This document shows, one piece after another, positions 1-64,000 of a DNA stretch of 64,000 nucleotides (within the stretch, counting starts at the first letter, position 1; each line of letters opens with the position of its first letter). Below the pieces are notes generated by a model that ran no database searches, was not told the origin of the DNA, and was given only the letters and a program-made list of their open reading frames with translations. The position numbers were made by a program, and so were the translations under genes. The stretch covers positions 1,902,877 to 1,966,876 of the forward strand of contig NC_002932.3 in assembly GCF_000006985.1 (NCBI RefSeq), read 5' to 3'. The DNA is from Chlorobaculum tepidum TLS. GTDB lineage: Bacteria; Bacteroidota; Chlorobiia; Chlorobiales; Chlorobiaceae.

Positions 1-468
1 CTGGTGCACTCCGGCCAGACCGCCCACCACCACGTAATCGCCCACATGGCAGTGGCCGCCAAACTGCACCGAGTTGGCGATCACCACATGGTTGCCGATC
101 ACGCAGTCATGCCCCGCGTGGACGTAAGCCATGATGAGATTGTCGGAACCAACCACGGTCTTGCCACTGGCCTTGGTGCCGCGGTTCAGGGTCACACACT
201 CGCGGATGACTGTACGGTCGCCGATGTGAAGATAGGTCTTCTCCCCGGCGTACTTGAGATCCTGTGGTGCGGTCGCAAGCACCGCGCCGGTCGAAATCCG
301 GCACTCATTGCCGATGCGCGCCCCGTCGGCGATGTGAACATGAGGCCCGATGACCGTCCTGTCGCCGATGACGACATCATCTTCGATCACGGTGTAAGGC
401 CCGATTTCGACCCCTTCGCCAAGCACGGCTCCGGAGCCGATGACCGCTGTTGCGTGAATATTGCGCAT
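1..468 (-). CDS. lpxA: UDP-N-acetylglucosamine acyltransferase LpxA, C-terminally cut by window edge
   Basis: This is the first 156 residues of the enzyme that transfers a 3-hydroxyacyl chain from acyl carrier protein to UDP-GlcNAc, the first step of lipid A synthesis in the cytoplasm. The start is the ATG at 468-466; the frame stays open to base 1, so the 3' end lies outside the window. Left-handed beta-helix hexapeptides run through the whole fragment (for example [14 protein letters not shown]). The family signatures VTLNRGT and [10 protein letters not shown] are present; the latter holds the catalytic His. It begins 13 bases after the stop of the DUF2723 gene, so it is probably the last visible gene of the glgA-gmhB-hemW-DUF2723 operon. 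Family assignment is secure. Confidence 0.93.
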
Positions 469-481
469 TGAAAAATAGAGA

Positions 482-3142
482 CTATTGCTTGAGTGAATCC
501 AGGCGCTTCCGCAGTTCAGGGAGCGCCGTTTCCAGTTCTTTCATGATCCGATCCGCCTCGTGAACCCTGCCCACCGCACGGTACGTCTGGGCCAGAGTGA
601 AGTACAGATCGGGTTCCTGCTCCGCGCCGCTTTGGGCAGCCAGTGTTTCAAGATAATGAATATACGGATATGCTTTTTCGTTTGCACCGCCTGCCGCATA
701 CATAGCAACCACCGATCCGGCAAGCTTTGGCGTAACCGGATAACGGCTCAGCGGAAACAGCCGGGTATAGCGGTCGAGCACTTCGAGGGCGAGCTCTCCC
801 CTGCGCACAGTTTTGTAAGCACCGGAAGCATCCGGGACCATCACCGCCTGTTCCGGCGATGCAGAGAGGGTGATGGCCAGACGGGCGAACAGTGGCGGAT
901 AGTTGCCGAGCAGGTTCCGGGAGGTTTCATCGATGTGGACCGCAAGATTACCGGTGTTGCGATAACGATAGACGTTAAACAGATTGCCGTACAGCGTGCC
1001 AGGGTCAGCGAAGCTCAACGCCGAATCGCTTTTCAGTGGCACGAGGCGATACACCAGCCCGTCGAGACGCAGATTGCGGTCGAGACCGGTCATCTCGGCA
1101 GGATCGACGGTCAGCGCGAAGTAGATCGGACGCTTGCCGAAATTGTCCACCACGATGGCATAAACGGCGATGTCCTGCGGGCGGAGGAATCCCTGGCCCT
1201 GGTAGGTCAGGGCGGGCTTCAGCGTCCAGCGCAGCGAATCGGAGGGCGCGCCCGGCAGAGCGACGCCAGAGCGCCGGGCGTCGTCGTAGAGCTTTCGAGC
1301 CTCCATCCCTGCAGGTACGGCCACGTTGACCGAATCGACCGGCACGTACGAGATGTTGGCGAGGTCATCGTCACGCATTTCGATGTTGACCGGCTTTGCG
1401 CCACGCGGGCTATCGTGCTTGAGTTGCAGCAGGTACCAGCCGGTATTGGCCAGACTGAGATTGACTACCCGCACGTCGGTACGGATGCGTTCCACCTCCT
1501 GAAGATACCAGAGTGGAAAGGTGTCGTTATCGCCGTTGGTAAAGAGGATGGCATCCTTCTCGCAACTCTGCAACATATTCCAGGCCCAGTCCCACGGCAC
1601 GTAATTGCCGGAGCGGTCATGCGTGCGATAGTTGGCCATGAGCATCCGCCCGTTGATCGAGAGCAAGCCGGATGCCACCACCGCCACGGCAAGCCAGACG
1701 AGCTGCTTCGGATCGAGCGACTTGAGCCTGCCGGAAAACCAGGTAAAGAGCCGCTCGACACCGATGCCAATCCAAAGAGCGAAGGCAAAAAAGCTGCCGA
1801 CGTAGCTGTAGTCGCGCTCGCGCGGCTGCGGTTCGGGCTGGTTGAGGTAAAGCACGAGGATCACACCGGTCATGAGGAAAAGCGTGGCCACAGGCAGCGC
1901 CATCTTCCAGTTTTTGCGAAAATGGGCACCCGCGCCGAAAAGCCCCACGAGGAAAGGGATCCCCCAAAGCTTTCCCCAGTCGACAACCGCCCCCTCGACA
2001 TCAGCGGAACGGCCAATAAACTGCCATCCGAAATAGCGGAGATACATCTGGTTGAGCTGGTAGCGCCAGAAGTAGTCCCACTCGCTCGAATATTTCTGAT
2101 AGAAGTACTGATAGACCGGCTCAGGCGACCAGCGCCTCGGCCACAGTGGCCACTCGCCGTACTGCTCGCGATTGACGTAGGAGAAAAAGGCCTGGAGCGT
2201 CGAGGGGTTATTCTCGTTGATCGGCGGACCGGCATGGGCACGAACAAAAATCAGCATGTAGGAGGTATAACCGAGAATAAGCAGCACTACCGAGAACAGC
2301 CCAAGGTTCAGCAGTACGAGCCGCTTCTTATGGCTGTACCAGATGCCGGATGCCAGCGCCGCAACAAGCAGGCTCATGCCCCACCAGGAGGTGGTGACAA
2401 GCAGCACCGGTATGCCCTTGATGATCAGCTTGTATATCAGAAAAAACAGCCCGAGGCTGAAAAGCGTCATCAGGCTGAACGATTTCAGATCGACGGTATA
2501 TTTCTTAAAATAGTAGATCAGCACCAGCGCGAAGAGCGCCAGCAGGCAGAGCAGGTGCACGCCGATAGAGAGGCCGATCAGGTACATCACGCCGAGCAGC
2601 CACCGCTCGCTGCCGGGCGCGGGGTCTTCGTCATACCAGCAAAGCATCATCCAGAAGATGGTGGCCGTCAGCAGTGACGATGCCGCCCAGAGACCGGTTT
2701 CCGTGGCGTTGAACCAGAAGCTGTCGGAAAAGGCGAGCGCCAGAGCACCCACCACCCCGCCTCCGTAAGCAGCGATCTGTTCGTGCAGACTCCAGCCGTC
2801 CGGCTTCGAGTCGCGGTAGAGCGCAATCAGCCGGACAATAATCAGGTAGGTCAGCATGATGGTCGTCGAGCTGATCAGCGTGCTGAAGAAGTTGAGGCGC
2901 GCACCGATATCCTGGAAAAAAGGAAGCAGCGAAAAGAGGTGCCCGACCAGAAGGTAGAGCGGAGCGCCGGGCGGATGCGGAATACCGAGAGTGTACGAGG
3001 TGGCAATCACCTCCCCGCAGTCCCAAAACGAAAAGGTCGGGGCCATCGTCGAGAGATAGACCGCTTCGGCAACCAGAAATATTCCGGCGGCGATGATCCG
3101 GTTCGCGTTTCTGTGAGTCATTCGGGACTGGTTGTTAGACAA
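482..3142 (-). CDS. DUF2723 membrane protein, TMEM260-like putative glycosyltransferase
   Basis: This 886-residue protein belongs to the DUF2723 family. Near the N-terminus is the motif [24 protein letters not shown] (within residues about 38-60), the conserved acidic first-loop region of GT-C type glycosyltransferases. About a dozen hydrophobic segments follow up to about residue 500. The last 350 residues are soluble and probably periplasmic, ending in a TPR-like helical stretch ([16 protein letters not shown]). The human family member TMEM260 is a protein O-mannosyltransferase; the bacterial substrate is unknown. It lies 18 bases after hemW and 13 before lpxA, among lipopolysaccharide sugar genes, so transfer of a lipid-linked sugar to protein or envelope glycan is a reasonable guess. 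Function not demonstrated. Confidence 0.8.
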
Positions 3143-3160
3143 TTCGTATCAGCCGGGCAT

Positions 3161-4288
3161 TCACTCCGAAAGCAGTTCGGCGGCCACATGATCGGCAAAA
3201 AGAAAGCCTTCTTCGGTCAGCGTCACCGTGCCCTTTTTGACACCGATCCACCCTTTTTCCTGTAGCGTAACAAGGATGTCATCGAGATGCTGATGCCCTA
3301 ATTTATGCCCTTTTCGCAAAAACCCAACAGACAGCGGTTTGCGGATTCTCAGGGAGAGAAAAACCTCTTCGTCGAAGCGCTGCGCTTCGGTCAACACCTC
3401 GCGAAAATCGACCGCGCCGACAGGATCAGTGAGGTAGCGCGTCAGGCTGCTCACGTTCGAGAAGCGCGTCTCGGCGTCGCCATCGACAAGAAAGCTGTGT
3501 GCCGCCGGGCCGAAACCGAGGTACGGCTCGCGCATCCAGCTCGCGAGGTTGTAGCGCGAGTGATGCCCTTCGAGCGCGAAGTTGGAAATTTCGTAGTGGC
3601 CGTACCCCGCATTGCCAAGCAACTCCGCCGCCATCCGGTACATCGCCGCCTGCGCCTCTTCGCCAGGCAGGTCACGGAGACCTTTCCGCACATCGCGCCA
3701 CAGCCGGGTCTTCTCTTCGAGCGTGAGCATATAGATCGAGATGTGCTGCGGACAAAGATCGAGCGCCGCACGAAGGTCGCCCTCCCACTCGGCGAGCATC
3801 TCCCCCTCCGCGCCGCACATCAGATCGATGCTGACCGACGGAAAGCGTTCGAGCGCTTCCAAAACAACACGGCGGGCGTCGGCAGCCGAATGCGCCCGTC
3901 CGAGCGCCCGGAGCTTGCGGTCAGCAAAAGACTGCACACCAATAGAGAGCCGGTTGACGCCGACCGATTGCAGCGCATCGAGCGAGGCTGGCAAGAGATC
4001 CTCGGGATTGGCTTCGAGCGTGATTTCGGTTTCAGCGGAGATTCGGGCAATACCGGAGATTTGCGACAGCCAGCCGTCGATGAAGGAGGGCGGAACCAGA
4101 GAAGGCGTGCCGCCGCCGAAGTGAATCGCCTTGATCGACTGTCCCGCGAAGAGCGCCGCCTTCGCCGCCGTCTCAACGGCAAGCGCCTCGAAAAAGCGCT
4201 CGACGAAGCCGGGCCGCGTGACCAGAAAAAAGTCGCAGTAAGGGCAACGCTCCCGGCAGAAAGGAATGTGCAAATACAGGCAAATCAT
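3161..4288 (-). CDS. hemW: Radical SAM heme chaperone HemW
   Basis: This 375-residue HemN/HemW-family protein carries the radical-SAM cluster motif CRERCPYCDF, with Cys11, Cys15 and Cys18. The tail contains HHSRYNLASWMREPYLGFGPAAHS, the region that in HemW corresponds to the H-N-x-x-Y-W heme-binding signature. HemW proteins bind heme and insert it into target proteins; they are not coproporphyrinogen oxidases, and the family is often misnamed as such. The FGGGTPS motif near residue 57 and a C-terminal winged-helix-like segment fit the family, as does the length. It sits 81 bases after gmhB. The separation from true HemN rests on overall resemblance and the short N-terminus. Confidence 0.88.
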   Translation of the reverse strand: MICLYLHIPFCRERCPYCDFFLVTRPGFVERFFEALAVETAAKAALFAGQSIKAIHFGGGTPSLVPPSFIDGWLSQISGIARISAETEITLEANPEDLLPASLDALQSVGVNRLSIGVQSFADRKLRALGRAHSAADARRVVLEALERFPSVSIDLMCGAEGEMLAEWEGDLRAALDLCPQHISIYMLTLEEKTRLWRDVRKGLRDLPGEEAQAAMYRMAAELLGNAGYGHYEISNFALEGHHSRYNLASWMREPYLGFGPAAHSFLVDGDAETRFSNVSSLTRYLTDPVGAVDFREVLTEAQRFDEEVFLSLRIRKPLSVGFLRKGHKLGHQHLDDILVTLQEKGWIGVKKGTVTLTEEGFLFADHVAAELLSE

Positions 4289-4345
4289 CGGGCGCCTTTC
4301 TCATTATTTTTCCAACACCCCGAAACCGATTCTCCAAACCCTGCT

Positions 4346-4381
4346 GTCCCTGAAGTCCTTTTCGTCCTTTCAGTCCCTTGA
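4346..4381. repeat. Four tandem degenerate 9-bp units (GTCCYT-type)
   Basis: Four consecutive 9-base units read gtccctgaa, gtccttttc, gtcctttca and gtcccttga on the plus strand (4346-4354, 4355-4363, 4364-4372, 4373-4381). On the minus strand this is a run of AAGGACT-like units. The block overlaps the last codons and the TGA of gmhB (4370-4372) and extends into the spacer before hemW. It may be a small VNTR. No function can be inferred. Confidence 0.6.
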
Positions 4382-4969
4382 TGTTGGCTGCCCCAAAATG
4401 TAGCCGGTGACAGCCTGGTAGAGATCGTCGGCGACATGATCCGGAAAAATCTGGTGCTGCTCGCAGAGCGACTCCTCGTTGTGGCCGGTTCTGACGAGTA
4501 TCGTTTTCAACCCGGCCCGCTGGCCGCACTCGACATCAATGAGCTTGTCGCCGATGAAAAACGATGCGCTGCGATCCACCTCGAAGCCCTCCTCGCGCAG
4601 GTCGGCGATGGCCTGCTCCACCATGCGGGGCGAGGGTTTGCGGTGATCGATGAAGCGGTCGTACTCGGGATGTGGATAGTTTGGATGCGCCGGGCAGTAG
4701 TAGCAGCGGTCGAAAGAGGTCTGGCGCTCCGCCAGCAGTTCGTTGAGATAGTCGTTGACATCTTCGACATCCTGTGGTGTCACGATGCCACGGGCGATAC
4801 CCGCCTGGTTGGTAATGAGCACGATCCGGAACCCCGCCTCGCGCGCAATCGCGATGGCCTCGTCCGCGCGGTCGATCAGGATGAACTCCTCGCGGCTCGA
4901 AACATAGCGGCCAATGTCGCGGTTGATCGTTCCGTCCCGGTCAAGAAAAAGCACCTTCGCAGACTCCAT
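4370..4969 (-). CDS. gmhB: D,D-heptose 1,7-bisphosphate phosphatase-like HAD protein
   Basis: This 199-residue HAD-IIIA phosphatase has motif I FLDRDGTIN (residues 8-16), motif II around LITNQAG (51-57) and motif III/IV KPSP...FFIGDKLIDVECG. GmhB removes the C7 phosphate from heptose bisphosphate during ADP-heptose synthesis for the LPS core. The zinc loop of E. coli GmhB (C-x-H...C-x-C) is degenerate here: Cys89 and Cys92 remain in CYYCPAHP, but the second cysteine pair before RKP is replaced (RFIDHRKP). It may therefore lack the structural zinc. Its last residues are encoded by a tandem repeat. It lies 9 bases downstream of glgA; the isomerase gene gmhA is at 33436-34065. A different small phosphorylated substrate cannot be ruled out. 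Confidence 0.8.
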   Translation of the reverse strand: MESAKVLFLDRDGTINRDIGRYVSSREEFILIDRADEAIAIAREAGFRIVLITNQAGIARGIVTPQDVEDVNDYLNELLAERQTSFDRCYYCPAHPNYPHPEYDRFIDHRKPSPRMVEQAIADLREEGFEVDRSASFFIGDKLIDVECGQRAGLKTILVRTGHNEESLCEQHQIFPDHVADDLYQAVTGYILGQPTSRD

Positions 4970-4978
4970 CGCACCACC

Positions 4979-6445
4979 TCAGCCAAGCAGATTTCGGTAG
5001 AGCTCGGCATACTGCCCCGCCGACGTGCTCCACGAAAAATCGCGCCCCATGCATTCGAGCATGAGCGCGCTCCAGCGCTCCCTGTTGGCAAACAGTGCCA
5101 GCGCCTCCTGCAACTTCGCCGTCAGCGCCTCGGGCGTGTAGTCGGTAAAGATGAAGCCGGTACCCTTGTCGCCGGAGACCTCCTCGATGGTATCGACAAT
5201 GCCGCCGCCCGCGTAGGCAACCGGCACGGTGCCGTAGTTCATGGCAAACATCTGCATCATGCCGCACGCCTCGATGCGGGAGGTCATGAGCAAAATGTCA
5301 AGTCCGGCGATCATCTGGTGGTAAAACGCATCAGTGAATTCGGGCCGGAAGGCCATCTTCTCCTCGTTTTCCTCCGCGGTCTCCTTGAGCGCCTGGTCGA
5401 ACTCCTTGTCGCCCGAACCGAACACGATGAGCTGAATGTCGAGCTCAAGCAGCTTCGCGAGGCTTGCCTTGACGATCTCCGCGCCCTGGTATTGATCGAA
5501 GCTTCCGATCACGCCGACAACCGGCGTCTCTTCGGAAAATGGCAGACCAACCTCTTCGAGCAGCACCTTCTTGTCCTCGAGTTTCATCTCCGGCTGTTCG
5601 GCGCTGTAGCGCTTCTTGATGAGCTTGTCCGAGGATGGATTCCACTGGCGAGTGTCCATGCCGTTGAGAATACCGTGGAAACGGTCGCCGCACGCCTTCA
5701 GCGCCTTGTCCATGCCGAACGAAAGCTCCGGATCATCGAGAAGCTGGCGGGCGTAGCGATCCGAGGTGGTGGTGACCAGATCGGCGTGCTTGATGCCGGT
5801 AGCCAGCAGGTTGACCTCGCCGCCCTCCATGTCGAGCGCGTCGCACACCTCCGGGTCGAGATGCTTCTGGAACGCCTTCGACGGAAAAACGCCCTGGCGG
5901 TAAACATTATGAATGGTCTGCACAACCTTCACCTTTTTGAAGAAGTCGTGTTTGGCGTATCGCGTCTTGGCGAGCAGCGCCACCAGACCGGCGTGCCAGT
6001 CATGGCAGTGGATAATGTCGGGCTGCCAGCCCAGGCGCACGAGCGTCTCCATGACGCCGACGCTGAAAAAGATGATTCGCTCCGCGCTGCCCTTGTGGTC
6101 TCCTCCGAGCGAAATGTCGGAGAAAAGCCCGTAGCGCTTGAAATATTTCTCGTTATAGAGGAAATAGGTTTGAATCTTGCTTGACGGGAGGGCGGTAACC
6201 TTTATGTGCAGCATGTCGGTCTTGTCCTTGAGAGGGACTTCAATGTCCGACAGCCTGAGCACATCATGCAAACGGAACTTCCGGTCGTTGATGATACCAT
6301 ATTTGGGCATCATGATTCTGGCCTCGAAACCCTCCTCTTCGAGCGCCTGGGGGAATGATGCCATGTAGTCGGCCAGAGAACTGACCCTTACAAAAGGAGA
6401 ACTCTCGCCAGAGACATAAAGAACCTTAAAATTTCTTCTGGCCAT
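4979..6445 (-). CDS. glgA: Glycogen/starch synthase GlgA-type (GT5), divergent donor site
   Basis: This 488-residue GT5 enzyme would transfer glucose from ADP-glucose to glycogen in the cytoplasm. The N-terminal catalytic domain has YVSGESSPF, IIHCHDWHAGL and a central ILNGMDTRQWNP; the C-terminal half has the retaining E-x7-E type motif TSRIEACGMMQMFAMNYGTVPVAYAGGGIVDT. The usual KxGGLADV nucleotide-sugar loop is replaced by RVSSLADYMASFP at residues 20-32, so the ADP-glucose lysine and both glycines are missing. Homologues with this altered loop occur in Chlorobi and Bacteroidetes. It heads an operon with gmhB and hemW, and its promoter would lie in the 123-base spacer shared with the divergent lipoprotein gene. 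A role in another alpha-glucan or envelope glycan is possible. Confidence 0.85.
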   Translation of the reverse strand: MARRNFKVLYVSGESSPFVRVSSLADYMASFPQALEEEGFEARIMMPKYGIINDRKFRLHDVLRLSDIEVPLKDKTDMLHIKVTALPSSKIQTYFLYNEKYFKRYGLFSDISLGGDHKGSAERIIFFSVGVMETLVRLGWQPDIIHCHDWHAGLVALLAKTRYAKHDFFKKVKVVQTIHNVYRQGVFPSKAFQKHLDPEVCDALDMEGGEVNLLATGIKHADLVTTTSDRYARQLLDDPELSFGMDKALKACGDRFHGILNGMDTRQWNPSSDKLIKKRYSAEQPEMKLEDKKVLLEEVGLPFSEETPVVGVIGSFDQYQGAEIVKASLAKLLELDIQLIVFGSGDKEFDQALKETAEENEEKMAFRPEFTDAFYHQMIAGLDILLMTSRIEACGMMQMFAMNYGTVPVAYAGGGIVDTIEEVSGDKGTGFIFTDYTPEALTAKLQEALALFANRERWSALMLECMGRDFSWSTSAGQYAELYRNLLG

Positions 6446-6568
6446 CTATCTCACACTCTGTCTGATTTTTTTCTCAAATCGCTTTCATAGAATACCTTCA
6501 GTTTTTAATTTAAGAATTTTCATGCTGAGAAACAATTTAGCAGCTTTCAACTCTGAAGGAGCACGTCA

Positions 6569-8323
6569 TTGAAAGAATTTCCCGGCCTGAAAATTCTGGC
6601 AGCCCTCCTGATTCCCCTGCTCTTCTGCGCCTGCGCCGTTGACCGCCCCCCAACAGGCGGCCCGCCTGATCGCTCGCCATTGAGCGTAACCTCCACGCTT
6701 CCGGCCTCCGCGTCGGTCAATACATCGCCACAAACGATCCGCATCGCCTTCAACCATTATGTCGGCAGGAATGATCTTTCGAAATCGATTTTTTTCGCCC
6801 CTCGTATCGATGATTACGAGGTGTCGATCCACGGAAAAGAGGCCGACATCCGGCTATACTCGCCGTTGCAACAAAACCGCACCTACACACTCACGCTGCG
6901 CACCCCACTGAAAAGCCTGGACGGAAACCACCAACTCGACCGGAGCTGGGTGCTCGCCTTTTCAACCGGCCCCGTTATCGATCAGGGGACGATCGAAGGG
7001 CGTGTATGGACAAACCGTTTGGCTCCAATGCAGAACGCCACGGTGATGGCCTACAATGCTTCACGCTCAAACGCCGTTCCGGAGAGAAGACCGGATTATA
7101 TCGCCCAGAGCGGCCCGTCCGGTGAGTATCGTTTCGAATATCTCGCTCCCGGCAGCTACCGCATCGTGGCCATAACTGATAATAACGGCAACCTGCAATT
7201 CGATCCCGAAACGGAAGTGTTCGCCGTCGCCGCTACGCCAACGGTTCAAACAGGCATGGCCGGCGTCGGGTTGCGCTTCGCGCCAGAGGACTATTCGGCG
7301 AGATCACTGCAATCATGCCGCATCATCAACAACCGGGAAATCGAGATCACCTTCAAAAACGCCATTCCCGCGCGGAGCTTCGAGCTGTCCGCTATACGGA
7401 TCGAAAATACCGCCACCGGCGCAAGCCTGCCAGTGCTTGGCTATTTCTCGCTGTCGAGAAGCAGCGAGGATACTACCTACCGCATCCTGACCGCGCCGAT
7501 GGAGGATCGGGCCTTTTACCGCCTCCGGTTCTCGCCCGGCGATGCCGAAAGTCAGACCTCGGAGCTGACCTTTTCCGGCAATGCACACACGGAGCGCTAC
7601 CCGGAGCTTTCGGTCAGTATCGTTCCGGCCAATGGAGCGGACAACGTCATCACCGAAACGATCCGTCCTGAATCCGGCTCGTCGATTGAGTTGCAATGCA
7701 ACCTGCCGGTGGTCGAATCATCGGTCAAGCCAGCCGTAACGCTTTCTTTGTCCGAAAAAGGCCAGCAGATACCGGTACCGTTCACCATCTCCCGAATCGA
7801 CAGCCGAACGTTCGCCATCGTGGCATCACAGGGGTTCCAGCACAGCAAGGACTACCTGGTACAGGTCAAGCCCGGGATACTCAAGGGACTTGTCGGCGAA
7901 CCGTCAAAAACAGCATTGGTGCAATCGCGCTTCAGCACCGCTGGCCCTGACGCGTATGGAGAAATCAGCGGCTCTGGCAGGGCAAACGCTCCAGCGGTTG
8001 TCGTCGAAGCCCGGCGCACAGGCTCGGAAGCATCCCGGCGCATGGTAGCGAAAACCGACGCCAGCGGAACATTCCGTTTCGATTTCCACGATCTTCCGGC
8101 GGGTGAGTACACCATCGCCGGATTCATTCCGTCTGCATCGGGCGCGATCTCGCCCATGACCCGGTGGAACAGCGGTTCTGTCGCGCCGTTCGCGCCATCC
8201 GATCCCTTCGCTGCCCTGACCATTACCGTTCGCGGCGGATGGACAACCGAGGATGTCCGGCTCGACATTCCATCGGCCAGACGATCCGGCCCTGACGATG
8301 CAAAATCGCCAGAGAAGCCGTAA
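6569..8323 (+). CDS. Ig-like (SbsA/Big_5) domain lipoprotein
   Basis: This 584-residue envelope protein starts at TTG 6569, preceded by a good ribosome site (GAAGGAG at 6555-6561). The N-terminus is a lipoprotein signal, LAALLIPLLFCACAV, with the probable lipidated Cys near residue 22 or 24. Residues about 30-130 form a Big_5 Ig-like domain (IRIAFNHYVGRNDLS...YTLTLRTPLKSLDGN). A carboxypeptidase-regulatory-like beta-sandwich follows (GPSGEYRFEYLAPGSYRIVAITD, about 175-205), then further beta-rich domains; a second such sandwich sits near the C-terminus (GTFRFDFHDLPAGEYTIAGF). Similar proteins are common in Bacteroidetes/Chlorobi, with no defined role. It is 38 bases upstream of bchJ. It would be anchored in the outer membrane. 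Confidence 0.8.
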   Translation: MKEFPGLKILAALLIPLLFCACAVDRPPTGGPPDRSPLSVTSTLPASASVNTSPQTIRIAFNHYVGRNDLSKSIFFAPRIDDYEVSIHGKEADIRLYSPLQQNRTYTLTLRTPLKSLDGNHQLDRSWVLAFSTGPVIDQGTIEGRVWTNRLAPMQNATVMAYNASRSNAVPERRPDYIAQSGPSGEYRFEYLAPGSYRIVAITDNNGNLQFDPETEVFAVAATPTVQTGMAGVGLRFAPEDYSARSLQSCRIINNREIEITFKNAIPARSFELSAIRIENTATGASLPVLGYFSLSRSSEDTTYRILTAPMEDRAFYRLRFSPGDAESQTSELTFSGNAHTERYPELSVSIVPANGADNVITETIRPESGSSIELQCNLPVVESSVKPAVTLSLSEKGQQIPVPFTISRIDSRTFAIVASQGFQHSKDYLVQVKPGILKGLVGEPSKTALVQSRFSTAGPDAYGEISGSGRANAPAVVVEARRTGSEASRRMVAKTDASGTFRFDFHDLPAGEYTIAGFIPSASGAISPMTRWNSGSVAPFAPSDPFAALTITVRGGWTTEDVRLDIPSARRSGPDDAKSPEKP

Positions 8324-8361
8324 CCTGAAATCAACGCACAAACAGACTTTTTTATTTTTCA

Positions 8362-8937
8362 ATGAGCAGCAGCCCATCACGAATCGGACCCAATTCCATC
8401 ATACAGACCGTCGGCGCCCTTGAAACCGCTTACGGCAAAAACGAAACCGAAAAGCTTCTGAAAAAGATTGGTCAGGGCTACCTGATCAACAACCTGCCAT
8501 CGGAGATGGTCGAAGAGTCCAAATTCCACGCGCTGGTCACGGCCTTGCAGAAAGAACTCGGCGAAACGGCCACAGCGGGAATCCTCAAGGAGTCGGGTGA
8601 ACGTACCGCGAAGTATCTGCTAAAGGTTCGCATTCCCGGCCCGTTCCAGACGATCGTCAAGCTGCTTCCCGCAGGTCTGGCTTTCAAAGTACTCCTCTTC
8701 GCCATCAGCAAGAACGCCTGGACCTTCGCCGGAAGCGGCGAGTTCAGTTACGGCTCGAAGCCGTCGCCGAACGTGATGGTCAAGGTCACCTTCCCGTCGC
8801 ATCCGGTGGTGAGCAACTTCTACCTCGGCACCTTCACCGCCCTGCTGCGCGAGCTGGTCAGCCCCAAGACCGAGATCAAGGCCGACATCCGCAAGGAGGG
8901 TAGCGCGATTCGCTGCAACTACCTCTGCAAAATCTGA
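8362..8937 (+). CDS. bchJ: BchJ-type bacteriochlorophyll biosynthesis protein (V4R domain)
   Basis: This 191-residue protein is recognised as BchJ, the vinyl-reductase-associated protein of the V4R (4-vinyl reductase) family. The N-terminus NSIIQTVGALETAYGKNETEKLL and the C-terminal IRKEGSAIRCNYLCKI are typical. In C. tepidum BchJ was once thought to reduce the 8-vinyl group. Genetic work on that organism assigned the reductase to BciA and left BchJ an auxiliary role, possibly in substrate channelling. The V4R fold binds small ligands. No Shine-Dalgarno sequence is evident before ATG 8362. The gene stands alone after the lipoprotein and is followed by a hairpin at 8955-8984. Confidence 0.87.
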   Translation: MSSSPSRIGPNSIIQTVGALETAYGKNETEKLLKKIGQGYLINNLPSEMVEESKFHALVTALQKELGETATAGILKESGERTAKYLLKVRIPGPFQTIVKLLPAGLAFKVLLFAISKNAWTFAGSGEFSYGSKPSPNVMVKVTFPSHPVVSNFYLGTFTALLRELVSPKTEIKADIRKEGSAIRCNYLCKI

Positions 8938-8954
8938 ACATACTCCGACAGCAA

Positions 8955-8984
8955 GGCGACCGGGAAGCTCCCGGATGCCTCGCC
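8955..8984. terminator. Hairpin between bchJ and the kamA-like remnant
   Basis: Inner stem CCGGGA (8960-8965) pairs with TCCCGG (8969-8974) around AGC; outer GGCGA (8955-8959) pairs with TCGCC (8980-8984) across a small bulge. It lies 17 bases after the bchJ stop and just before the convergent pseudogene. There is no U-tract, so factor-independent termination is uncertain. Confidence 0.4.
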
Positions 8985-9016
8985 GACGACGCATCGGAAC
9001 GTCTCGACGAAATGCC

Positions 9017-9810
9017 TCACTCCTTGCCGATCCAGTCGAAACAGTCATTGCGCTGCTGACGGGCACGGCAGTAGCAGGCGAGCTTGAAGGCGATATCTTT
9101 TTTCTGCCGCTCGCACAATGCTTCGAGGGCGGCCACCAGCTGAGCGACTTGGTCCCGATCCGGATGTTTTTCAGCGTCGAAACACCAAGCAGCGGTTGCA
9201 TGTATTTTTTTGATAAGCATAGTACTCATCACCATCGGATCGCCACCCGTAAAAATGACATCCTTCACCTCCGGATGCTGTTCGAGATACTCGACCAGCC
9301 GCTCTATGCTGTCGTTGGCGAATTTCAGGTTCTCCACTCCGGAGAACTGCGGCCACCGGAAACAGTAGGTGCAATAGGCGTGGCAAACCTGCGCTTCGAG
9401 CGGGAAAAACAGGACGCTTTCGCGATACTTGTGCTGCATTCCGTGAAAGGGTTCATCATCGAGCCATGGAGTGTTCAGCTCCATCTGGCCCGCGGGATTC
9501 GGATTCTGCCGAAGCTGAATCTTCCTCGCTTCCTCGCGGATGATCGAGGGATCGGCATTCGATGCTACCAGGCCGGAGAGCATCGTGTAGTCGTCGGCCG
9601 AGAGCATTCCAGCCTGCGGAAAGGTGAGGCGGAACATCGGGTCGTCGGGAATGTTGCTCCAGTCGATGAGGTTTTCGGCGACATGGCTGTTGACCCTGAA
9701 CGGGTAAACCTCGAAACCACCTTGATCGCATGAAGTTGCTCCAGAGAGATACAGTCGAATTGCGGAAGCTCGTGGATATTGTTTGCTGTGTAGGACTGGT
9801 AAGAGAGCAT
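9017..9810 (-). pseudogene. Decayed KamA-family (lysine 2,3-aminomutase-like) radical SAM gene
   Basis: The start ATG (9810-9808) has a proper ribosome site (AAGGAT at 9817-9822). The product begins MLSYQSYTANNIHELPQF and reads HAIKVV, where one base is missing near 9713; the next frame continues EVYPFRVNSHVAENLIDW. The radical-SAM core CHAYCTYCFRWPQF and FTGGDPMVMST are intact. At a run of seven T (9205-9211) the frame shifts again: frame two gives MQPLLGVSTLKNIRIGTKSLSWWP. Then about 15 family residues are missing before ALEALCERQKKDIAF, and the coding region ends at 9017. Family members are around 400-460 residues, so most of the C-terminal half is gone. At least two indels and one or two deletions indicate true decay rather than a single sequencing error. 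Confidence 0.85.
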
Positions 9811-9811
9811 A

Positions 9812-9923
9812 AAATATCCTTTCTCGCTTTGCTGCGAGCAGGCTCATGACCGGCGAAAAGCCGTGAAGTCACGTTGGCGGACACCTGGGAATTTGGCTGA
9901 AAATCGAGCAGAAAGGATATTTC
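9812..9923. repeat. 13-bp inverted repeat flanking an 86-base spacer
   Basis: AAATATCCTTTCT at 9812-9824 has its exact reverse complement AGAAAGGATATTT at 9911-9923. The left arm contains the ribosome site of the kamA-like pseudogene. The rest of the 330-base gap between this pseudogene and mscS (9811-10142) shows no gene. The repeat may be a footprint of rearrangement. Confidence 0.45.
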
Positions 9924-10142
9924 GGATCGGCAAACACTGGCCGCGAGAAAAACCACATGCGGTCAGAGATACTCGTGCACTGAGGAGAGCAGGTACCGAG
10001 AGGCTCAACAGATAGTGGGAGATGTCCTTCTGTGATGCCCGCTCGATGAATGATTTCTATAACTTATGCGCTTTTACATGGTAGCAATCAAATCGCTTAA
10101 TACCAAAACCTCGCCGGTAACAGCTCTAGAAAGCCTCACACA

Positions 10143-11048
10143 TCACCCTGTTGGGTTCTTCCGTTCACGCGGTTCCCACAACGGGATATCACTGCTTCTG
10201 ATATGCAGGTCGGTCTGCGGGAAGGGAATCTCGATACCGTTCTTCCTGAAGGCATCGAAAATCCTGTAGTTCAGTTCGCTCCGCAGAAAGCGTGGCGTCT
10301 GGATTCGTGTCTCTGTCCAGACAAGAAGTTCAAAATCCAGCGAACTGTTGCCAAAATCGGAAAAAAGCACCGCTGGAGAAGGCTTGGTCAGAATATCGGG
10401 GTGATTCTCCGCAACACCAAGCAGCACATGCTTAACCTGTTCCGGATCGGAACCATAGGCAACTCCGACAGGCACCGACACCCTGAGACTCCGGTCATTG
10501 TGGCTCCAGTTGATGACCTGCTTTGAAACGAATTCCGAATTCGGAATGATGATGTTGATATTGTCGTTGGTCAGAAGCGTCGTTGAGCGGATGGCTATCC
10601 TGACAACATCCCCGTTGATCTCTCCGACCTGAATGCGGTCGCCAACCTTGACCGGGCGTTCCAGCAAAATGATCAGGCCGCTGAAAAAGTTATCGGCGAT
10701 ATTCTGCAATCCGAAACCGATACCAAGACCGATAGTACCCGACAGCACGGTTAAGGAGCTGAGATCGATCCCCGCCGATTGCAGCACGATGAGGATACCA
10801 AAAAAAACGATCAGGTACTGAAGAATGGTAGCCAGAGCTGAGCGGGTCCCTGTATCGTGCACCGAAGAGACCAGAAGCCGCCCGACAAGCATCCGCTTCA
10901 GAAACTTCGCAGCAGCGACGATCAGCGCAACCGACAGGATGATGGTCACGATTTTGACAATCGATATTTCAGCATGACCGATCACGACGAGCGGCCTTAC
11001 AAGCCAGTCGGTTACGTGAGATAGATCACGCAATGATGTTGATTCCAT
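10143..11048 (-). CDS. Small-conductance mechanosensitive channel, MscS family
   Basis: This 301-residue inner-membrane channel protein would open under membrane tension to release osmolytes. Three hydrophobic segments occupy about residues 25-115. The pore helix TM3 is represented by LSSLTVLSGTIGLGIGFGLQNIADNFFSGLIILLERPVKVGD (within about 92-135), the hallmark of the family. It is followed by the beta domain (IQVGEINGDVVRIAIRSTTLLTNDN) and the alpha/beta vestibule domain ending near LNYRIFDAFRKNGIEIPFPQ. There is no obvious operon partner; the spacer to the glycosyltransferase gene (11049-11165) shows nothing clear. Confidence 0.93.
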   Translation of the reverse strand: MESTSLRDLSHVTDWLVRPLVVIGHAEISIVKIVTIILSVALIVAAAKFLKRMLVGRLLVSSVHDTGTRSALATILQYLIVFFGILIVLQSAGIDLSSLTVLSGTIGLGIGFGLQNIADNFFSGLIILLERPVKVGDRIQVGEINGDVVRIAIRSTTLLTNDNINIIIPNSEFVSKQVINWSHNDRSLRVSVPVGVAYGSDPEQVKHVLLGVAENHPDILTKPSPAVLFSDFGNSSLDFELLVWTETRIQTPRFLRSELNYRIFDAFRKNGIEIPFPQTDLHIRSSDIPLWEPRERKNPTG

Positions 11049-11165
11049 ACCCGTTTGGTTTGCATGAAAGCATGTATGTCAGTTCCAATGAAAACACTGA
11101 AACCATTTTGTGTATCGATCTGCGTTTTCTACAACCAAAGTCAACCCCGAACGTCACTCGCCACT

Positions 11166-11894
11166 TCAAAGCCGCCCGATGATCGAAAGGAATTTCAGCC
11201 ACCAGACCATCCAGACCGCCTCAACAATATTTTTCCTGGTCATTTTCGATTTGCCTACGCTTCTGTCAACAAAAATGATCGGCACCTCATGGATAACGAG
11301 GTTTTTTTTCCATACCCGAAAATCGATCTCGATCTGAAAGGAGTAGCCTTGTGAACGCACCCTGTCAAGCGCTATGAATCGCAGCGCCTTGGCACTGATG
11401 CATTTGAACCCGCTGGTTGGATCGGATACCGGCATACCGGTGATCCATCTGCTGTAAATACTGGCTGACTTGGAAAGGATAAGGCGCGACAACGGCCAGT
11501 TGACCACGTTGACCGTGTTGTTCATGTACCTTGATCCAATAACCATATCCGCGCCATCCATGGCTTTGATCAGAGATGCAATCGAGGCCGGATCATGCGA
11601 AAAATCGGCATCCATCTCGATGACGCGCTCATACCCACGTTCGAGTGCATAGCGAAACCCCGTGAGATAGGCCGTGCCAAGCCCCAATTTCGACGGTCTT
11701 GACAAAAGCATGACGCGCGGCTCATTTTTCATGATCGCCTTGACAATACCGGCTGTACCATCCGGAGAACTGTCATCAATAACGAGAAGCTCTAGCCCCT
11801 CCGGATAACGATCGAGAATATCCTCGACAAGAGGCCTTATGTTTTCCGCTTCGTTGTAAGTCGGTATGATGACCAGTGTTTTCACGATGAGCAT
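11166..11894 (-). CDS. Polyprenyl-phosphate mannosyltransferase-like GT2 enzyme
   Basis: This is a 242-residue family-2 glycosyltransferase of the dolichol-phosphate mannose synthase type. The start is set at ATG 11894 (MLIVKTLVIIPTYNEAENI) because the frame upstream crosses the pscB terminator and has no family resemblance. Motifs are VIIPTYNEAENI, VIDDSSPDGT, EMDADFSHDP (metal-binding DxD) and the acceptor region GSRYMNNTVNVVNWPLSR. It has no C-terminal membrane domain, so it matches the short soluble class. It would load mannose or a related sugar on polyprenyl phosphate, a possible donor for GT-C enzymes such as the DUF2723 protein at 482-3142; that link is inference. It lies downstream of pscB but beyond a strong terminator. 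Confidence 0.85.
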   Translation of the reverse strand: MLIVKTLVIIPTYNEAENIRPLVEDILDRYPEGLELLVIDDSSPDGTAGIVKAIMKNEPRVMLLSRPSKLGLGTAYLTGFRYALERGYERVIEMDADFSHDPASIASLIKAMDGADMVIGSRYMNNTVNVVNWPLSRLILSKSASIYSRWITGMPVSDPTSGFKCISAKALRFIALDRVRSQGYSFQIEIDFRVWKKNLVIHEVPIIFVDRSVGKSKMTRKNIVEAVWMVWWLKFLSIIGRL

Positions 11895-11970
11895 TTTATT
11901 CTTTCTGGCCTGTACTGCCTGATCCTGCACGTTGCTGCGAATTAACAGAACTGGACTTGAATCAAATAAA

Positions 11971-12004
11971 AAAAGCATTGCCTTTTTGCAAAGCAATGCT
12001 TTTT
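11971..12004 (-). terminator. Intrinsic terminator of pscAB (bidirectional)
   Basis: AAAAGCATTGC (11971-11981) pairs with GCAATGCTTTT (11993-12003+) around an 11-base loop. Read on the minus strand it ends in a long U-tract (complement of 11968-11974), 32 bases after the pscB stop. The plus-strand copy also ends in T-rich sequence. Confidence 0.8.
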
Positions 12005-12036
12005 CATTTTTGTGGGCTTCGGAATACGATTCCTGA

Positions 12037-12732
12037 CTATCTGGCTTCGCGATGGAAACGGTGCAGGAAACGGAGATCGAAATCAAGCCTTTCCGGAGGC
12101 GTATAGGAAAAATCAAGCACTTCGCCGTCAGGAAGAACTTCGATCAGTGCGCCAGATGGGCACTCATCTCCTGAAAAACATGCCGAGCAGGAAATGCAAG
12201 CCGCCTGATCGATATAGCATCTGAAGCCGCCTTCCTGAACATCGCCATAGAATTTGTATCCGATGGCATTGACCTTTGGCGGACATTTGTCGAGACACAA
12301 GCCGCAACCAACGCAGAGGTTCTCGATAATGAAGTAATGCTTCTTGGCTTTCGGAGCAGCTTTGGCTACCGGAGCACCCGGCGCAGCTTTTGCCGCGGGA
12401 GCTGCAGGAGCACCTTTGGGAGCCGGCGCGCCTTTAGCGGCCGGTGCTGCCGGTTTCGGAGGCGGCACCGCTTTCGGCTTGACATATGGAAGCGCAGACT
12501 CCTGACGAACACCGGAACGCCCAAGAGTCACCCCCAGCGAAGCAAGCCTTGGCTTCCCTGCTTGTTTTGCGGCGGAGGCGCCAGTTTTTGCGGCTGGTGC
12601 TCCTGCCTTCGGTGCAACTGGCCCTTTTGGTGCAGCAGGTGCTCCGGCTTTCGGAGCCGCCGGAGCGCCTTTCGGCGGAACTTTCGCTCCCGGAGCTGGT
12701 GCCTGGTTTTTATTTTCAACAGGTTCGGCCAT
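12037..12732 (-). CDS. pscB: Photosystem P840 reaction centre iron-sulfur protein PscB (FA/FB)
   Basis: PscB is the 231-residue cytoplasmic subunit that takes electrons from FX in the PscA homodimer and passes them through two [4Fe-4S] clusters to soluble ferredoxin. The last 100 residues form the cluster domain, with CVGCGLCLDKCP and CISCSACFSGDECP; the second motif has five residues rather than three before its last Cys. Residues 1-125 are a low-complexity Ala/Pro/Lys extension (APAAPKAGAP type repeats), as known for Chlorobium PscB, probably docking to the acceptor side. The length equals that of C. tepidum PscB. It is cotranscribed after pscA with a hairpin between them; a terminator follows at 11971-12004. 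Confidence 0.97.
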   Translation of the reverse strand: MAEPVENKNQAPAPGAKVPPKGAPAAPKAGAPAAPKGPVAPKAGAPAAKTGASAAKQAGKPRLASLGVTLGRSGVRQESALPYVKPKAVPPPKPAAPAAKGAPAPKGAPAAPAAKAAPGAPVAKAAPKAKKHYFIIENLCVGCGLCLDKCPPKVNAIGYKFYGDVQEGGFRCYIDQAACISCSACFSGDECPSGALIEVLPDGEVLDFSYTPPERLDFDLRFLHRFHREAR

Positions 12733-12788
12733 ACAAACCCCCCTCTCTAAAATTGTTTTACGTGGTAAACGTTATTGCTCAAGATGGC

Positions 12789-12810
12789 CGAAGGGGCATA
12801 AGCCCCTTCG
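12789..12810. promoter_or_regulatory. Perfect intercistronic hairpin between pscA and pscB
   Basis: CGAAGGGGC (12789-12797) pairs perfectly with GCCCCTTCG (12802-12810) around a four-base loop. It starts 11 bases past the pscA stop and ends 57 bases before the pscB start. There is no U-tract, so it is more likely an mRNA-stabilising or processing element than a terminator. Confidence 0.6.
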
Positions 12811-12820
12811 TACCGAAATG

Positions 12821-15016
12821 TTACGCAATCATTTTCATCAGCGTATCGACCAGCTGGGCCAGCATCTGCTGTCCGGAAACCGCTGCATGGCTGACGGGAG
12901 GCGGCAACGGAGAGTTGGTCTGATAAAACCCGTTGGCAAGGAACAGGAAGACGAGCATGAAAGTACCGCCAAAGTACAGGAAGGTACCGGCAAGCTTGGA
13001 ATCCGAAATGGTCAGTACCGGGAATCGGAAGTTAACGTCCCTGTTAAGGAACTTCTTGCCCAACCAGCGGATAGTGCGGGTCTGGATGTCAGCACCTTCG
13101 AGACGCGAACCACGATCCTCGAACCACACAGCAAAGCTGATGAACCACACCAGGTGACCGATCATAAGAATGGTCGAGAGGTGCGAGCTGGAGAAGATCG
13201 TCACGGTCTCTGTCCAGAAGTAGTAGAAGATACCCGATGTGTAGTGATGATGCAGGTGGGCAATCGAATCCCAAGCCTTTGCATCAGCAGCAGGCACACC
13301 GTACATCATCGACGCGATCCACGCGCCATCGATGTACCAGCAGACTGCCGAGAGACCTTTGATACCCCAGAGCATGGCGAACCAGAGCTGGTCCTGAATA
13401 GAGACACCGCAAGTACCACCATAGACAGGGCCAAGGCACGGGAAAGAGTAAGAGTTCTTCTTCAGTCCCAAGTCATCCCACAGCGGAGAGGTATGAGCGA
13501 AGAAAGCGATACGAACCAGAGCGATCAGCGAGAAGAGCGAACCTGCCGTGATAACGTGAGCCATCACCCAGTCATTGATGCTCGGATCGGCGAACATCCA
13601 CTGGAAAATCGGCAGCGGCTTGAGCCAGTAGAACGACATCGTGATGTTGGTGCCGAAAATGTTCAGCTCACAGATGGTGTTCCAGACAATAACAGCATAA
13701 ACCGAAAGCATGGTCGCGAAGCAAAGCGCCATGACGGTACCAAGAATCTTGACCTGAACTTCCTGATCACGCCCCTTGGTGATCCAGATCGACTTGATCT
13801 GGTTGTACATACCGTTGAGCTGGATCTTGAGGAGATACTGACCACCATGATATACGCCCGCAAAGACATAGAGCACACCACAAATAATGTGGTTGAAGAC
13901 AATCAGGTTGGTGACAACCCTTGCCATGCCAAACGCCTCGCCGCTCTTGGGCAGAATGGCATAGGCAGGGAAGTCGGCAAACTCCTTCGCACCAGAGATA
14001 ACCTTACCGCCCTGCTCGACAAAGTTGAAGCTGACACGATTGAACGGTTCGCCATAGAGGTAGAAGACCAGCTTGTCGAGTTCCTTGTAGTACGGAGCGA
14101 ATGACGGCTGCTGGAAAGCCACGAAAGCAATACAGCCAAGCGCAATGTTGATGTAGCCGATAGCGGTCAGGTGAACCGAAAAGGCGGCTTTCATGTCATC
14201 GTTGAGGTGAATAGCCGCATTCGGAGGGTTGTTCCACCAGTAAATGCCGAGAGCGAAGAAGATCACGGCAAAGACGAACGACATGAAGGTCTCGGAGTTG
14301 ATCGTCTGGAAATCCGGAATCGGAGCGAAACCGAGAATAGCCCACATTACGATTCCCCAGCCAAGGAAGAGAAGCGACATGTACACGGCGTGTGGCCCAA
14401 GAGCCTCTTTGTACGACTTTGCACTGGTGCCGTTGAAAACCACATCACCAAACTTGCCGAGGAAACGGAAATCGCGGAAGTTACCGCAACGGCCAGTGAA
14501 GGGGTTCGTCAGATTGTGCGTCCAGTGACGCCATCCTCCAAAAATGAGCACAGAACCGACAAGGAAATGGAAGGCTGCCCATCCGAGAAGCCTTGCACCA
14601 GCAGCCTCGAGGTCGGCAGTCTTGGTGCTGTAGGTGTCGATGCCGAGCGAAACCATTCTCGGCTTGATGGTCAGGTAGAACCAGTTGTCATGGAAACCCG
14701 GAGCGCCCCAGGGAAAAACCTGGATTCCCGAGATGTAGTAGATCCCCATGATGAAGCCCAGAACACCGAGCAAGGCAAGATGGCCACCAACCACCTGCTC
14801 ATCATCGAGCTTTTCGGTATCAAAGATCTGGTACCACTTCGTTGAGCGTGTTTCCGTTCGCTGAAACAGAAAACGTCTCATTTTGGCGGCATCCTGTTCT
14901 TTAATGACCGATGCTCCGCCTGGCGCGCCATTTGCCTTCGGAGCTGGTGCGTTCCCTTTGGGAGGAGGCACTGTCCCCTTCGGCTTGACCCCTGCGGGTT
15001 TCACTTGTTCAGCCAT
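12821..15016 (-). CDS. pscA: Photosystem P840 reaction centre large subunit PscA
   Basis: PscA forms the homodimeric type-I reaction centre core that binds P840, bacteriochlorophyll a, chlorophyll a and the FX cluster in the inner membrane. The 731-residue length matches C. tepidum. The FX loop SFPCLGPVYGGTCGVS places cysteines exactly at residues 527 and 536, the reported FX ligands. Eleven hydrophobic segments are spread between about residue 75 and 715. Residues 1-40 form a Pro/Lys/Ala-rich tail (VKPAGVKPKGTVPPPKG) resembling the PscB N-terminus. The start ATG 15016 has AAGGAG nine bases upstream. Light-driven charge separation ends here before electrons pass to PscB, so the pscA-pscB order is functional. 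Confidence 0.98.
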   Translation of the reverse strand: MAEQVKPAGVKPKGTVPPPKGNAPAPKANGAPGGASVIKEQDAAKMRRFLFQRTETRSTKWYQIFDTEKLDDEQVVGGHLALLGVLGFIMGIYYISGIQVFPWGAPGFHDNWFYLTIKPRMVSLGIDTYSTKTADLEAAGARLLGWAAFHFLVGSVLIFGGWRHWTHNLTNPFTGRCGNFRDFRFLGKFGDVVFNGTSAKSYKEALGPHAVYMSLLFLGWGIVMWAILGFAPIPDFQTINSETFMSFVFAVIFFALGIYWWNNPPNAAIHLNDDMKAAFSVHLTAIGYINIALGCIAFVAFQQPSFAPYYKELDKLVFYLYGEPFNRVSFNFVEQGGKVISGAKEFADFPAYAILPKSGEAFGMARVVTNLIVFNHIICGVLYVFAGVYHGGQYLLKIQLNGMYNQIKSIWITKGRDQEVQVKILGTVMALCFATMLSVYAVIVWNTICELNIFGTNITMSFYWLKPLPIFQWMFADPSINDWVMAHVITAGSLFSLIALVRIAFFAHTSPLWDDLGLKKNSYSFPCLGPVYGGTCGVSIQDQLWFAMLWGIKGLSAVCWYIDGAWIASMMYGVPAADAKAWDSIAHLHHHYTSGIFYYFWTETVTIFSSSHLSTILMIGHLVWFISFAVWFEDRGSRLEGADIQTRTIRWLGKKFLNRDVNFRFPVLTISDSKLAGTFLYFGGTFMLVFLFLANGFYQTNSPLPPPVSHAAVSGQQMLAQLVDTLMKMIA

Positions 15017-15363
15017 TGTATGTTCTCCTTTGTTTGAACGTATTTTCAGGTTGAAGAAACCGAAAAAACCGGCAACCTTTTTCCCGTCTATGCGGTCAAC
15101 GCTGTGTCACGGCACGGTAACCGGCGACGAACAATTGACATAGAGAGATTCCCGGAAAAAACATTTTTGCAGTCTGGCTCAAGAAAAGGTACCCTGCAAC
15201 AGTAGCAAATAAAATAAGAAAATTTCTTTAATAAGAAAGTTTTTTGCCCGCTGGCTCCGCAATCAACAGTATTTGAAAAGTAAAATCAAACAACTTCATT
15301 TTCCATGTTAATATCGGGTAAAACTAATATTTTACTGAAAACTGACCTTCAAAAAAAAGAGAC
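15017..15363. promoter_or_regulatory. Divergent control region between pscA and dapF
   Basis: This 347-base AT-rich spacer must hold the pscA promoter and probably the dapF promoter. Only the AAGGAG ribosome site before pscA is clear. A short symmetric element TTTCTT-taat-AAGAAA lies near 15225-15240. I could not assign -35/-10 boxes with confidence, and see no open reading frame. Confidence 0.4.
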
Positions 15364-16158
15364 ATGCACATCGATTTCACCAAAATGTCGGGAGCTGGCA
15401 ACGACTTCATCGTCATCGACAACCGTCAGGGATTGTTTAACCTGACCCATGAGCAGGTGCGCGCCATGTGCACCCGCAGAACCGGCATCGGAGCTGACGG
15501 ATTGATCCTTCTCGAAACTTCAGAAACCGCCGACTTCAGGATGAACTACCATAATGCAGATGGCTTTCCGGGCACAATGTGCGGCAACGGCGGTCGATGC
15601 GCTGTCTGGTTTGCCCACCTCATCGGCATCCGGCCAACAGGGAAACACTACCGTTTCGAAGCCGGCCCGAGCACATACGAAGCTGAAGTGACCGGCGAGG
15701 AGTCGGTCAGACTGCACATGCTTCCACCATCGGATTTCAGGGATGGATTGCAAGCCGGTGCTTGGAACTGCCATTTCGTCGATACCGGTTCGCCGCACGC
15801 CATCGCTTACGTCAACAACCTTGACCAGCTCGATGTATTGACCGAAGGCGGAAACATCCGCCACAACAAGGAATTGTTCCCTGATGGCACCAACGTCAAC
15901 TTCCTTGAAATCACCGCTCCGGATGCGCTCAGCATCAGAACGTTCGAGCGAGGCGTCGAGGATGAAACCCTCGCCTGCGGCACCGGCACCGTAGCCGCAG
16001 CCTTGATGAGCTTCCGGCTGGGCAAGGTTACGTCGTCACTTGTCAGGGTAAAGGTCAAAAGCGGCGAAACACTGATGGTGGGATTCAATGAAATGATGGA
16101 CGAGATATACCTTGAAGGCCCAGCCCGAGCAGTTTACCGGGGAACCATCACGCTGTAA
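15364..16158 (+). CDS. dapF: Diaminopimelate epimerase
   Basis: DapF converts LL- to meso-diaminopimelate for lysine and peptidoglycan synthesis, without cofactor, using two cysteines as acid and base. Both sites are present in the 264-residue product: NADGFPGTMCGNGGRCAVWFA (Cys near residue 74) and ETLACGTGTVAAALMS (Cys near residue 206). The N-terminal FTKMSGAGNDFIVID and substrate-binding FERGVEDETLACGTG are typical. It is divergent from pscA and followed 70 bases later by the broken radical-SAM gene. No terminator is obvious. Confidence 0.96.
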   Translation: MHIDFTKMSGAGNDFIVIDNRQGLFNLTHEQVRAMCTRRTGIGADGLILLETSETADFRMNYHNADGFPGTMCGNGGRCAVWFAHLIGIRPTGKHYRFEAGPSTYEAEVTGEESVRLHMLPPSDFRDGLQAGAWNCHFVDTGSPHAIAYVNNLDQLDVLTEGGNIRHNKELFPDGTNVNFLEITAPDALSIRTFERGVEDETLACGTGTVAAALMSFRLGKVTSSLVRVKVKSGETLMVGFNEMMDEIYLEGPARAVYRGTITL

Positions 16159-16228
16159 GCCCGTCTTACAGTTAGTTTGTCGGCGGCGGGATAGGCTGTC
16201 TTGCCTGAACGTACAGACTCCGTCAACC

Positions 16229-17236
16229 ATGCATGTGGCAAACTTTTATCATGTGGCCCCAGACGGGGTGCTTCAGTGCGACCTCTGCCGTCACTACTGC
16301 CGCATCAGACCGGGGCGGACTGGCTTGTGCCGTGTGAGGTAAAACATAGACGGCCAGCTGGTCTCGCTCTCTTACGGCCGGGCGATCTCGCTGGCCGCCG
16401 ATCCGGTGGAGAAAAAGCCGCTCTACCATTTCATGCCTGGCACCATGACCTGGTCGTTCGGCACGCCCGGTTGCAACTTCAAATGCGCCAACCGCCAGAA
16501 CTGGGCGATCAGCCAGATGGGCCAGGACAAATCGATTCCGCTGGCCACGCCCGAGGCGATTGTCCGCAATGCCATGAACACCGGATGCTCCTCGATCTCC
16601 TGCACCTACACCGAACCGACCATCTTCGCCGAATATGCGCTCGACGTCATGCAACTTGCGCGGCAGACAGGTCTCCGGAACATCTGGATCAGCAACGGCT
16701 ACCTGTCGCCGTTGTGCCTCAAAACTGTCACCCCCTGGCTCGACGCAATCAACGTTGGTCTGCAGTCGATGGACGACGCATTTTACCGGCGCGTCTGCGG
16801 CGCACGGCTCGATCCGGTGCTCGACAGTCTCCGGCTGATTCAGGAAAGCGGCATGCACCTCGAAATCACTACTCTCGTCATTCCCGGCCATTCAAGCGAT
16901 CCAGCCATGCTCGAACGGCTCGCCGGATTCATCGCGCACGACCTCGGAACCGGGGTGCCCTGGCATATCATCCCGTTTTATCCGGAGATTTCATGGAAAA
17001 TGCAGGACACTCCGCCAACTCCGGCTGAGTCGATTGAACAAGCGTTTGAGATCGGGCGAAAAGCCGGATTGTCATTCATCTATGCGGGCAACGCACATAG
17101 CGATACCTTTTGCGACCAATGCAGCGCCAGACTGGTCGGAAGAAAAGCGAGCCCTTTTGGTGACTACCGGATAGAGCGATTCGACACCGGCGGCCGATGC
17201 CCTGTATGCCATGCCCCGTCACCGATGCGCGATTGA
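16229..17236 (+). pseudogene. AmmeMemoRadiSam-type radical SAM protein, stop codon plus lost cluster cysteine
   Basis: The frame starts at ATG 16229 (MHVANFYHVAPDGVLQCDLC) and reads GLCRVR, then hits TAA at 16340-16342. It resumes in the same frame with NIDGQLVSLSYGRAISLAADPVEKKPLYHFMPG and runs open to 17236, so about 335 codons are intact apart from this stop. The family has a coding residue between VR and N. The cluster motif, normally C-x3-C-x2-CQNW, reads CNFKCANRQNW: the third iron-sulfur Cys is Arg (CGC, one transition from TGC). Two independent disabling changes indicate inactivation, although the remaining frame has no indels. The C-terminal cysteines (FCDQC, CPVCH) remain. TAA excludes selenocysteine and pyrrolysine recoding. 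Confidence 0.85.
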
Positions 17237-17291
17237 CCGGACAACTTTTCGTGAATCCTGAAATTTTTTCAATCTCTCGAACACTCCCCTC

Positions 17292-18611
17292 ATGCAGTCA
17301 TCGAACGATCATCCCCAGCCAGCCACGGAGCCATTCGTGCTTGACAACTGCTCAATGGCCGGACTTACCAAAGAAAATCCTTTCGACATCGCCCGCCGCC
17401 AGCTCGATGCTGCCGCTGGAATCATCGGTCTTGACGCCGAAGTGCTCGAACTGCTGCGCTGGCCGATGCGGGAAATGCATGTCACCATTCCGGTCAAAAT
17501 GGACGACGGAGCGGTACGCGCTTTTCACGGCTTCAGGGTGCAGTACAACGACGCACGTGGCCCCAACAAGGGGGGCATCCGCTTTCATCCCGACGAAACT
17601 ATCGACACGGTCCGGGCGCTTGCAGCATGGATGACCTGGAAAACCGCCGTCATGGACATTCCGCTCGGCGGCGCCAAAGGGGGCGTTATCTGCAATCCGA
17701 AAACGATGTCGCCCGGCGAACTCGAACGGCTGTCGCGCAGCTACATCCGGCAGGTCGGCCGCCTGCTCGACCTCGAAAAGGATGTGCCTGCACCCGACGT
17801 TTACACCACGCCACAGATCATGGCCTGGATGGCTGACGAATACTCTTTCATGCAGGGGCACAACGATTTCGGCGTCATTACCGGCAAACCGCTGGCGCTC
17901 GGCGGATCGCTCGGGCGCGGCGACGCGACGGCGCGGGGAGGCATTATCTGCATCCGTGAAGCCGCGAAGATGCTCGGCATCAATCTGCGCGGGAAACCCG
18001 CCGCCATCAACGGCTTCGGCAACGCCGGAGCCTTCGCCCACAAGCTCGCCGTCGAGCTGCTCGGCATGAAAGTGGTGGCCGTCTCCGACTCGAAAGGCAG
18101 CATTTACAACCCGGATGGATTCGATCATCAAGCCCTCATGGAGTACAAAAAGCAACACGGATCGGTCGCCGATTTTCCCGGCTCCACGCCGCTGACCGAC
18201 GCCGGACTGCTGGAACTGGATGTGACCGTGCTCATACCGGCGGCCCTTGAAGATGAAATTTCCTGCCGCAACGCGCGGAACATCCAGGCGAAAATCGTCG
18301 CCGAACTGGCCAACGGTCCGACCACCCCGGAAGCTGACAAAATTTTGCACGAGCGCGGCGTCTATCTCATTCCCGACCTGCTCTGCAACGCGGGTGGCGT
18401 AACCGTCTCCTATTTCGAAATGGTACAGAACGCCAGTGGATGGTACTGGGAAGAGGAGGTCGTACATCGCCAGCTCGAAAAGAAAATGGCCGCCGCAATC
18501 AAAGCCGTGCATCAGGCCGCCGTGCAGTACAGCGTCGATAACCGCACAGCAGCCATGATCGTGGCGATTCGCCGCGTGGCCGAGGCGATGAAGCTGCGTG
18601 GCTGGGTGTGA
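17292..18611 (+). CDS. gdhA: Glutamate dehydrogenase (Glu/Leu/Phe/Val family)
   Basis: This 439-residue NAD(P)-linked dehydrogenase interconverts glutamate and 2-oxoglutarate plus ammonia, linking nitrogen assimilation to the reductive TCA cycle. The glutamate-binding region [20 protein letters not shown] and catalytic lysine segment PLGGAKGGV are conserved (residues about 78-135). A Rossmann glycine motif [10 protein letters not shown] (about 238-247) follows. The C-terminal [15 protein letters not shown] is characteristic of hexameric small GDHs. It has a short non-conserved N-terminal extension before [13 protein letters not shown] strong hairpin follows at 18631-18657. Confidence 0.93.
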
Positions 18612-18630
18612 GGCTCAGAATGCGAATTGC

Positions 18631-18657
18631 AAGTGCCGGACAGGCCGTCCGGCACTT
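18631..18657 (+). terminator. gdhA terminator-like hairpin
   Basis: AAGTGCCGGAC (18631-18641) pairs with GTCCGGCACTT (18647-18657), an 11-bp perfect stem with a five-base loop, 19 bases after the gdhA stop. Only a short T-run follows. The rest of the 308-base gap before rubredoxin (18612-18919) contains no gene; a TTGACT at 18834-18839 may be part of the rubredoxin promoter. Confidence 0.65.
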
Positions 18658-18919
18658 TGCGTTCATGACCGGAATACCGCCGGTGGGGAGTTTCACCCCG
18701 CCCTGAGAATTCGCTTCAGGGAAAAGCCCGAAGCAGCGGCAAGATAGTAACGAATTCAAACGCGCCAAAACCTCCGCGGCACCTCCAAAAAAAGTGAACT
18801 TTTTATTTCACTCGAGACTTTACTTGACTATTGATTGATGATATGACCAAAGATGAGGCATCAGTCTGAACGTCAAGGCTTTTGTTTCCATTAAACCTTA
18901 TCCAAAAGGAGATAAAGTT

Positions 18920-19081
18920 ATGCAGAAATGGGTTTGTGTCCCCTGCGGCTATGAATACGATCCGGCAGACGGCGATCCGGAAAACGGTATCGAGCCAGGA
19001 ACGGCTTTCGAAGATCTTCCGGAAGACTGGGTCTGCCCCGTGTGCGGCGTAGACAAGTCTTTCTTCGAACCGGTTTCCTGA
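18920..19081 (+). CDS. Rubredoxin
   Basis: This 53-residue iron protein is a one-electron carrier in the cytoplasm. The four iron ligands are Cys6 and Cys9 in [11 protein letters not shown] and Cys39 and Cys42 in [16 protein letters not shown]. The start at ATG 18920 is supported by AAGGAGAT at 18906-18913. C. tepidum has several rubredoxins that can act as electron acceptors or donors in oxygen defence and pyruvate metabolism; which role applies here is unknown. It is monocistronic and shares a terminator with the convergent mtgA. Confidence 0.97.
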
Positions 19082-19102
19082 CCCCTTACCGATTTCACGC
19101 TT

Positions 19103-19134
19103 CAGTCCGGCAAAGTCCTTTATTTGCCGGACTG
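19103..19134. terminator. Bidirectional terminator between rubredoxin and mtgA
   Basis: CAGTCCGGCAAA (19103-19114) pairs with TTTGCCGGACTG (19123-19134), a 12-bp perfect stem. The mtgA stop codon (19120-19122) lies in the loop, so the stem uses mtgA coding sequence. It serves the two convergent genes. Confidence 0.75.
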
Positions 19135-19992
19135 GGTGTTTTCAGACGTATCTTCAGCGGCCGGTTCCGGTGTTGATTCCTGCTTGATGCTGTCAGGCTG
19201 AGAAGCCTGGTGGATCAGTTGTTCCGGTACGCCGACCACGATTGAATCCGGCGGTTGAACGACCGGTGCATCGGGAGCGGTCATCACTTCACTGTAATCC
19301 GGGACCACAAGCCCTCGCCTCACCATGATGGCGTAGATGTGTTTGGCGCGCGCCTTCACAAAACGCGAAGAGCCGGTTGGCGGATAGAGAATCGGGTTCG
19401 GAAGTGCCGCCGCCAACCTCGCCGACTGGCTGGCCGTCAGTTGTGATGCTCTGACGCCGTAATAGTGCCGGGCAGCCGCCTCGATACCAAAAATCCCGTC
19501 TCCCCACTCGGCTACGTTGACGTAGATTTCCAGAATCCGTCGCTTTGACAGCGTCTGTTCTATCCGCCAGGTCAGAATCGCCTCTTTGATCTTTCTCAAA
19601 GGATTTTTCGATGGGGAGAGATACAGGTTTTTGGCAAGCTGCTGACTGATGGTGCTGGCTCCAAATTTGAACTCACCAGCCTTGATATTCTTTTCAATCG
19701 CACCCTCCATAGCCTCGAAATCGAACCCCTCATGATGCCAGAAGTTGTTATCCTCCGAAATGAGCACCGCCTTTATCAGCGAGGGAGAGACCCGCTTCAG
19801 CGGCACCCAGCGCTGCTCGATGGTTTTATCGCGCCCTTCGCTGCGCCATTCGGCCTCGCGATACTCCATGAAGGCGGTTTTTCCGGGATTGGTGTGAACC
19901 AGCCGGGAAACATCGGGCACAAAGAAATAGCGGCCAACATCGACCGCCAGCAACAGAAGAATAAACAGAACGATGTTTCTGAGAAATTTCAT
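19120..19992 (-). CDS. mtgA: Monofunctional biosynthetic peptidoglycan transglycosylase
   Basis: This 290-residue GT51 enzyme polymerises lipid II glycan strands on the outer face of the inner membrane. The start is placed at ATG 19992, since MKFLRNIVLFILLLLAVDVGRYFF gives the required N-terminal membrane anchor. The frame is open further upstream but that part reads across the divergent cytochrome start region. Catalytic motif EDNNFWHHEGFD contains the key Glu; FGASTISQQLAKNLYLSP, RRILEIYVNVAEWG and LAAALPNPILYPP complete the five GT51 motifs. A low-complexity tail (PAAEDTSENTQSGK) ends the protein. There is no transpeptidase domain. Confidence 0.92.
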   Translation of the reverse strand: MKFLRNIVLFILLLLAVDVGRYFFVPDVSRLVHTNPGKTAFMEYREAEWRSEGRDKTIEQRWVPLKRVSPSLIKAVLISEDNNFWHHEGFDFEAMEGAIEKNIKAGEFKFGASTISQQLAKNLYLSPSKNPLRKIKEAILTWRIEQTLSKRRILEIYVNVAEWGDGIFGIEAAARHYYGVRASQLTASQSARLAAALPNPILYPPTGSSRFVKARAKHIYAIMVRRGLVVPDYSEVMTAPDAPVVQPPDSIVVGVPEQLIHQASQPDSIKQESTPEPAAEDTSENTQSGK

Positions 19993-20178
19993 GGGGATAA
20001 CTACGATTCCAGTTGATATGCCGCGCTTTTCCTGAACATACGGTTTTATGGGCGCGGAAAAAACGGCTCTCGCCATGAACGGGTTTTGGCGCGGGTTTTT
20101 CCTTTTTTTAACTACCTTTAAACGGGTTAAAGAATCTCTTCGTTGCCCGTATGTGAAACCCATGATTATGTACAAGCC

Positions 20179-20613
20179 ATGAAACACTCAAACAAAACGT
20201 TCGGCGTCGTCCTTGCCATCGGCATGGGCGTGCTGTCAACCGGAACTCTTCCGGCAAACGCCTCGGCGGCGGTGGACGGTAAGATTGTCTTCGACAAAAA
20301 TTGCAGCGTTTGTCACTCGATCGCCCCACCGCCAAAATCGGCTCCTCCCATTCTGCCCATCTCCGCCCGCTACCATCAGCGCTTTTCATCGCGCGCCAAA
20401 GGCATTAAATACATGGCTGACTTCATAAAGTCACCGTCAAAAGAGAAAGTGCTTGCCGACCAGCAGGCGATCACCCGCTTCGGTCTGATGCCACCGGTGC
20501 CGCTCAACGCCGAAGAGCTGAACGCCGTGGCCGCATGGGTTTGGGATCAAAACACGGGCGGCAACTGGGGACCAGGCCGTGGCGCACGACAGGGAAACGG
20601 TTACCAGCGCTGA
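20179..20613 (+). CDS. Small class-I c-type cytochrome, periplasmic
   Basis: This 144-residue protein has a signal peptide (residues 1-30, cleavage probably after NASA) and one heme site CSVCH (Cys42, Cys45, His46). A GLMPP segment near residue 104 supplies the likely methionine ligand. The C-terminal tail is Gly/Arg-rich. It is a monoheme periplasmic electron carrier; the partner is unknown, with thiosulfate/sulfide oxidation or P840 re-reduction as possibilities in this organism. The start at ATG 20179 is chosen because it directly precedes the signal sequence. It is divergent from mtgA with a 186-base spacer, and ends in a clear terminator. Confidence 0.88.
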   Translation: MKHSNKTFGVVLAIGMGVLSTGTLPANASAAVDGKIVFDKNCSVCHSIAPPPKSAPPILPISARYHQRFSSRAKGIKYMADFIKSPSKEKVLADQQAITRFGLMPPVPLNAEELNAVAAWVWDQNTGGNWGPGRGARQGNGYQR

Positions 20614-20642
20614 GCAATTGCCGTCAAAACCGGCCAACAAAA

Positions 20643-20671
20643 AAAGCAGCAGGTGCGACCCTGCTGCTTTC
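20643..20671 (+). terminator. Terminator of the cytochrome c gene
   Basis: AAAGCAGCAGG (20643-20653) pairs with CCTGCTGCTTT (20659-20669) around TGCGA. T-rich sequence follows, 30 bases after the stop. Confidence 0.8.
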
Positions 20672-20707
20672 TCCCGCCTGAACAGCCTCATTATGAGTGG
20701 TGAGGAG

Positions 20708-20780
20708 TACCCTTGGGCAGACTCGAACTGCCGACCAACAGTTTAGGAAACTGCTGCTCTATCCACTGAGCTACAAGGGT
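20708..20780 (-). tRNA. tRNA-Arg, anticodon CCU
   Basis: The minus strand folds as a 73-nt tRNA. The acceptor stem is ACCCTTG with CAAGGGT, discriminator A. The D-arm contains GCTCAGTGGATAGAGC, the anticodon stem GCAGT/ACTGT frames the loop TTCCTAA (anticodon CCT, decoding AGG), and the T-arm contains GGCAGTTCGAGTCTGCC. CCA is not encoded. It lies between the cytochrome terminator and mutL. Confidence 0.95.
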
Positions 20781-20905
20781 ATCATTGCTCTGGGCGGAAA
20801 TCTACGAACTTATTTTTCAGGAAACAAACCTCTGAAAAGAGGCCCTCGGCTTTTTTCATATCTTTTTTGATCCACGATGTCCGCAACATTCGCGGCTAAC
20901 CGCTC

Positions 20906-22780
20906 CTATGTTCTTCCGAACATGCGGTCGAGTTCGCCGAGTGAAAGCCTTATGATCACCGGACGACCGTGCGGACAGACATAGGGCATCCGGGTGGCGA
21001 AAAGGCGGTCGATGAGCATTCGCATCTCTTCAACACTGAGCTTCTGGCCAGTCATGATAGCATTGCGGCAAGAGTAGGATTTGGCGAGGTTGTCGCGCTT
21101 TTCGAGCTTCAGCTTCGCGGCGTTCTCCTGGTACTCGGCGATCATATCCTGTAAAATCGTTGCCTCCGCGCCGTCTCGCACGTCGGGCGGCACCCCCTCG
21201 ATCATGACGCTCATGCCGCCAAACGGCCGAATGTTAAAGCCGAGCCGGTACAACTCGTCGCTGATCTCCTCGAAAACCTCGTACTGCCACGGTTTGAGGT
21301 CGATCTTCTGCGGAAAAAGCAACTGCTGCGAATTCGGCGCGGCCTCGTTCATGATGTCGATGGCGCGTTCGTAGAGCACCCGCTCGTGCGCCACATGCTG
21401 GTCGATAATCATCAGCCCGGTCTTGATCTGGCAGATGATGTACTTGTTGTGCAACTGCCAGATTTTCGGTTCCTTCTCCGGCGCAACCGGATTCTCCCCG
21501 TCACCGGTATCGGGCTGGTCCACCGACGGGGTCAGCAGCGACTCCTGAACCATCGGAGTGGGGCGACTTCCGGCGGACAGCGATGTTTCCAGCGAAGAAT
21601 CGAAAAGCATCGGAGAAACGGATGAAGGAGCACTGAACGCTCCCGCCCGGTAGTTCCGGTACAGATCGCCGGTGGTCGACGCTTTGCCTGAAAACGAGGA
21701 ATACGAAAGCTTCCGCGACGAAACTTCCGGCAAGTCAACCTCGCCGGAAACTGTGGGTGCGGATGGAGCCGCAAACGACGCCTCGGATGAAAAATCAGCC
21801 GTTCGGACGGCTCGCTTGACCACCGGATAAACCATGCTCCGGATGCTTTTTTCATCCTCGAAACGCACTTCGAGCTTGGCCGGATGGACATTCACATCCA
21901 CCAGCGACGGGTCGAGACCGAGAAAGAGCAATGCGAATGGCGACTGCCGCTCTTCGAGCAGCTCGCCATAAGCCTGCTGCACCGCCTGCACGAGCATCCG
22001 GTTCTGGATGAGGCGCCGGTTGATAAAAAAGTACTGATCGTACTTCTGCCGCACCATCATGCCTGGCTTGCCGAGGTAGCCGCCGATAGTCATGTAGTCA
22101 TTCTCCTCGGTCACCTCGATGAGGCTCTCGCCGAATCCCTCCCCATAAAAGTGGCTCAGCCGCTCGCGCACGTCGGAGGTGCGGAAGTGGAACAGCTCCT
22201 CGTCATCGTTCATCATCCGCCACTCGATCTCGGGATAGGAGAGCACGAACGCCTTGACCGTCTCATGGATGTGCTTGAACTCGGTAGCGTTGGATTTGAG
22301 GAACTTGCGCCGGGCGGGCACGTTAAAAAAGAGGTTCCGGACAGCGATGGAGGTGCCGGGTTCGCACTGCGCGGGTTGCGGTGTTTCGATGACGCCGCCG
22401 TCGCTCCTGAGCAGCGTACCGAGCGAATTGCCTGCCTTGCGAGTCTTCAACTCGAAATGTGAGACCGAGGAGATGCTCGCCAGCGCCTCGCCACGGAAGC
22501 CGAGCGTACGGAGCGCGTCAAGGTCGTCAACCTCAGAAATCTTGCTGGTGGCAAAGCGCTCAACGCTGAGCAGCACATCGTCGCTCTCCATGCCGCAGCC
22601 ATTATCGATGATCTGCACGAGCTGCCGCCCGGCATCTTTTATGATGACGGTGATGCGGCTCGCGCCGGCGTCAATGGAGTTTTCGATCAGCTCCTTGACC
22701 ACCGAGGCAGGGCGCTGCACCACCTCGCCAGCTGAAATTTTGTTAGCGACAATATCAGGAAGTCTTGCAATGGAAGCCAT
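20906..22780 (-). CDS. mutL: DNA mismatch repair protein MutL
   Basis: MutL couples MutS mismatch recognition to strand incision. The N-terminal GHKL ATPase motifs are present in the 624-residue product: VVKELIENSIDAGAS, IDNGCGM and TLGFRGEALASISSV (residues about 28-105). A variable Ser/Pro-rich linker spans about 335-430. The C-terminal domain holds the endonuclease metal motif DQHVAHERVLYE (Val in place of the usual Ala), plus SCRNAIMTGQ and VCPHGRPVI. It is therefore the nicking type found in bacteria lacking MutH. The cinA gene lies 117 bases upstream on the same strand. Confidence 0.96.
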   Translation of the reverse strand: MASIARLPDIVANKISAGEVVQRPASVVKELIENSIDAGASRITVIIKDAGRQLVQIIDNGCGMESDDVLLSVERFATSKISEVDDLDALRTLGFRGEALASISSVSHFELKTRKAGNSLGTLLRSDGGVIETPQPAQCEPGTSIAVRNLFFNVPARRKFLKSNATEFKHIHETVKAFVLSYPEIEWRMMNDDEELFHFRTSDVRERLSHFYGEGFGESLIEVTEENDYMTIGGYLGKPGMMVRQKYDQYFFINRRLIQNRMLVQAVQQAYGELLEERQSPFALLFLGLDPSLVDVNVHPAKLEVRFEDEKSIRSMVYPVVKRAVRTADFSSEASFAAPSAPTVSGEVDLPEVSSRKLSYSSFSGKASTTGDLYRNYRAGAFSAPSSVSPMLFDSSLETSLSAGSRPTPMVQESLLTPSVDQPDTGDGENPVAPEKEPKIWQLHNKYIICQIKTGLMIIDQHVAHERVLYERAIDIMNEAAPNSQQLLFPQKIDLKPWQYEVFEEISDELYRLGFNIRPFGGMSVMIEGVPPDVRDGAEATILQDMIAEYQENAAKLKLEKRDNLAKSYSCRNAIMTGQKLSVEEMRMLIDRLFATRMPYVCPHGRPVIIRLSLGELDRMFGRT

Positions 22781-22897
22781 ACAATGAACACACGGTTTTC
22801 AATGAATCCAGTCTCGTTCGGGGCACTCCCAGGTCATAAGTATCATTCGACAAATGTGGCATATTCCGGAAGCTTTTGAAAGCGTCGCTGAAAAATA

Positions 22898-24169
22898 TCA
22901 AAACTCCATCTCTTTCAGACGAACCAGAAGTCCCCGAAGGGCGGCTTCGCTGAAGCGGATTTTGTTCTGATGACGATCTCCGTGCATAACGAAGCGGGCA
23001 GCCTCTACCCGAACCGCGCCGTCAGGCAACTTCGAGGCGATGCCGACGCAGACCGTGCCGACCGGCTTTTCCGGCGTTCCGCCACCCGGCCCGGCGATGC
23101 CAGTGGTGGAAACGGAAATGTCTGCGCCGCTCCGTTCGAGGCAGCCGCGCGCCATCTCCTTGGCGACAGGCTCACTGACCGCGCCGTGCGCTTCGATGGT
23201 GGCCGGATCAACGCCGAGCAACCGCACCTTCGCCTGGTTGCTATAGGTGACCAAGCCTTCGAGAAAGCAGCCTGACGATCCGGGCACGTCGGTCAGGCGA
23301 CTCCCAAGCAGCCCGCCAGTGCAGGACTCGGCAACAGCCACCGTGAGCTTCCTTTCGAGCAAGAGATTCACAACCACCTCTTCGAGCGTCACCTCCGAGG
23401 TCGCGTAAACAAAGCGGCCCGCTTTCGCCACGATGGCTTCGACCACGCGGCGGTTCTCCGCATCGACATCCTCGCGACGGGCACCCGACGTGCTGACCAT
23501 GAGGCTAACGCCGGCGGCGTGCGGCAGGTAGGCGAGGGTTGTGCCCGACGGCAGCGAGTCCTCGACCTCCACGATCATGTCCGCGAGCTGCGTTTCACCG
23601 ATGCCCATCGTCATGACGGGGGTGTGGCGGATAAAGGCTCCGGAGAGCGGCGCAAAGAACGGCACAACCGTCAAACGCATCATCGCCTCCATCTCGGCGG
23701 GCACGCCAGGCATGAGCACCAGATGGCGACCGGCGAAGCGCGGGGCGCACTCGATAATCATGCCGGGAGCGGTGCCCTTCGTGTTCGGAATCGCAATCGA
23801 ACCTTCGATCACCATCGCCTGATCTTTCATCACCTCGGTCACGGGGCGATTGCGGCGGCGGAAGTAATCAGCGATGCGCTCGAACGACGGTTCGTCAAGC
23901 GCCAGCCCGCGTCCAAGCAGCGCCCGAACTGCGTCACGCGTCCGGTCGTCGTTGGTTGGGCCAAGGCCGCCAGTCACGAACACCGCCTCGGCCTCCGTGA
24001 GCGCCAACGTCACCGAATCACGGATCGCCTGCGGATCATCCGAACAGGTAATGATGCGGGTCACGGGAATACCGATGTTGCCGAGTTCACGAGCGATAAA
24101 GGGCGCGTTGGTGTTGACCCGGTGCCCCTTGAGCAACTCGTCGCCGATAGAGATGATGATTGCTTTCAT
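22898..24169 (-). CDS. cinA: CinA-family protein (nicotinamide mononucleotide deamidase)
   Basis: This 423-residue two-domain protein starts with the COG1058/MoCF-like domain ([19 protein letters not shown], then [17 protein letters not shown] near residue 88). The C-terminal PncC amidase domain begins near residue 265, with [25 protein letters not shown] and [21 protein letters not shown]. PncC domains deamidate NMN to NaMN in the pyridine nucleotide cycle, and the COG1058 domain is an ADP-ribose pyrophosphatase in studied homologues. The old name competence-induced protein does not imply competence here. It is 9 bases downstream of thrA and probably cotranscribed. Confidence 0.92.
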
Positions 24170-24178
24170 GCCGGCGAC

Positions 24179-26641
24179 TCAGACCAAATAGCTTGCGATG
24201 CGGAGAATGTCGGCGAAGACGCCGCCTGCTGTCACCTCGCCGCCAGCGCCAGGCCCCTTGACCACCAGCGGGGTCTTGAGGTAGCGCTCGGTCGTGAAAA
24301 CCACGAGGTTCTCCGAGCCGTTCAGCCCGGCCACCGGGCTTTCGAGCGGCACGCGCTTCAGCCCCACCTTCGCCTTGCCGTCCCGAAGCTCGCCGGTGTA
24401 GGCGATGGTCATCCCCTCGCTCGCGGCACTCGCCATCTCATCGACGTACCAGTCGTCGATTGAAGAGAGCTGGTCGAGAAACTCGGCGGGCGACATTTCG
24501 CCTCGCAGCGGCTCCGGGACGAGGCTCTGGCACTCCACGTCCGCGTACTCGAGCTGATAGCCAAGCTCCCTACCGAGAATAAGCAGCTTCCGGGCGAAAT
24601 CGGCTCCGGAGAGATCATCGCGCGGATCGGGCTCGGTGTAGCCAGACTCCTTGGCTTTGCGAACGATCTCGCTGAAACGCCCGCCCTTGCGCAGCTCGTT
24701 GAAAATGAAGCTTAGTGTACCCGACAAAACGCCCTCGATGCAGACGATCTTGTCTCCGCTGTTCTTCAGGTCGTTAAGCGTGTTGATCACCGGCAAACCC
24801 GCCCCAACATTGGTTTCGTAGAGGAACTTCGCATTACTGGAGCGTAACGCATCCATGATCTTGCGATACAGATCCCACGGCCCAGCCATGCCAAGTTTGT
24901 TGGCCGTGGCAACAGAGATATTCGCCCGGAGCAGCGCGGGGTAGCACTCGGCCACCTGCCTGCTCGCCGTACAGTCCACAACGATGGTGTTGTGCAGGTT
25001 CCGTTCCTGAATCAGACGGATATACTGCCCGATCCCCTCGTGCGACTCGCGCGGCTTCAGCGAATCGTGCCAGTGTTCGAGATCGATTCCGGCAGGCTCG
25101 ATGCACATCGAGCGGGTGTTGGCCAGACCCGCAACCACAACGTCAAGGCCCAATTCTTTCTGCAGGGTGGCGCGATGCCGCCGGATCTGGCTGATGAGAC
25201 TTTTGGCGATGGTGCCGGTACCCACGATGAAAACGTGCACCTTGCGCATCGAAAGGAAGAAGGATTCGTGGACGCAGTTGAGCGCCTTGTTCTCATCCGC
25301 GCTGTCGATGACCAGCGAAATGTTCATTTCGTTGGCCCCCTGCGCGACGGCGATCACGTTGACGCCGTTCTTGCCGAGCGTCTCGAAGAGCTGTGCCGAC
25401 ACGCCGGGGTGGCCCAACATCTTATTGCCCACCACGGCCACCATCGCAAGATTGCGGCGGACGCTGACCGGATCGATCCGGCGCTCCTCGATTTCGCGGG
25501 CAAACTCCTCTTCGAGCACCTTCTTGGCCATCGACGCCTGTCCGGGCGCTATGGCCAGGCTGATCGACTGCTCCGACGAGGCCTGCGAGATGAAGATAAT
25601 GTTGATGCTGTGGCGAGCGAGGCAGGTAAACAGCCGAGACGCCGTTCCCGGCACGCCCGCCATGCCGCTGCCGGAAAGACTGAGCAGCACCACATGGTTG
25701 ATCGAGGTCAGTCCGGTCACCGTACCCGGAAGCGCCTCTGCACCCGCAGCCTCGATACCGATCCTCGTGCCAGGTTTTTCGGGATTGAAAGAGTTCTTTA
25801 TGCGCAACGGAATACCCGCCTTCATGACCGGCTGCACGGCCAGTGGATGCAGCACCTTCGCGCCGGCGTGCGACAGCTCCATCGCCTCGGCGTAGCTGAT
25901 CTCCGGAATGACCCGCGCGTCGGGCACGCGCTTGGGATCGGCGCTGTAGAAGCCATCGACATCGGTCCAGATCCACACCTCTTCGGCATGAAGCGCCGCG
26001 CCGAGAATCGTCGCCGTGAAATCGGAACCGCCGCGCCCAAGGTTGGTCACACTGCCATCCGGCGCGGAGGCGATGAATCCGGTGACCACCGGCAGAACGT
26101 CGAAACTCCGGAAGCGTTCGTGAATCAGCTTTCCTGTCGCCAGACGATCCACCTTGGCAAAGCAATGGTTGTCGTCGGTCACGATCACACTGCGTGCATC
26201 GACGCATTCAGCTGGGGTACCCGATACGTGCATATAGCGGCTCACGATCCGGCACGACAGCCGTTCGCCGTAACTCAGCACAAGGGCGAGACTCTTGTCT
26301 GAAAGCTCCCTGAGCAGAAAAACGCCATGCAGCACATCGTTCAGTTCAGCCATCATCTCACCCAACCAGGTCTCTTCTGCTGACGCCTCCGTACCGAACA
26401 GTTCACGGATGATCCCGCCATGCAGCGAGGCGATTCCTTCGAGTTTATCGCGGTATGCCGCATCACCATTCCCCGCCAGCGCCGCAGTCTCGGCAAGCAT
26501 GTCGGTCACCTTGCCAATCGCTGACACCACAACCACCAGCGGAGTGCTTTTCAACTCACGCCTGATAATGCCAGCCACATTGCTGATCTTTGCCGCCGAA
26601 GCGATCGACGAACCTCCGAACTTGAATACCCTCATCTTCAA
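24179..26641 (-). CDS. thrA: Bifunctional aspartokinase / homoserine dehydrogenase
   Basis: This 820-residue fusion performs the first and third steps of the threonine/methionine branch. The aspartokinase domain starts with VFKFGGSSIASA (residues 4-15) and contains FTATILGAALHAEEVWIWTDVDGFYSADP. Two ACT-type regulatory segments span about 315-455, consistent with threonine feedback. The homoserine dehydrogenase domain begins at about 465 (VFIVGTGTIAKSLISQIRRH) and includes VDCTAS, TNVGAGLPVINTL and GYTEPDPRDDLSGADFARKLLIL. thrB and thrC lie about 3 kb away on the opposite strand, separated by atpAG. A long hairpin in its leader region is listed separately. Confidence 0.96.
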   Translation of the reverse strand: MKMRVFKFGGSSIASAAKISNVAGIIRRELKSTPLVVVVSAIGKVTDMLAETAALAGNGDAAYRDKLEGIASLHGGIIRELFGTEASAEETWLGEMMAELNDVLHGVFLLRELSDKSLALVLSYGERLSCRIVSRYMHVSGTPAECVDARSVIVTDDNHCFAKVDRLATGKLIHERFRSFDVLPVVTGFIASAPDGSVTNLGRGGSDFTATILGAALHAEEVWIWTDVDGFYSADPKRVPDARVIPEISYAEAMELSHAGAKVLHPLAVQPVMKAGIPLRIKNSFNPEKPGTRIGIEAAGAEALPGTVTGLTSINHVVLLSLSGSGMAGVPGTASRLFTCLARHSINIIFISQASSEQSISLAIAPGQASMAKKVLEEEFAREIEERRIDPVSVRRNLAMVAVVGNKMLGHPGVSAQLFETLGKNGVNVIAVAQGANEMNISLVIDSADENKALNCVHESFFLSMRKVHVFIVGTGTIAKSLISQIRRHRATLQKELGLDVVVAGLANTRSMCIEPAGIDLEHWHDSLKPRESHEGIGQYIRLIQERNLHNTIVVDCTASRQVAECYPALLRANISVATANKLGMAGPWDLYRKIMDALRSSNAKFLYETNVGAGLPVINTLNDLKNSGDKIVCIEGVLSGTLSFIFNELRKGGRFSEIVRKAKESGYTEPDPRDDLSGADFARKLLILGRELGYQLEYADVECQSLVPEPLRGEMSPAEFLDQLSSIDDWYVDEMASAASEGMTIAYTGELRDGKAKVGLKRVPLESPVAGLNGSENLVVFTTERYLKTPLVVKGPGAGGEVTAGGVFADILRIASYLV

Positions 26642-26794
26642 CCTTGCTGCATTACACGATTAAACTTGTCTTTGTAATTTCTTACGAGCAGGGCAATAAA
26701 ACAAACCGGGAAATGCTCTTTTTCCAGAAGTTTTGGTTACGCCGGCAATCCAGCAACCTCTACGAGGCGCTGCAGAATTGGACTTCTCCGGTCT

Positions 26795-26840
26795 CTGGGA
26801 CAAGCGGGACTTTTTTCACCACAAGTCCCGCTCATCCCAG
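26795..26840. promoter_or_regulatory. Long two-segment hairpin between atpG and thrA
   Basis: CTGGGA (26795-26800) and AGCGGGACTT (26803-26812) pair with AAGTCCCGCT (26823-26832) and TCCCAG (26835-26840), leaving a two-by-two internal loop and a 10-base apical loop. It lies about 155 bases upstream of thrA on the minus strand and past the atpG terminator. It could be a thrA leader element or a dispersed palindrome. No Thr/Ile-rich leader peptide was seen. Confidence 0.5.
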
Positions 26841-26864
26841 CAGTTCCACTCTTCTCTCTTCCCC

Positions 26865-26899
26865 AAAAAAAGAAAGCGCCCGATACTGAGGCGCTTTCT
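26865..26899 (-). terminator. Terminator of atpA-atpG
   Basis: AGAAAGCGCC (26871-26880) pairs with GGCGCTTTCT (26890-26899), a 10-bp stem with a 9-base loop. On the minus strand it is followed by seven U (complement of 26865-26871), 28 bases after the atpG stop. Confidence 0.85.
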
Positions 26900-26926
26900 G
26901 TACAATAGCTGCTGTTGCTTGCGCAA

Positions 26927-27805
26927 TCACTGCTTCAGAGCATCGGCGCCAGCAACAATTTCGCTCAACTCCTTGGTGATCGCAGCCTGACGTGCGCGGT
27001 TGTAGCTGATATTCAGCACGCGGATCAGCTCTTTGGCGTTTTCCGTAGCCGAATCCATTGCGGCCATTCGTGCAGCCTGCTCGGCGGCGTTGGACTCCAG
27101 CATCACCCGCCAGAGCTGGGTATTGAGATGCTTGGGCACAAGTTCGTCAATAATAGCCGCTGGCGAAGGCTCGTACAGATACTCGCTGCTTGCGGTTTTT
27201 GCGTCACCCCCTTCTGGAGTGATCGGCAGCAACTGCTCAGTTCTGAGGTTGGGCGCGAGCACCGACTTGAACTCGTTATAGACCAGCACGACACGATCCA
27301 CCTCGCCGCTCAGGTACATCTTCGAGGCCTTGTCGGCAATCTCCCTGGCAGAGTCGAAACTGAGATTCTGGAACACGCCGGGATAAGCGGCCGCCAGTTT
27401 GTATCCCCGCTTGCGGAAAAACTCGGTACCCTTGGTGCCAGCGCAGATCATGGTGACGCCACCCTTGGCGTGCAGCGCCGCGTACTCCTCGTGGATGAGC
27501 CGCTGGGCCATCTTGATGATATTGGCATTGAAGCCGCCGCACAGGCCTCTGTCTGAAGTGACCAGAATGACCAGCACGTTATTGACCTCTTCGCGGGGCG
27601 AAAGCAGAGGGTTGACCGAAGTATCGACCTTGGTCGAAAGGGAGGCGAGCATCTCTTTCAGCTTCCCGGCATACGGACGGGCCTGGATCGCCCGATCCTG
27701 CGCTCTTCTGAGCTTGGCAGCCGCAACCATCTTCATGGCCTTGGTCACCTGCTGCGTGGATTTGACACCCTTGAGGCGTATGCGTATGTCCTTTAAAGTA
27801 GGCAT
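26927..27805 (-). CDS. atpG: ATP synthase F1 gamma subunit
   Basis: This is the 292-residue central rotor stalk of the F1 motor. Terminal helices are conserved: the N-terminus [34 protein letters not shown] and the C-terminus [44 protein letters not shown]. The central [15 protein letters not shown]-type motif appears as [16 protein letters not shown]. It follows atpA by 87 bases, with a perfect hairpin in between, and ends the operon. No other ATP synthase subunit gene is adjacent, so the locus is split, as known in Chlorobium. Confidence 0.97.
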
Positions 27806-27844
27806 GTATTCCGAAACATTGTTGGTATTGCCAATAATCTTGCT

Positions 27845-27870
27845 AACGCCCCTGATCTTACAGGGGCGTT
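27845..27870. promoter_or_regulatory. Perfect intercistronic hairpin between atpA and atpG
   Basis: AACGCCCCTG (27845-27854) pairs perfectly with CAGGGGCGTT (27861-27870) around a six-base loop. It begins about 22 bases after the atpA stop and has no U-tract. Its design is like the pscA/pscB hairpin. Confidence 0.6.
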
Positions 27871-27892
27871 CAGCTCACTCTTGCATCTGCCT

Positions 27893-29473
<1,581 letters not shown>

Positions 29474-29683
29474 ATGGAAATCGATAGGTTATTATTAAGA
29501 AAAGAAAAAGATTCTCCGTACCTTCTCATGATTTCGGCTACGGCCCACAACTCTCCAGAAAAACGATTCAGAATTTAATGAAAAGCATTCAGTTATTCAA
29601 ATGCCAGAACCAATTTGGATAATCATCGTTTCCAGACTGCTACGCGACCAGACCAAATCAGGAATCTTTCCCCAAATCACGCT

Positions 29684-30658
29684 ATGAAAACCGTCACTGG
29701 ATTTGCTTCAGCAACGGTTGGAAACGTTGCCTGCGGATTTGACGTCCTCGGTTTCGCCATCACCGAACCTGGAGACGAGGTCGTTCTGGCGCTTCACGAT
29801 GAGCGCAGAAGCGACTGCCCCGTTTCGATCACCTCGATTGTGGGTGACGGCGGAGCCTTGCCGCTCGACCCGAAAAAAAATACTTCGAGCTTCGTTGTCC
29901 TCAAGTTCCTTGAATATATCCGCACCACGAAAGGCATCTCGTTTGACGGTCACATCGATCTGGTGCTTAAAAAAAATCTGCCACTCTCCAGCGGCATGGG
30001 CAGCAGCGCGGCAAGCGCAGCGGCGGCACTGATTGCCGCCAATGAGCTGTTCGGCTCGCCCTGCACCAAAATGGAGCTGGTACACTTCGCCATCGAGGGC
30101 GAGCGCGTCGCCTGCGGTTCGGCCCATGCCGACAATGCCGCTCCGGCCATGCTCGGCAACTTCATCCTGATCCGCAGCTACAACCCGCTCGACCTGATCA
30201 CCATCAAACCACCAAAAAATCTTTTCGGCACACTCGTGCATCCGCACACCGAACTCAAAACCTCGTTCGCCCGCTCCGTGCTGCCGAAATCGATTCCGCT
30301 TTCGACCGCCACACAGCAGTGGGGCAACGTCGGCGCACTCATCGCCGGCCTGTTGATGGAGGATTACGACCTGATCGGACGGGCGCTGGTGGATGTGGTC
30401 GCCGAGCCAAAACGCGCACCGCTCATTCCGGGATTCAACGAGGTCAAACAGGCCGCGCTCGACGCGGGAGCTCTCGGTTGCAGCATTGCCGGATCCGGAC
30501 CGTCAGTTTTCGCCTTCTCCTCGTCCAGGCAAACCGCAGAAGCGGTGGGCTCGGCCATGCAGTCGGCGTTCCTGCACTCAAGGGCTGCACTCCAGTCGGA
30601 CATGTGGGTCTCGCCGATTTGCAGCCAGGGCGCACGCATCATCAGCACAACTTCTTGA
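29684..30658 (+). CDS. thrB: Homoserine kinase
   Basis: This 324-residue GHMP kinase phosphorylates homoserine for threonine synthesis. The start ATG 29684 gives MKTVTGFASATVGNVACGFDVLGFA, the family N-terminus; the frame is open further upstream, without resemblance. The phosphate-binding loop PLSSGMGSSAASAAAALIAAN lies at about residues 102-122, and the C-terminal GALGCSIAGSGPSVFAFS is motif 3. It is 13 bases from thrC, and the pair form an operon with plsC. Confidence 0.95.
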   Translation: MKTVTGFASATVGNVACGFDVLGFAITEPGDEVVLALHDERRSDCPVSITSIVGDGGALPLDPKKNTSSFVVLKFLEYIRTTKGISFDGHIDLVLKKNLPLSSGMGSSAASAAAALIAANELFGSPCTKMELVHFAIEGERVACGSAHADNAAPAMLGNFILIRSYNPLDLITIKPPKNLFGTLVHPHTELKTSFARSVLPKSIPLSTATQQWGNVGALIAGLLMEDYDLIGRALVDVVAEPKRAPLIPGFNEVKQAALDAGALGCSIAGSGPSVFAFSSSRQTAEAVGSAMQSAFLHSRAALQSDMWVSPICSQGARIISTTS

Positions 30659-30671
30659 AACGCATCACGAT

Positions 30672-31997
30672 ATGATCTTCTACAGCACGACGAAAGCGTC
30701 TGCTCCCGTCACGATGAAAAAAGCCACCCTCGAAGGGCTCGCACCCGATGGAGGGTTGTATGTTCCATCGACGATGCCGCACTTCTCCGCCGAAGAGATT
30801 GCCCTTCTGGAGAACGGCTCGTTCAACAATATTGCCTTTGCCGTCGCCAAGAAGTTCGCCGGTGACGAAATCCCGCTCGACCGCCTCTCGGAACTGATCG
30901 ACGAGTGCTTTACCTTCGACACGCCGCTGCACGAACTTGACCCGGACACCTTCGTCGAGGAGCTGTTCCACGGTCCGACGCTCGCATTCAAGGACTACGG
31001 CGCCCGATTTCTCGCGCGGATGACCGGCTATTTCGCCGCCGAAGAGAGCCGCCTCATCACGGTGCTGGTCGCCACGTCGGGCGACACCGGCAGCGCTGTG
31101 GCCTACGGCTTCCACGGCATTCCGAACACCCGCGTGGTGCTGCTCTATCCGTCGGGCAAGGTGAGCCGCCTTCAGGAGCAGCAGCTCACCACGGCAGGCG
31201 ACAACGTCTTCGCGCTCGAAGTGAAAGGCGATTTCGACGACTGCCAGCGCCTCGTCAAGCAGGCCTTCGTCGACCAATCGCTGCGTCAGAAGCTGACGCT
31301 CACTTCGGCAAACTCCATCAACATCTCGCGCCTGATTCCGCAGTCGTTCTACTATGCCTGGGCGGCGCTCCAGCTCCGCCAGCGCAAGCCAGACGCTCTG
31401 CCGATCTTCTCAGTACCAAGCGGCAACTACGGCAACCTGACGGCGGGCGTCATGGCAAAGATGATGGGCTTTCCGATCGGCCACTTCATCGCCGCCTCGA
31501 ACGCCAACGACAGCGTCACCCGCTATCTCGACGAGGGGCGCTACGAGCCGAAACCGACCGTCCGGACGCTGACCACGGCGATGGATGTGGGCAACCCGAG
31601 CAACTTCGCGAGGCTGCGCTATTTCTTCGAAAACGATTTCCGGAAAATGGGCCAAGAGATCACCGGCATCGCGGTCTCGGATGCAGAAACCCTCGAAACG
31701 ATCCGCTCGGTTTACGAGAAATACGGCTATGTCATGGATCCGCACACCGCCGTCGGCTACCGGGCGCTCGACCGGTTCCGTCAGGATCATGCCGGAGCGG
31801 GCACCCCGGGCGTCGTGCTTTCGACCGCTCACCCGGTCAAATTCGACGAGGCGATCAAAGAGGCAACCGGCAATGAGGTGCCACTTCCGGAAACGATGGA
31901 AGAAATCATGAGCAAGCCGAAAAAAGCCACGCTGATCGGCAACCGCTACGAAGAGCTGGCTCGCTTTCTCTCGGAGCTCAACACCCAGACAAACTGA
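30672..31997 (+). CDS. thrC: Threonine synthase
   Basis: This 441-residue PLP enzyme converts O-phosphohomoserine to threonine. The start at ATG 30672 (MIFYSTTKASAPVTMKKATLEGLAPDGGLY) fits the family N-terminus YRSTR...V...ALL.GLA.DGGLYVP. The PLP lysine is in GPTLAFKDYGARFLARM (about residue 108), with a phosphate-binding ATSGDTGSAVAYGFHG and a later FSVPSGNYGNLTAGVMAK. It lies between thrB and plsC. Confidence 0.95.
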   Translation: MIFYSTTKASAPVTMKKATLEGLAPDGGLYVPSTMPHFSAEEIALLENGSFNNIAFAVAKKFAGDEIPLDRLSELIDECFTFDTPLHELDPDTFVEELFHGPTLAFKDYGARFLARMTGYFAAEESRLITVLVATSGDTGSAVAYGFHGIPNTRVVLLYPSGKVSRLQEQQLTTAGDNVFALEVKGDFDDCQRLVKQAFVDQSLRQKLTLTSANSINISRLIPQSFYYAWAALQLRQRKPDALPIFSVPSGNYGNLTAGVMAKMMGFPIGHFIAASNANDSVTRYLDEGRYEPKPTVRTLTTAMDVGNPSNFARLRYFFENDFRKMGQEITGIAVSDAETLETIRSVYEKYGYVMDPHTAVGYRALDRFRQDHAGAGTPGVVLSTAHPVKFDEAIKEATGNEVPLPETMEEIMSKPKKATLIGNRYEELARFLSELNTQTN

Positions 31998-32008
31998 ACG
32001 GCTGATCC

Positions 32009-32707
32009 ATGAACTTCCAGACGCTTCTTTTCTTTCTGGTCATCATACCGGTCATGTTTTTCGGGATGCTCTTTGCGCTCGTTTTGAACCTGTTCGATCC
32101 GAGCGGTGATCAGTTTCACAAAATGGCCGCATGGTGGGGACGCTTTTCGGCAAGGGTGCTCGGAATTGAGGTCAAGGTGGAAGGCGAGGAAAACTACAAC
32201 CCCAACAAGAACTACCTGGTGGTGAGCAACCATGCCGGCATGGCAGATATTCCGCTGATTCTGGGTTCGATGAAGCTCAATCTGAGGTTTGTGGCCAAAG
32301 AGGAGCTGGGCAAGATTCCGGTGTTCGGCCCTGCGCTGAAATCTGCCGGATACGTCTTCATCAAGCGCGGGCAGAACCGCGAGGCGCTGCAAAGTATGCT
32401 GAAAGCGGCCGACACCCTCAAGGCGGGACGCTCGATCCACATTTTCCCCGAAGGCACCCGGTCCAAAACCGGCAAGATACTTCCCTTCAAGCGAGGCGCC
32501 TTTATCATCGCGGAAAAAGCTAAGGTGCCCGTGCTGCCGGTCACGATTGTTGGCAGCAACCTCATCACCCCGAAAAAGAGCCTGAAGATCAACCACGGCA
32601 CCGTGCGTCTGATCATCGGCAAACCCATCGAACCTGCCAAAGCTGAAGCGCTGATGAAGGAGAGCTACAGCGTCATCAGCGAAAATCTTGAAAAGAGCGC
32701 CGCGTAG
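32009..32707 (+). CDS. plsC: 1-acyl-sn-glycerol-3-phosphate acyltransferase (PlsC family)
   Basis: This 232-residue membrane-associated acyltransferase makes phosphatidic acid from lysophosphatidic acid. An N-terminal hydrophobic anchor (FLVIIPVMFFGMLFALVLNLF) precedes the catalytic NHAGMADIPL (HX4D) at about residue 74. The acceptor motif IFPEGTRSKTGKILPFKRGAF and C-terminal VPVLPVTIVGSN complete the family blocks. It is 11 bases after thrC and likely translated from the same mRNA. Confidence 0.92.
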   Translation: MNFQTLLFFLVIIPVMFFGMLFALVLNLFDPSGDQFHKMAAWWGRFSARVLGIEVKVEGEENYNPNKNYLVVSNHAGMADIPLILGSMKLNLRFVAKEELGKIPVFGPALKSAGYVFIKRGQNREALQSMLKAADTLKAGRSIHIFPEGTRSKTGKILPFKRGAFIIAEKAKVPVLPVTIVGSNLITPKKSLKINHGTVRLIIGKPIEPAKAEALMKESYSVISENLEKSAA

Positions 32708-32742
32708 AGGTTTTTCGTGGGACGAATGGGGATCGAGAGAAT

Positions 32743-32762
32743 AAAACGATAGAGATCGTTTT
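32743..32762. terminator. Terminator-like hairpin after plsC
   Basis: AAAACGAT (32743-32750) pairs with ATCGTTTT (32755-32762) around AGAG, 36 bases after the plsC stop. A second palindrome, TGGTTCG/CGAACC, sits near 32816-32829 before convergent ribH. Confidence 0.55.
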
Positions 32763-32872
32763 CCCTGTTGTTCCCGCTGCCCTTAATTCCGAAACAACAG
32801 CAGAATCAGCAAGGGTGGTTCGCGAACCGCCCCTGCAAGATCATTTCAGGCAAGCACAGTCCCCCGTTCACC

Positions 32873-33340
32873 TTACAGCTGCTTGTAAAGATTGGCCATT
32901 TCGATGGCGGCCAGGGCGGCGTCGAAGCCTTTGTTACCAGCCTTGGTGCCGGCACGCTCGATTGCCTGCTCCAGATTTTCGGTGGTCAGCACACCGAATG
33001 ATACGGGAATAGCGGCCTCCATGCCGACCTGCGCGATCCCCTTGGTCGCCTCGGCAGCAATCACGTCGAAGTGCGGGGTCGAGCCGCGGATGATAACCCC
33101 AAGCGTCACAATCGCATCGTATTTGCCAGACAACATAGCCTTTCTCGTAACCGACGGCAGCTCGAAAGCGCCGGGGCAACGAATAACGGTGATCTCGTCA
33201 GCCGATCCGCCATGACGCACAATGCAGTCAATGGCTCCCTCGACCAGCTTCTGGCCGATAAAATCGTTGAAGCGTGAAACCACGAGCGCGAACTTCAAGC
33301 CGGAGGCATTCAACGAGCCTTCAATATTTTGTACCTGCAT
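32873..33340 (-). CDS. ribH: 6,7-dimethyl-8-ribityllumazine synthase
   Basis: RibH condenses the ribityl-pyrimidinedione with dihydroxybutanone phosphate in riboflavin synthesis and usually assembles as pentamers or 60-mers. The 155-residue product starts at ATG 33340 ([25 protein letters not shown]), the normal family length; the open frame upstream lacks similarity. Signatures are [37 protein letters not shown] with the catalytic His near residue 88, and [13 protein letters not shown]. Other rib genes are not nearby. Confidence 0.95.
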
Positions 33341-33435
33341 AGTCAGTTGTTGTTTGGTTTGCAATGCCACAATGGACAAAGTGAACGGAATGGGCTTTAT
33401 AGGCCGCGCCACGAGCTACTCCGCATTTTCACTCA

Positions 33436-34065
33436 TCAATCATAGCCCATCATTTTTTCGACGAGCTCCACGATGACGTGCCCCACAGCGATGTGGCACT
33501 CCTGGATTCTGTCGGCGCTTCCGGTATGGGGCACCACCACCGCAAGGTCAGCGTGCGGCTTGATCGCACCGCCATCACCACCAAGCAGGGCGAGTGTTTT
33601 CAGCCCCCGCTTGCGGGCAAATTCGAGAGCCTTGAGCACACTGGCGCTATTGCCACTGGTTGAAAGTCCGATCAGAATGTCCCCAGGGCAACCATAAGCT
33701 TCGGTGAGCCGAACGAAAACCTCGTCGAAACCGAGGTCGTTTGCACCCGCCGTCAGGGCCGAGGTATCGGTTGAAAGCGCGATGGCCGGAAGCGCCGGAC
33801 GATGCACGGAGCTGCGGTATCTGATGGTGAACTCTGCGGCCAGATGCTGCGCGTCTGCGGCGCTTCCACCATTGCCGCATAGGAGCACTTTGCCCCCCTC
33901 CCTGAAGGTATCAGCGATCATCGATGCCATCGCTACAATAACGTCGCTGTCACGCCGCGCCACGCTCTCCTTAAGCCGCGCGCTGTAGAGCATCCGTTCG
34001 AGCACCAGCTCTTCGTACCGGGTGCCGCCACAGCTTCCCTCCGAACAGTTACACTGCTGAGTCAT
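33436..34065 (-). CDS. gmhA: Phosphoheptose isomerase-like SIS protein
   Basis: GmhA converts sedoheptulose 7-phosphate to D-glycero-D-manno-heptose 7-phosphate, the first step to LPS heptose. The 209-residue sequence has the SIS-domain blocks [19 protein letters not shown] (Glu and His metal/catalytic residues) and [21 protein letters not shown], and ends with [18 protein letters not shown]. An unusual Cys-rich N-terminus ([10 protein letters not shown], residues 5-14) precedes the fold and may bind metal. The other heptose gene in the window is gmhB at 4370-4969. DiaA-type SIS proteins are similar, but the His residues favour GmhA. Confidence 0.87.
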
Positions 34066-34127
34066 GGCCTAACTACTTTTTTGAAAAATTCCTGCAATAT
34101 AAAAAATGATCGGTCAGATGGGGCTGA

Positions 34128-34166
34128 TCAAAAAAAAAGCCTACCCGAAGTATTTGCCGGGCAGGC
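34128..34166 (-). terminator. Terminator of hemE
   Basis: GCCTACCCG (34139-34147) pairs with CGGGCAGGC (34158-34166) with one mismatch. On the minus strand it is followed by about nine U, 29 bases after the hemE stop. Confidence 0.8.
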
Positions 34167-34195
34167 TGTGACGCTTTCAGTAAGAGGAATCGCGC

Positions 34196-35251
34196 TTAGT
34201 GGTACTTGGCGCTTTCTTCCTTGACGAATTCAACGAGGCACTTCAGGTTGGCAGGATCGACGTCGGGCAGAATGCCGTGGCCGAGGTTGAAGACGTGACC
34301 GGAGTGGTCGTTGTGCTGGCCGAACTGCTTGAGCACCTTGGCAGCTTCCGACTTGATCTTCTCGGGCGTGCCGTAGAGCACCGTCGGGTCCATGTTGCCC
34401 TGGAGGCAGACGCGGTCATTCAACTCTTTGCGAGCCTTTGCGATATCGATGTTCCAGCCGAGACCAACCGCATCGGCGCCGCAGTCGGCGATGTCGGAAA
34501 GAATAGTGTTCATATCCTTGGCAAACGCGATGACCGGAATTTCCGGATATGCGGCCTTCACGGCAGCGACGTTCTGCTTGATGTACGGCAGGGCAAATTC
34601 GCGGTAATCATCCTCGGAGAGCGCGCTGGCCCAGGAGTCGAAAATCTGGATGGCGTCGGCGCCAGCTTCTACCTGCTTGACGAGGTAGGCGCTAATGCAG
34701 TCGCTGATCTTTTGGAGCAACTGGTGAGCCATCTTCGGCTCGCGGTACATCATCTTCTTGGCCCAGGTGTAGTTCTTCGAACCGCCCCCCTCGACGGCAT
34801 AGGTGAAGAGCGTCCATGCCGCGCCGGAGAAGCCGATGAGCGGCACACGGTCGTTGAGTTCCTTTTTGGCGAGGCGGATTGCGTCGAGTACGTAGCCGAG
34901 TTTCTCATCGATATCGGGATCGATCAGTTTGTCGATGTCGGCCTGCGAACGGATCGGCGGAGTCAGTTTGATGCCCTTGGTCTCGATAATCTCGACATTC
35001 ATGCCCATCGCTTCGTTGACGACGAGGATGTCGGAGAAAATGATCGCGGCGTCCACACCCATCAGATCGACCGGCTGGATGGTGACTTCACAAGCCAGCT
35101 CGGGGGTTTTGCAGAGGGTCAGAAAGTCGGTTTTCTCCCTGACGGCGCGATATTCAGGCAGATAACGACCGGCCTGACGCATGACCCAGATAGGAGTACG
35201 GGGGGTAGCCTGCCTCTTCAACGCCCTGATAAAAAGATCATTTTTGAGCAT
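34196..35251 (-). CDS. hemE: Uroporphyrinogen decarboxylase
   Basis: HemE removes four carboxyl groups from uroporphyrinogen III to make coproporphyrinogen III, on the shared path to heme and bacteriochlorophylls c and a. The 351-residue sequence has the N-terminal signature PIWVMRQAGRYLPEYRAVREK (residues 20-40) and the second signature GFSGAAWTLFTYAVEGGGSKNY (about 140-161). Later it has GWNIDIAKARKELNDRVCLQGNMDP and a C-terminal HVFNLGHGILPDVDP. It is monocistronic with its own terminator. High flux through this enzyme is expected in a chlorosome-containing cell. Confidence 0.97.
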   Translation of the reverse strand: MLKNDLFIRALKRQATPRTPIWVMRQAGRYLPEYRAVREKTDFLTLCKTPELACEVTIQPVDLMGVDAAIIFSDILVVNEAMGMNVEIIETKGIKLTPPIRSQADIDKLIDPDIDEKLGYVLDAIRLAKKELNDRVPLIGFSGAAWTLFTYAVEGGGSKNYTWAKKMMYREPKMAHQLLQKISDCISAYLVKQVEAGADAIQIFDSWASALSEDDYREFALPYIKQNVAAVKAAYPEIPVIAFAKDMNTILSDIADCGADAVGLGWNIDIAKARKELNDRVCLQGNMDPTVLYGTPEKIKSEAAKVLKQFGQHNDHSGHVFNLGHGILPDVDPANLKCLVEFVKEESAKYH

Positions 35252-35377
35252 GGAATGCGATGATTAGTGATGTTGTGAAAAGAGCTGCGCTTAAGGCCGG
35301 ACCGAGACCGGAAACCTTGCAGACATTAAATAAATCAGGTGCAAAGGTACACTTTTTCAGCCGGATTTTAAAACAGG

Positions 35378-35401
35378 CGGGCGCCCTTCTCGTGGCGCCC
35401 G
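35378..35401 (-). terminator. Terminator of the sdhA-sdhB-sdhE operon
   Basis: CGGGCGCC (35378-35385) pairs with GGCGCCCG (35394-35401) and on the minus strand is followed by CTGTTTTAAAA. It lies 15 bases after the stop of the CCG-domain subunit gene. Confidence 0.7.
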
Positions 35402-35415
35402 TAAAAGCTGATCAA

Positions 35416-36267
35416 TCAGGCTGTAACGATATGCCGTTTGATGCCGAGTTGCCGGTCGGAGTACCCGAGCGCAAGACCCACAACTTCGGAGAGATGATAG
35501 ACCGGAATCGCCCCCTTGAGGCCATTATGCTTGAGCGCCTTGGCCTGATACCCGTCCAGCACGGTGTGGCAGAGAGGGCAGGGCGTCACGATAAAGTCAG
35601 CCTTCTTGTCCATCGCCTCCTTCAGCGCCTCGGCAGCCACGTTCAGCGACTCCTCCTCGGCGACCAGCAGTGTGTGGAAGCCACAGCAGCGGTTCTTGTG
35701 CTCGTAAGGAATCGTCTTTGCGCCCAGAGCGTCGAGCAAAAGATCGAGAGAGGTCGGTTCGAGCGGATCGTCCTTGCCGAGCACGGTCGAAGGACGCAGG
35801 ATATGACAACCATAAAACGGCGCAATACGGAGTTTGGTGAGCGGTGTTTTCACCTTCTTGCGAATGACATCGAGACCGACGTCGTCGATGAGCACCCAGA
35901 GCAGATGGCGCACATCGGAGGTCCCGCGATATTCAAGGCCCTCCTCCTTGAGAATCTCGTTGACTTCAGCTCGCAGTGCAGGTGACTCGTCAAGCTTCTT
36001 TTTGGCTGTTCTGATGGTCATCAAGCAGGTATTGCAGGAGACAACCAGATCAAGCCCCTGCTTTTCGGCCAGGGCAATATTGCGGGCGTTGACCAGCGCG
36101 AACTGCTTCGGGCTCACGTAGTCGAGATTGCTGCCGCCACAGCAAACGCTTTCATGCAACTTGACCATTTCAATGCCAAGATCATGCTGCCAGAGGCCAA
36201 GCGACCGATCGACCTCTTTGGTCATCGCTTCATTGATGCAGCTCTGATAGTAGGCGTAACGCTTCAT
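35416..36267 (-). CDS. Type-E succinate dehydrogenase/fumarate reductase CCG-domain subunit
   Basis: This 283-residue protein has two HdrB-like cysteine-rich (CCG) domains: Cys10, Cys42-Cys43-Gly, Cys78 and Cys81; then Cys154, Cys194-Cys195-Gly, Cys230 and Cys233. In archaeal and Chlorobium-type complexes such a subunit (SdhE, often labelled SdhC) replaces the classical cytochrome b anchors and probably carries non-cubane [4Fe-4S] clusters for quinone chemistry at the membrane. No transmembrane helix is evident. It begins 5 bases after sdhB and is the last gene of the operon. In green sulfur bacteria the complex runs as fumarate reductase in the reductive TCA cycle. Confidence 0.93.
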   Translation of the reverse strand: MKRYAYYQSCINEAMTKEVDRSLGLWQHDLGIEMVKLHESVCCGGSNLDYVSPKQFALVNARNIALAEKQGLDLVVSCNTCLMTIRTAKKKLDESPALRAEVNEILKEEGLEYRGTSDVRHLLWVLIDDVGLDVIRKKVKTPLTKLRIAPFYGCHILRPSTVLGKDDPLEPTSLDLLLDALGAKTIPYEHKNRCCGFHTLLVAEEESLNVAAEALKEAMDKKADFIVTPCPLCHTVLDGYQAKALKHNGLKGAIPVYHLSEVVGLALGYSDRQLGIKRHIVTA

Positions 36268-36272
36268 ACTGC

Positions 36273-37310
36273 TTATTCTCCGGATTTTTTTTCGTGATCC
36301 TTCGTTATATGGCTGGCCATCTCCTTCATCTCCTTGCGCAGGGACTGAATGCCCTTGGACGCCTTGACCAGCGGCGGCGGCGGCGGGGTTCGACGCTTGA
36401 TGATCATCTTGACGGCCATCGGAAGCAGGTTCTTGAGCGTCCAGGCGATGCCATTGGTCCTGATCGGCAGGGTGGCCTCGACCAGCTTGCCCTTTTTCTC
36501 GATATCATCCATGAAAGCCTCGGCATGGCGGGCACCGCTGGTATCCTTGGTGCCCCGGCGCTCGATGGCATCTTCCCTGAGGCCGTGGATGGCGTCCATG
36601 ATCGGAATGTTCTTGACGCAGGTCTCCTGGCAGCGGTAGCAGTGCGTGCAATCCCACACCCCGTGATCCTGCACGAGATCCGCCAGACGCTGGTCGTGAA
36701 TGCCGTCGCGGCTGTCAGCATTCATACGGTACGACCTGAGCAGCACGACGGGAGAAACATACTCCTTGTGCGCCCGAAGTATAGTGCACTCCGAAACACA
36801 CGAAGCGCAAAGAATACAGTCGGTCGCCTTGTCGTAGGTCTGGAACTCCTCCTCGGAAATGAGGAACTCCTTCTTCCCCCACTGCTCTTCCGGCATCCGG
36901 GAAACCACCCAGTTGGAATACTTCTTCATCTTGCCAACCACCGGGTCCATCTCGACCACCAGATCTTTGATGTGCGGCAGATTCCGAAGCGGCTCGATCT
37001 TGATGACACCCGGTTCGCGGGCCTTTTCGAGCTCGTCCCAGACCTGGGTGGTGCAGGCGAGCTTCGACATGTTGTTGATCCTCATGGCGCAGGAGCCGCA
37101 GATACCGGCCTGACAGAAAGCCCTGAAGGTCAGCGTCGAATCGACATGCTCCTTGATATAGTTGAGAGCCCTGAGCACGGTGATACCTTTTTCGAGCTTG
37201 ATCGTGTAGTCATCGAAATAGGGCTTGCTGTCAACCTGGGGATTGAACCGGTGAACCCTGAAGGTTACATCCCGGCTCTCCTCATGATGCTGTATCGTTG
37301 AATCGCTCAT
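36273..37310 (-). CDS. sdhB: Succinate dehydrogenase/fumarate reductase iron-sulfur subunit
   Basis: This 345-residue electron-transfer subunit links the flavoprotein to the CCG subunit. An N-terminal ferredoxin domain carries the [2Fe-2S] ligands in CQAGICGSCAMRINNMSKLAC (about residues 65-85). The C-terminal domain has CILCASCVSECTI and CTHCYRCQETCVKNIP for the further clusters. It is longer than classical SdhB (about 240), with a basic, Pro-rich C-terminal tail (KRRTPPPPPLVKASKG) possibly contacting membrane or partner. It sits 15 bases after sdhA and 5 before the CCG subunit. Confidence 0.95.
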   Translation of the reverse strand: MSDSTIQHHEESRDVTFRVHRFNPQVDSKPYFDDYTIKLEKGITVLRALNYIKEHVDSTLTFRAFCQAGICGSCAMRINNMSKLACTTQVWDELEKAREPGVIKIEPLRNLPHIKDLVVEMDPVVGKMKKYSNWVVSRMPEEQWGKKEFLISEEEFQTYDKATDCILCASCVSECTILRAHKEYVSPVVLLRSYRMNADSRDGIHDQRLADLVQDHGVWDCTHCYRCQETCVKNIPIMDAIHGLREDAIERRGTKDTSGARHAEAFMDDIEKKGKLVEATLPIRTNGIAWTLKNLLPMAVKMIIKRRTPPPPPLVKASKGIQSLRKEMKEMASHITKDHEKKSGE

Positions 37311-37325
37311 TGAAAATCCTTCGGA

Positions 37326-39035
37326 TTAATAGGTTCGTTCCTGAAGCTCGTAGCGGCCCATCGTGACCGGTTTGTATGCAAGCTTCGGGCGGCCATTCTC
37401 GTATGTATAAATGGTATGCTTGTGCCACTTCTCGTCGTCACGCGTCGGGAAATCGGTCCTGGTGTGCGAGCCGCGGCTCTCCTCCCTGGCAAGCGCGCCC
37501 GCGGCCACGGTTTCGGACAGGTCGAGCATGTTCTTCAGTTCGAGCACCTGAAGCAGATTGGTGTTGTAGATGTCGCTCGTATCGAAAACCCTGACGTGCC
37601 GGAAGCGCTCCTGGAGGCTTTCGATATCGGCGATTCCCTGCTTGATTTTCGAGGAATCGCGGAAGATGCCGACGTTCGCGCCGAGCGTATGGCCCAGTTC
37701 TTCGCGCAACGTGCCGTAGCGTTCGTAGTGACCGCGCGGCTGCATGAAGCTGCGCAGCTCATGCTCTTTTTCGGCCACCTCGGATGCGGGAATGGCGGAT
37801 GGATTGAATTTGCCGCACTCTTCGGCAGCGGCCCTTCCGGCGATGCGTCCAAAGACCAGAATGTCGAGCAGCGAGTTGCCGCCAAGGCGGTTCGCGCCAT
37901 GCACCGACACGCAGCCGCACTCACCGGCGGCATAGACACCCTCCATGATGGTGCGTCCGAAGTTGTCGGTATCAATGCCGCCCATCGAATAGTGAGCCGT
38001 CGGCCTGACCGGCACCGGCTCCTCAATCGGATCGACGCCTTCGAAGTACATGCACATCTCGCGAATCTGCGGGAGGCGCGACTTGATGAGGTCGGCGCCG
38101 AGATGGCGGAGATCGAGATGCAAATATTTGCCTGCCGGGCTGTCGAAGCCGCGACCTTCGAGAATTTCGGTTTCAAGCGAACGGGAGACGAGGTCACGCG
38201 GGCCAAGCTCCATCTTTTCTGGAGCGTAGCGCGACATGAAGCGCTCGCCGAGCGCGTTGACCAGATAACCACCCTCGCCGCGGGCACCCTCGGTCACAAG
38301 CAGGCCGCTTTTGCGCAAACCGGTGGGATGGAACTGCACGAACTCCATGTCCTTGAGTGGAATGCCCGCACGGTAGGCAATGGCCTGACCGTCACCGGTA
38401 TTGCCCGCCGCGTTGCTGGAACGGTTCCAGTACATCTTGGCGTAACCGCCGGTGGCGAAAATCACCGTCTTGGCCGGAAACGCCTCGACCTTGCCGGTCT
38501 TGATGTTCATGGCGATGAGACCCCGCGAACGGCTGCCGTCAACCGAAAGAGCGAGCGCGAAATATTCGTTGAAGAAAAACACGCCCTTGCGCAGGCACTG
38601 TTCGTACAGGGTCTGGAGAATGGTGTGGCCTGTCTTGTCTGCGCAATAGCAACAGCGGGGACGGCCCGCGCCGCCAAAGGGACGCTGGGCGATGGTCTTG
38701 TCATCCATCCTCGACCACGGTGTGCCCATGTTGTCGAGTTCGCGGATAATCTTCGGAGCTTCGGAACAGAGCACCTCGACCGCATCCTGGTCAGCCAGAT
38801 AGTCGCTGCCCTTGATCGTATCGTAAATATGCATCTCGACCGTGTCATCCTTGGCCTTGTTGGCCAGCGCCGCGTTGGCTCCGCCCTGCGCTGCCGAGGT
38901 GTGGGAGCGGTTCGGATAGACCTTTGAAAGCACGGCGATGTTCAGGCCCGGATTGGTCTTCATTGCCTCCATGGCCGCATAAAGTCCGGCACCGCCACCA
39001 CCGACGATGACGATATCAAATGGTTTCATAAACAA
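37326..39035 (-). CDS. sdhA: Succinate dehydrogenase/fumarate reductase flavoprotein subunit
   Basis: This 569-residue catalytic subunit interconverts succinate and fumarate. The FAD-binding IVGGGGAGLYAAMEA is at the N-terminus, and the covalent-flavin His is in RSHTSAAQGGANAAL (about residue 44). Active-site blocks GMEFVQFHPTGL-like (DMEFVQFHPTGLRKSG), RPTAHYSMGGIDTD and GANRLGGNSLLDILVFGRIAG are intact. The C-terminus ends with the capping helical domain. It heads the operon sdhA-sdhB-CCG subunit, an order typical of type-E complexes. Direction in vivo in this autotroph is presumably fumarate reduction. Confidence 0.96.
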   Translation of the reverse strand: MFMKPFDIVIVGGGGAGLYAAMEAMKTNPGLNIAVLSKVYPNRSHTSAAQGGANAALANKAKDDTVEMHIYDTIKGSDYLADQDAVEVLCSEAPKIIRELDNMGTPWSRMDDKTIAQRPFGGAGRPRCCYCADKTGHTILQTLYEQCLRKGVFFFNEYFALALSVDGSRSRGLIAMNIKTGKVEAFPAKTVIFATGGYAKMYWNRSSNAAGNTGDGQAIAYRAGIPLKDMEFVQFHPTGLRKSGLLVTEGARGEGGYLVNALGERFMSRYAPEKMELGPRDLVSRSLETEILEGRGFDSPAGKYLHLDLRHLGADLIKSRLPQIREMCMYFEGVDPIEEPVPVRPTAHYSMGGIDTDNFGRTIMEGVYAAGECGCVSVHGANRLGGNSLLDILVFGRIAGRAAAEECGKFNPSAIPASEVAEKEHELRSFMQPRGHYERYGTLREELGHTLGANVGIFRDSSKIKQGIADIESLQERFRHVRVFDTSDIYNTNLLQVLELKNMLDLSETVAAGALAREESRGSHTRTDFPTRDDEKWHKHTIYTYENGRPKLAYKPVTMGRYELQERTY

Positions 39036-39169
39036 TCGGAAATCCTTGCCTGTCTGCCGAATGGCAGGCTGGCTGGTTGGAAAAAGGGCCGACCGCCTGC
39101 TGCGGCACCCGTGCGTTCATGATGAAAACTGCTCCGGCTGTGAAATCCGGTCAACAGCGGGCTGACCGC

Positions 39170-39616
39170 TTACAACGCGATATGGTCGTCGTGTACGGGA
39201 AGCTCCTCAACGGCGTGAAGGACGTCGGTCATGTTAAGCACGCCGATAACCTTGTTCCCCTCCATAACGGTGAGTCGGCGAACGTTGGTGCGTTTCATGA
39301 GGCGAAGCGCGTACTTGATCCTCATGCTCGGATTGATGCTGATGATCGGCTTGCTCATGATCTGGAACACCGGCGTATTCCAAGGGTCACGGTGCAGATC
39401 TTCACCCGGATCGATCACTTTTTCAAGAATGTCCTTTTCGGTCACAATGCCATAGCAGTCATCTTCGTTGCGAGGCTCAACCACAAGGCCGCTCTCACCG
39501 GTTTTTTTCATGAGCTGCAACGCTTCGGCAACGGTAGAACTGCCCTTGATGGTATGATAATCCTTCTGCATGAGGGCAGAAGCCGGCAGGGTCCTTAAGG
39601 TAATGAGCTGATCCAT
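39170..39616 (-). CDS. CBS-domain pair protein
   Basis: This 148-residue protein consists only of two CBS repeats (about residues 15-70 and 80-140), marked by [24 protein letters not shown] and [26 protein letters not shown]. Stand-alone CBS pairs bind adenine nucleotides and often modulate partner enzymes or channels. Nothing in the sequence identifies a partner. It stands alone between the sdh genes and the RND operon. The 186-base spacer to the next gene (39617-39802) holds its promoter region and no other gene. Confidence 0.88.
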
Positions 39617-39802
39617 ATCGATGTTCTCTCGTTTAAAAAAGGACAGACTGTCCCGTTACTATTGCTTGAAAACTAATAGCGTAGAAACTGTGTCAGAATG
39701 TTTTAACTGTAAGGAAGGCGCGCTACGAGGCAAAAACCCCAAGAAGCATAATTAAAGAATAAAAGCAAAGAAGAGAGAAAAATCAAGCAAACAGGGAAAA
39801 AT

Positions 39803-40456
39803 TCAGCTGATTCCGTGTGCTTTTTTGTAGGCAGACCAGTTGTTTTTCAGGTCAATAAACGATTCTGCATCGGGCTGAAGCAGAAACGGATTGGTAGTTT
39901 TTTCATGACCAATGGTTGAAACTGGCGCCGTGCCATAATCATGACCGGGAAATACATTCGTACCAGCCGGTAGCACCATCAGTCGCTCGTGCAGTGAACG
40001 GTACTCCAACCGGGCATCCGCCTCGCTCCACGTGCCGCCAACCTTGCCTACAAAGAGCGTATCGCCGGTAAAAAGCGCGTCTCCGGCAAGCAGGCAGATC
40101 GAGTCCAGCGTGTGGCCGGGGGTGTGGATGATTTCGACAACGCCCTCGCCAAGCGGAAAACTCGCGCCGTGCATCACCTCGATTCCCAAACGGGCGTCGC
40201 GGTCGCCGAAGAGCAGCACCCGGATGCCGGTCAACCGCTCGAACTCCTCGTTGCCGTTGGTGTGGTCGGCATGGCCATGGGTGCAGAAGGCCCGCACGAG
40301 CTGCCAACCCTTGCGGGCGGCGGCATCGACAAGCACTTTTGGTGAATTGGAGGGATCGACCGCAAACGCCTCACCTGTCGCCTTGTCGGCGCAGAGATAG
40401 CCGAAATTGCGATCCCCGCCCGTTCTGATCTGCTCAACCTGCACGCTCATGGCCAC
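39803..40456 (-). CDS. MBL-fold hydrolase (glyoxalase II / persulfide dioxygenase-like)
   Basis: This 217-residue metallo-beta-lactamase-fold protein has metal ligands His60, His62, Asp64, His65 (THGHADH), His115, Asp132 (FTGDTLF) and His172 (FPGHDYG). The full set supports a binuclear site as in hydroxyacylglutathione hydrolases. ETHE1/CstB persulfide dioxygenases share the fold but usually show a GRTDFQ-type motif after the Asp; here VGKVGGT replaces it. It begins 5 bases after the PII-like gene, so it is the last gene of the csoR-RND operon. A role in sulfur or thiol detoxification is plausible from context only. Confidence 0.85.
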   Translation of the reverse strand: MAMSVQVEQIRTGGDRNFGYLCADKATGEAFAVDPSNSPKVLVDAAARKGWQLVRAFCTHGHADHTNGNEEFERLTGIRVLLFGDRDARLGIEVMHGASFPLGEGVVEIIHTPGHTLDSICLLAGDALFTGDTLFVGKVGGTWSEADARLEYRSLHERLMVLPAGTNVFPGHDYGTAPVSTIGHEKTTNPFLLQPDAESFIDLKNNWSAYKKAHGIS

Positions 40457-40461
40457 GCTCC

Positions 40462-40770
40462 TCAGATCATCTTTTCGACATTCATCATGAACGCCTTTGC
40501 CGGAAACGCCGGGTCGGCGGCAAGAGGGTTCGCCTCAATGTCTTTCATGATCTTTTCCGCTTTCTCGTCTTCGAGAATCGCAAAGCAAAGGGATGAATAG
40601 ACCGTGGGAATATCCTTGCCCGCGGGCCACCATGCGACCGGCTCGCCACCCGTCTCGCATGAACATCCTCTGATGGCGATGCTGCTGAACAGGGTGACCT
40701 GGTGAGCCGTGAACATCTTGCGAATCAGCGGCCGAGTCTCTTCATCTCCTATAAGGGCGATCAGTTTCAT
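40462..40770 (-). CDS. Small PII-like protein with Cys-x-Cys, RND-operon associated
   Basis: This 102-residue protein is of uncertain family. The start MKLIALIGDEETRPLIRKMF and the alternating strand/helix pattern suggest a ferredoxin-like fold of the PII/CutA/DUF3240 kind. Such small proteins are encoded next to metal or multidrug RND pumps. A cysteine pair CSC (within IRGCSCETGG, about residues 35-37) followed by a Trp-Trp loop may bind metal or a thiol ligand. It lies 18 bases after the RND pump gene and 5 before the MBL hydrolase. Function unknown. Confidence 0.6.
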   Translation of the reverse strand: MKLIALIGDEETRPLIRKMFTAHQVTLFSSIAIRGCSCETGGEPVAWWPAGKDIPTVYSSLCFAILEDEKAEKIMKDIEANPLAADPAFPAKAFMMNVEKMI

Positions 40771-40788
40771 CAGATGTGTCCTTTTTGG

Positions 40789-43700
40789 TTATGCCGACTT
40801 CATGTTTTCGAGCCTTTTTTTCTCACCCTTCTTTTCACTCAGGTAGTAAACCAGCGGCACCACCACGAGCGTCAGGATGGTCGAGAGCACGCCGCCCCAA
40901 ATAAGCGAGATGGCCAAACCTTGAAAGATAGGATCGAAAAGCATAACAACCGAACCGATAACCACCGCACCGGAGGTCAGAATGATCGGGCGGGTTCTGA
41001 CGGCAGCCGACTCGATGACCGCCTGCTTCAGCCCGATCCCCTCTTCGCGGCGAATCTGGATAAAGTCGATCAGAAGTACGGAGTTCCTCACCATGATACC
41101 CGCAAGCGCGATCATGCCGATCATGCTCGTGGCCGTGAAGAAAGCATGAAGGATGAAGTGGCCCGGTATGATACCGATCAAGCTCAACGGAATCGAGATC
41201 ATCATGATAAGAGGCGTCTTGAACGACTGGAACCAGCCGATAATCAGCATGTAGATGACGACAAGCACCACCGCGAATGCCGTGCCGAGATCGCGGAACA
41301 CCTCGTAGGTGATCTGCCACTCGCCGTCCCACTTCATGGCGAGCCGGTTCTCGGTCTTGGGCGGCGCGGTGTAGAGCGGACTAATTTTGTAGCCGCCGGG
41401 CACCTTGATTGCCTCGATCTTCTTGTCGAGTTCGAGCATCGCATAAACAGGACTTTCGGTCACGCCAGCTACATCGGCAGTCACGTAAACCACATCCTTC
41501 AGGTCTTTGCGGAACAGGCTCTTGTCCTGGATTTTCTCCTTGACGGTCACCAGCTCGGAGAGTGGAATCTGCATTCCCGGACGGAGTCGCGAGGTCAGCG
41601 AGTTCATCCCCTGCGACTGCACGAAGATGTTGGACAGGTCCTTCAGCGAGGTTCTGTCGGCCTTCGGCAGGCGGAGCTGGATTGCAACCGGTTCGATCTC
41701 GTCCGGCATGTGCACAAGACCAACATCGACACCAGCCAGCGACATGCGCAACGTCTGAGCGATCTGCTCGGGGGTGACGCCACGCAAGGCAGCTTTCTCC
41801 TTGTTAATCACAAGGTCGTACACCTTCTGGTCGGCCTCGACCATCCAGTCGACGTCAACCACGCCCGGGGTCGAAGCAAACGCCTTTTTGACCTCTTTGG
41901 CCAGCGCAACGCGCGAGGCCTGGTCGGGACCGTAAATCTCGGCCACGATGGTGGAGAGCACCGGCGGGCCTGGGGGAATCTCGACGATCTTGGCGTTGGC
42001 ACCATACCTGTTGGCAATCTCCTGTACGCCAGCACGCACGCGCTTGGCGATATCGTGGCTCTGCGCACTGCGCTCGCTCTTGTGCACCAGGTTCACCTGG
42101 ATGTCGGCCATGTTGTCGCCGCGCCGCAGATAGTAGTGGCGCACCAGACCGTTGAAGTTGATCGGTGCGTTGACACCGGCATAGTACTGAATGCTCTTGA
42201 CCTCCGGCACGGTTTTCAGATAACCCGAAATCTCCTTGGCCACCTGCGCGGTTTTTTCAAGTGCCGTGCCTTCGGGCATGTCGATGATCACCTGGAACTC
42301 GTTTTTGTTGTCGAACGGCAGCATCTTCATCTGCACCATCTTGAGCGGAATCATGGCGATGGCTCCGGCCAGCATCAGACCGACCACGCCGAAAGCGATC
42401 CAGGTCTTGAAGGTGCTGTCAATGAAGGGGGTCAAAATCCTGTCGAACAAGCGGTAGTAAACGGTCTTTTTGATGTCGTACTCCTCGTGGTGCCCTTCAT
42501 CGGACTTCAGCAGGCGGAGCGAGAGCCACGGCGTAGCGATGAGCGCGACCAGCAGCGAAAAGATCATCGCTATCGAAGCGCCGATCGGCATCGGGCTCAT
42601 GTAGGGGCCCATCAGACCAGAGACGAAGACCATAGGCAGCACCGCCGCGATAACCGTGAAGGTGGCCAGAATGGTCGGGTTGCCCACCTCGCTGATGGCG
42701 GTGATCGCCGCCTGGAGGCGCGGCTGGCGCTTCATGGCGAAGTGGCGATGAATGTTCTCGGCGATGATGATCGAGTCATCGACCACGATGCCGGTCACGA
42801 AGATGAGCGCGAAAAGCGTCACGCGGTTGAGCGTGTAGTGCAAGAGGAAATAGACCAGCAGCGTGAGCGCGAAGGTGATCGGCACAGACATAAAGACCAC
42901 CAGAGCGCCGCGCCAGCCGAGGAAAAAGCCCACCACGATGGTCACGGCAACGACCGCCATGACGAGGTGTTCGAGCAGCGTGAACACTTTTTCGGATGCG
43001 GTCTCGCCATAGTTCCTCGTCTCGGTGACGGTCACGTCCGCTGGAATGAGCGATCCCTTCATGCCATCGATCCGGGCCAGAACCTTGTTGGCCAGCGCGG
43101 TGGCGTCGGTGCCCTGGCGCTTGGCGACCGTGAGGGTAACGGCGGGGTAGTCAGACTTGTCTTTTTCGCCAGAGGCCGCGCCCCAACCGAATTCGGTATA
43201 GTTGTTGACCTCTTCAGGCCCGTCGGTGATAGTGGCCACATCCTTCAGCGTCACGGGCGAAGCGCCATAAATGCCCACCACGATGTTGCCCACATCCTCC
43301 TTGCTTTGCAAGAATTTGCCCGACTTGACGACGATGTTTTCGTTAAAGTCCTTGAAATCACCCGAAGTCATCTGGCTGTTGGTGCTCTGAATCTGGCGGG
43401 CAATCTGCAACGGGGTAATGTTGAAATGCGCGAGCTTCTGCTTGTCGAGCTGCACTCTGATCTGGCGCTTCAGGCCGCCCTTGATCTCGACATCGCCGAT
43501 ATTCTCGGTCTGCTTGAGCTGATCGGCCACATTGGCGGCGATCCTGCGCAACTCATACGGACTTTTGTCCTTGCTCCAGAAGGTGAGGTTAAGCACCGGC
43601 ACGTCGTCGATGGAGACCTTCTTGATGAGCGGCATCTGCACGCCGGGCGGCATTTTGTCCATGTATTTCATGAGCGTCGCCCAGAGCTTGACCATGCTCT

Positions 43701-44022
43701 CCTCGGCGCTGTCGCCAACCTTGTAGCGGACGGTGACGAGAGCGAAGTCGGGCATCGAAGTCGAATAGACGTAATCGACGCCCTTGATTTCGGTCACGGC
43801 GCGCTCGATGGGCTTGGCCACGCGCTCCTGCACCTCGGCAGCGGTCGCGCCGGGGTAGGGGATGTAAATATCGACCATCGGTACGACGATCTGCGGCTCC
43901 TCTTCGCGGGGCGTCATGAACGTCGCCATGATGCCGACCAGAAGAGAGGCCAGCATGAGGAGCGGCGTTATCTTCGAGTTGATAAACTGCTTTGCAAGCC
44001 TGCCGGCTATACCTTCATTCAT
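40789..44022 (-). CDS. RND-family efflux pump inner-membrane transporter
   Basis: This 1077-residue AcrB/HAE1-type proton-driven transporter has TM1 (ITPLLMLASLLVGIMATF) followed by a large periplasmic loop, a six-helix block starting near residue 340, a second periplasmic loop, and a final six-helix block ending near 1055. The TM4 proton-relay region VTGIVVDDSIIIAENIHRHF contains paired Asp residues typical of hydrophobe/drug RND pumps and lacks the CusA metal-relay pattern. The substrate is unknown. Its start overlaps the adaptor stop by four bases (ATGA). Upstream genes encode the truncated adaptor and a TolC-like channel; downstream are the PII-like and MBL proteins. Confidence 0.94.
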   Translation of the reverse strand: MNEGIAGRLAKQFINSKITPLLMLASLLVGIMATFMTPREEEPQIVVPMVDIYIPYPGATAAEVQERVAKPIERAVTEIKGVDYVYSTSMPDFALVTVRYKVGDSAEESMVKLWATLMKYMDKMPPGVQMPLIKKVSIDDVPVLNLTFWSKDKSPYELRRIAANVADQLKQTENIGDVEIKGGLKRQIRVQLDKQKLAHFNITPLQIARQIQSTNSQMTSGDFKDFNENIVVKSGKFLQSKEDVGNIVVGIYGASPVTLKDVATITDGPEEVNNYTEFGWGAASGEKDKSDYPAVTLTVAKRQGTDATALANKVLARIDGMKGSLIPADVTVTETRNYGETASEKVFTLLEHLVMAVVAVTIVVGFFLGWRGALVVFMSVPITFALTLLVYFLLHYTLNRVTLFALIFVTGIVVDDSIIIAENIHRHFAMKRQPRLQAAITAISEVGNPTILATFTVIAAVLPMVFVSGLMGPYMSPMPIGASIAMIFSLLVALIATPWLSLRLLKSDEGHHEEYDIKKTVYYRLFDRILTPFIDSTFKTWIAFGVVGLMLAGAIAMIPLKMVQMKMLPFDNKNEFQVIIDMPEGTALEKTAQVAKEISGYLKTVPEVKSIQYYAGVNAPINFNGLVRHYYLRRGDNMADIQVNLVHKSERSAQSHDIAKRVRAGVQEIANRYGANAKIVEIPPGPPVLSTIVAEIYGPDQASRVALAKEVKKAFASTPGVVDVDWMVEADQKVYDLVINKEKAALRGVTPEQIAQTLRMSLAGVDVGLVHMPDEIEPVAIQLRLPKADRTSLKDLSNIFVQSQGMNSLTSRLRPGMQIPLSELVTVKEKIQDKSLFRKDLKDVVYVTADVAGVTESPVYAMLELDKKIEAIKVPGGYKISPLYTAPPKTENRLAMKWDGEWQITYEVFRDLGTAFAVVLVVIYMLIIGWFQSFKTPLIMMISIPLSLIGIIPGHFILHAFFTATSMIGMIALAGIMVRNSVLLIDFIQIRREEGIGLKQAVIESAAVRTRPIILTSGAVVIGSVVMLFDPIFQGLAISLIWGGVLSTILTLVVVPLVYYLSEKKGEKKRLENMKSA

Positions 44023-44453
44023 TGGTGTTGAGCCTCCTTCGCTCTGTCTTCTGTGTGCGTGTCTGTAGAAATCCTTGCGCCCTCCCTCAAATCCGCCGAG
44101 GGAGACTCGACGACGGTTTCACCCTTGTCGAGGCCGCTGAGCACGATGGTGCTTGCACCCTGCGTGTGGCCGGTGCTGACCCAGCGCAGCGTGACGATGC
44201 TGTCGGGACGGACGACGAAGACCTGGTCAGTGCCCGCTTTTCTGAATACCGATGAGGTCGGCACGAGCAAAATCTTCCGGCCAGCGGCGTCAGCGGACTC
44301 CGTGACGGTCGCGACCTTTGCGGCAATAGCGGGAGCCGTGGCCGTGGTTGATGACGATGGCGTCTGCTCCTTTTTATGGCCGCCACATGCGCCAAGCAGC
44401 GCGGGCAGCAGCAGAAAAAGCGGCACGATGATTCGGGTGCTCATACCTTTCAT
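44019..44453 (-). CDS. Severely shortened RND adaptor (membrane fusion) lipoprotein
   Basis: This 144-residue lipoprotein starts at ATG 44453 (alternative ATG 44444); signal MSTRIIVPLFLLLPALLGAC with lipobox LGAC. The remaining sequence is a short Thr/Ala linker followed by KILLVPTSSVFRKAGTDQVFVVRPDSIVTLRWVSTGHTQGASTIVLSGLDKGETVVES. That matches only the C-terminal beta-barrel/membrane-proximal domain of HlyD/AcrA adaptors. The alpha-hairpin and biotinyl-lipoyl domains, some 200 residues in normal adaptors, are absent. The frame is clean, with translational coupling to the pump (4-base overlap). It lies between tolC and the pump gene. Either it is a fixed in-frame deletion or a genuinely minimal adaptor. 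Confidence 0.85.
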   Translation of the reverse strand: MKGMSTRIIVPLFLLLPALLGACGGHKKEQTPSSSTTATAPAIAAKVATVTESADAAGRKILLVPTSSVFRKAGTDQVFVVRPDSIVTLRWVSTGHTQGASTIVLSGLDKGETVVESPSADLREGARISTDTHTEDRAKEAQHQ

Positions 44454-44487
44454 GGTTTTCAGTTTTGCTGTCACGACTGAAAAAAAT

Positions 44488-45840
44488 TCAATGAGCGCTG
44501 TAATATTCCAGCTCGCTTTTGGCGATGCAGTAATCATACTTCGCCTGGTTGAGGCTCATCTTCGCCCAGGTCCATGCCTGTTCGCGCATCAGAAGTTCAA
44601 AGGTCATCGCCATACCGGTTCTGAACTGCTCGCCTATGAAGTCGAAACTGACCTTTGCTGCTTCGAGCGACTTCTGCGTGACGGCGATCCGCTCGCGCGA
44701 TGTCACCAGCGCGCGACGGGCCATGTCGATCTCCATCTCGCTCTGCTCTTTGGCGGCCTGGTAGTTGTAGCGGGCCTCCAGCTCCTGGGCCTTGGTCTCC
44801 TGCACTTTGCCTTTGGTGGCCATGCCGTCGAAGATGTTCCACTGCACGTTCAGGCCAATGGTCCAGCTCGATCCCTCCGTGCCGAGGAAGCTGCTGTCAT
44901 GCCAGTTCTGCTGGGCGAAAGCGTTCACCCTCGGCAGGTACTGCGCGCGAGCCATGTCATGCTGATAGCCGGCGACCTCCTGGAATGCGGCAAGCGCCTT
45001 GAGGTCGCTACGCCCCTCGGCGCTGGCCTTTGCAGCCGAAGCCGGAATTCTGGCATCGACGGCGAGGTCGCCGATTGGCTGGATGGTATCGTCCGGACCG
45101 AGCGCCAGTATCGTGCGGAGTGCATCCTGCGCGTTGCGGATGGCGTCCTGAATCTGGAGCTTCTGATCGCGCAGCTCGGCAAGCCGCACTTCGGTGGAGA
45201 GCTTGTCGGACTTGGTCACCAGCCCGGCAGCGTAACCACGCGCGGCCTCGCTGCTGTAGCCCTGCATGATGCGGATCGACTGCTCGATGGCATCGAGATT
45301 CTTCTTGGCCAGAATGAGACCGTAAAAAGCCTTCTTGACATTCAGGTCAATGCTCTCCACCGCGCGATCGGTCATAAAGCCCTGTGCCTTACGCGCGCTC
45401 CGGGCCATCTTGCCGCCAATGATCGCGTCGCGATTGTAGATCGGCTGCTGCACCTGGAGGCTGGTGTGAAAATCGGTAATCGCCGAAGGATGGTTGAGGT
45501 TGTGCAGCGAAAAGTCACCAAAATCGGGCGGAGTCGTATTAAAATTGTAGTAGGCAATCTCCTGCTGGAGCTTGCCCACCAGCACCGCGCCGGGATCGTT
45601 GGAGTGTAGCAGGGTTTCGGAGAGCGTCACTTTCGGCAGGTAGGCCTGGCGGCTCTGCACGACGCGCGCATCGGCCTGGTCATTTTTGGCGCGTGCCGCC
45701 TTGAGCATGGTGTTCCGCTCGTGAGCCATCTTCAGGGCGTCGCTGAGCGACAGCCTCATGGTGGCCGCATCGGCCTGCGAACAGGTGGCGACAACCGCCA
45801 CGAGCAGGGCGAAAAACCGTCTGGTTGACTTCTTGGTCAT
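44488..45840 (-). CDS. TolC-family outer-membrane efflux channel
   Basis: This 450-residue protein has a signal peptide (RRFFALLVAVVATCSQADA, about residues 7-25) and two OEP repeats. These have long heptad-rich helices, for example MRLSLSDALKMAHERNTMLKAARAKNDQADARVVQSRQAYLPKVTLSE in the first repeat and YNYQAAKEQSEMEIDMARRALVTSRERIAVTQKSLEAAKVSFDF in the second. It would trimerise to form the outer-membrane exit duct for the RND pump. Its ATG directly abuts the csoR-like stop codon and it is 34 bases before the short adaptor. Confidence 0.9.
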   Translation of the reverse strand: MTKKSTRRFFALLVAVVATCSQADAATMRLSLSDALKMAHERNTMLKAARAKNDQADARVVQSRQAYLPKVTLSETLLHSNDPGAVLVGKLQQEIAYYNFNTTPPDFGDFSLHNLNHPSAITDFHTSLQVQQPIYNRDAIIGGKMARSARKAQGFMTDRAVESIDLNVKKAFYGLILAKKNLDAIEQSIRIMQGYSSEAARGYAAGLVTKSDKLSTEVRLAELRDQKLQIQDAIRNAQDALRTILALGPDDTIQPIGDLAVDARIPASAAKASAEGRSDLKALAAFQEVAGYQHDMARAQYLPRVNAFAQQNWHDSSFLGTEGSSWTIGLNVQWNIFDGMATKGKVQETKAQELEARYNYQAAKEQSEMEIDMARRALVTSRERIAVTQKSLEAAKVSFDFIGEQFRTGMAMTFELLMREQAWTWAKMSLNQAKYDYCIAKSELEYYSAH

Positions 45841-46089
45841 CTATTTTTTCGATATGAGTTTGATAATCTTTTCCACACTTCCTGAATCGTGACGGTTCAG
45901 GCAATTCTGCAAATTACGGTTCAGCACGAGGGAAAAGGTGTTGTCGAGGGCCGCCTTGGCAGCCTGGAACTGGGTCACCACCTTCTGGCACTCCTCTCCG
46001 GTTTCGATCATTCTCATCAATGCCTGCACCTGACCGTTCACTTTCTTGAGCCTGACGATTACATCGTCCATCCGGCACTCTTCGTTCAT
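45841..46089 (-). CDS. CsoR/CstR-family (DUF156) transcriptional repressor
   Basis: This 82-residue all-helical repressor of the CsoR/RcnR/FrmR family starts VIVRLKKVNGQVQALMRMIETGEECQKVVTQFQAAKAAL. Sensor cysteines are Cys34 and Cys63, 29 residues apart as in copper CsoR and persulfide-sensing CstR. The copper-ligand His four residues before the second Cys is Asn59 here, so the Cu(I) site is incomplete and the pattern is nearer CstR. Cys5 is extra. A strong ribosome site (GAGAGGGGGG) precedes the ATG. A 17-bp palindromic operator lies at 46139-46155, so self-repression of the whole operon is expected. Confidence 0.88.
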   Translation of the reverse strand: MNEECRMDDVIVRLKKVNGQVQALMRMIETGEECQKVVTQFQAAKAALDNTFSLVLNRNLQNCLNRHDSGSVEKIIKLISKK

Positions 46090-46138
46090 CGTCTGCCCCC
46101 CTCTCCTGCCTGTGCGGGAAAACCGTTTTATCTTACCT

Positions 46139-46155
46139 ATACCCCGTTAGGGTAT
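46139..46155. promoter_or_regulatory. CsoR-type operator upstream of the RND operon
   Basis: ATACCCCGTTAGGGTAT is an inverted repeat with C/G tracts flanked by A/T, the design of CsoR-family operators; it closely resembles the Bacillus subtilis copper CsoR site. On the minus strand a possible -10 (TAAGAT, 46130-46135) follows immediately, so bound repressor would block RNA polymerase. It is 50 bases before the repressor start. Confidence 0.8.
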
Positions 46156-46235
46156 CGAAAATAGAAAAAAACAATTCCTTGTGCAACTAAAAGCATTCAG
46201 CCGTACAGGGAATCAGAGAAAACCGGCAGCAGGAC

Positions 46236-46862
46236 TCAGACCTTTCCGCCCGAAGCGTCCAGTTCCGCAGTGGTACAACAGCACAGGTCGGACTGCACCT
46301 GGCAGAGCATGCTTTCGGTGGCCTGCTGCATGATCTTGGACATGACCGCCTCGGTCATGAATTTGAGTATGCCTTCCGGCATGAGGTTGAGCGGAAAGGA
46401 GAGTTCAAAATCGAGCGTGATGTCGGTTTCGAAATGGACTTCGGTACGCCGGTCCTCGAGAGGGTAGAGACAAATCCTCGTGTTGGCCTGCCCGACAAAG
46501 GTGTTCTTCTCTTTCAACGGCACATCAGGCACCTGCGGAGCGTTGACCCACTGGATGCACCGACCCGAAACAGCAGAGTCAGGAAAGCTTTCTTCCTCCG
46601 AAACCGGACCTGCCGGAACCGTACGGGAGCTATCGAGGTGCTCTTCGTTCTGCGTCACGAAAAAAACCGCCGTTATGGGATTTTCCCGAGGATCGTTGAC
46701 CTGAAAAATCCACTGATAGACTCCGTGCTCTTTCAGGTAGGTGACGCCGGTACAATATGGATTACACTTAAGAATCCTGACATGATCGGAGAAATAGACC
46801 AGCGAATCGTTCAGGTGCGTCTCGATGATCGCTTTTGCTCTGCTTCTTCCTACAACCTCCAT
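46236..46862 (-). CDS. SRPBCC-like protein (possibly DUF1997-type), unknown function
   Basis: This 208-residue protein resembles a polyketide-cyclase/START-like (SRPBCC) fold. An N-terminal AKAIIETHLNDSLVYFSDHVRILKCNPYCTGVTYL is followed by beta-rich sequence (QWIFQVNDPRENPITAVFFVT, TEVHFETDITLDFELSFPLNLMPEGILKFM) and a C-terminal helix (VMSKIMQQATESML). It ends with a Cys-rich tail (DLCCCTTAE). The pattern is similar to DUF1997 proteins of phototrophs, but I could not confirm this. It is a single gene, with its 5' side facing the small membrane protein and csmB. No signal peptide. Confidence 0.55.
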   Translation of the reverse strand: MEVVGRSRAKAIIETHLNDSLVYFSDHVRILKCNPYCTGVTYLKEHGVYQWIFQVNDPRENPITAVFFVTQNEEHLDSSRTVPAGPVSEEESFPDSAVSGRCIQWVNAPQVPDVPLKEKNTFVGQANTRICLYPLEDRRTEVHFETDITLDFELSFPLNLMPEGILKFMTEAVMSKIMQQATESMLCQVQSDLCCCTTAELDASGGKV

Positions 46863-47080
46863 AACAACAACACCGCTTGATCGTGAAATAAATTTTGTAA
46901 TTTTTCAATGAACGCCACCCCAAAACCAAGAGTTCCTCCTCTCATTTCGTGATCCGCATAGCCAGGCAGCGCTCAACGAACGGATCATCACAAGCAAATG
47001 CGCCCGTTGGAATGACGGTTTTTTGTTTATTTTGAACGCTTGAAAAACGGCTGCCTACTCAGAGAGACAACCTCTATGCA

Positions 47081-47221
47081 ATGAATAAAGCATCGACCAT
47101 GACCGATACGTTCAACTATACAACGATTTTCGCTCCTCTCGGCTTCTTCATCGGAGGAATCTTCCTCGTGCTTCTTCTCAACAAATTCATCGGCAAATCG
47201 CAGAATAAAAAATCAAGTTGA
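47081..47221 (+). CDS. 46-residue single-span membrane protein
   Basis: The short frame from ATG 47081 to TGA 47219-47221 encodes a protein with a hydrophilic N-terminus (MNKASTMTDTFNYTT) and one membrane span, IFAPLGFFIGGIFLVLLLNKF. A basic tail (IGKSQNKKSS) suggests N-out/C-in topology. An internal ATG at 47099 is an alternative start. No strong ribosome site is visible, which lowers confidence. It lies 375 bases upstream of csmB in a region with no other gene. Small single-span subunits such as PscE and PscF exist in the green sulfur reaction centre, but I cannot say this is one of them. Confidence 0.5.
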   Translation: MNKASTMTDTFNYTTIFAPLGFFIGGIFLVLLLNKFIGKSQNKKSS

Positions 47222-47596
47222 ACGTATCCTGCTGCAACCTCGCTGCCGCGCCAAGTACCTGGCAGGAGCTATAGCCGTCAGACAGCAAGGCGCAACTCGA
47301 TACGATCATATCACCCCAGCCAGCGCAACAGACCAGGGCCACCGCTCCTGAAATCTGTCAAAGGCGAACACACCAGTATTTCCGGCTTGCAACTCCATCG
47401 CACTGGCATCCCATACGTCCCCCGACTGTCGACAGTAATCCTGAAAACAGAAGCGATTATCAATACTTTTTTTTACATCGCCGCGCTTGCTCAACTGCTT
47501 AAAATATATTAACTTTATTTCATTATCATGAAAGCATGCCATCGTGCGGAGAATTGCTCTTATGTGCTTTCTAACAACTCAAAACATATACGCATC
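47222..47596. promoter_or_regulatory. csmB upstream region
   Basis: These 375 bases contain no supported gene. The last 130 bases are AT-rich (around 47490-47525, CTTAAAATATATTAACTTT) and probably hold the csmB promoter. There is no convincing Shine-Dalgarno sequence before the csmB ATG. Confidence 0.4.
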
Positions 47597-47824
47597 ATGT
47601 CAAACGGAACAAACATTGATGTTGCGGGTGCCATCAACACCCTTGCCGAAACTTTCGGCAAGCTCTTCCAGATGCAGATCGACGTGGCCAACACCGCGCT
47701 GAAGGCATTGGCTGACGTTGCCGAGCCTCTCGGCAAGACCGCTACCGATCTGATCGGCAGCTTCACTGGTGCAGCCACCCAGGTTCTCCAGAGCGTTTCT
47801 TCTGCTATCGCGCCGAAGAAATAA
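47597..47824 (+). CDS. csmB: Chlorosome envelope protein B
   Basis: CsmB is one of the most abundant proteins in the lipid monolayer that surrounds the bacteriochlorophyll c core of chlorosomes. The 75-codon frame gives MSNGTNIDVAGAINTLAETFGKLFQ; after removal of Met the mature 74-residue N-terminus SNGTNIDVAG matches the known C. tepidum protein. The chain is amphipathic and Ala-rich (VANTALKALADVAEPLGKTATDLIGSF), fitting peripheral insertion in the envelope. A longer in-frame upstream start at 47528 is rejected because the mature protein begins at Ser2. It is monocistronic with a strong terminator 19 bases past the stop. Confidence 0.96.
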   Translation: MSNGTNIDVAGAINTLAETFGKLFQMQIDVANTALKALADVAEPLGKTATDLIGSFTGAATQVLQSVSSAIAPKK

Positions 47825-47842
47825 GGTACACCACCTGACTTC

Positions 47843-47879
47843 AAGCACCTTATGCACTTGTGTAAGGTGCTTTTTTTTT
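47843..47879 (+). terminator. csmB terminator
   Basis: AAGCACCTTA (47843-47852) pairs with TAAGGTGCTT (47863-47872), 10 bp, followed by nine T. It separates csmB from the downstream amgK-like operon. Confidence 0.92.
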
Positions 47880-47906
47880 AGGCTCCGCATCCACCCGTCA
47901 CGCCAC

Positions 47907-48923
47907 ATGGAACTCACGGAATCGATCCGACTCCTCTTTCCGCCCGAAGAACGGGCCCAGCTCGACATCAGCGCCATCAAGGGCGACGCCTCCAACCGGC
48001 AGTACTACAGGGTCACTGGCCAAGGCAGTGTATCGGTCGTCTGCGCCGATCCAGCGTTCCGGGCAACCGCAGTGGAAAACTACCCTTTCCTGATTGTCCG
48101 CGACCTCTTCGCGCGGCACGGAATCCGGGTGCCTGAACTGCTCGGCATGGTACATGAGCAGGGACTGCTACGCCTCGAAGATTGCGGCGACCTCATGCTG
48201 CAAGACGAAGTGCCGCTCCTCGACCGCAACCGGCTTTCGGCACGCTACCGGCAGGTAATCGACCTGCTCGTTCGCATCCAGTCGATCAGACCCGACAAGG
48301 ATGCGTTGACGACTACGCTTCCCTTTTCGCTGAGTTTCGACCACGAAAAGCTCATGTTCGAGTTCGACTTCTTCATCGAACACGCCCTGAATGGCTATTT
48401 CGCAGGACGGCTCGGCAAACCGGCAATCGCTCGGCTTCGCGAGGAGTTCATCAATATCTGCGACCTGCTGGTGCTGCCGAAGCATTTCGTCCTGAATCAT
48501 CGCGATTTCCATAGCCGTAACATCATGCTGTTTCGCGCTGAACCGGTCGTCATCGACTTCCAGGACGCCCGACTCGGCCTGCCGCAGTACGACGCTGTGT
48601 CACTCCTGCGCGATTCCTACGTCCGGCTCGATCCGGGCATGGTCAATGAGCTGAAACGCTACCATTTCAACCAGCTCGTCCAACTCGGGCTGACGTCAAT
48701 GGGCGAAGCGGAATATCTCCGCCTGTTCGACCTGATGGCTTTCCAGCGCAACGTCAAGGCGATCGGCACCTTCTGCTACCAGACCACTGTGGCTGGTAAC
48801 CGCACGTTTGAACCAAGCATCGCGGCAACCCTCAGCTACCTGAGAGAGTACATCGAAGCCAGGCCTGAACTTGCCATGGCTGGCCGCCTGCTCAAACCGA
48901 TCATTCCCGAAATTTCGCGATGA
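47907..48923 (+). CDS. AmgK-like sugar kinase (APH fold)
   Basis: This 338-residue phosphotransferase of the aminoglycoside-kinase fold resembles AmgK, which phosphorylates the anomeric carbon of MurNAc and GlcNAc during cell-wall recycling. The start ATG 47907 begins MELTESIRLLFPPEERAQLDISAIKGDASNRQYYRV, matching AmgK-type GGDAS-RRYFR loops. Catalytic HRDFHSRNIML (about residue 197) and metal-binding IDFQDARLGLPQYDAVSLL follow. Its stop overlaps the start of the MurU-like gene (ATGA). The pairing amgK-murU is the recycling module known from Pseudomonas putida, which strongly supports the call. Antibiotic resistance is unlikely. Confidence 0.82.
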   Translation: MELTESIRLLFPPEERAQLDISAIKGDASNRQYYRVTGQGSVSVVCADPAFRATAVENYPFLIVRDLFARHGIRVPELLGMVHEQGLLRLEDCGDLMLQDEVPLLDRNRLSARYRQVIDLLVRIQSIRPDKDALTTTLPFSLSFDHEKLMFEFDFFIEHALNGYFAGRLGKPAIARLREEFINICDLLVLPKHFVLNHRDFHSRNIMLFRAEPVVIDFQDARLGLPQYDAVSLLRDSYVRLDPGMVNELKRYHFNQLVQLGLTSMGEAEYLRLFDLMAFQRNVKAIGTFCYQTTVAGNRTFEPSIAATLSYLREYIEARPELAMAGRLLKPIIPEISR

Positions 48924-49849
48924 ACGCTTTCGTCCTGGCTGCGGGTTTCGGCACCCGCCTGCAGCCGCTGACCGACACGATGCCCAAACCGCTCGTTCCG
49001 GTGCTGAACGTGCCGAGCCTCTGCTACTCGCTGTTCCTGCTCAAGGAGGCGGGCATCCGCAAAGCGATCATCAATATCCACCACCACACGGAGAGCCTTC
49101 GACAATTTTTTGACCGCCACGATTTCGGCAGCCTCGAAATCGTACTCTCGGAGGAGCGTGAAATTCTCGGCACCGGCGGCGGACTGAAAAAATGCGAGCA
49201 CTTGCTCGATGGAGAAGAGTTCGTGCTCATCAACAGCGACATCATCAGCGACATCAACCTGCGCTCGCTCATCGACGCGCACCAGCGCTCTGGCTGCGGC
49301 GGCACGCTCGCGCTCTATGAAACTCCGCTGGCGGCGCAGATAGGGTATATCGGTGTGCGCGACGGACTGGTGCTTGATTTCAGGAACCAGCGCGGCACCG
49401 GCCTCTCGTCATCGTTTATCTACACCGGAACGGCGGTGTTCAACCCCGAGATTTTCCGCCACCTGAAAACCGAGTTTTCCGGCATTGTCGAAACTGGCTT
49501 TTATGGGTTGGCAGACAACGGGAGGCTGGCATTGTTCGAGCATCGCGGATTGTGGCAGGATATTGGCACCCTGCCGAATTTTTACCGCGCAAACCTCGAC
49601 GATAATTTGCGTATTCTTCAGCTTGCGGGGCGCATACAACGGGAGATCGGCTTTTTTCCGCACATGATTTCAGATGATGCGTCGATCAACCCCGAGGCCC
49701 ACGTCGAAAATTCGGTGCTCGGCGCGAACTGCGCGATAGCCGCCGAAGCCATCGTGGAGCACTCGGTGCTCCTGCCCGGCACCATCATCGAACGCGGCGA
49801 GACGCTTCGTAACGCAATCGCCGCACCAGGCATCCGCATTCCACTGTAA
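48920..49849 (+). CDS. MurU-like sugar-1-phosphate nucleotidyltransferase
   Basis: This 309-residue nucleotidyltransferase has the signature VLAAGFGTRLQPLTDTMPKPLVPVLN at residues 5-30 and INSDIISDI for metal binding. In the AmgK-MurU pathway it would convert MurNAc 1-phosphate to UDP-MurNAc, bypassing fosfomycin-sensitive de novo synthesis. It is longer than P. putida MurU (about 220 residues): residues about 240-305 form a hexapeptide-repeat-like tail (HVENSVLGANCAIAAEAIVEHSVLLPGTII). It could instead make another NDP-sugar, but coupling with the kinase and the NamZ homologue 27 bases downstream favours MurNAc recycling. Confidence 0.8.
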   Translation: MNAFVLAAGFGTRLQPLTDTMPKPLVPVLNVPSLCYSLFLLKEAGIRKAIINIHHHTESLRQFFDRHDFGSLEIVLSEEREILGTGGGLKKCEHLLDGEEFVLINSDIISDINLRSLIDAHQRSGCGGTLALYETPLAAQIGYIGVRDGLVLDFRNQRGTGLSSSFIYTGTAVFNPEIFRHLKTEFSGIVETGFYGLADNGRLALFEHRGLWQDIGTLPNFYRANLDDNLRILQLAGRIQREIGFFPHMISDDASINPEAHVENSVLGANCAIAAEAIVEHSVLLPGTIIERGETLRNAIAAPGIRIPL

Positions 49850-49876
49850 ACTCCCGACAGCGCAAACGGCAACGGC

Positions 49877-51043
49877 ATGGTCATCAACGGTCTCGACATA
49901 CTCCTCCAGAATCCCGAAGTCCTGCGCCACCGGCGCGTCGGCCTGATCGCCAACCAGACCTCGGTGTCGATGCAGCTTGAATATTCGTGGATGCTGCTCA
50001 AGCGCGCTGGCGTCGAGCTGACGAGAATCTTCTCGCCGGAGCACGGCCTCTTCGCCATCGAGCAGGATCAGATCGCCGTCGGCCACCAGCCCGATATCGG
50101 CTGCGAAATCGTGAGCCTCTACGGCGACAGCGAGCACTCGCTCGCCCCGGCCCGCGAGCTGCTCGACGGACTCGATCTGGTGCTCTTCGACATTCAGGAT
50201 GTCGGCTCGCGCTACTACACCTACGTCAACACACTGGCGCTCTTCATGAAGGCCGCCGAGGGACTCGACATCGAGATCATGGTGCTCGACCGACCGAACC
50301 CGCTTGGCGGCTCGCTGATCGAGGGGCCGCAGCTCGATCCGGCGTTTCACTCCTTCGTCGGCGTCATGCCGCTGCCGGTGCGCCACGGATTGACCGCCGG
50401 AGAGATCGCCCACTTCTACCGCAACTACAAAAAGCTCGACCTCAACCTGAACGTGATTCCGATGCAGGGGTGGTCGCGCCAGATGCTCTTTCCGGAAACC
50501 TGCCTGCCCTGGGTGCCACCCTCGCCGAACATGCCCTCGTTCGAGGCTGCGGAGGTTTACCCCGGCATGTGCCTCTTCGAAGGACTGAACGTCTCGGAGG
50601 GGCGCGGAACGACCACACCATTCCTCTTGAGCGGCGCGACATTTGTCGATCCGGAAGCACTGGCCGAGCGGCTCGCCTCGATGCCGCTGGAGGGCGTCGT
50701 GTTCCGTCCGACCTGGTTCCGCCCAACCTTCCACAAATACGCTGGCGAGGCCATCGGCGGCCTTTACCTGCACGTAACCGACCACGCCCGCTTCCGCCCC
50801 TTCGCGACCGGCGTGGCCATGACCTGCGCTTTGTACGAACTCTATCCTGAACAGCTCGCCTTTCTCGACGGTGTGTACGAATTCAGGGACGACATTCCTG
50901 CATTCGACCTGCTTGCCGGAAGCAGCACGATCCGCTCGATGATTCTCGACAATCGAGACACCACCGCAATCATCGCTTCGTGGGAAAAAGACGAGGCAGA
51001 GTTCGCGGCGATCAAACCCAACTTCCACCTGTACAACAACTGA
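49877..51043 (+). CDS. NamZ-like exo-beta-N-acetylmuramidase (DUF1343)
   Basis: This 388-residue DUF1343 protein resembles B. subtilis NamZ (YbbC), which releases MurNAc from non-reducing ends of peptidoglycan fragments. Conserved blocks are RVGLIANQTSV, TRIFSPEHGLFAIEQD (acidic active-site region, Glu55), VLFDIQDVGSRYYTYVNTL, LDRPNPLGG and GLTAGEIAHFYRN, then FVDPEALAERL and PTFHKYAGEAIGGLYLHV. No signal peptide precedes the domain, so it would act in the cytoplasm on imported disaccharides, unlike the secreted B. subtilis enzyme. It lies between the MurU-like gene and a sodium symporter. Family call is firm; the operon role is inference. Confidence 0.88.
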   Translation: MVINGLDILLQNPEVLRHRRVGLIANQTSVSMQLEYSWMLLKRAGVELTRIFSPEHGLFAIEQDQIAVGHQPDIGCEIVSLYGDSEHSLAPARELLDGLDLVLFDIQDVGSRYYTYVNTLALFMKAAEGLDIEIMVLDRPNPLGGSLIEGPQLDPAFHSFVGVMPLPVRHGLTAGEIAHFYRNYKKLDLNLNVIPMQGWSRQMLFPETCLPWVPPSPNMPSFEAAEVYPGMCLFEGLNVSEGRGTTTPFLLSGATFVDPEALAERLASMPLEGVVFRPTWFRPTFHKYAGEAIGGLYLHVTDHARFRPFATGVAMTCALYELYPEQLAFLDGVYEFRDDIPAFDLLAGSSTIRSMILDNRDTTAIIASWEKDEAEFAAIKPNFHLYNN

Positions 51044-51067
51044 CATCACAACCGATCCGGGCACCTG

Positions 51068-52483
51068 TTGAGCATGCAACCTCTCGATTACGCCATCATC
51101 ATTCTCTTTCTGGCGGGCAACATGATGCTCGGTCTGTGGCAAGGACGGAGCAACAAGCAGACCTCCGACTACTTTCTCGGCGGCCACAAGCTTCCGTGGT
51201 TCGCGGTGATGCTCTCCATCGTGGCCACCGAAACCTCGGTGCTGACCTTCGTGAGCGTTCCGGGCCTGGCCTACCGGGGCGACTGGAGCTTCCTCCAGCT
51301 CGCGTTCGGCTACATCGTCGGGCGGATTCTGGTCAGCTTCATCCTGCTGCCCACCTATTTCAAACATGGCGTCACCTCGATCTATGAGGTGATCGGCATG
51401 AGGTTCGGCCACGGTATCCAGAAAACCGCCTCGGTGATTTTTCTGATAACGAGGATTCTGGGCGACGGTATCCGCTTCCTCGCGACCGGCGTGGTGGTGC
51501 AGGCGGTCACCGGCTGGCCGCTCTCGCTCTCGGTGCTGGTCATCGGCATTGTCACCCTCGTCTACACCATTTCGGGCGGGCTGAAAACCGTGGTGTGGCT
51601 CGACAGCATCCAGTTCGGGCTGTACCTCGGTGGCGGCGTTATCGCCATCGCCTTCATCCTCGCCCGCCTCGACGCGCCGCTGCCCGATCTTCTCGCGCCG
51701 CTCCTGGCCGCCGGAAAGCTGAAAATCATCGACACCGACCCGCACATCTTCACCAACCCGCTCTCGTTTGTCAGCGCCTTTTCCGGCGGTATCCTTCTTT
51801 CGCTCTGCTCGCACGGCGTCGATTACCTGATGGTGCAGCGCGTGCTCGGCTGCGACGGCCTCGGCTCGGCCCGCAAGGCGATGATCGCCAGCGGCGTGTT
51901 CGTACTCTTCCAGTTTGCGCTGTTCCTCCTGGCAGGTTCGCTGATCTATGTGTTTTTCCATGGTGCGCCACTCGTCAAAGATCGCGAATTCACCAGTTTC
52001 ATCGTCAGAGCACTGCCCGCCGGCCTCAAGGGGCTGCTGCTGGCCGGAATTCTTTCTGCCGCCATGTCAACCTTGGCCTCATCGATCAACTCACTGGCCG
52101 CTTCGACGGTCACCGACCTCATAAAAGGCAAGGCGTCGCTCAGCACATCACGCCTCATCAGCGTCGCCTGGGCCGCTGTGCTGATCGGCATCGCCCTTGT
52201 GTTCAACGAAAACGACAAGGCAATCGTCATGCTTGGCCTCGAAATCGCCTCGTTCACCTATGGCGGCCTGCTCGGGCTGTTCCTGCTCTCGAAAAGCAGC
52301 CGCAATTTCCACTCAACGAGCCTCATCGCCGGACTGCTGGCCAGTATGGCGGTGGTGTTCCTGCTCAAGCTCCTCGGCCTGGCATGGACATGGTACATTG
52401 CCGTTTCTGTAACGACTAACATCCTGACGACAGCCGGAGTCGAAGCGTTGCTTCCCGACAGGGAGTCTTTTGCACGGGAATAA
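51068..52483 (+). CDS. Sodium:solute symporter (SSS family)
   Basis: This 471-residue membrane protein has 13 predicted spans. The start is TTG 51068 or, two codons later, ATG 51074. SSS features include DYFLGGHKLPWFAVMLSIVATETSVLTFVSVPGLAYRGDWSF near the N-terminus and the sodium-site segment AGILSAAMSTLASSINSLAASTVTDLIKG (about residues 330-358). The family carries sugars, sialic acid, nucleosides, proline and others. It lies 24 bases after namZ in an apparent amgK-murU-namZ operon, so uptake of MurNAc or MurNAc-GlcNAc is the natural hypothesis. No binding residue identifies the substrate. Confidence 0.9.
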   Translation: MSMQPLDYAIIILFLAGNMMLGLWQGRSNKQTSDYFLGGHKLPWFAVMLSIVATETSVLTFVSVPGLAYRGDWSFLQLAFGYIVGRILVSFILLPTYFKHGVTSIYEVIGMRFGHGIQKTASVIFLITRILGDGIRFLATGVVVQAVTGWPLSLSVLVIGIVTLVYTISGGLKTVVWLDSIQFGLYLGGGVIAIAFILARLDAPLPDLLAPLLAAGKLKIIDTDPHIFTNPLSFVSAFSGGILLSLCSHGVDYLMVQRVLGCDGLGSARKAMIASGVFVLFQFALFLLAGSLIYVFFHGAPLVKDREFTSFIVRALPAGLKGLLLAGILSAAMSTLASSINSLAASTVTDLIKGKASLSTSRLISVAWAAVLIGIALVFNENDKAIVMLGLEIASFTYGGLLGLFLLSKSSRNFHSTSLIAGLLASMAVVFLLKLLGLAWTWYIAVSVTTNILTTAGVEALLPDRESFARE

Positions 52484-52605
52484 CCGTGTTTGCGAACAAA
52501 CCTTTATCTTGTGTAAATAGTATATGAGATAATGGCCCCATCTACCGCCCGTGTCGCAATGTACCAGAGTAGGGTTTCTGAATAACATCGAAAACACTAC
52601 GGACT

Positions 52606-52983
52606 ATGAAAACCAATGATCCCATCCTGGTCATCGAGGATGAGGACGATATCAGGCAGATGATCTGCGACATTCTCGAAGAGGACGGTTATGCTACCGT
52701 TCAGGCATCCAATGGCAACGAAGGATTGCAGCTTCTCCAAAAAACGCCCGAGATACGCATTGTCATCACCGACCTTCTGATGCCTGAAAAAGAGGGTATC
52801 GCCATGATCAGCGAACTAAGGGAAGATTTCCCATGGATCAAGGTGGTCGCTATCTCCGGTGGAGGAATCCTCATTCCGGAAAACTATCTCAACCGGGCCA
52901 AAGCCGTTGGATCCGATGCCACACTATGCAAACCGTTTGAAAGCGGCGAGCTCCTGAGCATCATAGAGGAGCTGAACCGATAA
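52606..52983 (+). CDS. Stand-alone receiver-domain response regulator (first)
   Basis: This 125-residue CheY-like receiver has the acidic pocket EDEDD at residues 11-15, phospho-acceptor Asp56 in ITDLLMPEKEG, the switch Ser in VVAISGGG and Lys in LCKPFESGEL. There is no output domain, so it would act by protein contact or as a phosphate shuttle. It begins a cluster with a hybrid kinase (74 bases on) and a second, very similar receiver; both share MPEKEG and AISGGG. The preceding spacer (52484-52605) is AT-rich and probably holds the promoter. Confidence 0.92.
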   Translation: MKTNDPILVIEDEDDIRQMICDILEEDGYATVQASNGNEGLQLLQKTPEIRIVITDLLMPEKEGIAMISELREDFPWIKVVAISGGGILIPENYLNRAKAVGSDATLCKPFESGELLSIIEELNR

Positions 52984-53056
52984 GCCCGATCGGTGTGTTT
53001 TGCCATATCAAAACCCTATCCGCCAGCGAACTGCACCCAGTCACAAACTTTCAGTA

Positions 53057-55129
53057 ATGAACAGTCACAAAACGGATGTGCCGGCAGGCGATGAAAACAG
53101 CATGCTCAAGGGGAGCATCGAAGCGCTTGAGAAAAAAATCGCCATGCTTGAAAACAGAGCCTCAATTGCCGAACAGAAGGCTGATGCGCTGAAAACAGCC
53201 CTTGAATCAGCCCGGGCAGGGTACTGGGAGTGGAATGTCGAAAACGGGACGATTCTTATCGACCGGCAATGGGCTGTCATTAGCGGTTACAACTCGGCCG
53301 ATTTTGATATGCTGACGATGGAACAGTGGCGTGAGCTGTGCCACCCGGCCGATCTTGGCGTGGTCACAAAATCGATAGAAGAGCTTCTGGATGGCAGCAT
53401 GGAGCGTCTTGAACTTGAACTGCGGGTCCGCCATAAGAATGGCGAATGGATCCGGGTGCTCGACTGCGGCAAGGTCACCGGACGCAGCAAGAACGGTAAA
53501 CCGTCATGCCTGACCGGTTCAAGGCAGGCACTGGCAAGCCTGCACGACAAACCTGAATCACCGGTAAAAAATGTGCCGGAGGAACTGCAAGCGCTGGTCG
53601 ACAATATCCCGGCGGCGATTTATCACCTTGATGTCTCAGGGCAAGCCACCATTCGTTTCCGGCCACCGGCCTTTCTGAAAACCCTTGTTTCAGAGCATGC
53701 CGGCACAACCCGGCTGAACACCCTTTCGATGATTCACCATGATGACCGGCATATGCTGAGCAACGCCTACAGCAAACTCAGAGAAGCCAAACATTCCCTT
53801 ACTCTGGTCTACCGTATAGTCACCCCGGAGGGAAAACTGCACTGGATCGAAGACCATATGAGGTCATCGTTCTCGGATGATGGACTTTTTTCAGGAATCG
53901 ACGGTATCCTGTGCGAAGTCACCGACCGGATCGCCAGACTCGAAAAAACACGCAAGCTCGAATCGCAACTGAGCAAATCGCAGAGACTCGAAACCATCGG
54001 GACCCTTGCCGGCGGTATCGCGCATGACTTCAACAACATCCTCACGCCGATTCTCGGTTACGCCGAAATGGGGCTTTCGAGTATCGATGAAGATGACCCG
54101 ATACATGAATATTTCGCTGAAATCATGCAGGCCGCAGAACGGGCACAAAAGCTTGTCTCACAAATCCTGACCTTCAGCAAGGCAGAAGAGGGCAAGACCG
54201 CGCCTGTAAGCATTCAGGAGGTCATTGACGAAGTGATCCGGCTTATGCGGCCATCGCTGCCATCGAGCGTTTCCATTGAAGAGGATATTGACAGTTCATG
54301 CCACAAGGTTATCGCAGACCCGGCCCAGATGCACCAGGTTGTCGTCAATCTGTGCACCAATGCCCTCCATGCGATGGAACAGACTGGCGGAGTCCTGAAG
54401 ATCGTGCTCAGGGAAGTGAGCACCGGAAACGGGATGCCGCCGATAGCACCGGAACTGCCTGATGGAAACTATGCAGAACTGATCATTTCCGATACCGGAA
54501 CCGGTATGGATAGCAGAGCCATAGAACGTATTTTCGAACCATTCTTCACGACAAAATCGGTCGAAAAAGGGTCTGGACTCGGCCTGTCGGTCGTTCACGG
54601 CATCGTGACCGGCGCCAACGGACATATCAGCGTTGAAAGCACGCAAGGGAAGGGTTCTGCGTTCCATGTCTGGCTGCCGGTTATCAAAAGTAACACCCCC
54701 GACAGATTGGAACAAAACCCACTGTTAGCAAAATATGCTGCCAGTGTTCTCTTTATCGACGATGAACCGGCTACAGTGAATCTGGTAACAATCATGATGA
54801 CCAAGCTCGGCTATAATATCAGGGCAGAAAACTCTCCGGTCGAGGCGCTGAAATTCTTCAGAGAACAACCAGACCAGTTTGACCTGGTAATCACTGACCT
54901 GACCATGCCTGAAATGACCGGCATACAGTTGAGCAGCGAGATCCACAAAATCGCGCCCTCGATTCCGGTGATTCTGATGACTGGATACGGAAAAATGATT
55001 GACCACGATATGCCGCTGAGACACTACGGCATAAACCACTTGTTAAAAAAACCGCTCAAGCTTGCTCACTTGGCGTTGGCTGTCAAAGAAGTACTCTCAT
55101 CAACAACCAATCTCCTCACAGAAATATGA
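53057..55129 (+). CDS. PAS-containing hybrid sensor histidine kinase
   Basis: This 690-residue soluble kinase starts at ATG 53057; a TTG 19 codons earlier is possible. An N-terminal coiled coil (about residues 16-50) is followed by a PAS domain (YWEWNVENGTILIDRQWAVISGY, about 55-160) and a second PAS-like domain (about 175-305). The phosphorylated His323 lies in GTLAGGIAHDFNNILTPILGY. The ATPase domain has CTNALHAM, ISDTGTGMD and GSGLGLSVVHGIV. A C-terminal receiver (VLFIDDEPATVNLV...VITDLTMPEMTG) ends the protein. No membrane segment is seen, so the signal is cytoplasmic (perhaps redox, light or a ligand). Its stop overlaps the next receiver gene by four bases. Confidence 0.93.
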   Translation: MNSHKTDVPAGDENSMLKGSIEALEKKIAMLENRASIAEQKADALKTALESARAGYWEWNVENGTILIDRQWAVISGYNSADFDMLTMEQWRELCHPADLGVVTKSIEELLDGSMERLELELRVRHKNGEWIRVLDCGKVTGRSKNGKPSCLTGSRQALASLHDKPESPVKNVPEELQALVDNIPAAIYHLDVSGQATIRFRPPAFLKTLVSEHAGTTRLNTLSMIHHDDRHMLSNAYSKLREAKHSLTLVYRIVTPEGKLHWIEDHMRSSFSDDGLFSGIDGILCEVTDRIARLEKTRKLESQLSKSQRLETIGTLAGGIAHDFNNILTPILGYAEMGLSSIDEDDPIHEYFAEIMQAAERAQKLVSQILTFSKAEEGKTAPVSIQEVIDEVIRLMRPSLPSSVSIEEDIDSSCHKVIADPAQMHQVVVNLCTNALHAMEQTGGVLKIVLREVSTGNGMPPIAPELPDGNYAELIISDTGTGMDSRAIERIFEPFFTTKSVEKGSGLGLSVVHGIVTGANGHISVESTQGKGSAFHVWLPVIKSNTPDRLEQNPLLAKYAASVLFIDDEPATVNLVTIMMTKLGYNIRAENSPVEALKFFREQPDQFDLVITDLTMPEMTGIQLSSEIHKIAPSIPVILMTGYGKMIDHDMPLRHYGINHLLKKPLKLAHLALAVKEVLSSTTNLLTEI

Positions 55130-55488
55130 AAATTCTTGTCATCGATGACGATCCTTCCGTCAGAAAATTCATAACCACAACGCTGAAAAAGGAAAACTAT
55201 GCCGTTACCGAAGCGGAAAACGGCGCAGAAGGATTGATCAAACTTCAGCAGGAGAAAGACATCTCTATTATTATCACCGATCTGATCATGCCTGAAAAAG
55301 AGGGCATCGAAACGATCATGGAGGTGCGCAAGATCAATCCCGCTGTGAAAATTCTGGCCATTTCGGGCGGAGGAAAAGCCGGCCCCGAAAATTTCCTGCT
55401 GCTTGCCGATGTCGTTGGAGCCAATGCCACGCTCAAAAAGCCCTTTGGCGGCCAGGAACTGCTCATGTGCCTGCGCATGTTGGCCTGA
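55126..55488 (+). CDS. Stand-alone receiver-domain response regulator (second)
   Basis: This 120-residue CheY-like receiver has acidic pocket IDDDP, phospho-acceptor Asp52 in IITDLIMPEKEG, AISGGGKAGPENF and LKKPFGGQEL. It overlaps the kinase stop by four bases, so the two are translationally coupled. It is a paralogue of the receiver at 52606-52983, and the bracket of two output-less receivers around one hybrid kinase suggests a branched phosphorelay. The csmE gene starts 94 bases downstream on the same strand with no intrinsic terminator between, so read-through into chlorosome genes is possible. Confidence 0.92.
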   Translation: MKILVIDDDPSVRKFITTTLKKENYAVTEAENGAEGLIKLQQEKDISIIITDLIMPEKEGIETIMEVRKINPAVKILAISGGGKAGPENFLLLADVVGANATLKKPFGGQELLMCLRMLA

Positions 55489-55582
55489 CCGGCACAAAGC
55501 CGCAGAATCTTTGTTGCACCGCTCTATTATTTTTTTTAACTTAAGCTAAGATATGACTATTCACTAACAAGGATTTTTCACC

Positions 55583-55831
55583 ATGAACAACCCAAGGGGA
55601 GCATTCGTCCAGGGAGCTGAAGCCTATGGCAGGTTTCTTGAGGTATTTATCGATGGCCACTGGTGGGTAGTCGGTGATGCCCTTGAAAATATCGGCAAAA
55701 CAACCAAAAGACTCGGCGCAAATGCCTACCCTCATCTTTACGGCGGCAGCTCGGGGCTGAAGGGTTCATCTCCGAAGTATTCCGGTTATGCCACACCGAG
55801 CAAAGAGGTGAAAAGCAGATTTGAGAAGTGA
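55583..55831 (+). CDS. csmE: Chlorosome envelope protein E
   Basis: CsmE is the 82-residue paralogue of CsmA, the baseplate protein that binds bacteriochlorophyll a and passes energy from the chlorosome to FMO. Like CsmA it has an amphipathic N-terminal part with the conserved GHW (His26, matching the pigment-binding His25 of CsmA) in RFLEVFIDGHWWVVGDALENIGKTTKRLGANAY. It also has a C-terminal segment (SGYATPSKEVKSRFEK) that is proteolytically removed in the mature family. Length and gene order csmE-csmD agree with C. tepidum. A ribosome site AAGGA precedes the ATG. A terminator follows at 55848-55873. Confidence 0.95.
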   Translation: MNNPRGAFVQGAEAYGRFLEVFIDGHWWVVGDALENIGKTTKRLGANAYPHLYGGSSGLKGSSPKYSGYATPSKEVKSRFEK

Positions 55832-55847
55832 ACATCGCCGATGTTGC

Positions 55848-55873
55848 AAAAAAGGGCTTTAAAGCCCTTTTTT
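55848..55873 (+). terminator. csmE terminator
   Basis: AAAAAAGGGCTTT (55848-55860) pairs with AAAGCCCTTTTTT (55861-55873), an uninterrupted palindrome with a T-tract, 16 bases after csmE. Partial read-through would still reach csmD. Confidence 0.82.
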
Positions 55874-56039
55874 GTTTTCCAATCCACCTTCGTTTGAAGG
55901 GTTATCGGCGAATGAGTACATTTTTACAGAGCAATACCCGTGCTGTTGATTTTTGAGGTATTTACCATTTGCTGACAGCGCCGGAACGAAATTCGATCAC
56001 TCAAAGACTCAATACAAAATCAAAAAAGGAGAAGTCATT

Positions 56040-56381
56040 ATGGCAGACGAGGAAAAAATCGACACTATGAAGTCATTCGACTTCGCCGTCAAAAGCATCA
56101 CTGAGGCCGGAGTCAACCAGCTCAATCTGATTTCAAACACCATCCAGTCCGCAGTGCCTGCCGTCACCAATGCTGCGCAGAGCCTTACTAACGCTGTTTC
56201 GGTATCGGTCAAGACGGTGAGCGAGGCTGCCGGAGCCTTGGCCGGCGCGCTGGGAGAGCTTGGTGGTGCCGTAGCCAACCTAGCTGGAGCTTTGACAAAT
56301 TCAGCCGTTTCGATCGCCCAGTCGGGAGTGAGCGCCGTCACAAACGCTATCGGATCGGTTCTTCAGGCAAAGAAGATCTGA
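56040..56381 (+). CDS. csmD: Chlorosome envelope protein D
   Basis: CsmD is the 113-residue chlorosome envelope protein related to CsmC. The start ATG 56040 is supported by AAAGGAGAAG at 56025-56034 and gives MADEEKIDTMKSFDFAVKSI and exactly the length reported for C. tepidum. The central part is Ala/Gly/Val-rich and hydrophobic (AAGALAGALGELGGAVANLAGAL), suitable for insertion in the envelope monolayer; a longer upstream frame lacks such character. It lies 208 bases after csmE and is followed by an imperfect long hairpin. Confidence 0.92.
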   Translation: MADEEKIDTMKSFDFAVKSITEAGVNQLNLISNTIQSAVPAVTNAAQSLTNAVSVSVKTVSEAAGALAGALGELGGAVANLAGALTNSAVSIAQSGVSAVTNAIGSVLQAKKI

Positions 56382-56407
56382 ACCGCTCATCAGAGATTGC
56401 CAACCAC

Positions 56408-56451
56408 CTGCAGAACCGGAATCCTGGCAAAGTCAGGATCCCGGTATGCAG
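56408..56451. terminator. Long imperfect hairpin after csmD
   Basis: CTGCA-ga-ACCGG-a-ATCCTG (56408-56426) pairs with CAGGAT-c-CCGGT-a-TGCAG (56433-56451) with small mismatches. It lies between convergent csmD and the NmrA-like gene and lacks a clear T-tract. Confidence 0.55.
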
Positions 56452-56466
56452 TCTCCCCCGCTCCTG

Positions 56467-57168
56467 CTATTCAGCGAGCTTGTCAAAGCAGCCGGCAAGC
56501 GACTCCTGCGGCTCCGGAGTCTCGATAATCACCTCGAAGGTTTTGTTTGCGGCCTTTTCAACCCACAGTGAAAGCACGGCCAGTTCGGCCACGTCTGACC
56601 GGTTCATCCAGCCATTCCACAAGTGATCGCCCTGCTCGACATGCAGCCGGTGCTGGAGCGGCTCGCCATCCCTGAGACCGCCGGGGCGGATAACCGTGTA
56701 TGAACGCCCTTCAGAACCGAAGATTTTCCGAAGATGCTCCTCGGCAGCAAGCTTCATGCTGAGAACACCGCCAAACAGGTTGAGCGGATGAAACCACTTG
56801 GTCACCGCAATTGAGCTGACCATTGCGAAATGCCGCACGCCAGCCTTGGCGGCCTCGTCGATCAGCCTGATCGCGCCATCACGGTCAACCTCAGACGGCG
56901 AGGCCTCACCGCTCATCGCCGATGAACCGAGCGCAGAGATGACCGCGTCACAGCCGCTGACCGCCCGGCGGATTGCCTCGGCATCCTGGATTTTCCCAGT
57001 CACAACCTCGACGCCCTCTCCGAACAGACGTCTCGCTTTCTCCTCACATCTGACAAAAACCCTGACCGGCACACCATAATGCAACAGGCGCTTGACAACC
57101 CAACTGCCAGTTTTACCCGTAGCTCCGGCTACAAGCACTTTTTTTCCGTATTCCGATTTATGAGCCAT
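56467..57168 (-). CDS. NAD(P)-binding NmrA/SDR-like oxidoreductase or regulator
   Basis: This 233-residue protein is an atypical short-chain dehydrogenase of the NAD(P)H-binding family. The dinucleotide motif VLVAGATGKTGSWVVKRLL is at residues 11-29, then RVFVRCEEKARRLFG, GCDAVISALGSS and YTVIRPGGLRDG. The classical YxxxK catalytic pair is absent, as is usual in NmrA-like proteins, some of which act as redox sensors or assembly factors (for example chloroplast photosystem chaperones). It is convergent with csmD. Substrate unknown. Confidence 0.82.
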   Translation of the reverse strand: MAHKSEYGKKVLVAGATGKTGSWVVKRLLHYGVPVRVFVRCEEKARRLFGEGVEVVTGKIQDAEAIRRAVSGCDAVISALGSSAMSGEASPSEVDRDGAIRLIDEAAKAGVRHFAMVSSIAVTKWFHPLNLFGGVLSMKLAAEEHLRKIFGSEGRSYTVIRPGGLRDGEPLQHRLHVEQGDHLWNGWMNRSDVAELAVLSLWVEKAANKTFEVIIETPEPQESLAGCFDKLAE

Positions 57169-57403
57169 GAGGCTTCCTGATTATCGAGTTTCCTTTTAAA
57201 CTGGTACTCAATAAACAAAACCATTTCTACAGGCACTCTGTTTCCAGCATTTTTTATAAAAAAGAGGCCGCCAGTATGGGAAAGAGCCTGATGGACTCTC
57301 TCTCTTTTTCATTAAGTTTCAACATAAGCCGCTGCTTGCAAGGGAAAACAAACGGCACGCCCGTCAAGTCAGCATTCTTCCAGACACCATACAACATCGC
57401 ACC

Positions 57404-58723
57404 ATGAAAATCCACAGCCAGGCCTTTCCGGCAATCATTCTTGCGATCACGCTCTCCGCCCCATCCATTGCCCATGCCTATAACCGCGATCAGCTGCAGT
57501 TGCTCCAGAAAAGCGTTGCTGAATGGAATGCCATGCGAAATCAACATCCGGAGCTTGCTATCGACCTCTCCAAAGCCAATCTCGAGGATGCGAAGCTGAA
57601 CGGCGCGAATCTGTCGAAAGCCAATCTCTCCAAAGCCGATCTCAGCGGAGCGTCACTCGACAAGGCAAATCTCGAGGGTGCGAACCTATCAATGACGTAT
57701 CTGAAAAAAGCCAACATGAAAGCCGTCAATGCCGCCCACGCCTGGCTTGCTGACGCGAACCTGAACGGTGCTTTCATGAAAGATGCCTCTCTGAAAGCGG
57801 CCAATCTTGCGAGAGCAAACCTGAGATGGGCGAAGATGAGTGGTGCCGATCTGGAACAGGCCAGCCTCAAAGATGCGGTGCTGTTCGAAGCGGATATGGA
57901 AGGCGCAAACCTCAAGGGCACACAGTTCAACAAAGCACGATTCCTCGGAAACGCCATACTGAAAGATGCTGTCCTGTCAAACAACAGCGTACTGCCCTCA
58001 GGCGAGCCGGTCACTCGCGGCTGGGCAATGATGCACGACGCTCGTTTCGCCAAAGAGGAACCTGCCGCGCCACTGGAGTTCGTGCCACCGGTCGTGGCCG
58101 CGCCGGTGATCATTCCGGAGAACATGCCAGCGGGAGGCGTTCAGGCCATTCCAGCACAGCCCGTGCCAGATGTAAGGGAGGTCGAGGAGTGGAATGCCAT
58201 GCGACAGAACAATCCTGAAGCGAAAATTGAAATGACCGAGGAAAAACTTGGTCACGCAGAACTCGGTGGCGTCGATCTGAGAAAAGCGTCATTATCTAAG
58301 TCTGATTTCGAGCGGGCCAACCTTGACAAGGCCAATCTGGCGGGAGCGAACCTGGCCGGAGTAAACTTCCAGAGAGCTGACATGAAAGAGGCAAACCTGA
58401 AAGGTGCGAATCTTGAAGGTGCGAACCTCGACAGGGCCTTCCTGAAGGGGGCTGACCTTTCAGGCGCCAACCTCAAGGGTGCCATACTGTACGGAGCGAT
58501 GCTTTATGGGGCAAATCTGGATGGAGCGATACTGACCAATGTCTCGCTGTTCGACGCCAATCTGGAAAAAGCTTCCCTGAAAGGGGCTGACCTGACCGGT
58601 GCGACCTTGATCGGAGTGAACCTGACCAATGCGCTCATCTCTCCAGCCACGACCACGCCTTCAGGCAAAAAGGCGACACGAGGCTGGGCAACGCTCAACA
58701 ACGCTGTGTTCATCGATAAATAA
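57404..58723 (+). CDS. Secreted pentapeptide-repeat protein, internally duplicated
   Basis: This 439-residue protein has a signal peptide (IILAITLSAPSIAHA, about residues 11-25). Two arms each begin with an EWNAMR..(N/H)PE segment and run into A(N/D)LxxA pentapeptide repeats (residues about 55-180 and 290-405). Each ends with the same cap (PSGEPVTRGWAMMHDARF; PSGKKATRGWATLNNAVF), showing a tandem duplication of a whole module. A Pro/Ala-rich hinge separates them (PPVVAAPVIIPENMPAGG). It should form two right-handed quadrilateral beta-helices in the periplasm. Function unknown; it is divergent from the NmrA-like gene, with a 235-base spacer holding no gene. Confidence 0.88.
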   Translation: MKIHSQAFPAIILAITLSAPSIAHAYNRDQLQLLQKSVAEWNAMRNQHPELAIDLSKANLEDAKLNGANLSKANLSKADLSGASLDKANLEGANLSMTYLKKANMKAVNAAHAWLADANLNGAFMKDASLKAANLARANLRWAKMSGADLEQASLKDAVLFEADMEGANLKGTQFNKARFLGNAILKDAVLSNNSVLPSGEPVTRGWAMMHDARFAKEEPAAPLEFVPPVVAAPVIIPENMPAGGVQAIPAQPVPDVREVEEWNAMRQNNPEAKIEMTEEKLGHAELGGVDLRKASLSKSDFERANLDKANLAGANLAGVNFQRADMKEANLKGANLEGANLDRAFLKGADLSGANLKGAILYGAMLYGANLDGAILTNVSLFDANLEKASLKGADLTGATLIGVNLTNALISPATTTPSGKKATRGWATLNNAVFIDK

Positions 58724-58758
58724 CTGAGGCCGTAACGCTAAACAGGAAAGGTTCCATC

Positions 58759-58992
58759 ATGGCTAACATTCTTGTCGCAAGCTACTACAGCCGTTGGGAT
58801 CTGGCTGAGCACAAAGGAAGAATCGCGCTGTACGATTCAAGCAACCAGCTCATCGAAAACCACCTGTTCACAAACCCGTCCGAGTTCCAGGTTGTAGCAA
58901 GCATGCTGCGGCATGAAAAACCACTCTGGTTCGATACTGAGGCCAAACACCTCCGTACCGGATCAGAGCCGGTTGGCGAATGGGAAAATTAA
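58759..58992 (+). CDS. Small conserved-looking protein of unknown function
   Basis: This 77-residue soluble protein begins MANILVASYYSRWDLAEHKGRI, with a good ribosome site (AGGAAAGG) 8-15 bases before the ATG. It is rich in aromatic and charged residues, has no signal peptide, membrane span or cysteine, and matches no family I recognise. It is 35 bases after the pentapeptide-repeat gene and may share its mRNA; an intrinsic terminator follows 8 bases after its stop. Confidence 0.7.
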   Translation: MANILVASYYSRWDLAEHKGRIALYDSSNQLIENHLFTNPSEFQVVASMLRHEKPLWFDTEAKHLRTGSEPVGEWEN

Positions 58993-59000
58993 GTGCAGGC

Positions 59001-59037
59001 AAAAAGCGTGTCCCTCATGACAAGAGACGCTTTTTTT
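59001..59037. terminator. Bidirectional terminator between two small genes
   Basis: AAAAAGCGTGTC (59001-59012) pairs with GAGACGCTTTTT (59024-59035) with one mismatch; A- and T-tracts on both sides serve the convergent genes at 58759-58992 and 59040-59318. Confidence 0.75.
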
Positions 59038-59039
59038 GA

Positions 59040-59318
59040 TCAGTTGGGAAAGCGCTTCCTGTGAAAAAGCTGCTGCAAGGGCTGGGCTTTGCTGATATTG
59101 GGGTCGTTGACCGGCAGGCGATGCGTTTTCCCCGTACGGGTGATCACTTCGATCGTGCCGTCGCCGTTAACAGCAGTCACTTTCCAGAACTTGTCAACCA
59201 CATAATGATAATGCTCACCATGCTCAAGGGCGTAGACCTGCCTTGCTCTCGGCCCTGGCGACACGGAGCTTTTTGGCTTGTGATAAATGATTGAGTCACC
59301 GACCCTGAATTGCGACAT
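59040..59318 (-). CDS. Small basic beta-rich protein of unknown function
   Basis: This 92-residue protein starts at ATG 59318, chosen because GGAGGGG lies directly upstream. Sequence MSQFRVGDSIIYHKPKSSVSPG opens with a strand-turn pattern like SH3-type or KOW-like barrels, followed by YHYVVDKFWKVTAVNGDGTIEVITRTGKTHRLPVNDP. This is reminiscent of small nucleic-acid-binding or carboxysome-unrelated SH3 proteins, without firm family assignment. The C-terminus is basic (LFHRKRFPN). It is monocistronic and convergent with the 77-residue gene. Confidence 0.7.
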   Translation of the reverse strand: MSQFRVGDSIIYHKPKSSVSPGPRARQVYALEHGEHYHYVVDKFWKVTAVNGDGTIEVITRTGKTHRLPVNDPNISKAQPLQQLFHRKRFPN

Positions 59319-59474
59319 TACCCCTCCTTCCCGTTGATTCAACGGCGTATAACCCTGCATATAAAAAGCTTGTTACCGTTGATTGTATAAAAAAAATCAA
59401 AAAAACGCTACACTTTTTTTCATCCTTTAGAAGCAGGAGCTGTGTTGCCTATCTGCATCTCTCCGGCAGCCCAC

Positions 59475-60659
59475 TCACGAAAGCTCTTCTGAAAAGCCGA
59501 TGATAAGCCGGTCACCCTCCCATCGCGCCCCGGTGGTTCTAAGCGTCGCCAGCGCCTGAGGCAGTACCATGTTCCGCCGGTGGTTACCGATCCTGATATT
59601 CAGCTCGTCACCACTCTTGCTCAACTGAACTGAGTCATCAGGAAGGCCCGGAAGCAGCAGTTCAAGATCGTATCCGCCTTCCGACTGTTTGATCTGATAG
59701 GGATTCCGCCGGAAATAAACCTGTGAAGGATCCTCGTCTCCGTAAAGCATCTCTTTGAGTTTTTCAAGGGTGGCCATACCGCATATTTCCCTTGAATAGA
59801 GAGGCACCTCCCTGACAGGCAGCGGACTGAAACTGTCGATAATCTCCTGCCTGTAAAGCTTCTGGTTCTCCTTCCAGTACTGGAAATAGGGATCGGTCAC
59901 CTCATCGGGAATGATCCGGTTGGCAACAACCATGTCGATGGCGATGTTATAGAGGCTGAGATAAGCCTGCGCCCGCAGGGACTCCTTGATGACCATCTTT
60001 TCGGGATTCGTAACCAGGCGCACGGACGTCACATTGTTGTCGGTCAGTATCTTGCCCAGCGCTTCGATCTGCTCGTAAAATTCGTAAGGAAGATCCATCA
60101 TCTCCTTGTCGGGCAGCGAAAAGCCGGCAAGCGGCTTGAAAATCGGCTCCACCAGCGGCCTCAGGTACACAGCCATCTTTTCGAGCGGCTTGTACAACCG
60201 TCGCATGTACCAGCCACCCACTTCGGGAATGCTCAGGAGGCGCAATGCTGTGCCGGTAGGAGCAGAATCGATGATCAGCACATCGAAATTGCCCTCCTTG
60301 TGATGGCGAAACACCCTGACCAGCCCGAAAATTTCATCCATGCCGGGCAGGATGGAAAGTTCTTCGGCCTGCACGCCATCCAGCCCCCTGGCCTGAAGCA
60401 CTTCGGTCATATAGCGTTTGACGCTGCCCCAGTTGTGCTCGAGCTCTTCGAGCACATCAAGTTCCGCGCCCCAGAGGTTCTCGCAAATCTTGCGAGGCTC
60501 ATGGCCAAGCGGCACATCGAAACTGTCGGCAAGCGAATGCGCCGGGTCAGTGCTCAGAACCAAGGTTCTGTAACCCAGCTCAGCACAACGCAGACCGGTA
60601 GCCGCAGCCGTAGAGGTTTTGCCAACGCCACCTTTACCTGTCATGAGAATCAAACGCAT
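59475..60659 (-). CDS. ArsA/GET3-family ATPase with C-terminal Hsp20-like domain
   Basis: This 394-residue ATPase has deviant Walker [16 protein letters not shown] (residues 8-22), switch [18 protein letters not shown], and switch [24 protein letters not shown]-terminal 85-residue beta-sandwich ([38 protein letters not shown]) is the ArsA_HSP20-type domain found in phototroph ArsA homologues. No arsenite-binding Cys triad is evident and no ars genes are nearby. A targeting or assembly chaperone role, as in GET3, is more likely than arsenite export. Green sulfur bacteria encode several such paralogues. It is monocistronic. Confidence 0.9.
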
Positions 60660-60770
60660 ACACGCTCCTTTTTTTTCTTAACCAACCACAGCCGAGAAAA
60701 AATAGTTTGTTCTTCCCTGCCATGCCCTCGATCCGGGGACAGAGCAATACCACCCCATGGAATAGCATGC

Positions 60771-60804
60771 AAAAAAGCCTCTCTGCCATAATGGCGAAAG
60801 AGGC
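60771..60804 (-). terminator. Terminator of the HTH-PAS gene
   Basis: GCCTCT (60777-60782) pairs with AGAGGC (60799-60804), and inner GCCAT/ATGGC extends the stem. On the minus strand six U follow (complement of 60771-60776). It lies 53 bases past the stop codon. Confidence 0.78.
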
Positions 60805-60857
60805 CTGTTGCTTGCTCCGGCATTCAGCATATGAAACGCCGGCGTTGCCCGAAGCGA

Positions 60858-61529
60858 TCAGAACAGCGGGTTATCCGTTTTGCGCAGAATAATCGTGTAT
60901 TCGTACTGATCAGTCATGGGCTTTCTTTTGATCGAAAGGCTCCACTCGACATTCAGCCAGGAACCATCTCCGGTCTTGAATCTCGAATAAAACATGAGCA
61001 CCGCCTCATGAGGCTTCTGGCGATCAAGTGCCGTCTTGAAATGCAGGTAGTCCTCCGGATGAAGAATTTCCGAAAGCGCCACACCAGCAAGCGAACCGGG
61101 CGCAAAATCCAGAAATTTCTCTATCGAGCTACTCAAGTCGACGATCTTCTCTTCGTCGTCAAGCACGGCATAGGCTTCAATGGCTGGCTTGAGGCGTTCT
61201 TCAAAGCGACCAATGTGCATCCGCACCTGCCGAAGCAGATTATCAATATCCATCCTGTAACGGGAAAGCGCTAACGCGTCGCTGATCGGACTGGTCTGTT
61301 CTCCTACAGCATGGCCGGTGAGAATCCAATCGATATCGGCCCCATCCTTTTCGAGCCGTTCCAGCATCTTTTTTCCCGGCAGGCACTTGCCTTTGAGATA
61401 TGGAGTCATCTGCGCTGGATATTTGATACCTACCGCCCTGCAGAAAGCGTTGACTGAACCATGCTTTTTAAGGATATAACTTCTGAGACGATGATTGAAT
61501 CCACTGTGTGTAGTCGTCATGGCAGTCAA
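60858..61529 (-). CDS. HTH (CI-repressor-like) plus PAS domain regulator
   Basis: This 223-residue protein has an N-terminal helix-turn-helix resembling phage CI-type repressors (KKHGSVNAFCRAVGIKYPAQMTPYLKGKCLPGKKMLERLEKDGADIDWILTG, residues about 20-75). A helical linker with heptads follows (MDIDNLLRQVRMHIGRFEERL), then a PAS domain (AIEAYAVLDDEEKIVDLSSSIEKFLDF...GDGSWLNVEWSLSIK, about 112-215). It could be a one-component sensor that couples a small-molecule or redox signal to DNA binding. Start at ATG 61529; ATG 61520 is equally possible. It is a single gene with its own terminator, 111 bases downstream of terC. Confidence 0.82.
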   Translation of the reverse strand: MTAMTTTHSGFNHRLRSYILKKHGSVNAFCRAVGIKYPAQMTPYLKGKCLPGKKMLERLEKDGADIDWILTGHAVGEQTSPISDALALSRYRMDIDNLLRQVRMHIGRFEERLKPAIEAYAVLDDEEKIVDLSSSIEKFLDFAPGSLAGVALSEILHPEDYLHFKTALDRQKPHEAVLMFYSRFKTGDGSWLNVEWSLSIKRKPMTDQYEYTIILRKTDNPLF

Positions 61530-61640
61530 TAAAGAGCTGTTGATAATTTGTGCGTACTCAACGAAAAACCGTCACGACGCAGTGATGGCAACTGCCATCG
61601 GAAATTGTTGTTTCGCGCAGCAGAAAAGCCCCGCAGCATC

Positions 61641-62414
61641 TCATTCGACACCTTCCTTTGCCGGCACATTAAACAAGGCGCTGGTAACCAAAGGTGCCAG
61701 GAAAATGGTCACGGTGATGACCGACATCACAATATCGGCCTGGTGTCCTTCGAGATAACCAAGAATCACCATCCCCGGCCAGAGATGTTCAAAAAAGGAG
61801 AAGGTTAGCCTCAAGCCAAGAACAGCAAGAACGATATAGGCACAACTCTCCAGAAATGGGTACTCTTCCATCAATCGTATAAAGCCATACGCGACGAAAC
61901 GCATGACAAGAATACCGATGAAAACACCGGTACAAACCAGAATGAGATTGTCCGTGAAGGCTACTGCCGCAAAGACATTGTCGATCGAAAAAGCGATATC
62001 CATCATCTCGACAAACAACACCGTTGCCCAGAACGGCCCGATTCTTCGAGAAACAAATCGATAGAGGCGATTGTCACGTTTTTCTGTACACATCGCGTCG
62101 CCATCCTTCGAGCCGCGGTTATTCCACCAGTTCCAAACAAGATAGAGCAGATAGAGACCACCAAAAGGCCTGAGCCACCATGCACTGACCAAAAAAGCAG
62201 CAAAAAACAAGAAAAGGCCCCGAAAAAGATAAGCACCTAAAATACCATATGTTAAAGCTGCTGGACGCTGTTTCTGGGGTAAATCAAGAACCATGGTCGC
62301 AAGTACTGCCGCGTTGTCCACCGACAGTAGACCTTCGATCACAATGAGGTTGAAAATGACAAGCAGTGACGAAGCCGGGTGCTCAATGATATGCTGGACA
62401 AGTTCTTGCATCAA
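61641..62414 (-). CDS. TerC-family integral membrane protein
   Basis: This 257-residue membrane protein has seven to nine spans. The two acidic in-membrane motifs of TerC/Alx proteins are present: LLSVDNAAVLATMV near residue 30 and AFSIDNVFAAVAF near residue 140. Such proteins are linked to manganese efflux, metal homeostasis and tellurite resistance, and also to metalation of exported proteins. A Trp-rich segment WWLRPFGGLYLLYLVWNWWNN is notable. The 84-base spacer upstream has a palindrome (62437-62458) but no recognisable yybP-ykoY riboswitch. It may be cotranscribed with kup upstream. Confidence 0.88.
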   Translation of the reverse strand: MMQELVQHIIEHPASSLLVIFNLIVIEGLLSVDNAAVLATMVLDLPQKQRPAALTYGILGAYLFRGLFLFFAAFLVSAWWLRPFGGLYLLYLVWNWWNNRGSKDGDAMCTEKRDNRLYRFVSRRIGPFWATVLFVEMMDIAFSIDNVFAAVAFTDNLILVCTGVFIGILVMRFVAYGFIRLMEEYPFLESCAYIVLAVLGLRLTFSFFEHLWPGMVILGYLEGHQADIVMSVITVTIFLAPLVTSALFNVPAKEGVE

Positions 62415-62436
62415 AATACAGAAAGCTCTTTTCCCT

Positions 62437-62458
62437 TTCTCTATATCAATATAGAGAA
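62437..62458. promoter_or_regulatory. 10-bp-arm palindrome upstream of terC
   Basis: TTCTCTATAT (62437-62446), two bases, then ATATAGAGAA (62449-62458). The short centre makes it a poor hairpin and a good dimer-binding operator candidate, 22 bases before the terC start codon. Confidence 0.55.
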
Positions 62459-62498
62459 TAGTATACAGAAGACAAATACAAGCGCGGGAAAAGCAGTA

Positions 62499-64000
62499 TT
62501 AAATCTGTACCTGCACACCTATTTCGATAACCTGCCCCGAGGGAAGATCGTAGTAAGCCGTAGCGCTCAGTGCATTGCGGGCCATAAGCGCGAACAATTT
62601 TTTTCGCCAGACGCTCATTTTCGATTTCATACCCGTAACGATCTTTTCCCGATTGATAAAATAGCTGATTGCATCAGTCCTGAAATGCATTCCCTGCTGG
62701 TTAGCAAGAGCAAGCACCTGCCTGATGTTGGGATACTCCATGAAGCCATACCGGGCGATAATCTTGTACATCCCGTAATTGAGCTGAATGACTTCCACTT
62801 TTTTGCTGTTCGGCACACGAGGCACACGCTCGGTGGAGAAATGCAACAGGCCTACCTCTGAATGCAGAATCTTGTTGTGGCGCATATTGTGTAACAGAGC
62901 CATCGGCACCACATCAGGGTTGGCCGTCAGATAGATTGCCTGCCCCTTGACCCGCTGCGGCTGCTGAATGGCGAGGCTTTCGGTGAACTCGCTGACCGTG
63001 AGCGTACGATCCTGAATCTGCTTCATCAGAAGCAAACGCCCCTGCTTCCAGGTCAGCATGAGGGTGAACAGCGCAAACCCGATAACCAGCGGGAACCAGG
63101 CGCCGTGGAAAAGCTTGCTGACGCTGGCCCCGAAAAACGACAGATCGATCAGCATGAACATGCCCATCAACAGATTGAGGCCAAGACGGTTCCAGTTCCA
63201 GAGATCACGAGCGACATAGTAAAATAGCACGGCAGAAATCAGCATGGTCGCCGTCACGGCCACACCGTAAGCCGAGGCAAGTTTACTCGAGGAGCCGAAC
63301 CCGGCGACAAGGGCAATCGTCGAGAACATCAGCGCCCAGTTGGCCGCTGGAACGTAAATCTGGCCAATATGACTGGCTGAGGTATGCTGTACGGTGAGCC
63401 TCGGAATATAACCGAGCTGGATACCCTGCTGGGTCAGCGAAAAGATCCCCGTGATAAGCGCCTGAGAAGCGATGATGGTGGCAAGCGTGGCCAGAATGAC
63501 CATCGGAATGATGCCCCATGACGGAACCAGGGCATAGAATGGATTCCAGGACTTGGCTGGTTCGGAGAGCAGCACCGCCCCCTGGCCGAAATAATTCAAC
63601 AACAAAGCCGGCAACACCAGCAGGCTCCAGGTCAGCCGGATCGGCCGCCGTCCAAAATGGCCCATATCGGCATACAGCGCCTCGGCGCCGGTAACGGCAA
63701 GAAAGACAGCGCCAAGCACCAGAAAGCCTTTAGCGTGATTGTTTACGAGAAACTCCAGCCCATACCAGGGAAATACCGCCTTCAGAATCGCCGGATACTT
63801 GACAATCTCTACCAGACCGCACAGCCCGATCGAGGTGAACCAGAGCAAAATAATCGGGCCGAAAAATGAACCAACCTTGGCCGTGCCATGATGCTGAAAA
63901 AGGAACAGCCCGGCAAGGATGGCGATGGTCACGGGAATAACCAGCGGACCGAAGCTGGGGGCGATGATCTGGATACCCTCGACAGCGCTGAGCACCGAGA
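62499..64000 (-). CDS. kup: Kup-family potassium uptake transporter, N-terminus beyond right edge
   Basis: The visible 500 residues are the C-terminal part of a Kup/HAK/KUP potassium:proton symporter (full length about 630). The frame is open to base 64000, where it reads VLSAVEGIQIIAPSFGPLVIPVT, a region that follows TM3 in the family. Eight to nine membrane spans are visible, with GLEFLVNNHAKGFLVLGAVFLAVTGAEALYADMGHFGRRPIRLTW, a highly conserved block. The last 160 residues are the cytoplasmic domain (RVKGQAIYLTANPDVVPMALLHNMRHNKILHSEV). It ends 84 bases before terC on the same strand. Confidence 0.95.
   Translation of the reverse strand, partial: SVLSAVEGIQIIAPSFGPLVIPVTIAILAGLFLFQHHGTAKVGSFFGPIILLWFTSIGLCGLVEIVKYPAILKAVFPWYGLEFLVNNHAKGFLVLGAVFLAVTGAEALYADMGHFGRRPIRLTWSLLVLPALLLNYFGQGAVLLSEPAKSWNPFYALVPSWGIIPMVILATLATIIASQALITGIFSLTQQGIQLGYIPRLTVQHTSASHIGQIYVPAANWALMFSTIALVAGFGSSSKLASAYGVAVTATMLISAVLFYYVARDLWNWNRLGLNLLMGMFMLIDLSFFGASVSKLFHGAWFPLVIGFALFTLMLTWKQGRLLLMKQIQDRTLTVSEFTESLAIQQPQRVKGQAIYLTANPDVVPMALLHNMRHNKILHSEVGLLHFSTERVPRVPNSKKVEVIQLNYGMYKIIARYGFMEYPNIRQVLALANQQGMHFRTDAISYFINREKIVTGMKSKMSVWRKKLFALMARNALSATAYYDLPSGQVIEIGVQVQI

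Follow-up and report, generated by a model that had tools for sequence, protein, structure and literature searches.

In the window, the 64,000-nucleotide stretch of the Chlorobaculum tepidum TLS genome analysed here, four tightly spaced genes on the forward strand (47907-52483) encode an AmgK-like kinase, a MurU-like uridylyltransferase, a NamZ protein and a sodium:solute symporter (SSS) (Table 1). These bounds are exact, running from the ATG of the AmgK-like gene to the stop codon of the SSS gene. The amgK and murU genes overlap by 4 bp (48920-48923), murU and namZ are 27 bp apart, and the distance from namZ to the SSS gene is 24 bp if the latter starts at TTG 51068, or 30 bp from ATG 51074, the likelier start and the one common to relatives. 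No other sugar-pathway gene is present within the operon. A preliminary description had named four closely packed genes of these kinds, with which the coordinates, the domains and the synteny in 20 of 20 relatives' loci all agree.

Table 1. Features of the C. tepidum locus, in window positions.
Feature	Position	Strand	Basis and remarks
csmB, chlorosome envelope protein B, 75-aa ORF	47597..47825	+	constant upstream neighbour; outside the pathway
Intrinsic terminator, 13-bp stem and T-run	47843..47879	+	terminator scan; fold z = -3.6; between csmB and amgK
AmgK-like anomeric MurNAc/GlcNAc kinase (predicted), APH fold, 338 aa	47907..48923	+	Pfam APH, 109 bits
MurU-like MurNAc-1-phosphate uridylyltransferase (predicted), 309 aa	48920..49849	+	Pfam NTP_transferase and C-terminal hexapeptide domain
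Leaderless (cytoplasmic) NamZ, exo-beta-N-acetylmuramidase family, 388 aa	49877..51043	+	Pfam NamZ_N and NamZ_C
Sodium:solute symporter (SSS), probable MurNAc importer (predicted)	51074..52483	+	Pfam SSF, 96 bits; alternative start TTG 51068

The operon is preceded by csmB, which is matched in the genome at C1:1950473-1950697; chlorosome envelope protein B is known as CT2054 (PMC12285230). In all 20 Chlorobiaceae relatives whose loci were read, csmB, amgK, murU, namZ and the SSS gene are contiguous, which argues that the arrangement is not a product of chance. A hairpin and T-run likewise occupies the csmB-amgK gap in each of these 20 loci. Because the strong terminator of C. tepidum ends only 27 bp before the amgK ATG, the operon is likely to be transcribed via partial read-through from csmB. 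Rfam gave no match in the region.

The AmgK profile matches 33 of the 34 Chlorobiaceae sampled, and the SSS orthologue (by profile search) and a second, cytoplasmic NamZ copy are each present in 54 of 55. The exception is in every case the same genome, G056, which is 99% complete. It retains the exported NamZ without the cytoplasmic copy, profile searches find neither AmgK nor the SSS orthologue in it, MurU is not found either (the best match being a distant paralogue at 46 bits), and other genes stand 3' of its csmB. The simplest reading is that amgK, murU, namZ and the SSS gene were lost jointly in this genome.

The NamZ family (GH171; Pfam PF07075 and PF20732) is MurNAc-specific in its characterised members. 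The operon protein scores 247 bits for NamZ_N and 169 bits for NamZ_C, against Pfam cut-offs of 26.9 and 25. It begins MVINGLDILL, level with the first residues of the mature domain in exported NamZs, and no signal peptide is found whichever upstream in-frame start is taken, in its own locus or in those of 20 relatives. Roughly half of the 20 loci from relatives lack an in-frame start upstream of namZ, and the longer readings elsewhere are not hydrophobic; these observations, along with the mature-domain alignment, fix the start of the gene. The lack of a signal peptide noted in the preliminary description therefore stands, an alternative start that would supply one having been sought across the relatives and rejected, as none of their readings does so. 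The motifs PEHG, DxQDxGxR and DRPNP are retained in all 20 cytoplasmic NamZs, and the residues near-invariant in 33 exported NamZs and the PDB entries 4k05 and 4jja are kept, except at two or so hydrophobic positions. We predict that the operon NamZ releases MurNAc from non-reducing ends.

An exported NamZ paralogue with a clear signal peptide is encoded beyond the window (C1:915693-916775), and both GH3 genes of the genome, also outside the operon, have signal-peptide-like N-termini. The cytoplasmic NamZ did not arise by recent duplication of the exported one, since the leaderless Chlorobial NamZs form a clade separate from the exported Chlorobial copies. This clade adjoins leaderless NamZs of other Bacteroidota in the tree (99/95, on long branches). 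A cytoplasmic NamZ, at first considered unusual, is thus not peculiar to Chlorobiaceae; what does set it apart is the PEHG motif, which PQHG replaces in the leaderless NamZs sampled from other Bacteroidota.

The kinase has the APH fold of AmgK with its catalytic HxD...N and DFxD motifs, seen here as HRDFHSRN and IDFQDAR, both near-invariant among 18 sequences. Its top NCBIfam model is AmgK NF045759, at 114.5 bits and under the cut-off of 550; Bacteroidota kinases that adjoin MurU also fall below this cut-off (63-74 bits), and the Chlorobiaceae kinase scores higher than they do. The gene adjoins murU in 20 of 20 Chlorobiaceae loci, and elsewhere in the phylum a MurU match is adjacent to AmgK in 16 of 20. 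Anomeric MurNAc kinase activity is predicted for the protein.

Assignment of the nucleotidyltransferase is less direct. The enzyme carries an extra C-terminal left-handed beta-helix (LbH) domain (Hexapep_GlmU at 248-308) that minimal MurU does not have, and with 121 bits it does not reach the NCBIfam MurU cut-off of 250; AmgK-adjacent Bacteroidota MurU proteins, at 116-136 bits, are also under it. Raw scores favour mannose-1-phosphate guanylyltransferases (GMPP) over MurU (136 versus 121 bits, and 103 versus 70 bits in the PDB). In a maximum-likelihood tree comparing GMPP, UGP and genomic paralogues, with the HddC/WcbM heptose enzymes left out, the Chlorobiaceae enzymes nevertheless share one branch side with AmgK-adjacent Bacteroidota nucleotidyltransferases and the long-branched P. 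aeruginosa MurU (8hhd), with support of 99/96, or 96/95 when two outgroups are added. The TGGG motif of MurU in the PDB (8hhd/4y7t) is found in all seven Chlorobiaceae sequences shown, AmgK-adjacent enzymes having TGGG or TGGA and other nucleotidyltransferases GLAHA, GLAQA, GTAGP and similar. On the strength of tree and motif we reject a misnamed GMPP, RmlA or GalU despite the higher raw GMPP score. Given the long 8hhd branch, the set of enzymes compared and the raw similarity to GMPP, we put forward specificity for MurNAc-1-phosphate as a prediction.

In the order's other families, orthologues of the symporter abut an exported NamZ (L139, L141, L146, L154), and a scan of genome contigs gave 80 SSS homologues, 10 of which, from at least four lineages, have NamZ within the fetched locus, where about 0.4 would be expected. 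The link between NamZ and SSS transporters that a neighbourhood survey had been proposed to look for is therefore present. Two of the loci (L168 and L199) bring together genes for NamZ, a BadF-type sugar kinase, MurQ, a NagX-like protein and SSS; a Bacteroidota MAG (L170) has SSS, MurU, AmgK and NamZ in one neighbourhood; GH3, SSS and NamZ occur together in L227; and in L207 and L224 the NamZ and SSS domains are fused in single proteins. Most of the 80 homologues have no recognisable MurNAc gene in the fetched flanks. Tannerella has an identified MurNAc transporter, MurT, which has been assigned to the sodium symporter superfamily, and elsewhere in the same paper to the major facilitator superfamily (PMC5790795); the SSS protein of the operon belongs to the sodium symporter superfamily (Pfam SSF). 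The results single out an SSS clade whose members are likely MurNAc transporters. We made no use of a reading of the substrate site against SiaT: the Ser60 and Thr63 positions are conserved, but the superfamily seems to share them widely, and Arg135 is matched by Gly, although arginines lie one turn away.

The wider gene content of the lineage gives the operon its context. AnmK is found in none of 54 Chlorobiaceae and in all seven members of the order's two other families, while MurQ over its cut-off is found in none of 54 Chlorobiaceae, neither of two f2 genomes and all five f3 genomes. Chlorobiaceae do give weak matches to MurQ, but these are partial, reach at most 40 bits against a cut-off of 302, and are probably GlmS and other SIS proteins. 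An alternation of MurQ or AmgK is known in proteobacteria (PMC5371407) and is seen again in this order: AmgK without MurQ in Chlorobiaceae and f2, and MurQ in f3, with AmgK in none of the four f3 genomes sampled. Across the class, AmpG over its cut-off is found in none of 62 genomes, and MurB and GH3 enzymes are found in all 62. As MurB is present, de novo synthesis of UDP-MurNAc probably takes place in Chlorobiaceae, and the operon would accordingly serve salvage. With AmpG, AnmK and MurQ missing, it looks like the only known route of MurNAc re-use in this family.

We consider it probable that 47907-52483 is a MurNAc salvage operon that includes a cytoplasmic NamZ step, the specificities, the direction of flow and the NamZ substrate being inferred, whereas the genes and their order, their conservation and joint loss, the localisation signals and the lack of alternative routes are observed. 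In the periplasm, exported NamZ and exported GH3 enzymes would free MurNAc, GlcNAc and possibly short MurNAc-glycosides. The SSS protein would bring in MurNAc, and possibly MurNAc-GlcNAc too, with sodium, and the cytoplasmic NamZ would cut non-reducing-end MurNAc off any imported glycoside. AmgK would then convert MurNAc to MurNAc-alpha-1-phosphate, and MurU would convert this to UDP-MurNAc, joining peptidoglycan synthesis below MurA/MurB. MurNAc salvage as originally proposed gains from the synteny, the joint loss in G056, the absence of AnmK, MurQ and AmpG, the MurU tree and motif and the SSS linkages, although the enzyme specificities are predicted ones. The operon is not the complete system that it had looked to be, because the exported NamZ and the two GH3 enzymes with signal-like N-termini are encoded elsewhere in the genome.

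The role of the cytoplasmic NamZ is the most debatable part of this scheme, as release of MurNAc in the periplasm would make it redundant, and we know of no MurNAc-GlcNAc importer here. Only tentatively, then, do we suggest recycling independent of AmpG, AnmK and MurQ, in which SSS would import MurNAc-GlcNAc as well as MurNAc, the cytoplasmic exo-muramidase would free MurNAc for AmgK/MurU, and non-anhydro fragments would feed the cycle. A somewhat less likely possibility, which keeps MurNAc salvage, is that the cytoplasmic NamZ acts outside import-linked recycling, for example by cleaving an internal MurNAc glycoside. In favour of this, free MurNAc could already be supplied outside by the exported NamZ and GH3 enzymes, and the leaderless NamZs are a distinct clade; against it, they retain the invariant residues of exported NamZ, and namZ was co-lost with the transporter and the kinase.

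It is rather improbable that the operon serves GlcNAc or general amino-sugar salvage, with the kinase making GlcNAc-1-P, a GlmU-like transferase making UDP-GlcNAc, and MurNAc as a side substrate. The AmgK family is titled MurNAc/GlcNAc kinase and a Pseudomonas AmgK-type kinase also takes GlcNAc, the nucleotidyltransferase is GlmU/GMPP-like and has an LbH domain, and GlcNAc would come from the exported GH3 enzymes; yet the constant partner, NamZ, belongs to a family whose characterised members are MurNAc-specific, the nucleotidyltransferase falls with MurU in the tree and shares its TGGG motif, and SSS homologues pair with MurQ, the BadF-type kinase and NamZ. A nucleotide-sugar pathway of the mannose or heptose type, in which NamZ and the transporter would be unrelated passengers, can be largely set aside: it would account for the raw similarity to GMPP and the sub-cut-off AmgK and MurU scores, but not readily for unbroken synteny in 20 of 20 loci, joint loss in G056 and an operon free of other sugar-pathway genes, and the other sugar specificity that the preliminary description had named as one refutation of its proposal does not appear, the nucleotidyltransferase being set apart by tree and motif from GMPP, UGP and genomic paralogues (HddC/WcbM not included).

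MurNAc salvage through this operon would provide a whole phototrophic family with its apparently sole MurNAc recycling route, one that is open to test. The operon predicts which peptidoglycan fragments Chlorobiaceae can and cannot re-use, and that fosfomycin sensitivity would be affected through salvage. It also gives a natural way in for labelling the cell wall of green sulfur bacteria with MurNAc derivatives. Among the papers listed by a literature search on MurNAc and AmgK in green sulfur bacteria, none dealt with this lineage.

Among known systems, the AnmK-MupP-AmgK-MurU recycling of Pseudomonas shares with Chlorobiaceae the AmgK and MurU steps from MurNAc to UDP-MurNAc, which are predicted here from homologues, and the absence of MurQ. 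Chlorobiaceae differ from it in having neither AmpG nor AnmK, so that MurNAc freed by NamZ would replace the path from anhMurNAc to MurNAc-6-P; in addition, their MurU carries an extra LbH domain, and NamZ and SSS belong to the operon. An AmgK/MurU route has also been proposed for Tannerella forsythia (PMC5790795, PMC7670621), whose murTKQ system likewise relies on a protein of the sodium symporter superfamily, a role only predicted here, for MurNAc import. Unlike T. forsythia, Chlorobiaceae are without MurQ or AmpG, hold AmgK/MurU, NamZ and SSS in one operon, and have not lost the MurA/MurB route, MurB being present.

In the murQ-murR-murP-amiE-nagZ-ybbC cluster of Bacillus subtilis, ybbC (NamZ) lies beside genes for MurNAc import and for the enzymes that act after it (PMC5061867). 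The same holds for the Chlorobiaceae operon, with a predicted importer. In B. subtilis, by contrast, import is by a PTS, the route is catabolic and passes through MurQ, and NamZ is secreted. Within the NamZ family, the operon protein has both domains and the invariant residues but not the usual, though not defining, signal peptide, and its nearest tree neighbours are the leaderless PQHG variants of Bacteroidota. The suggestion that the combination is undescribed can thus be upheld in part. Each component is of a known kind, and NamZ-SSS linkage in other lineages, AmgK-MurU pairs, leaderless NamZs, the Bacteroidota MAG neighbourhood with NamZ, AmgK, MurU and SSS, and the MurT superfamily mean that the ingredients are already known. 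What is new is their arrangement as this gene combination, its lineage-wide fixation, and the replacement of AmpG, AnmK and MurQ.

The PEHG site of NamZ, in which Glu is replaced by Gln in leaderless homologs from other Bacteroidota, is probably the catalytic motif of the family. Three of the six leaderless PQHG proteins adjoin large outer-membrane-receptor/lipoprotein pairs resembling SusC/SusD. A NamZ domain is also joined to an SSS transporter in fusion proteins of 876–886 aa, where it lacks PEHG; in both loci a separate, exported-looking NamZ gene follows.

Between csmB and amgK, a conserved terminator leaves almost no promoter space, which suggests that the operon is expressed by read-through from the chlorosome gene csmB. 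One Chlorobiaceae genome, G056, keeps csmB (locus L135, G056:C32), yet the four genes of the operon have all been lost there, which makes it a natural knock-out usable for comparison. The regulator set that follows the operon is found in many, not all, Chlorobiaceae.

In one Bacteroidota AmgK, encoded next to MurU, the C-terminus carries a RapZ_C domain (117 bits); with a MurNAc kinase as its fusion partner, this domain hints at a role in sensing amino sugars. Chlorobiaceae MurB may carry an additional fused domain, since its C-terminal domain lies within open frames of ~530–660 aa in C. tepidum and relatives, as compared with ~310–350 aa in the order's other families.

Coordinates of the features discussed (L, loci of other genomes; G000:C1, C. 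tepidum chromosome)
Feature	Location	Source or context
Terminator	window 47843-47879	csmB-amgK
Response regulator, hybrid histidine kinase, second response regulator	window 52606-55488	3' of operon
NamZ-SSS, single ORF	L207:4617-7247	unclassified marine MAG
NamZ-SSS, single ORF	L224:6780-9440	Neomarinimicrobiota/Fidelibacterota
AmgK-RapZ_C	L109:7805-9268	Bacteroidota
MurB C-terminal domain	G000:C1:1152069-1152365	C. tepidum
Leaderless NamZ, PQHG	L067:7467-8651	other Bacteroidota
Leaderless NamZ, PQHG	L055:7643-8890	other Bacteroidota
Leaderless NamZ, PQHG	L295:7925-9109	other Bacteroidota
Leaderless NamZ, PQHG	L296:7325-8512	other Bacteroidota
Leaderless NamZ, PQHG	L297:7906-9093	other Bacteroidota
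Leaderless NamZ, PQHG	L298:7639-8829	other Bacteroidota
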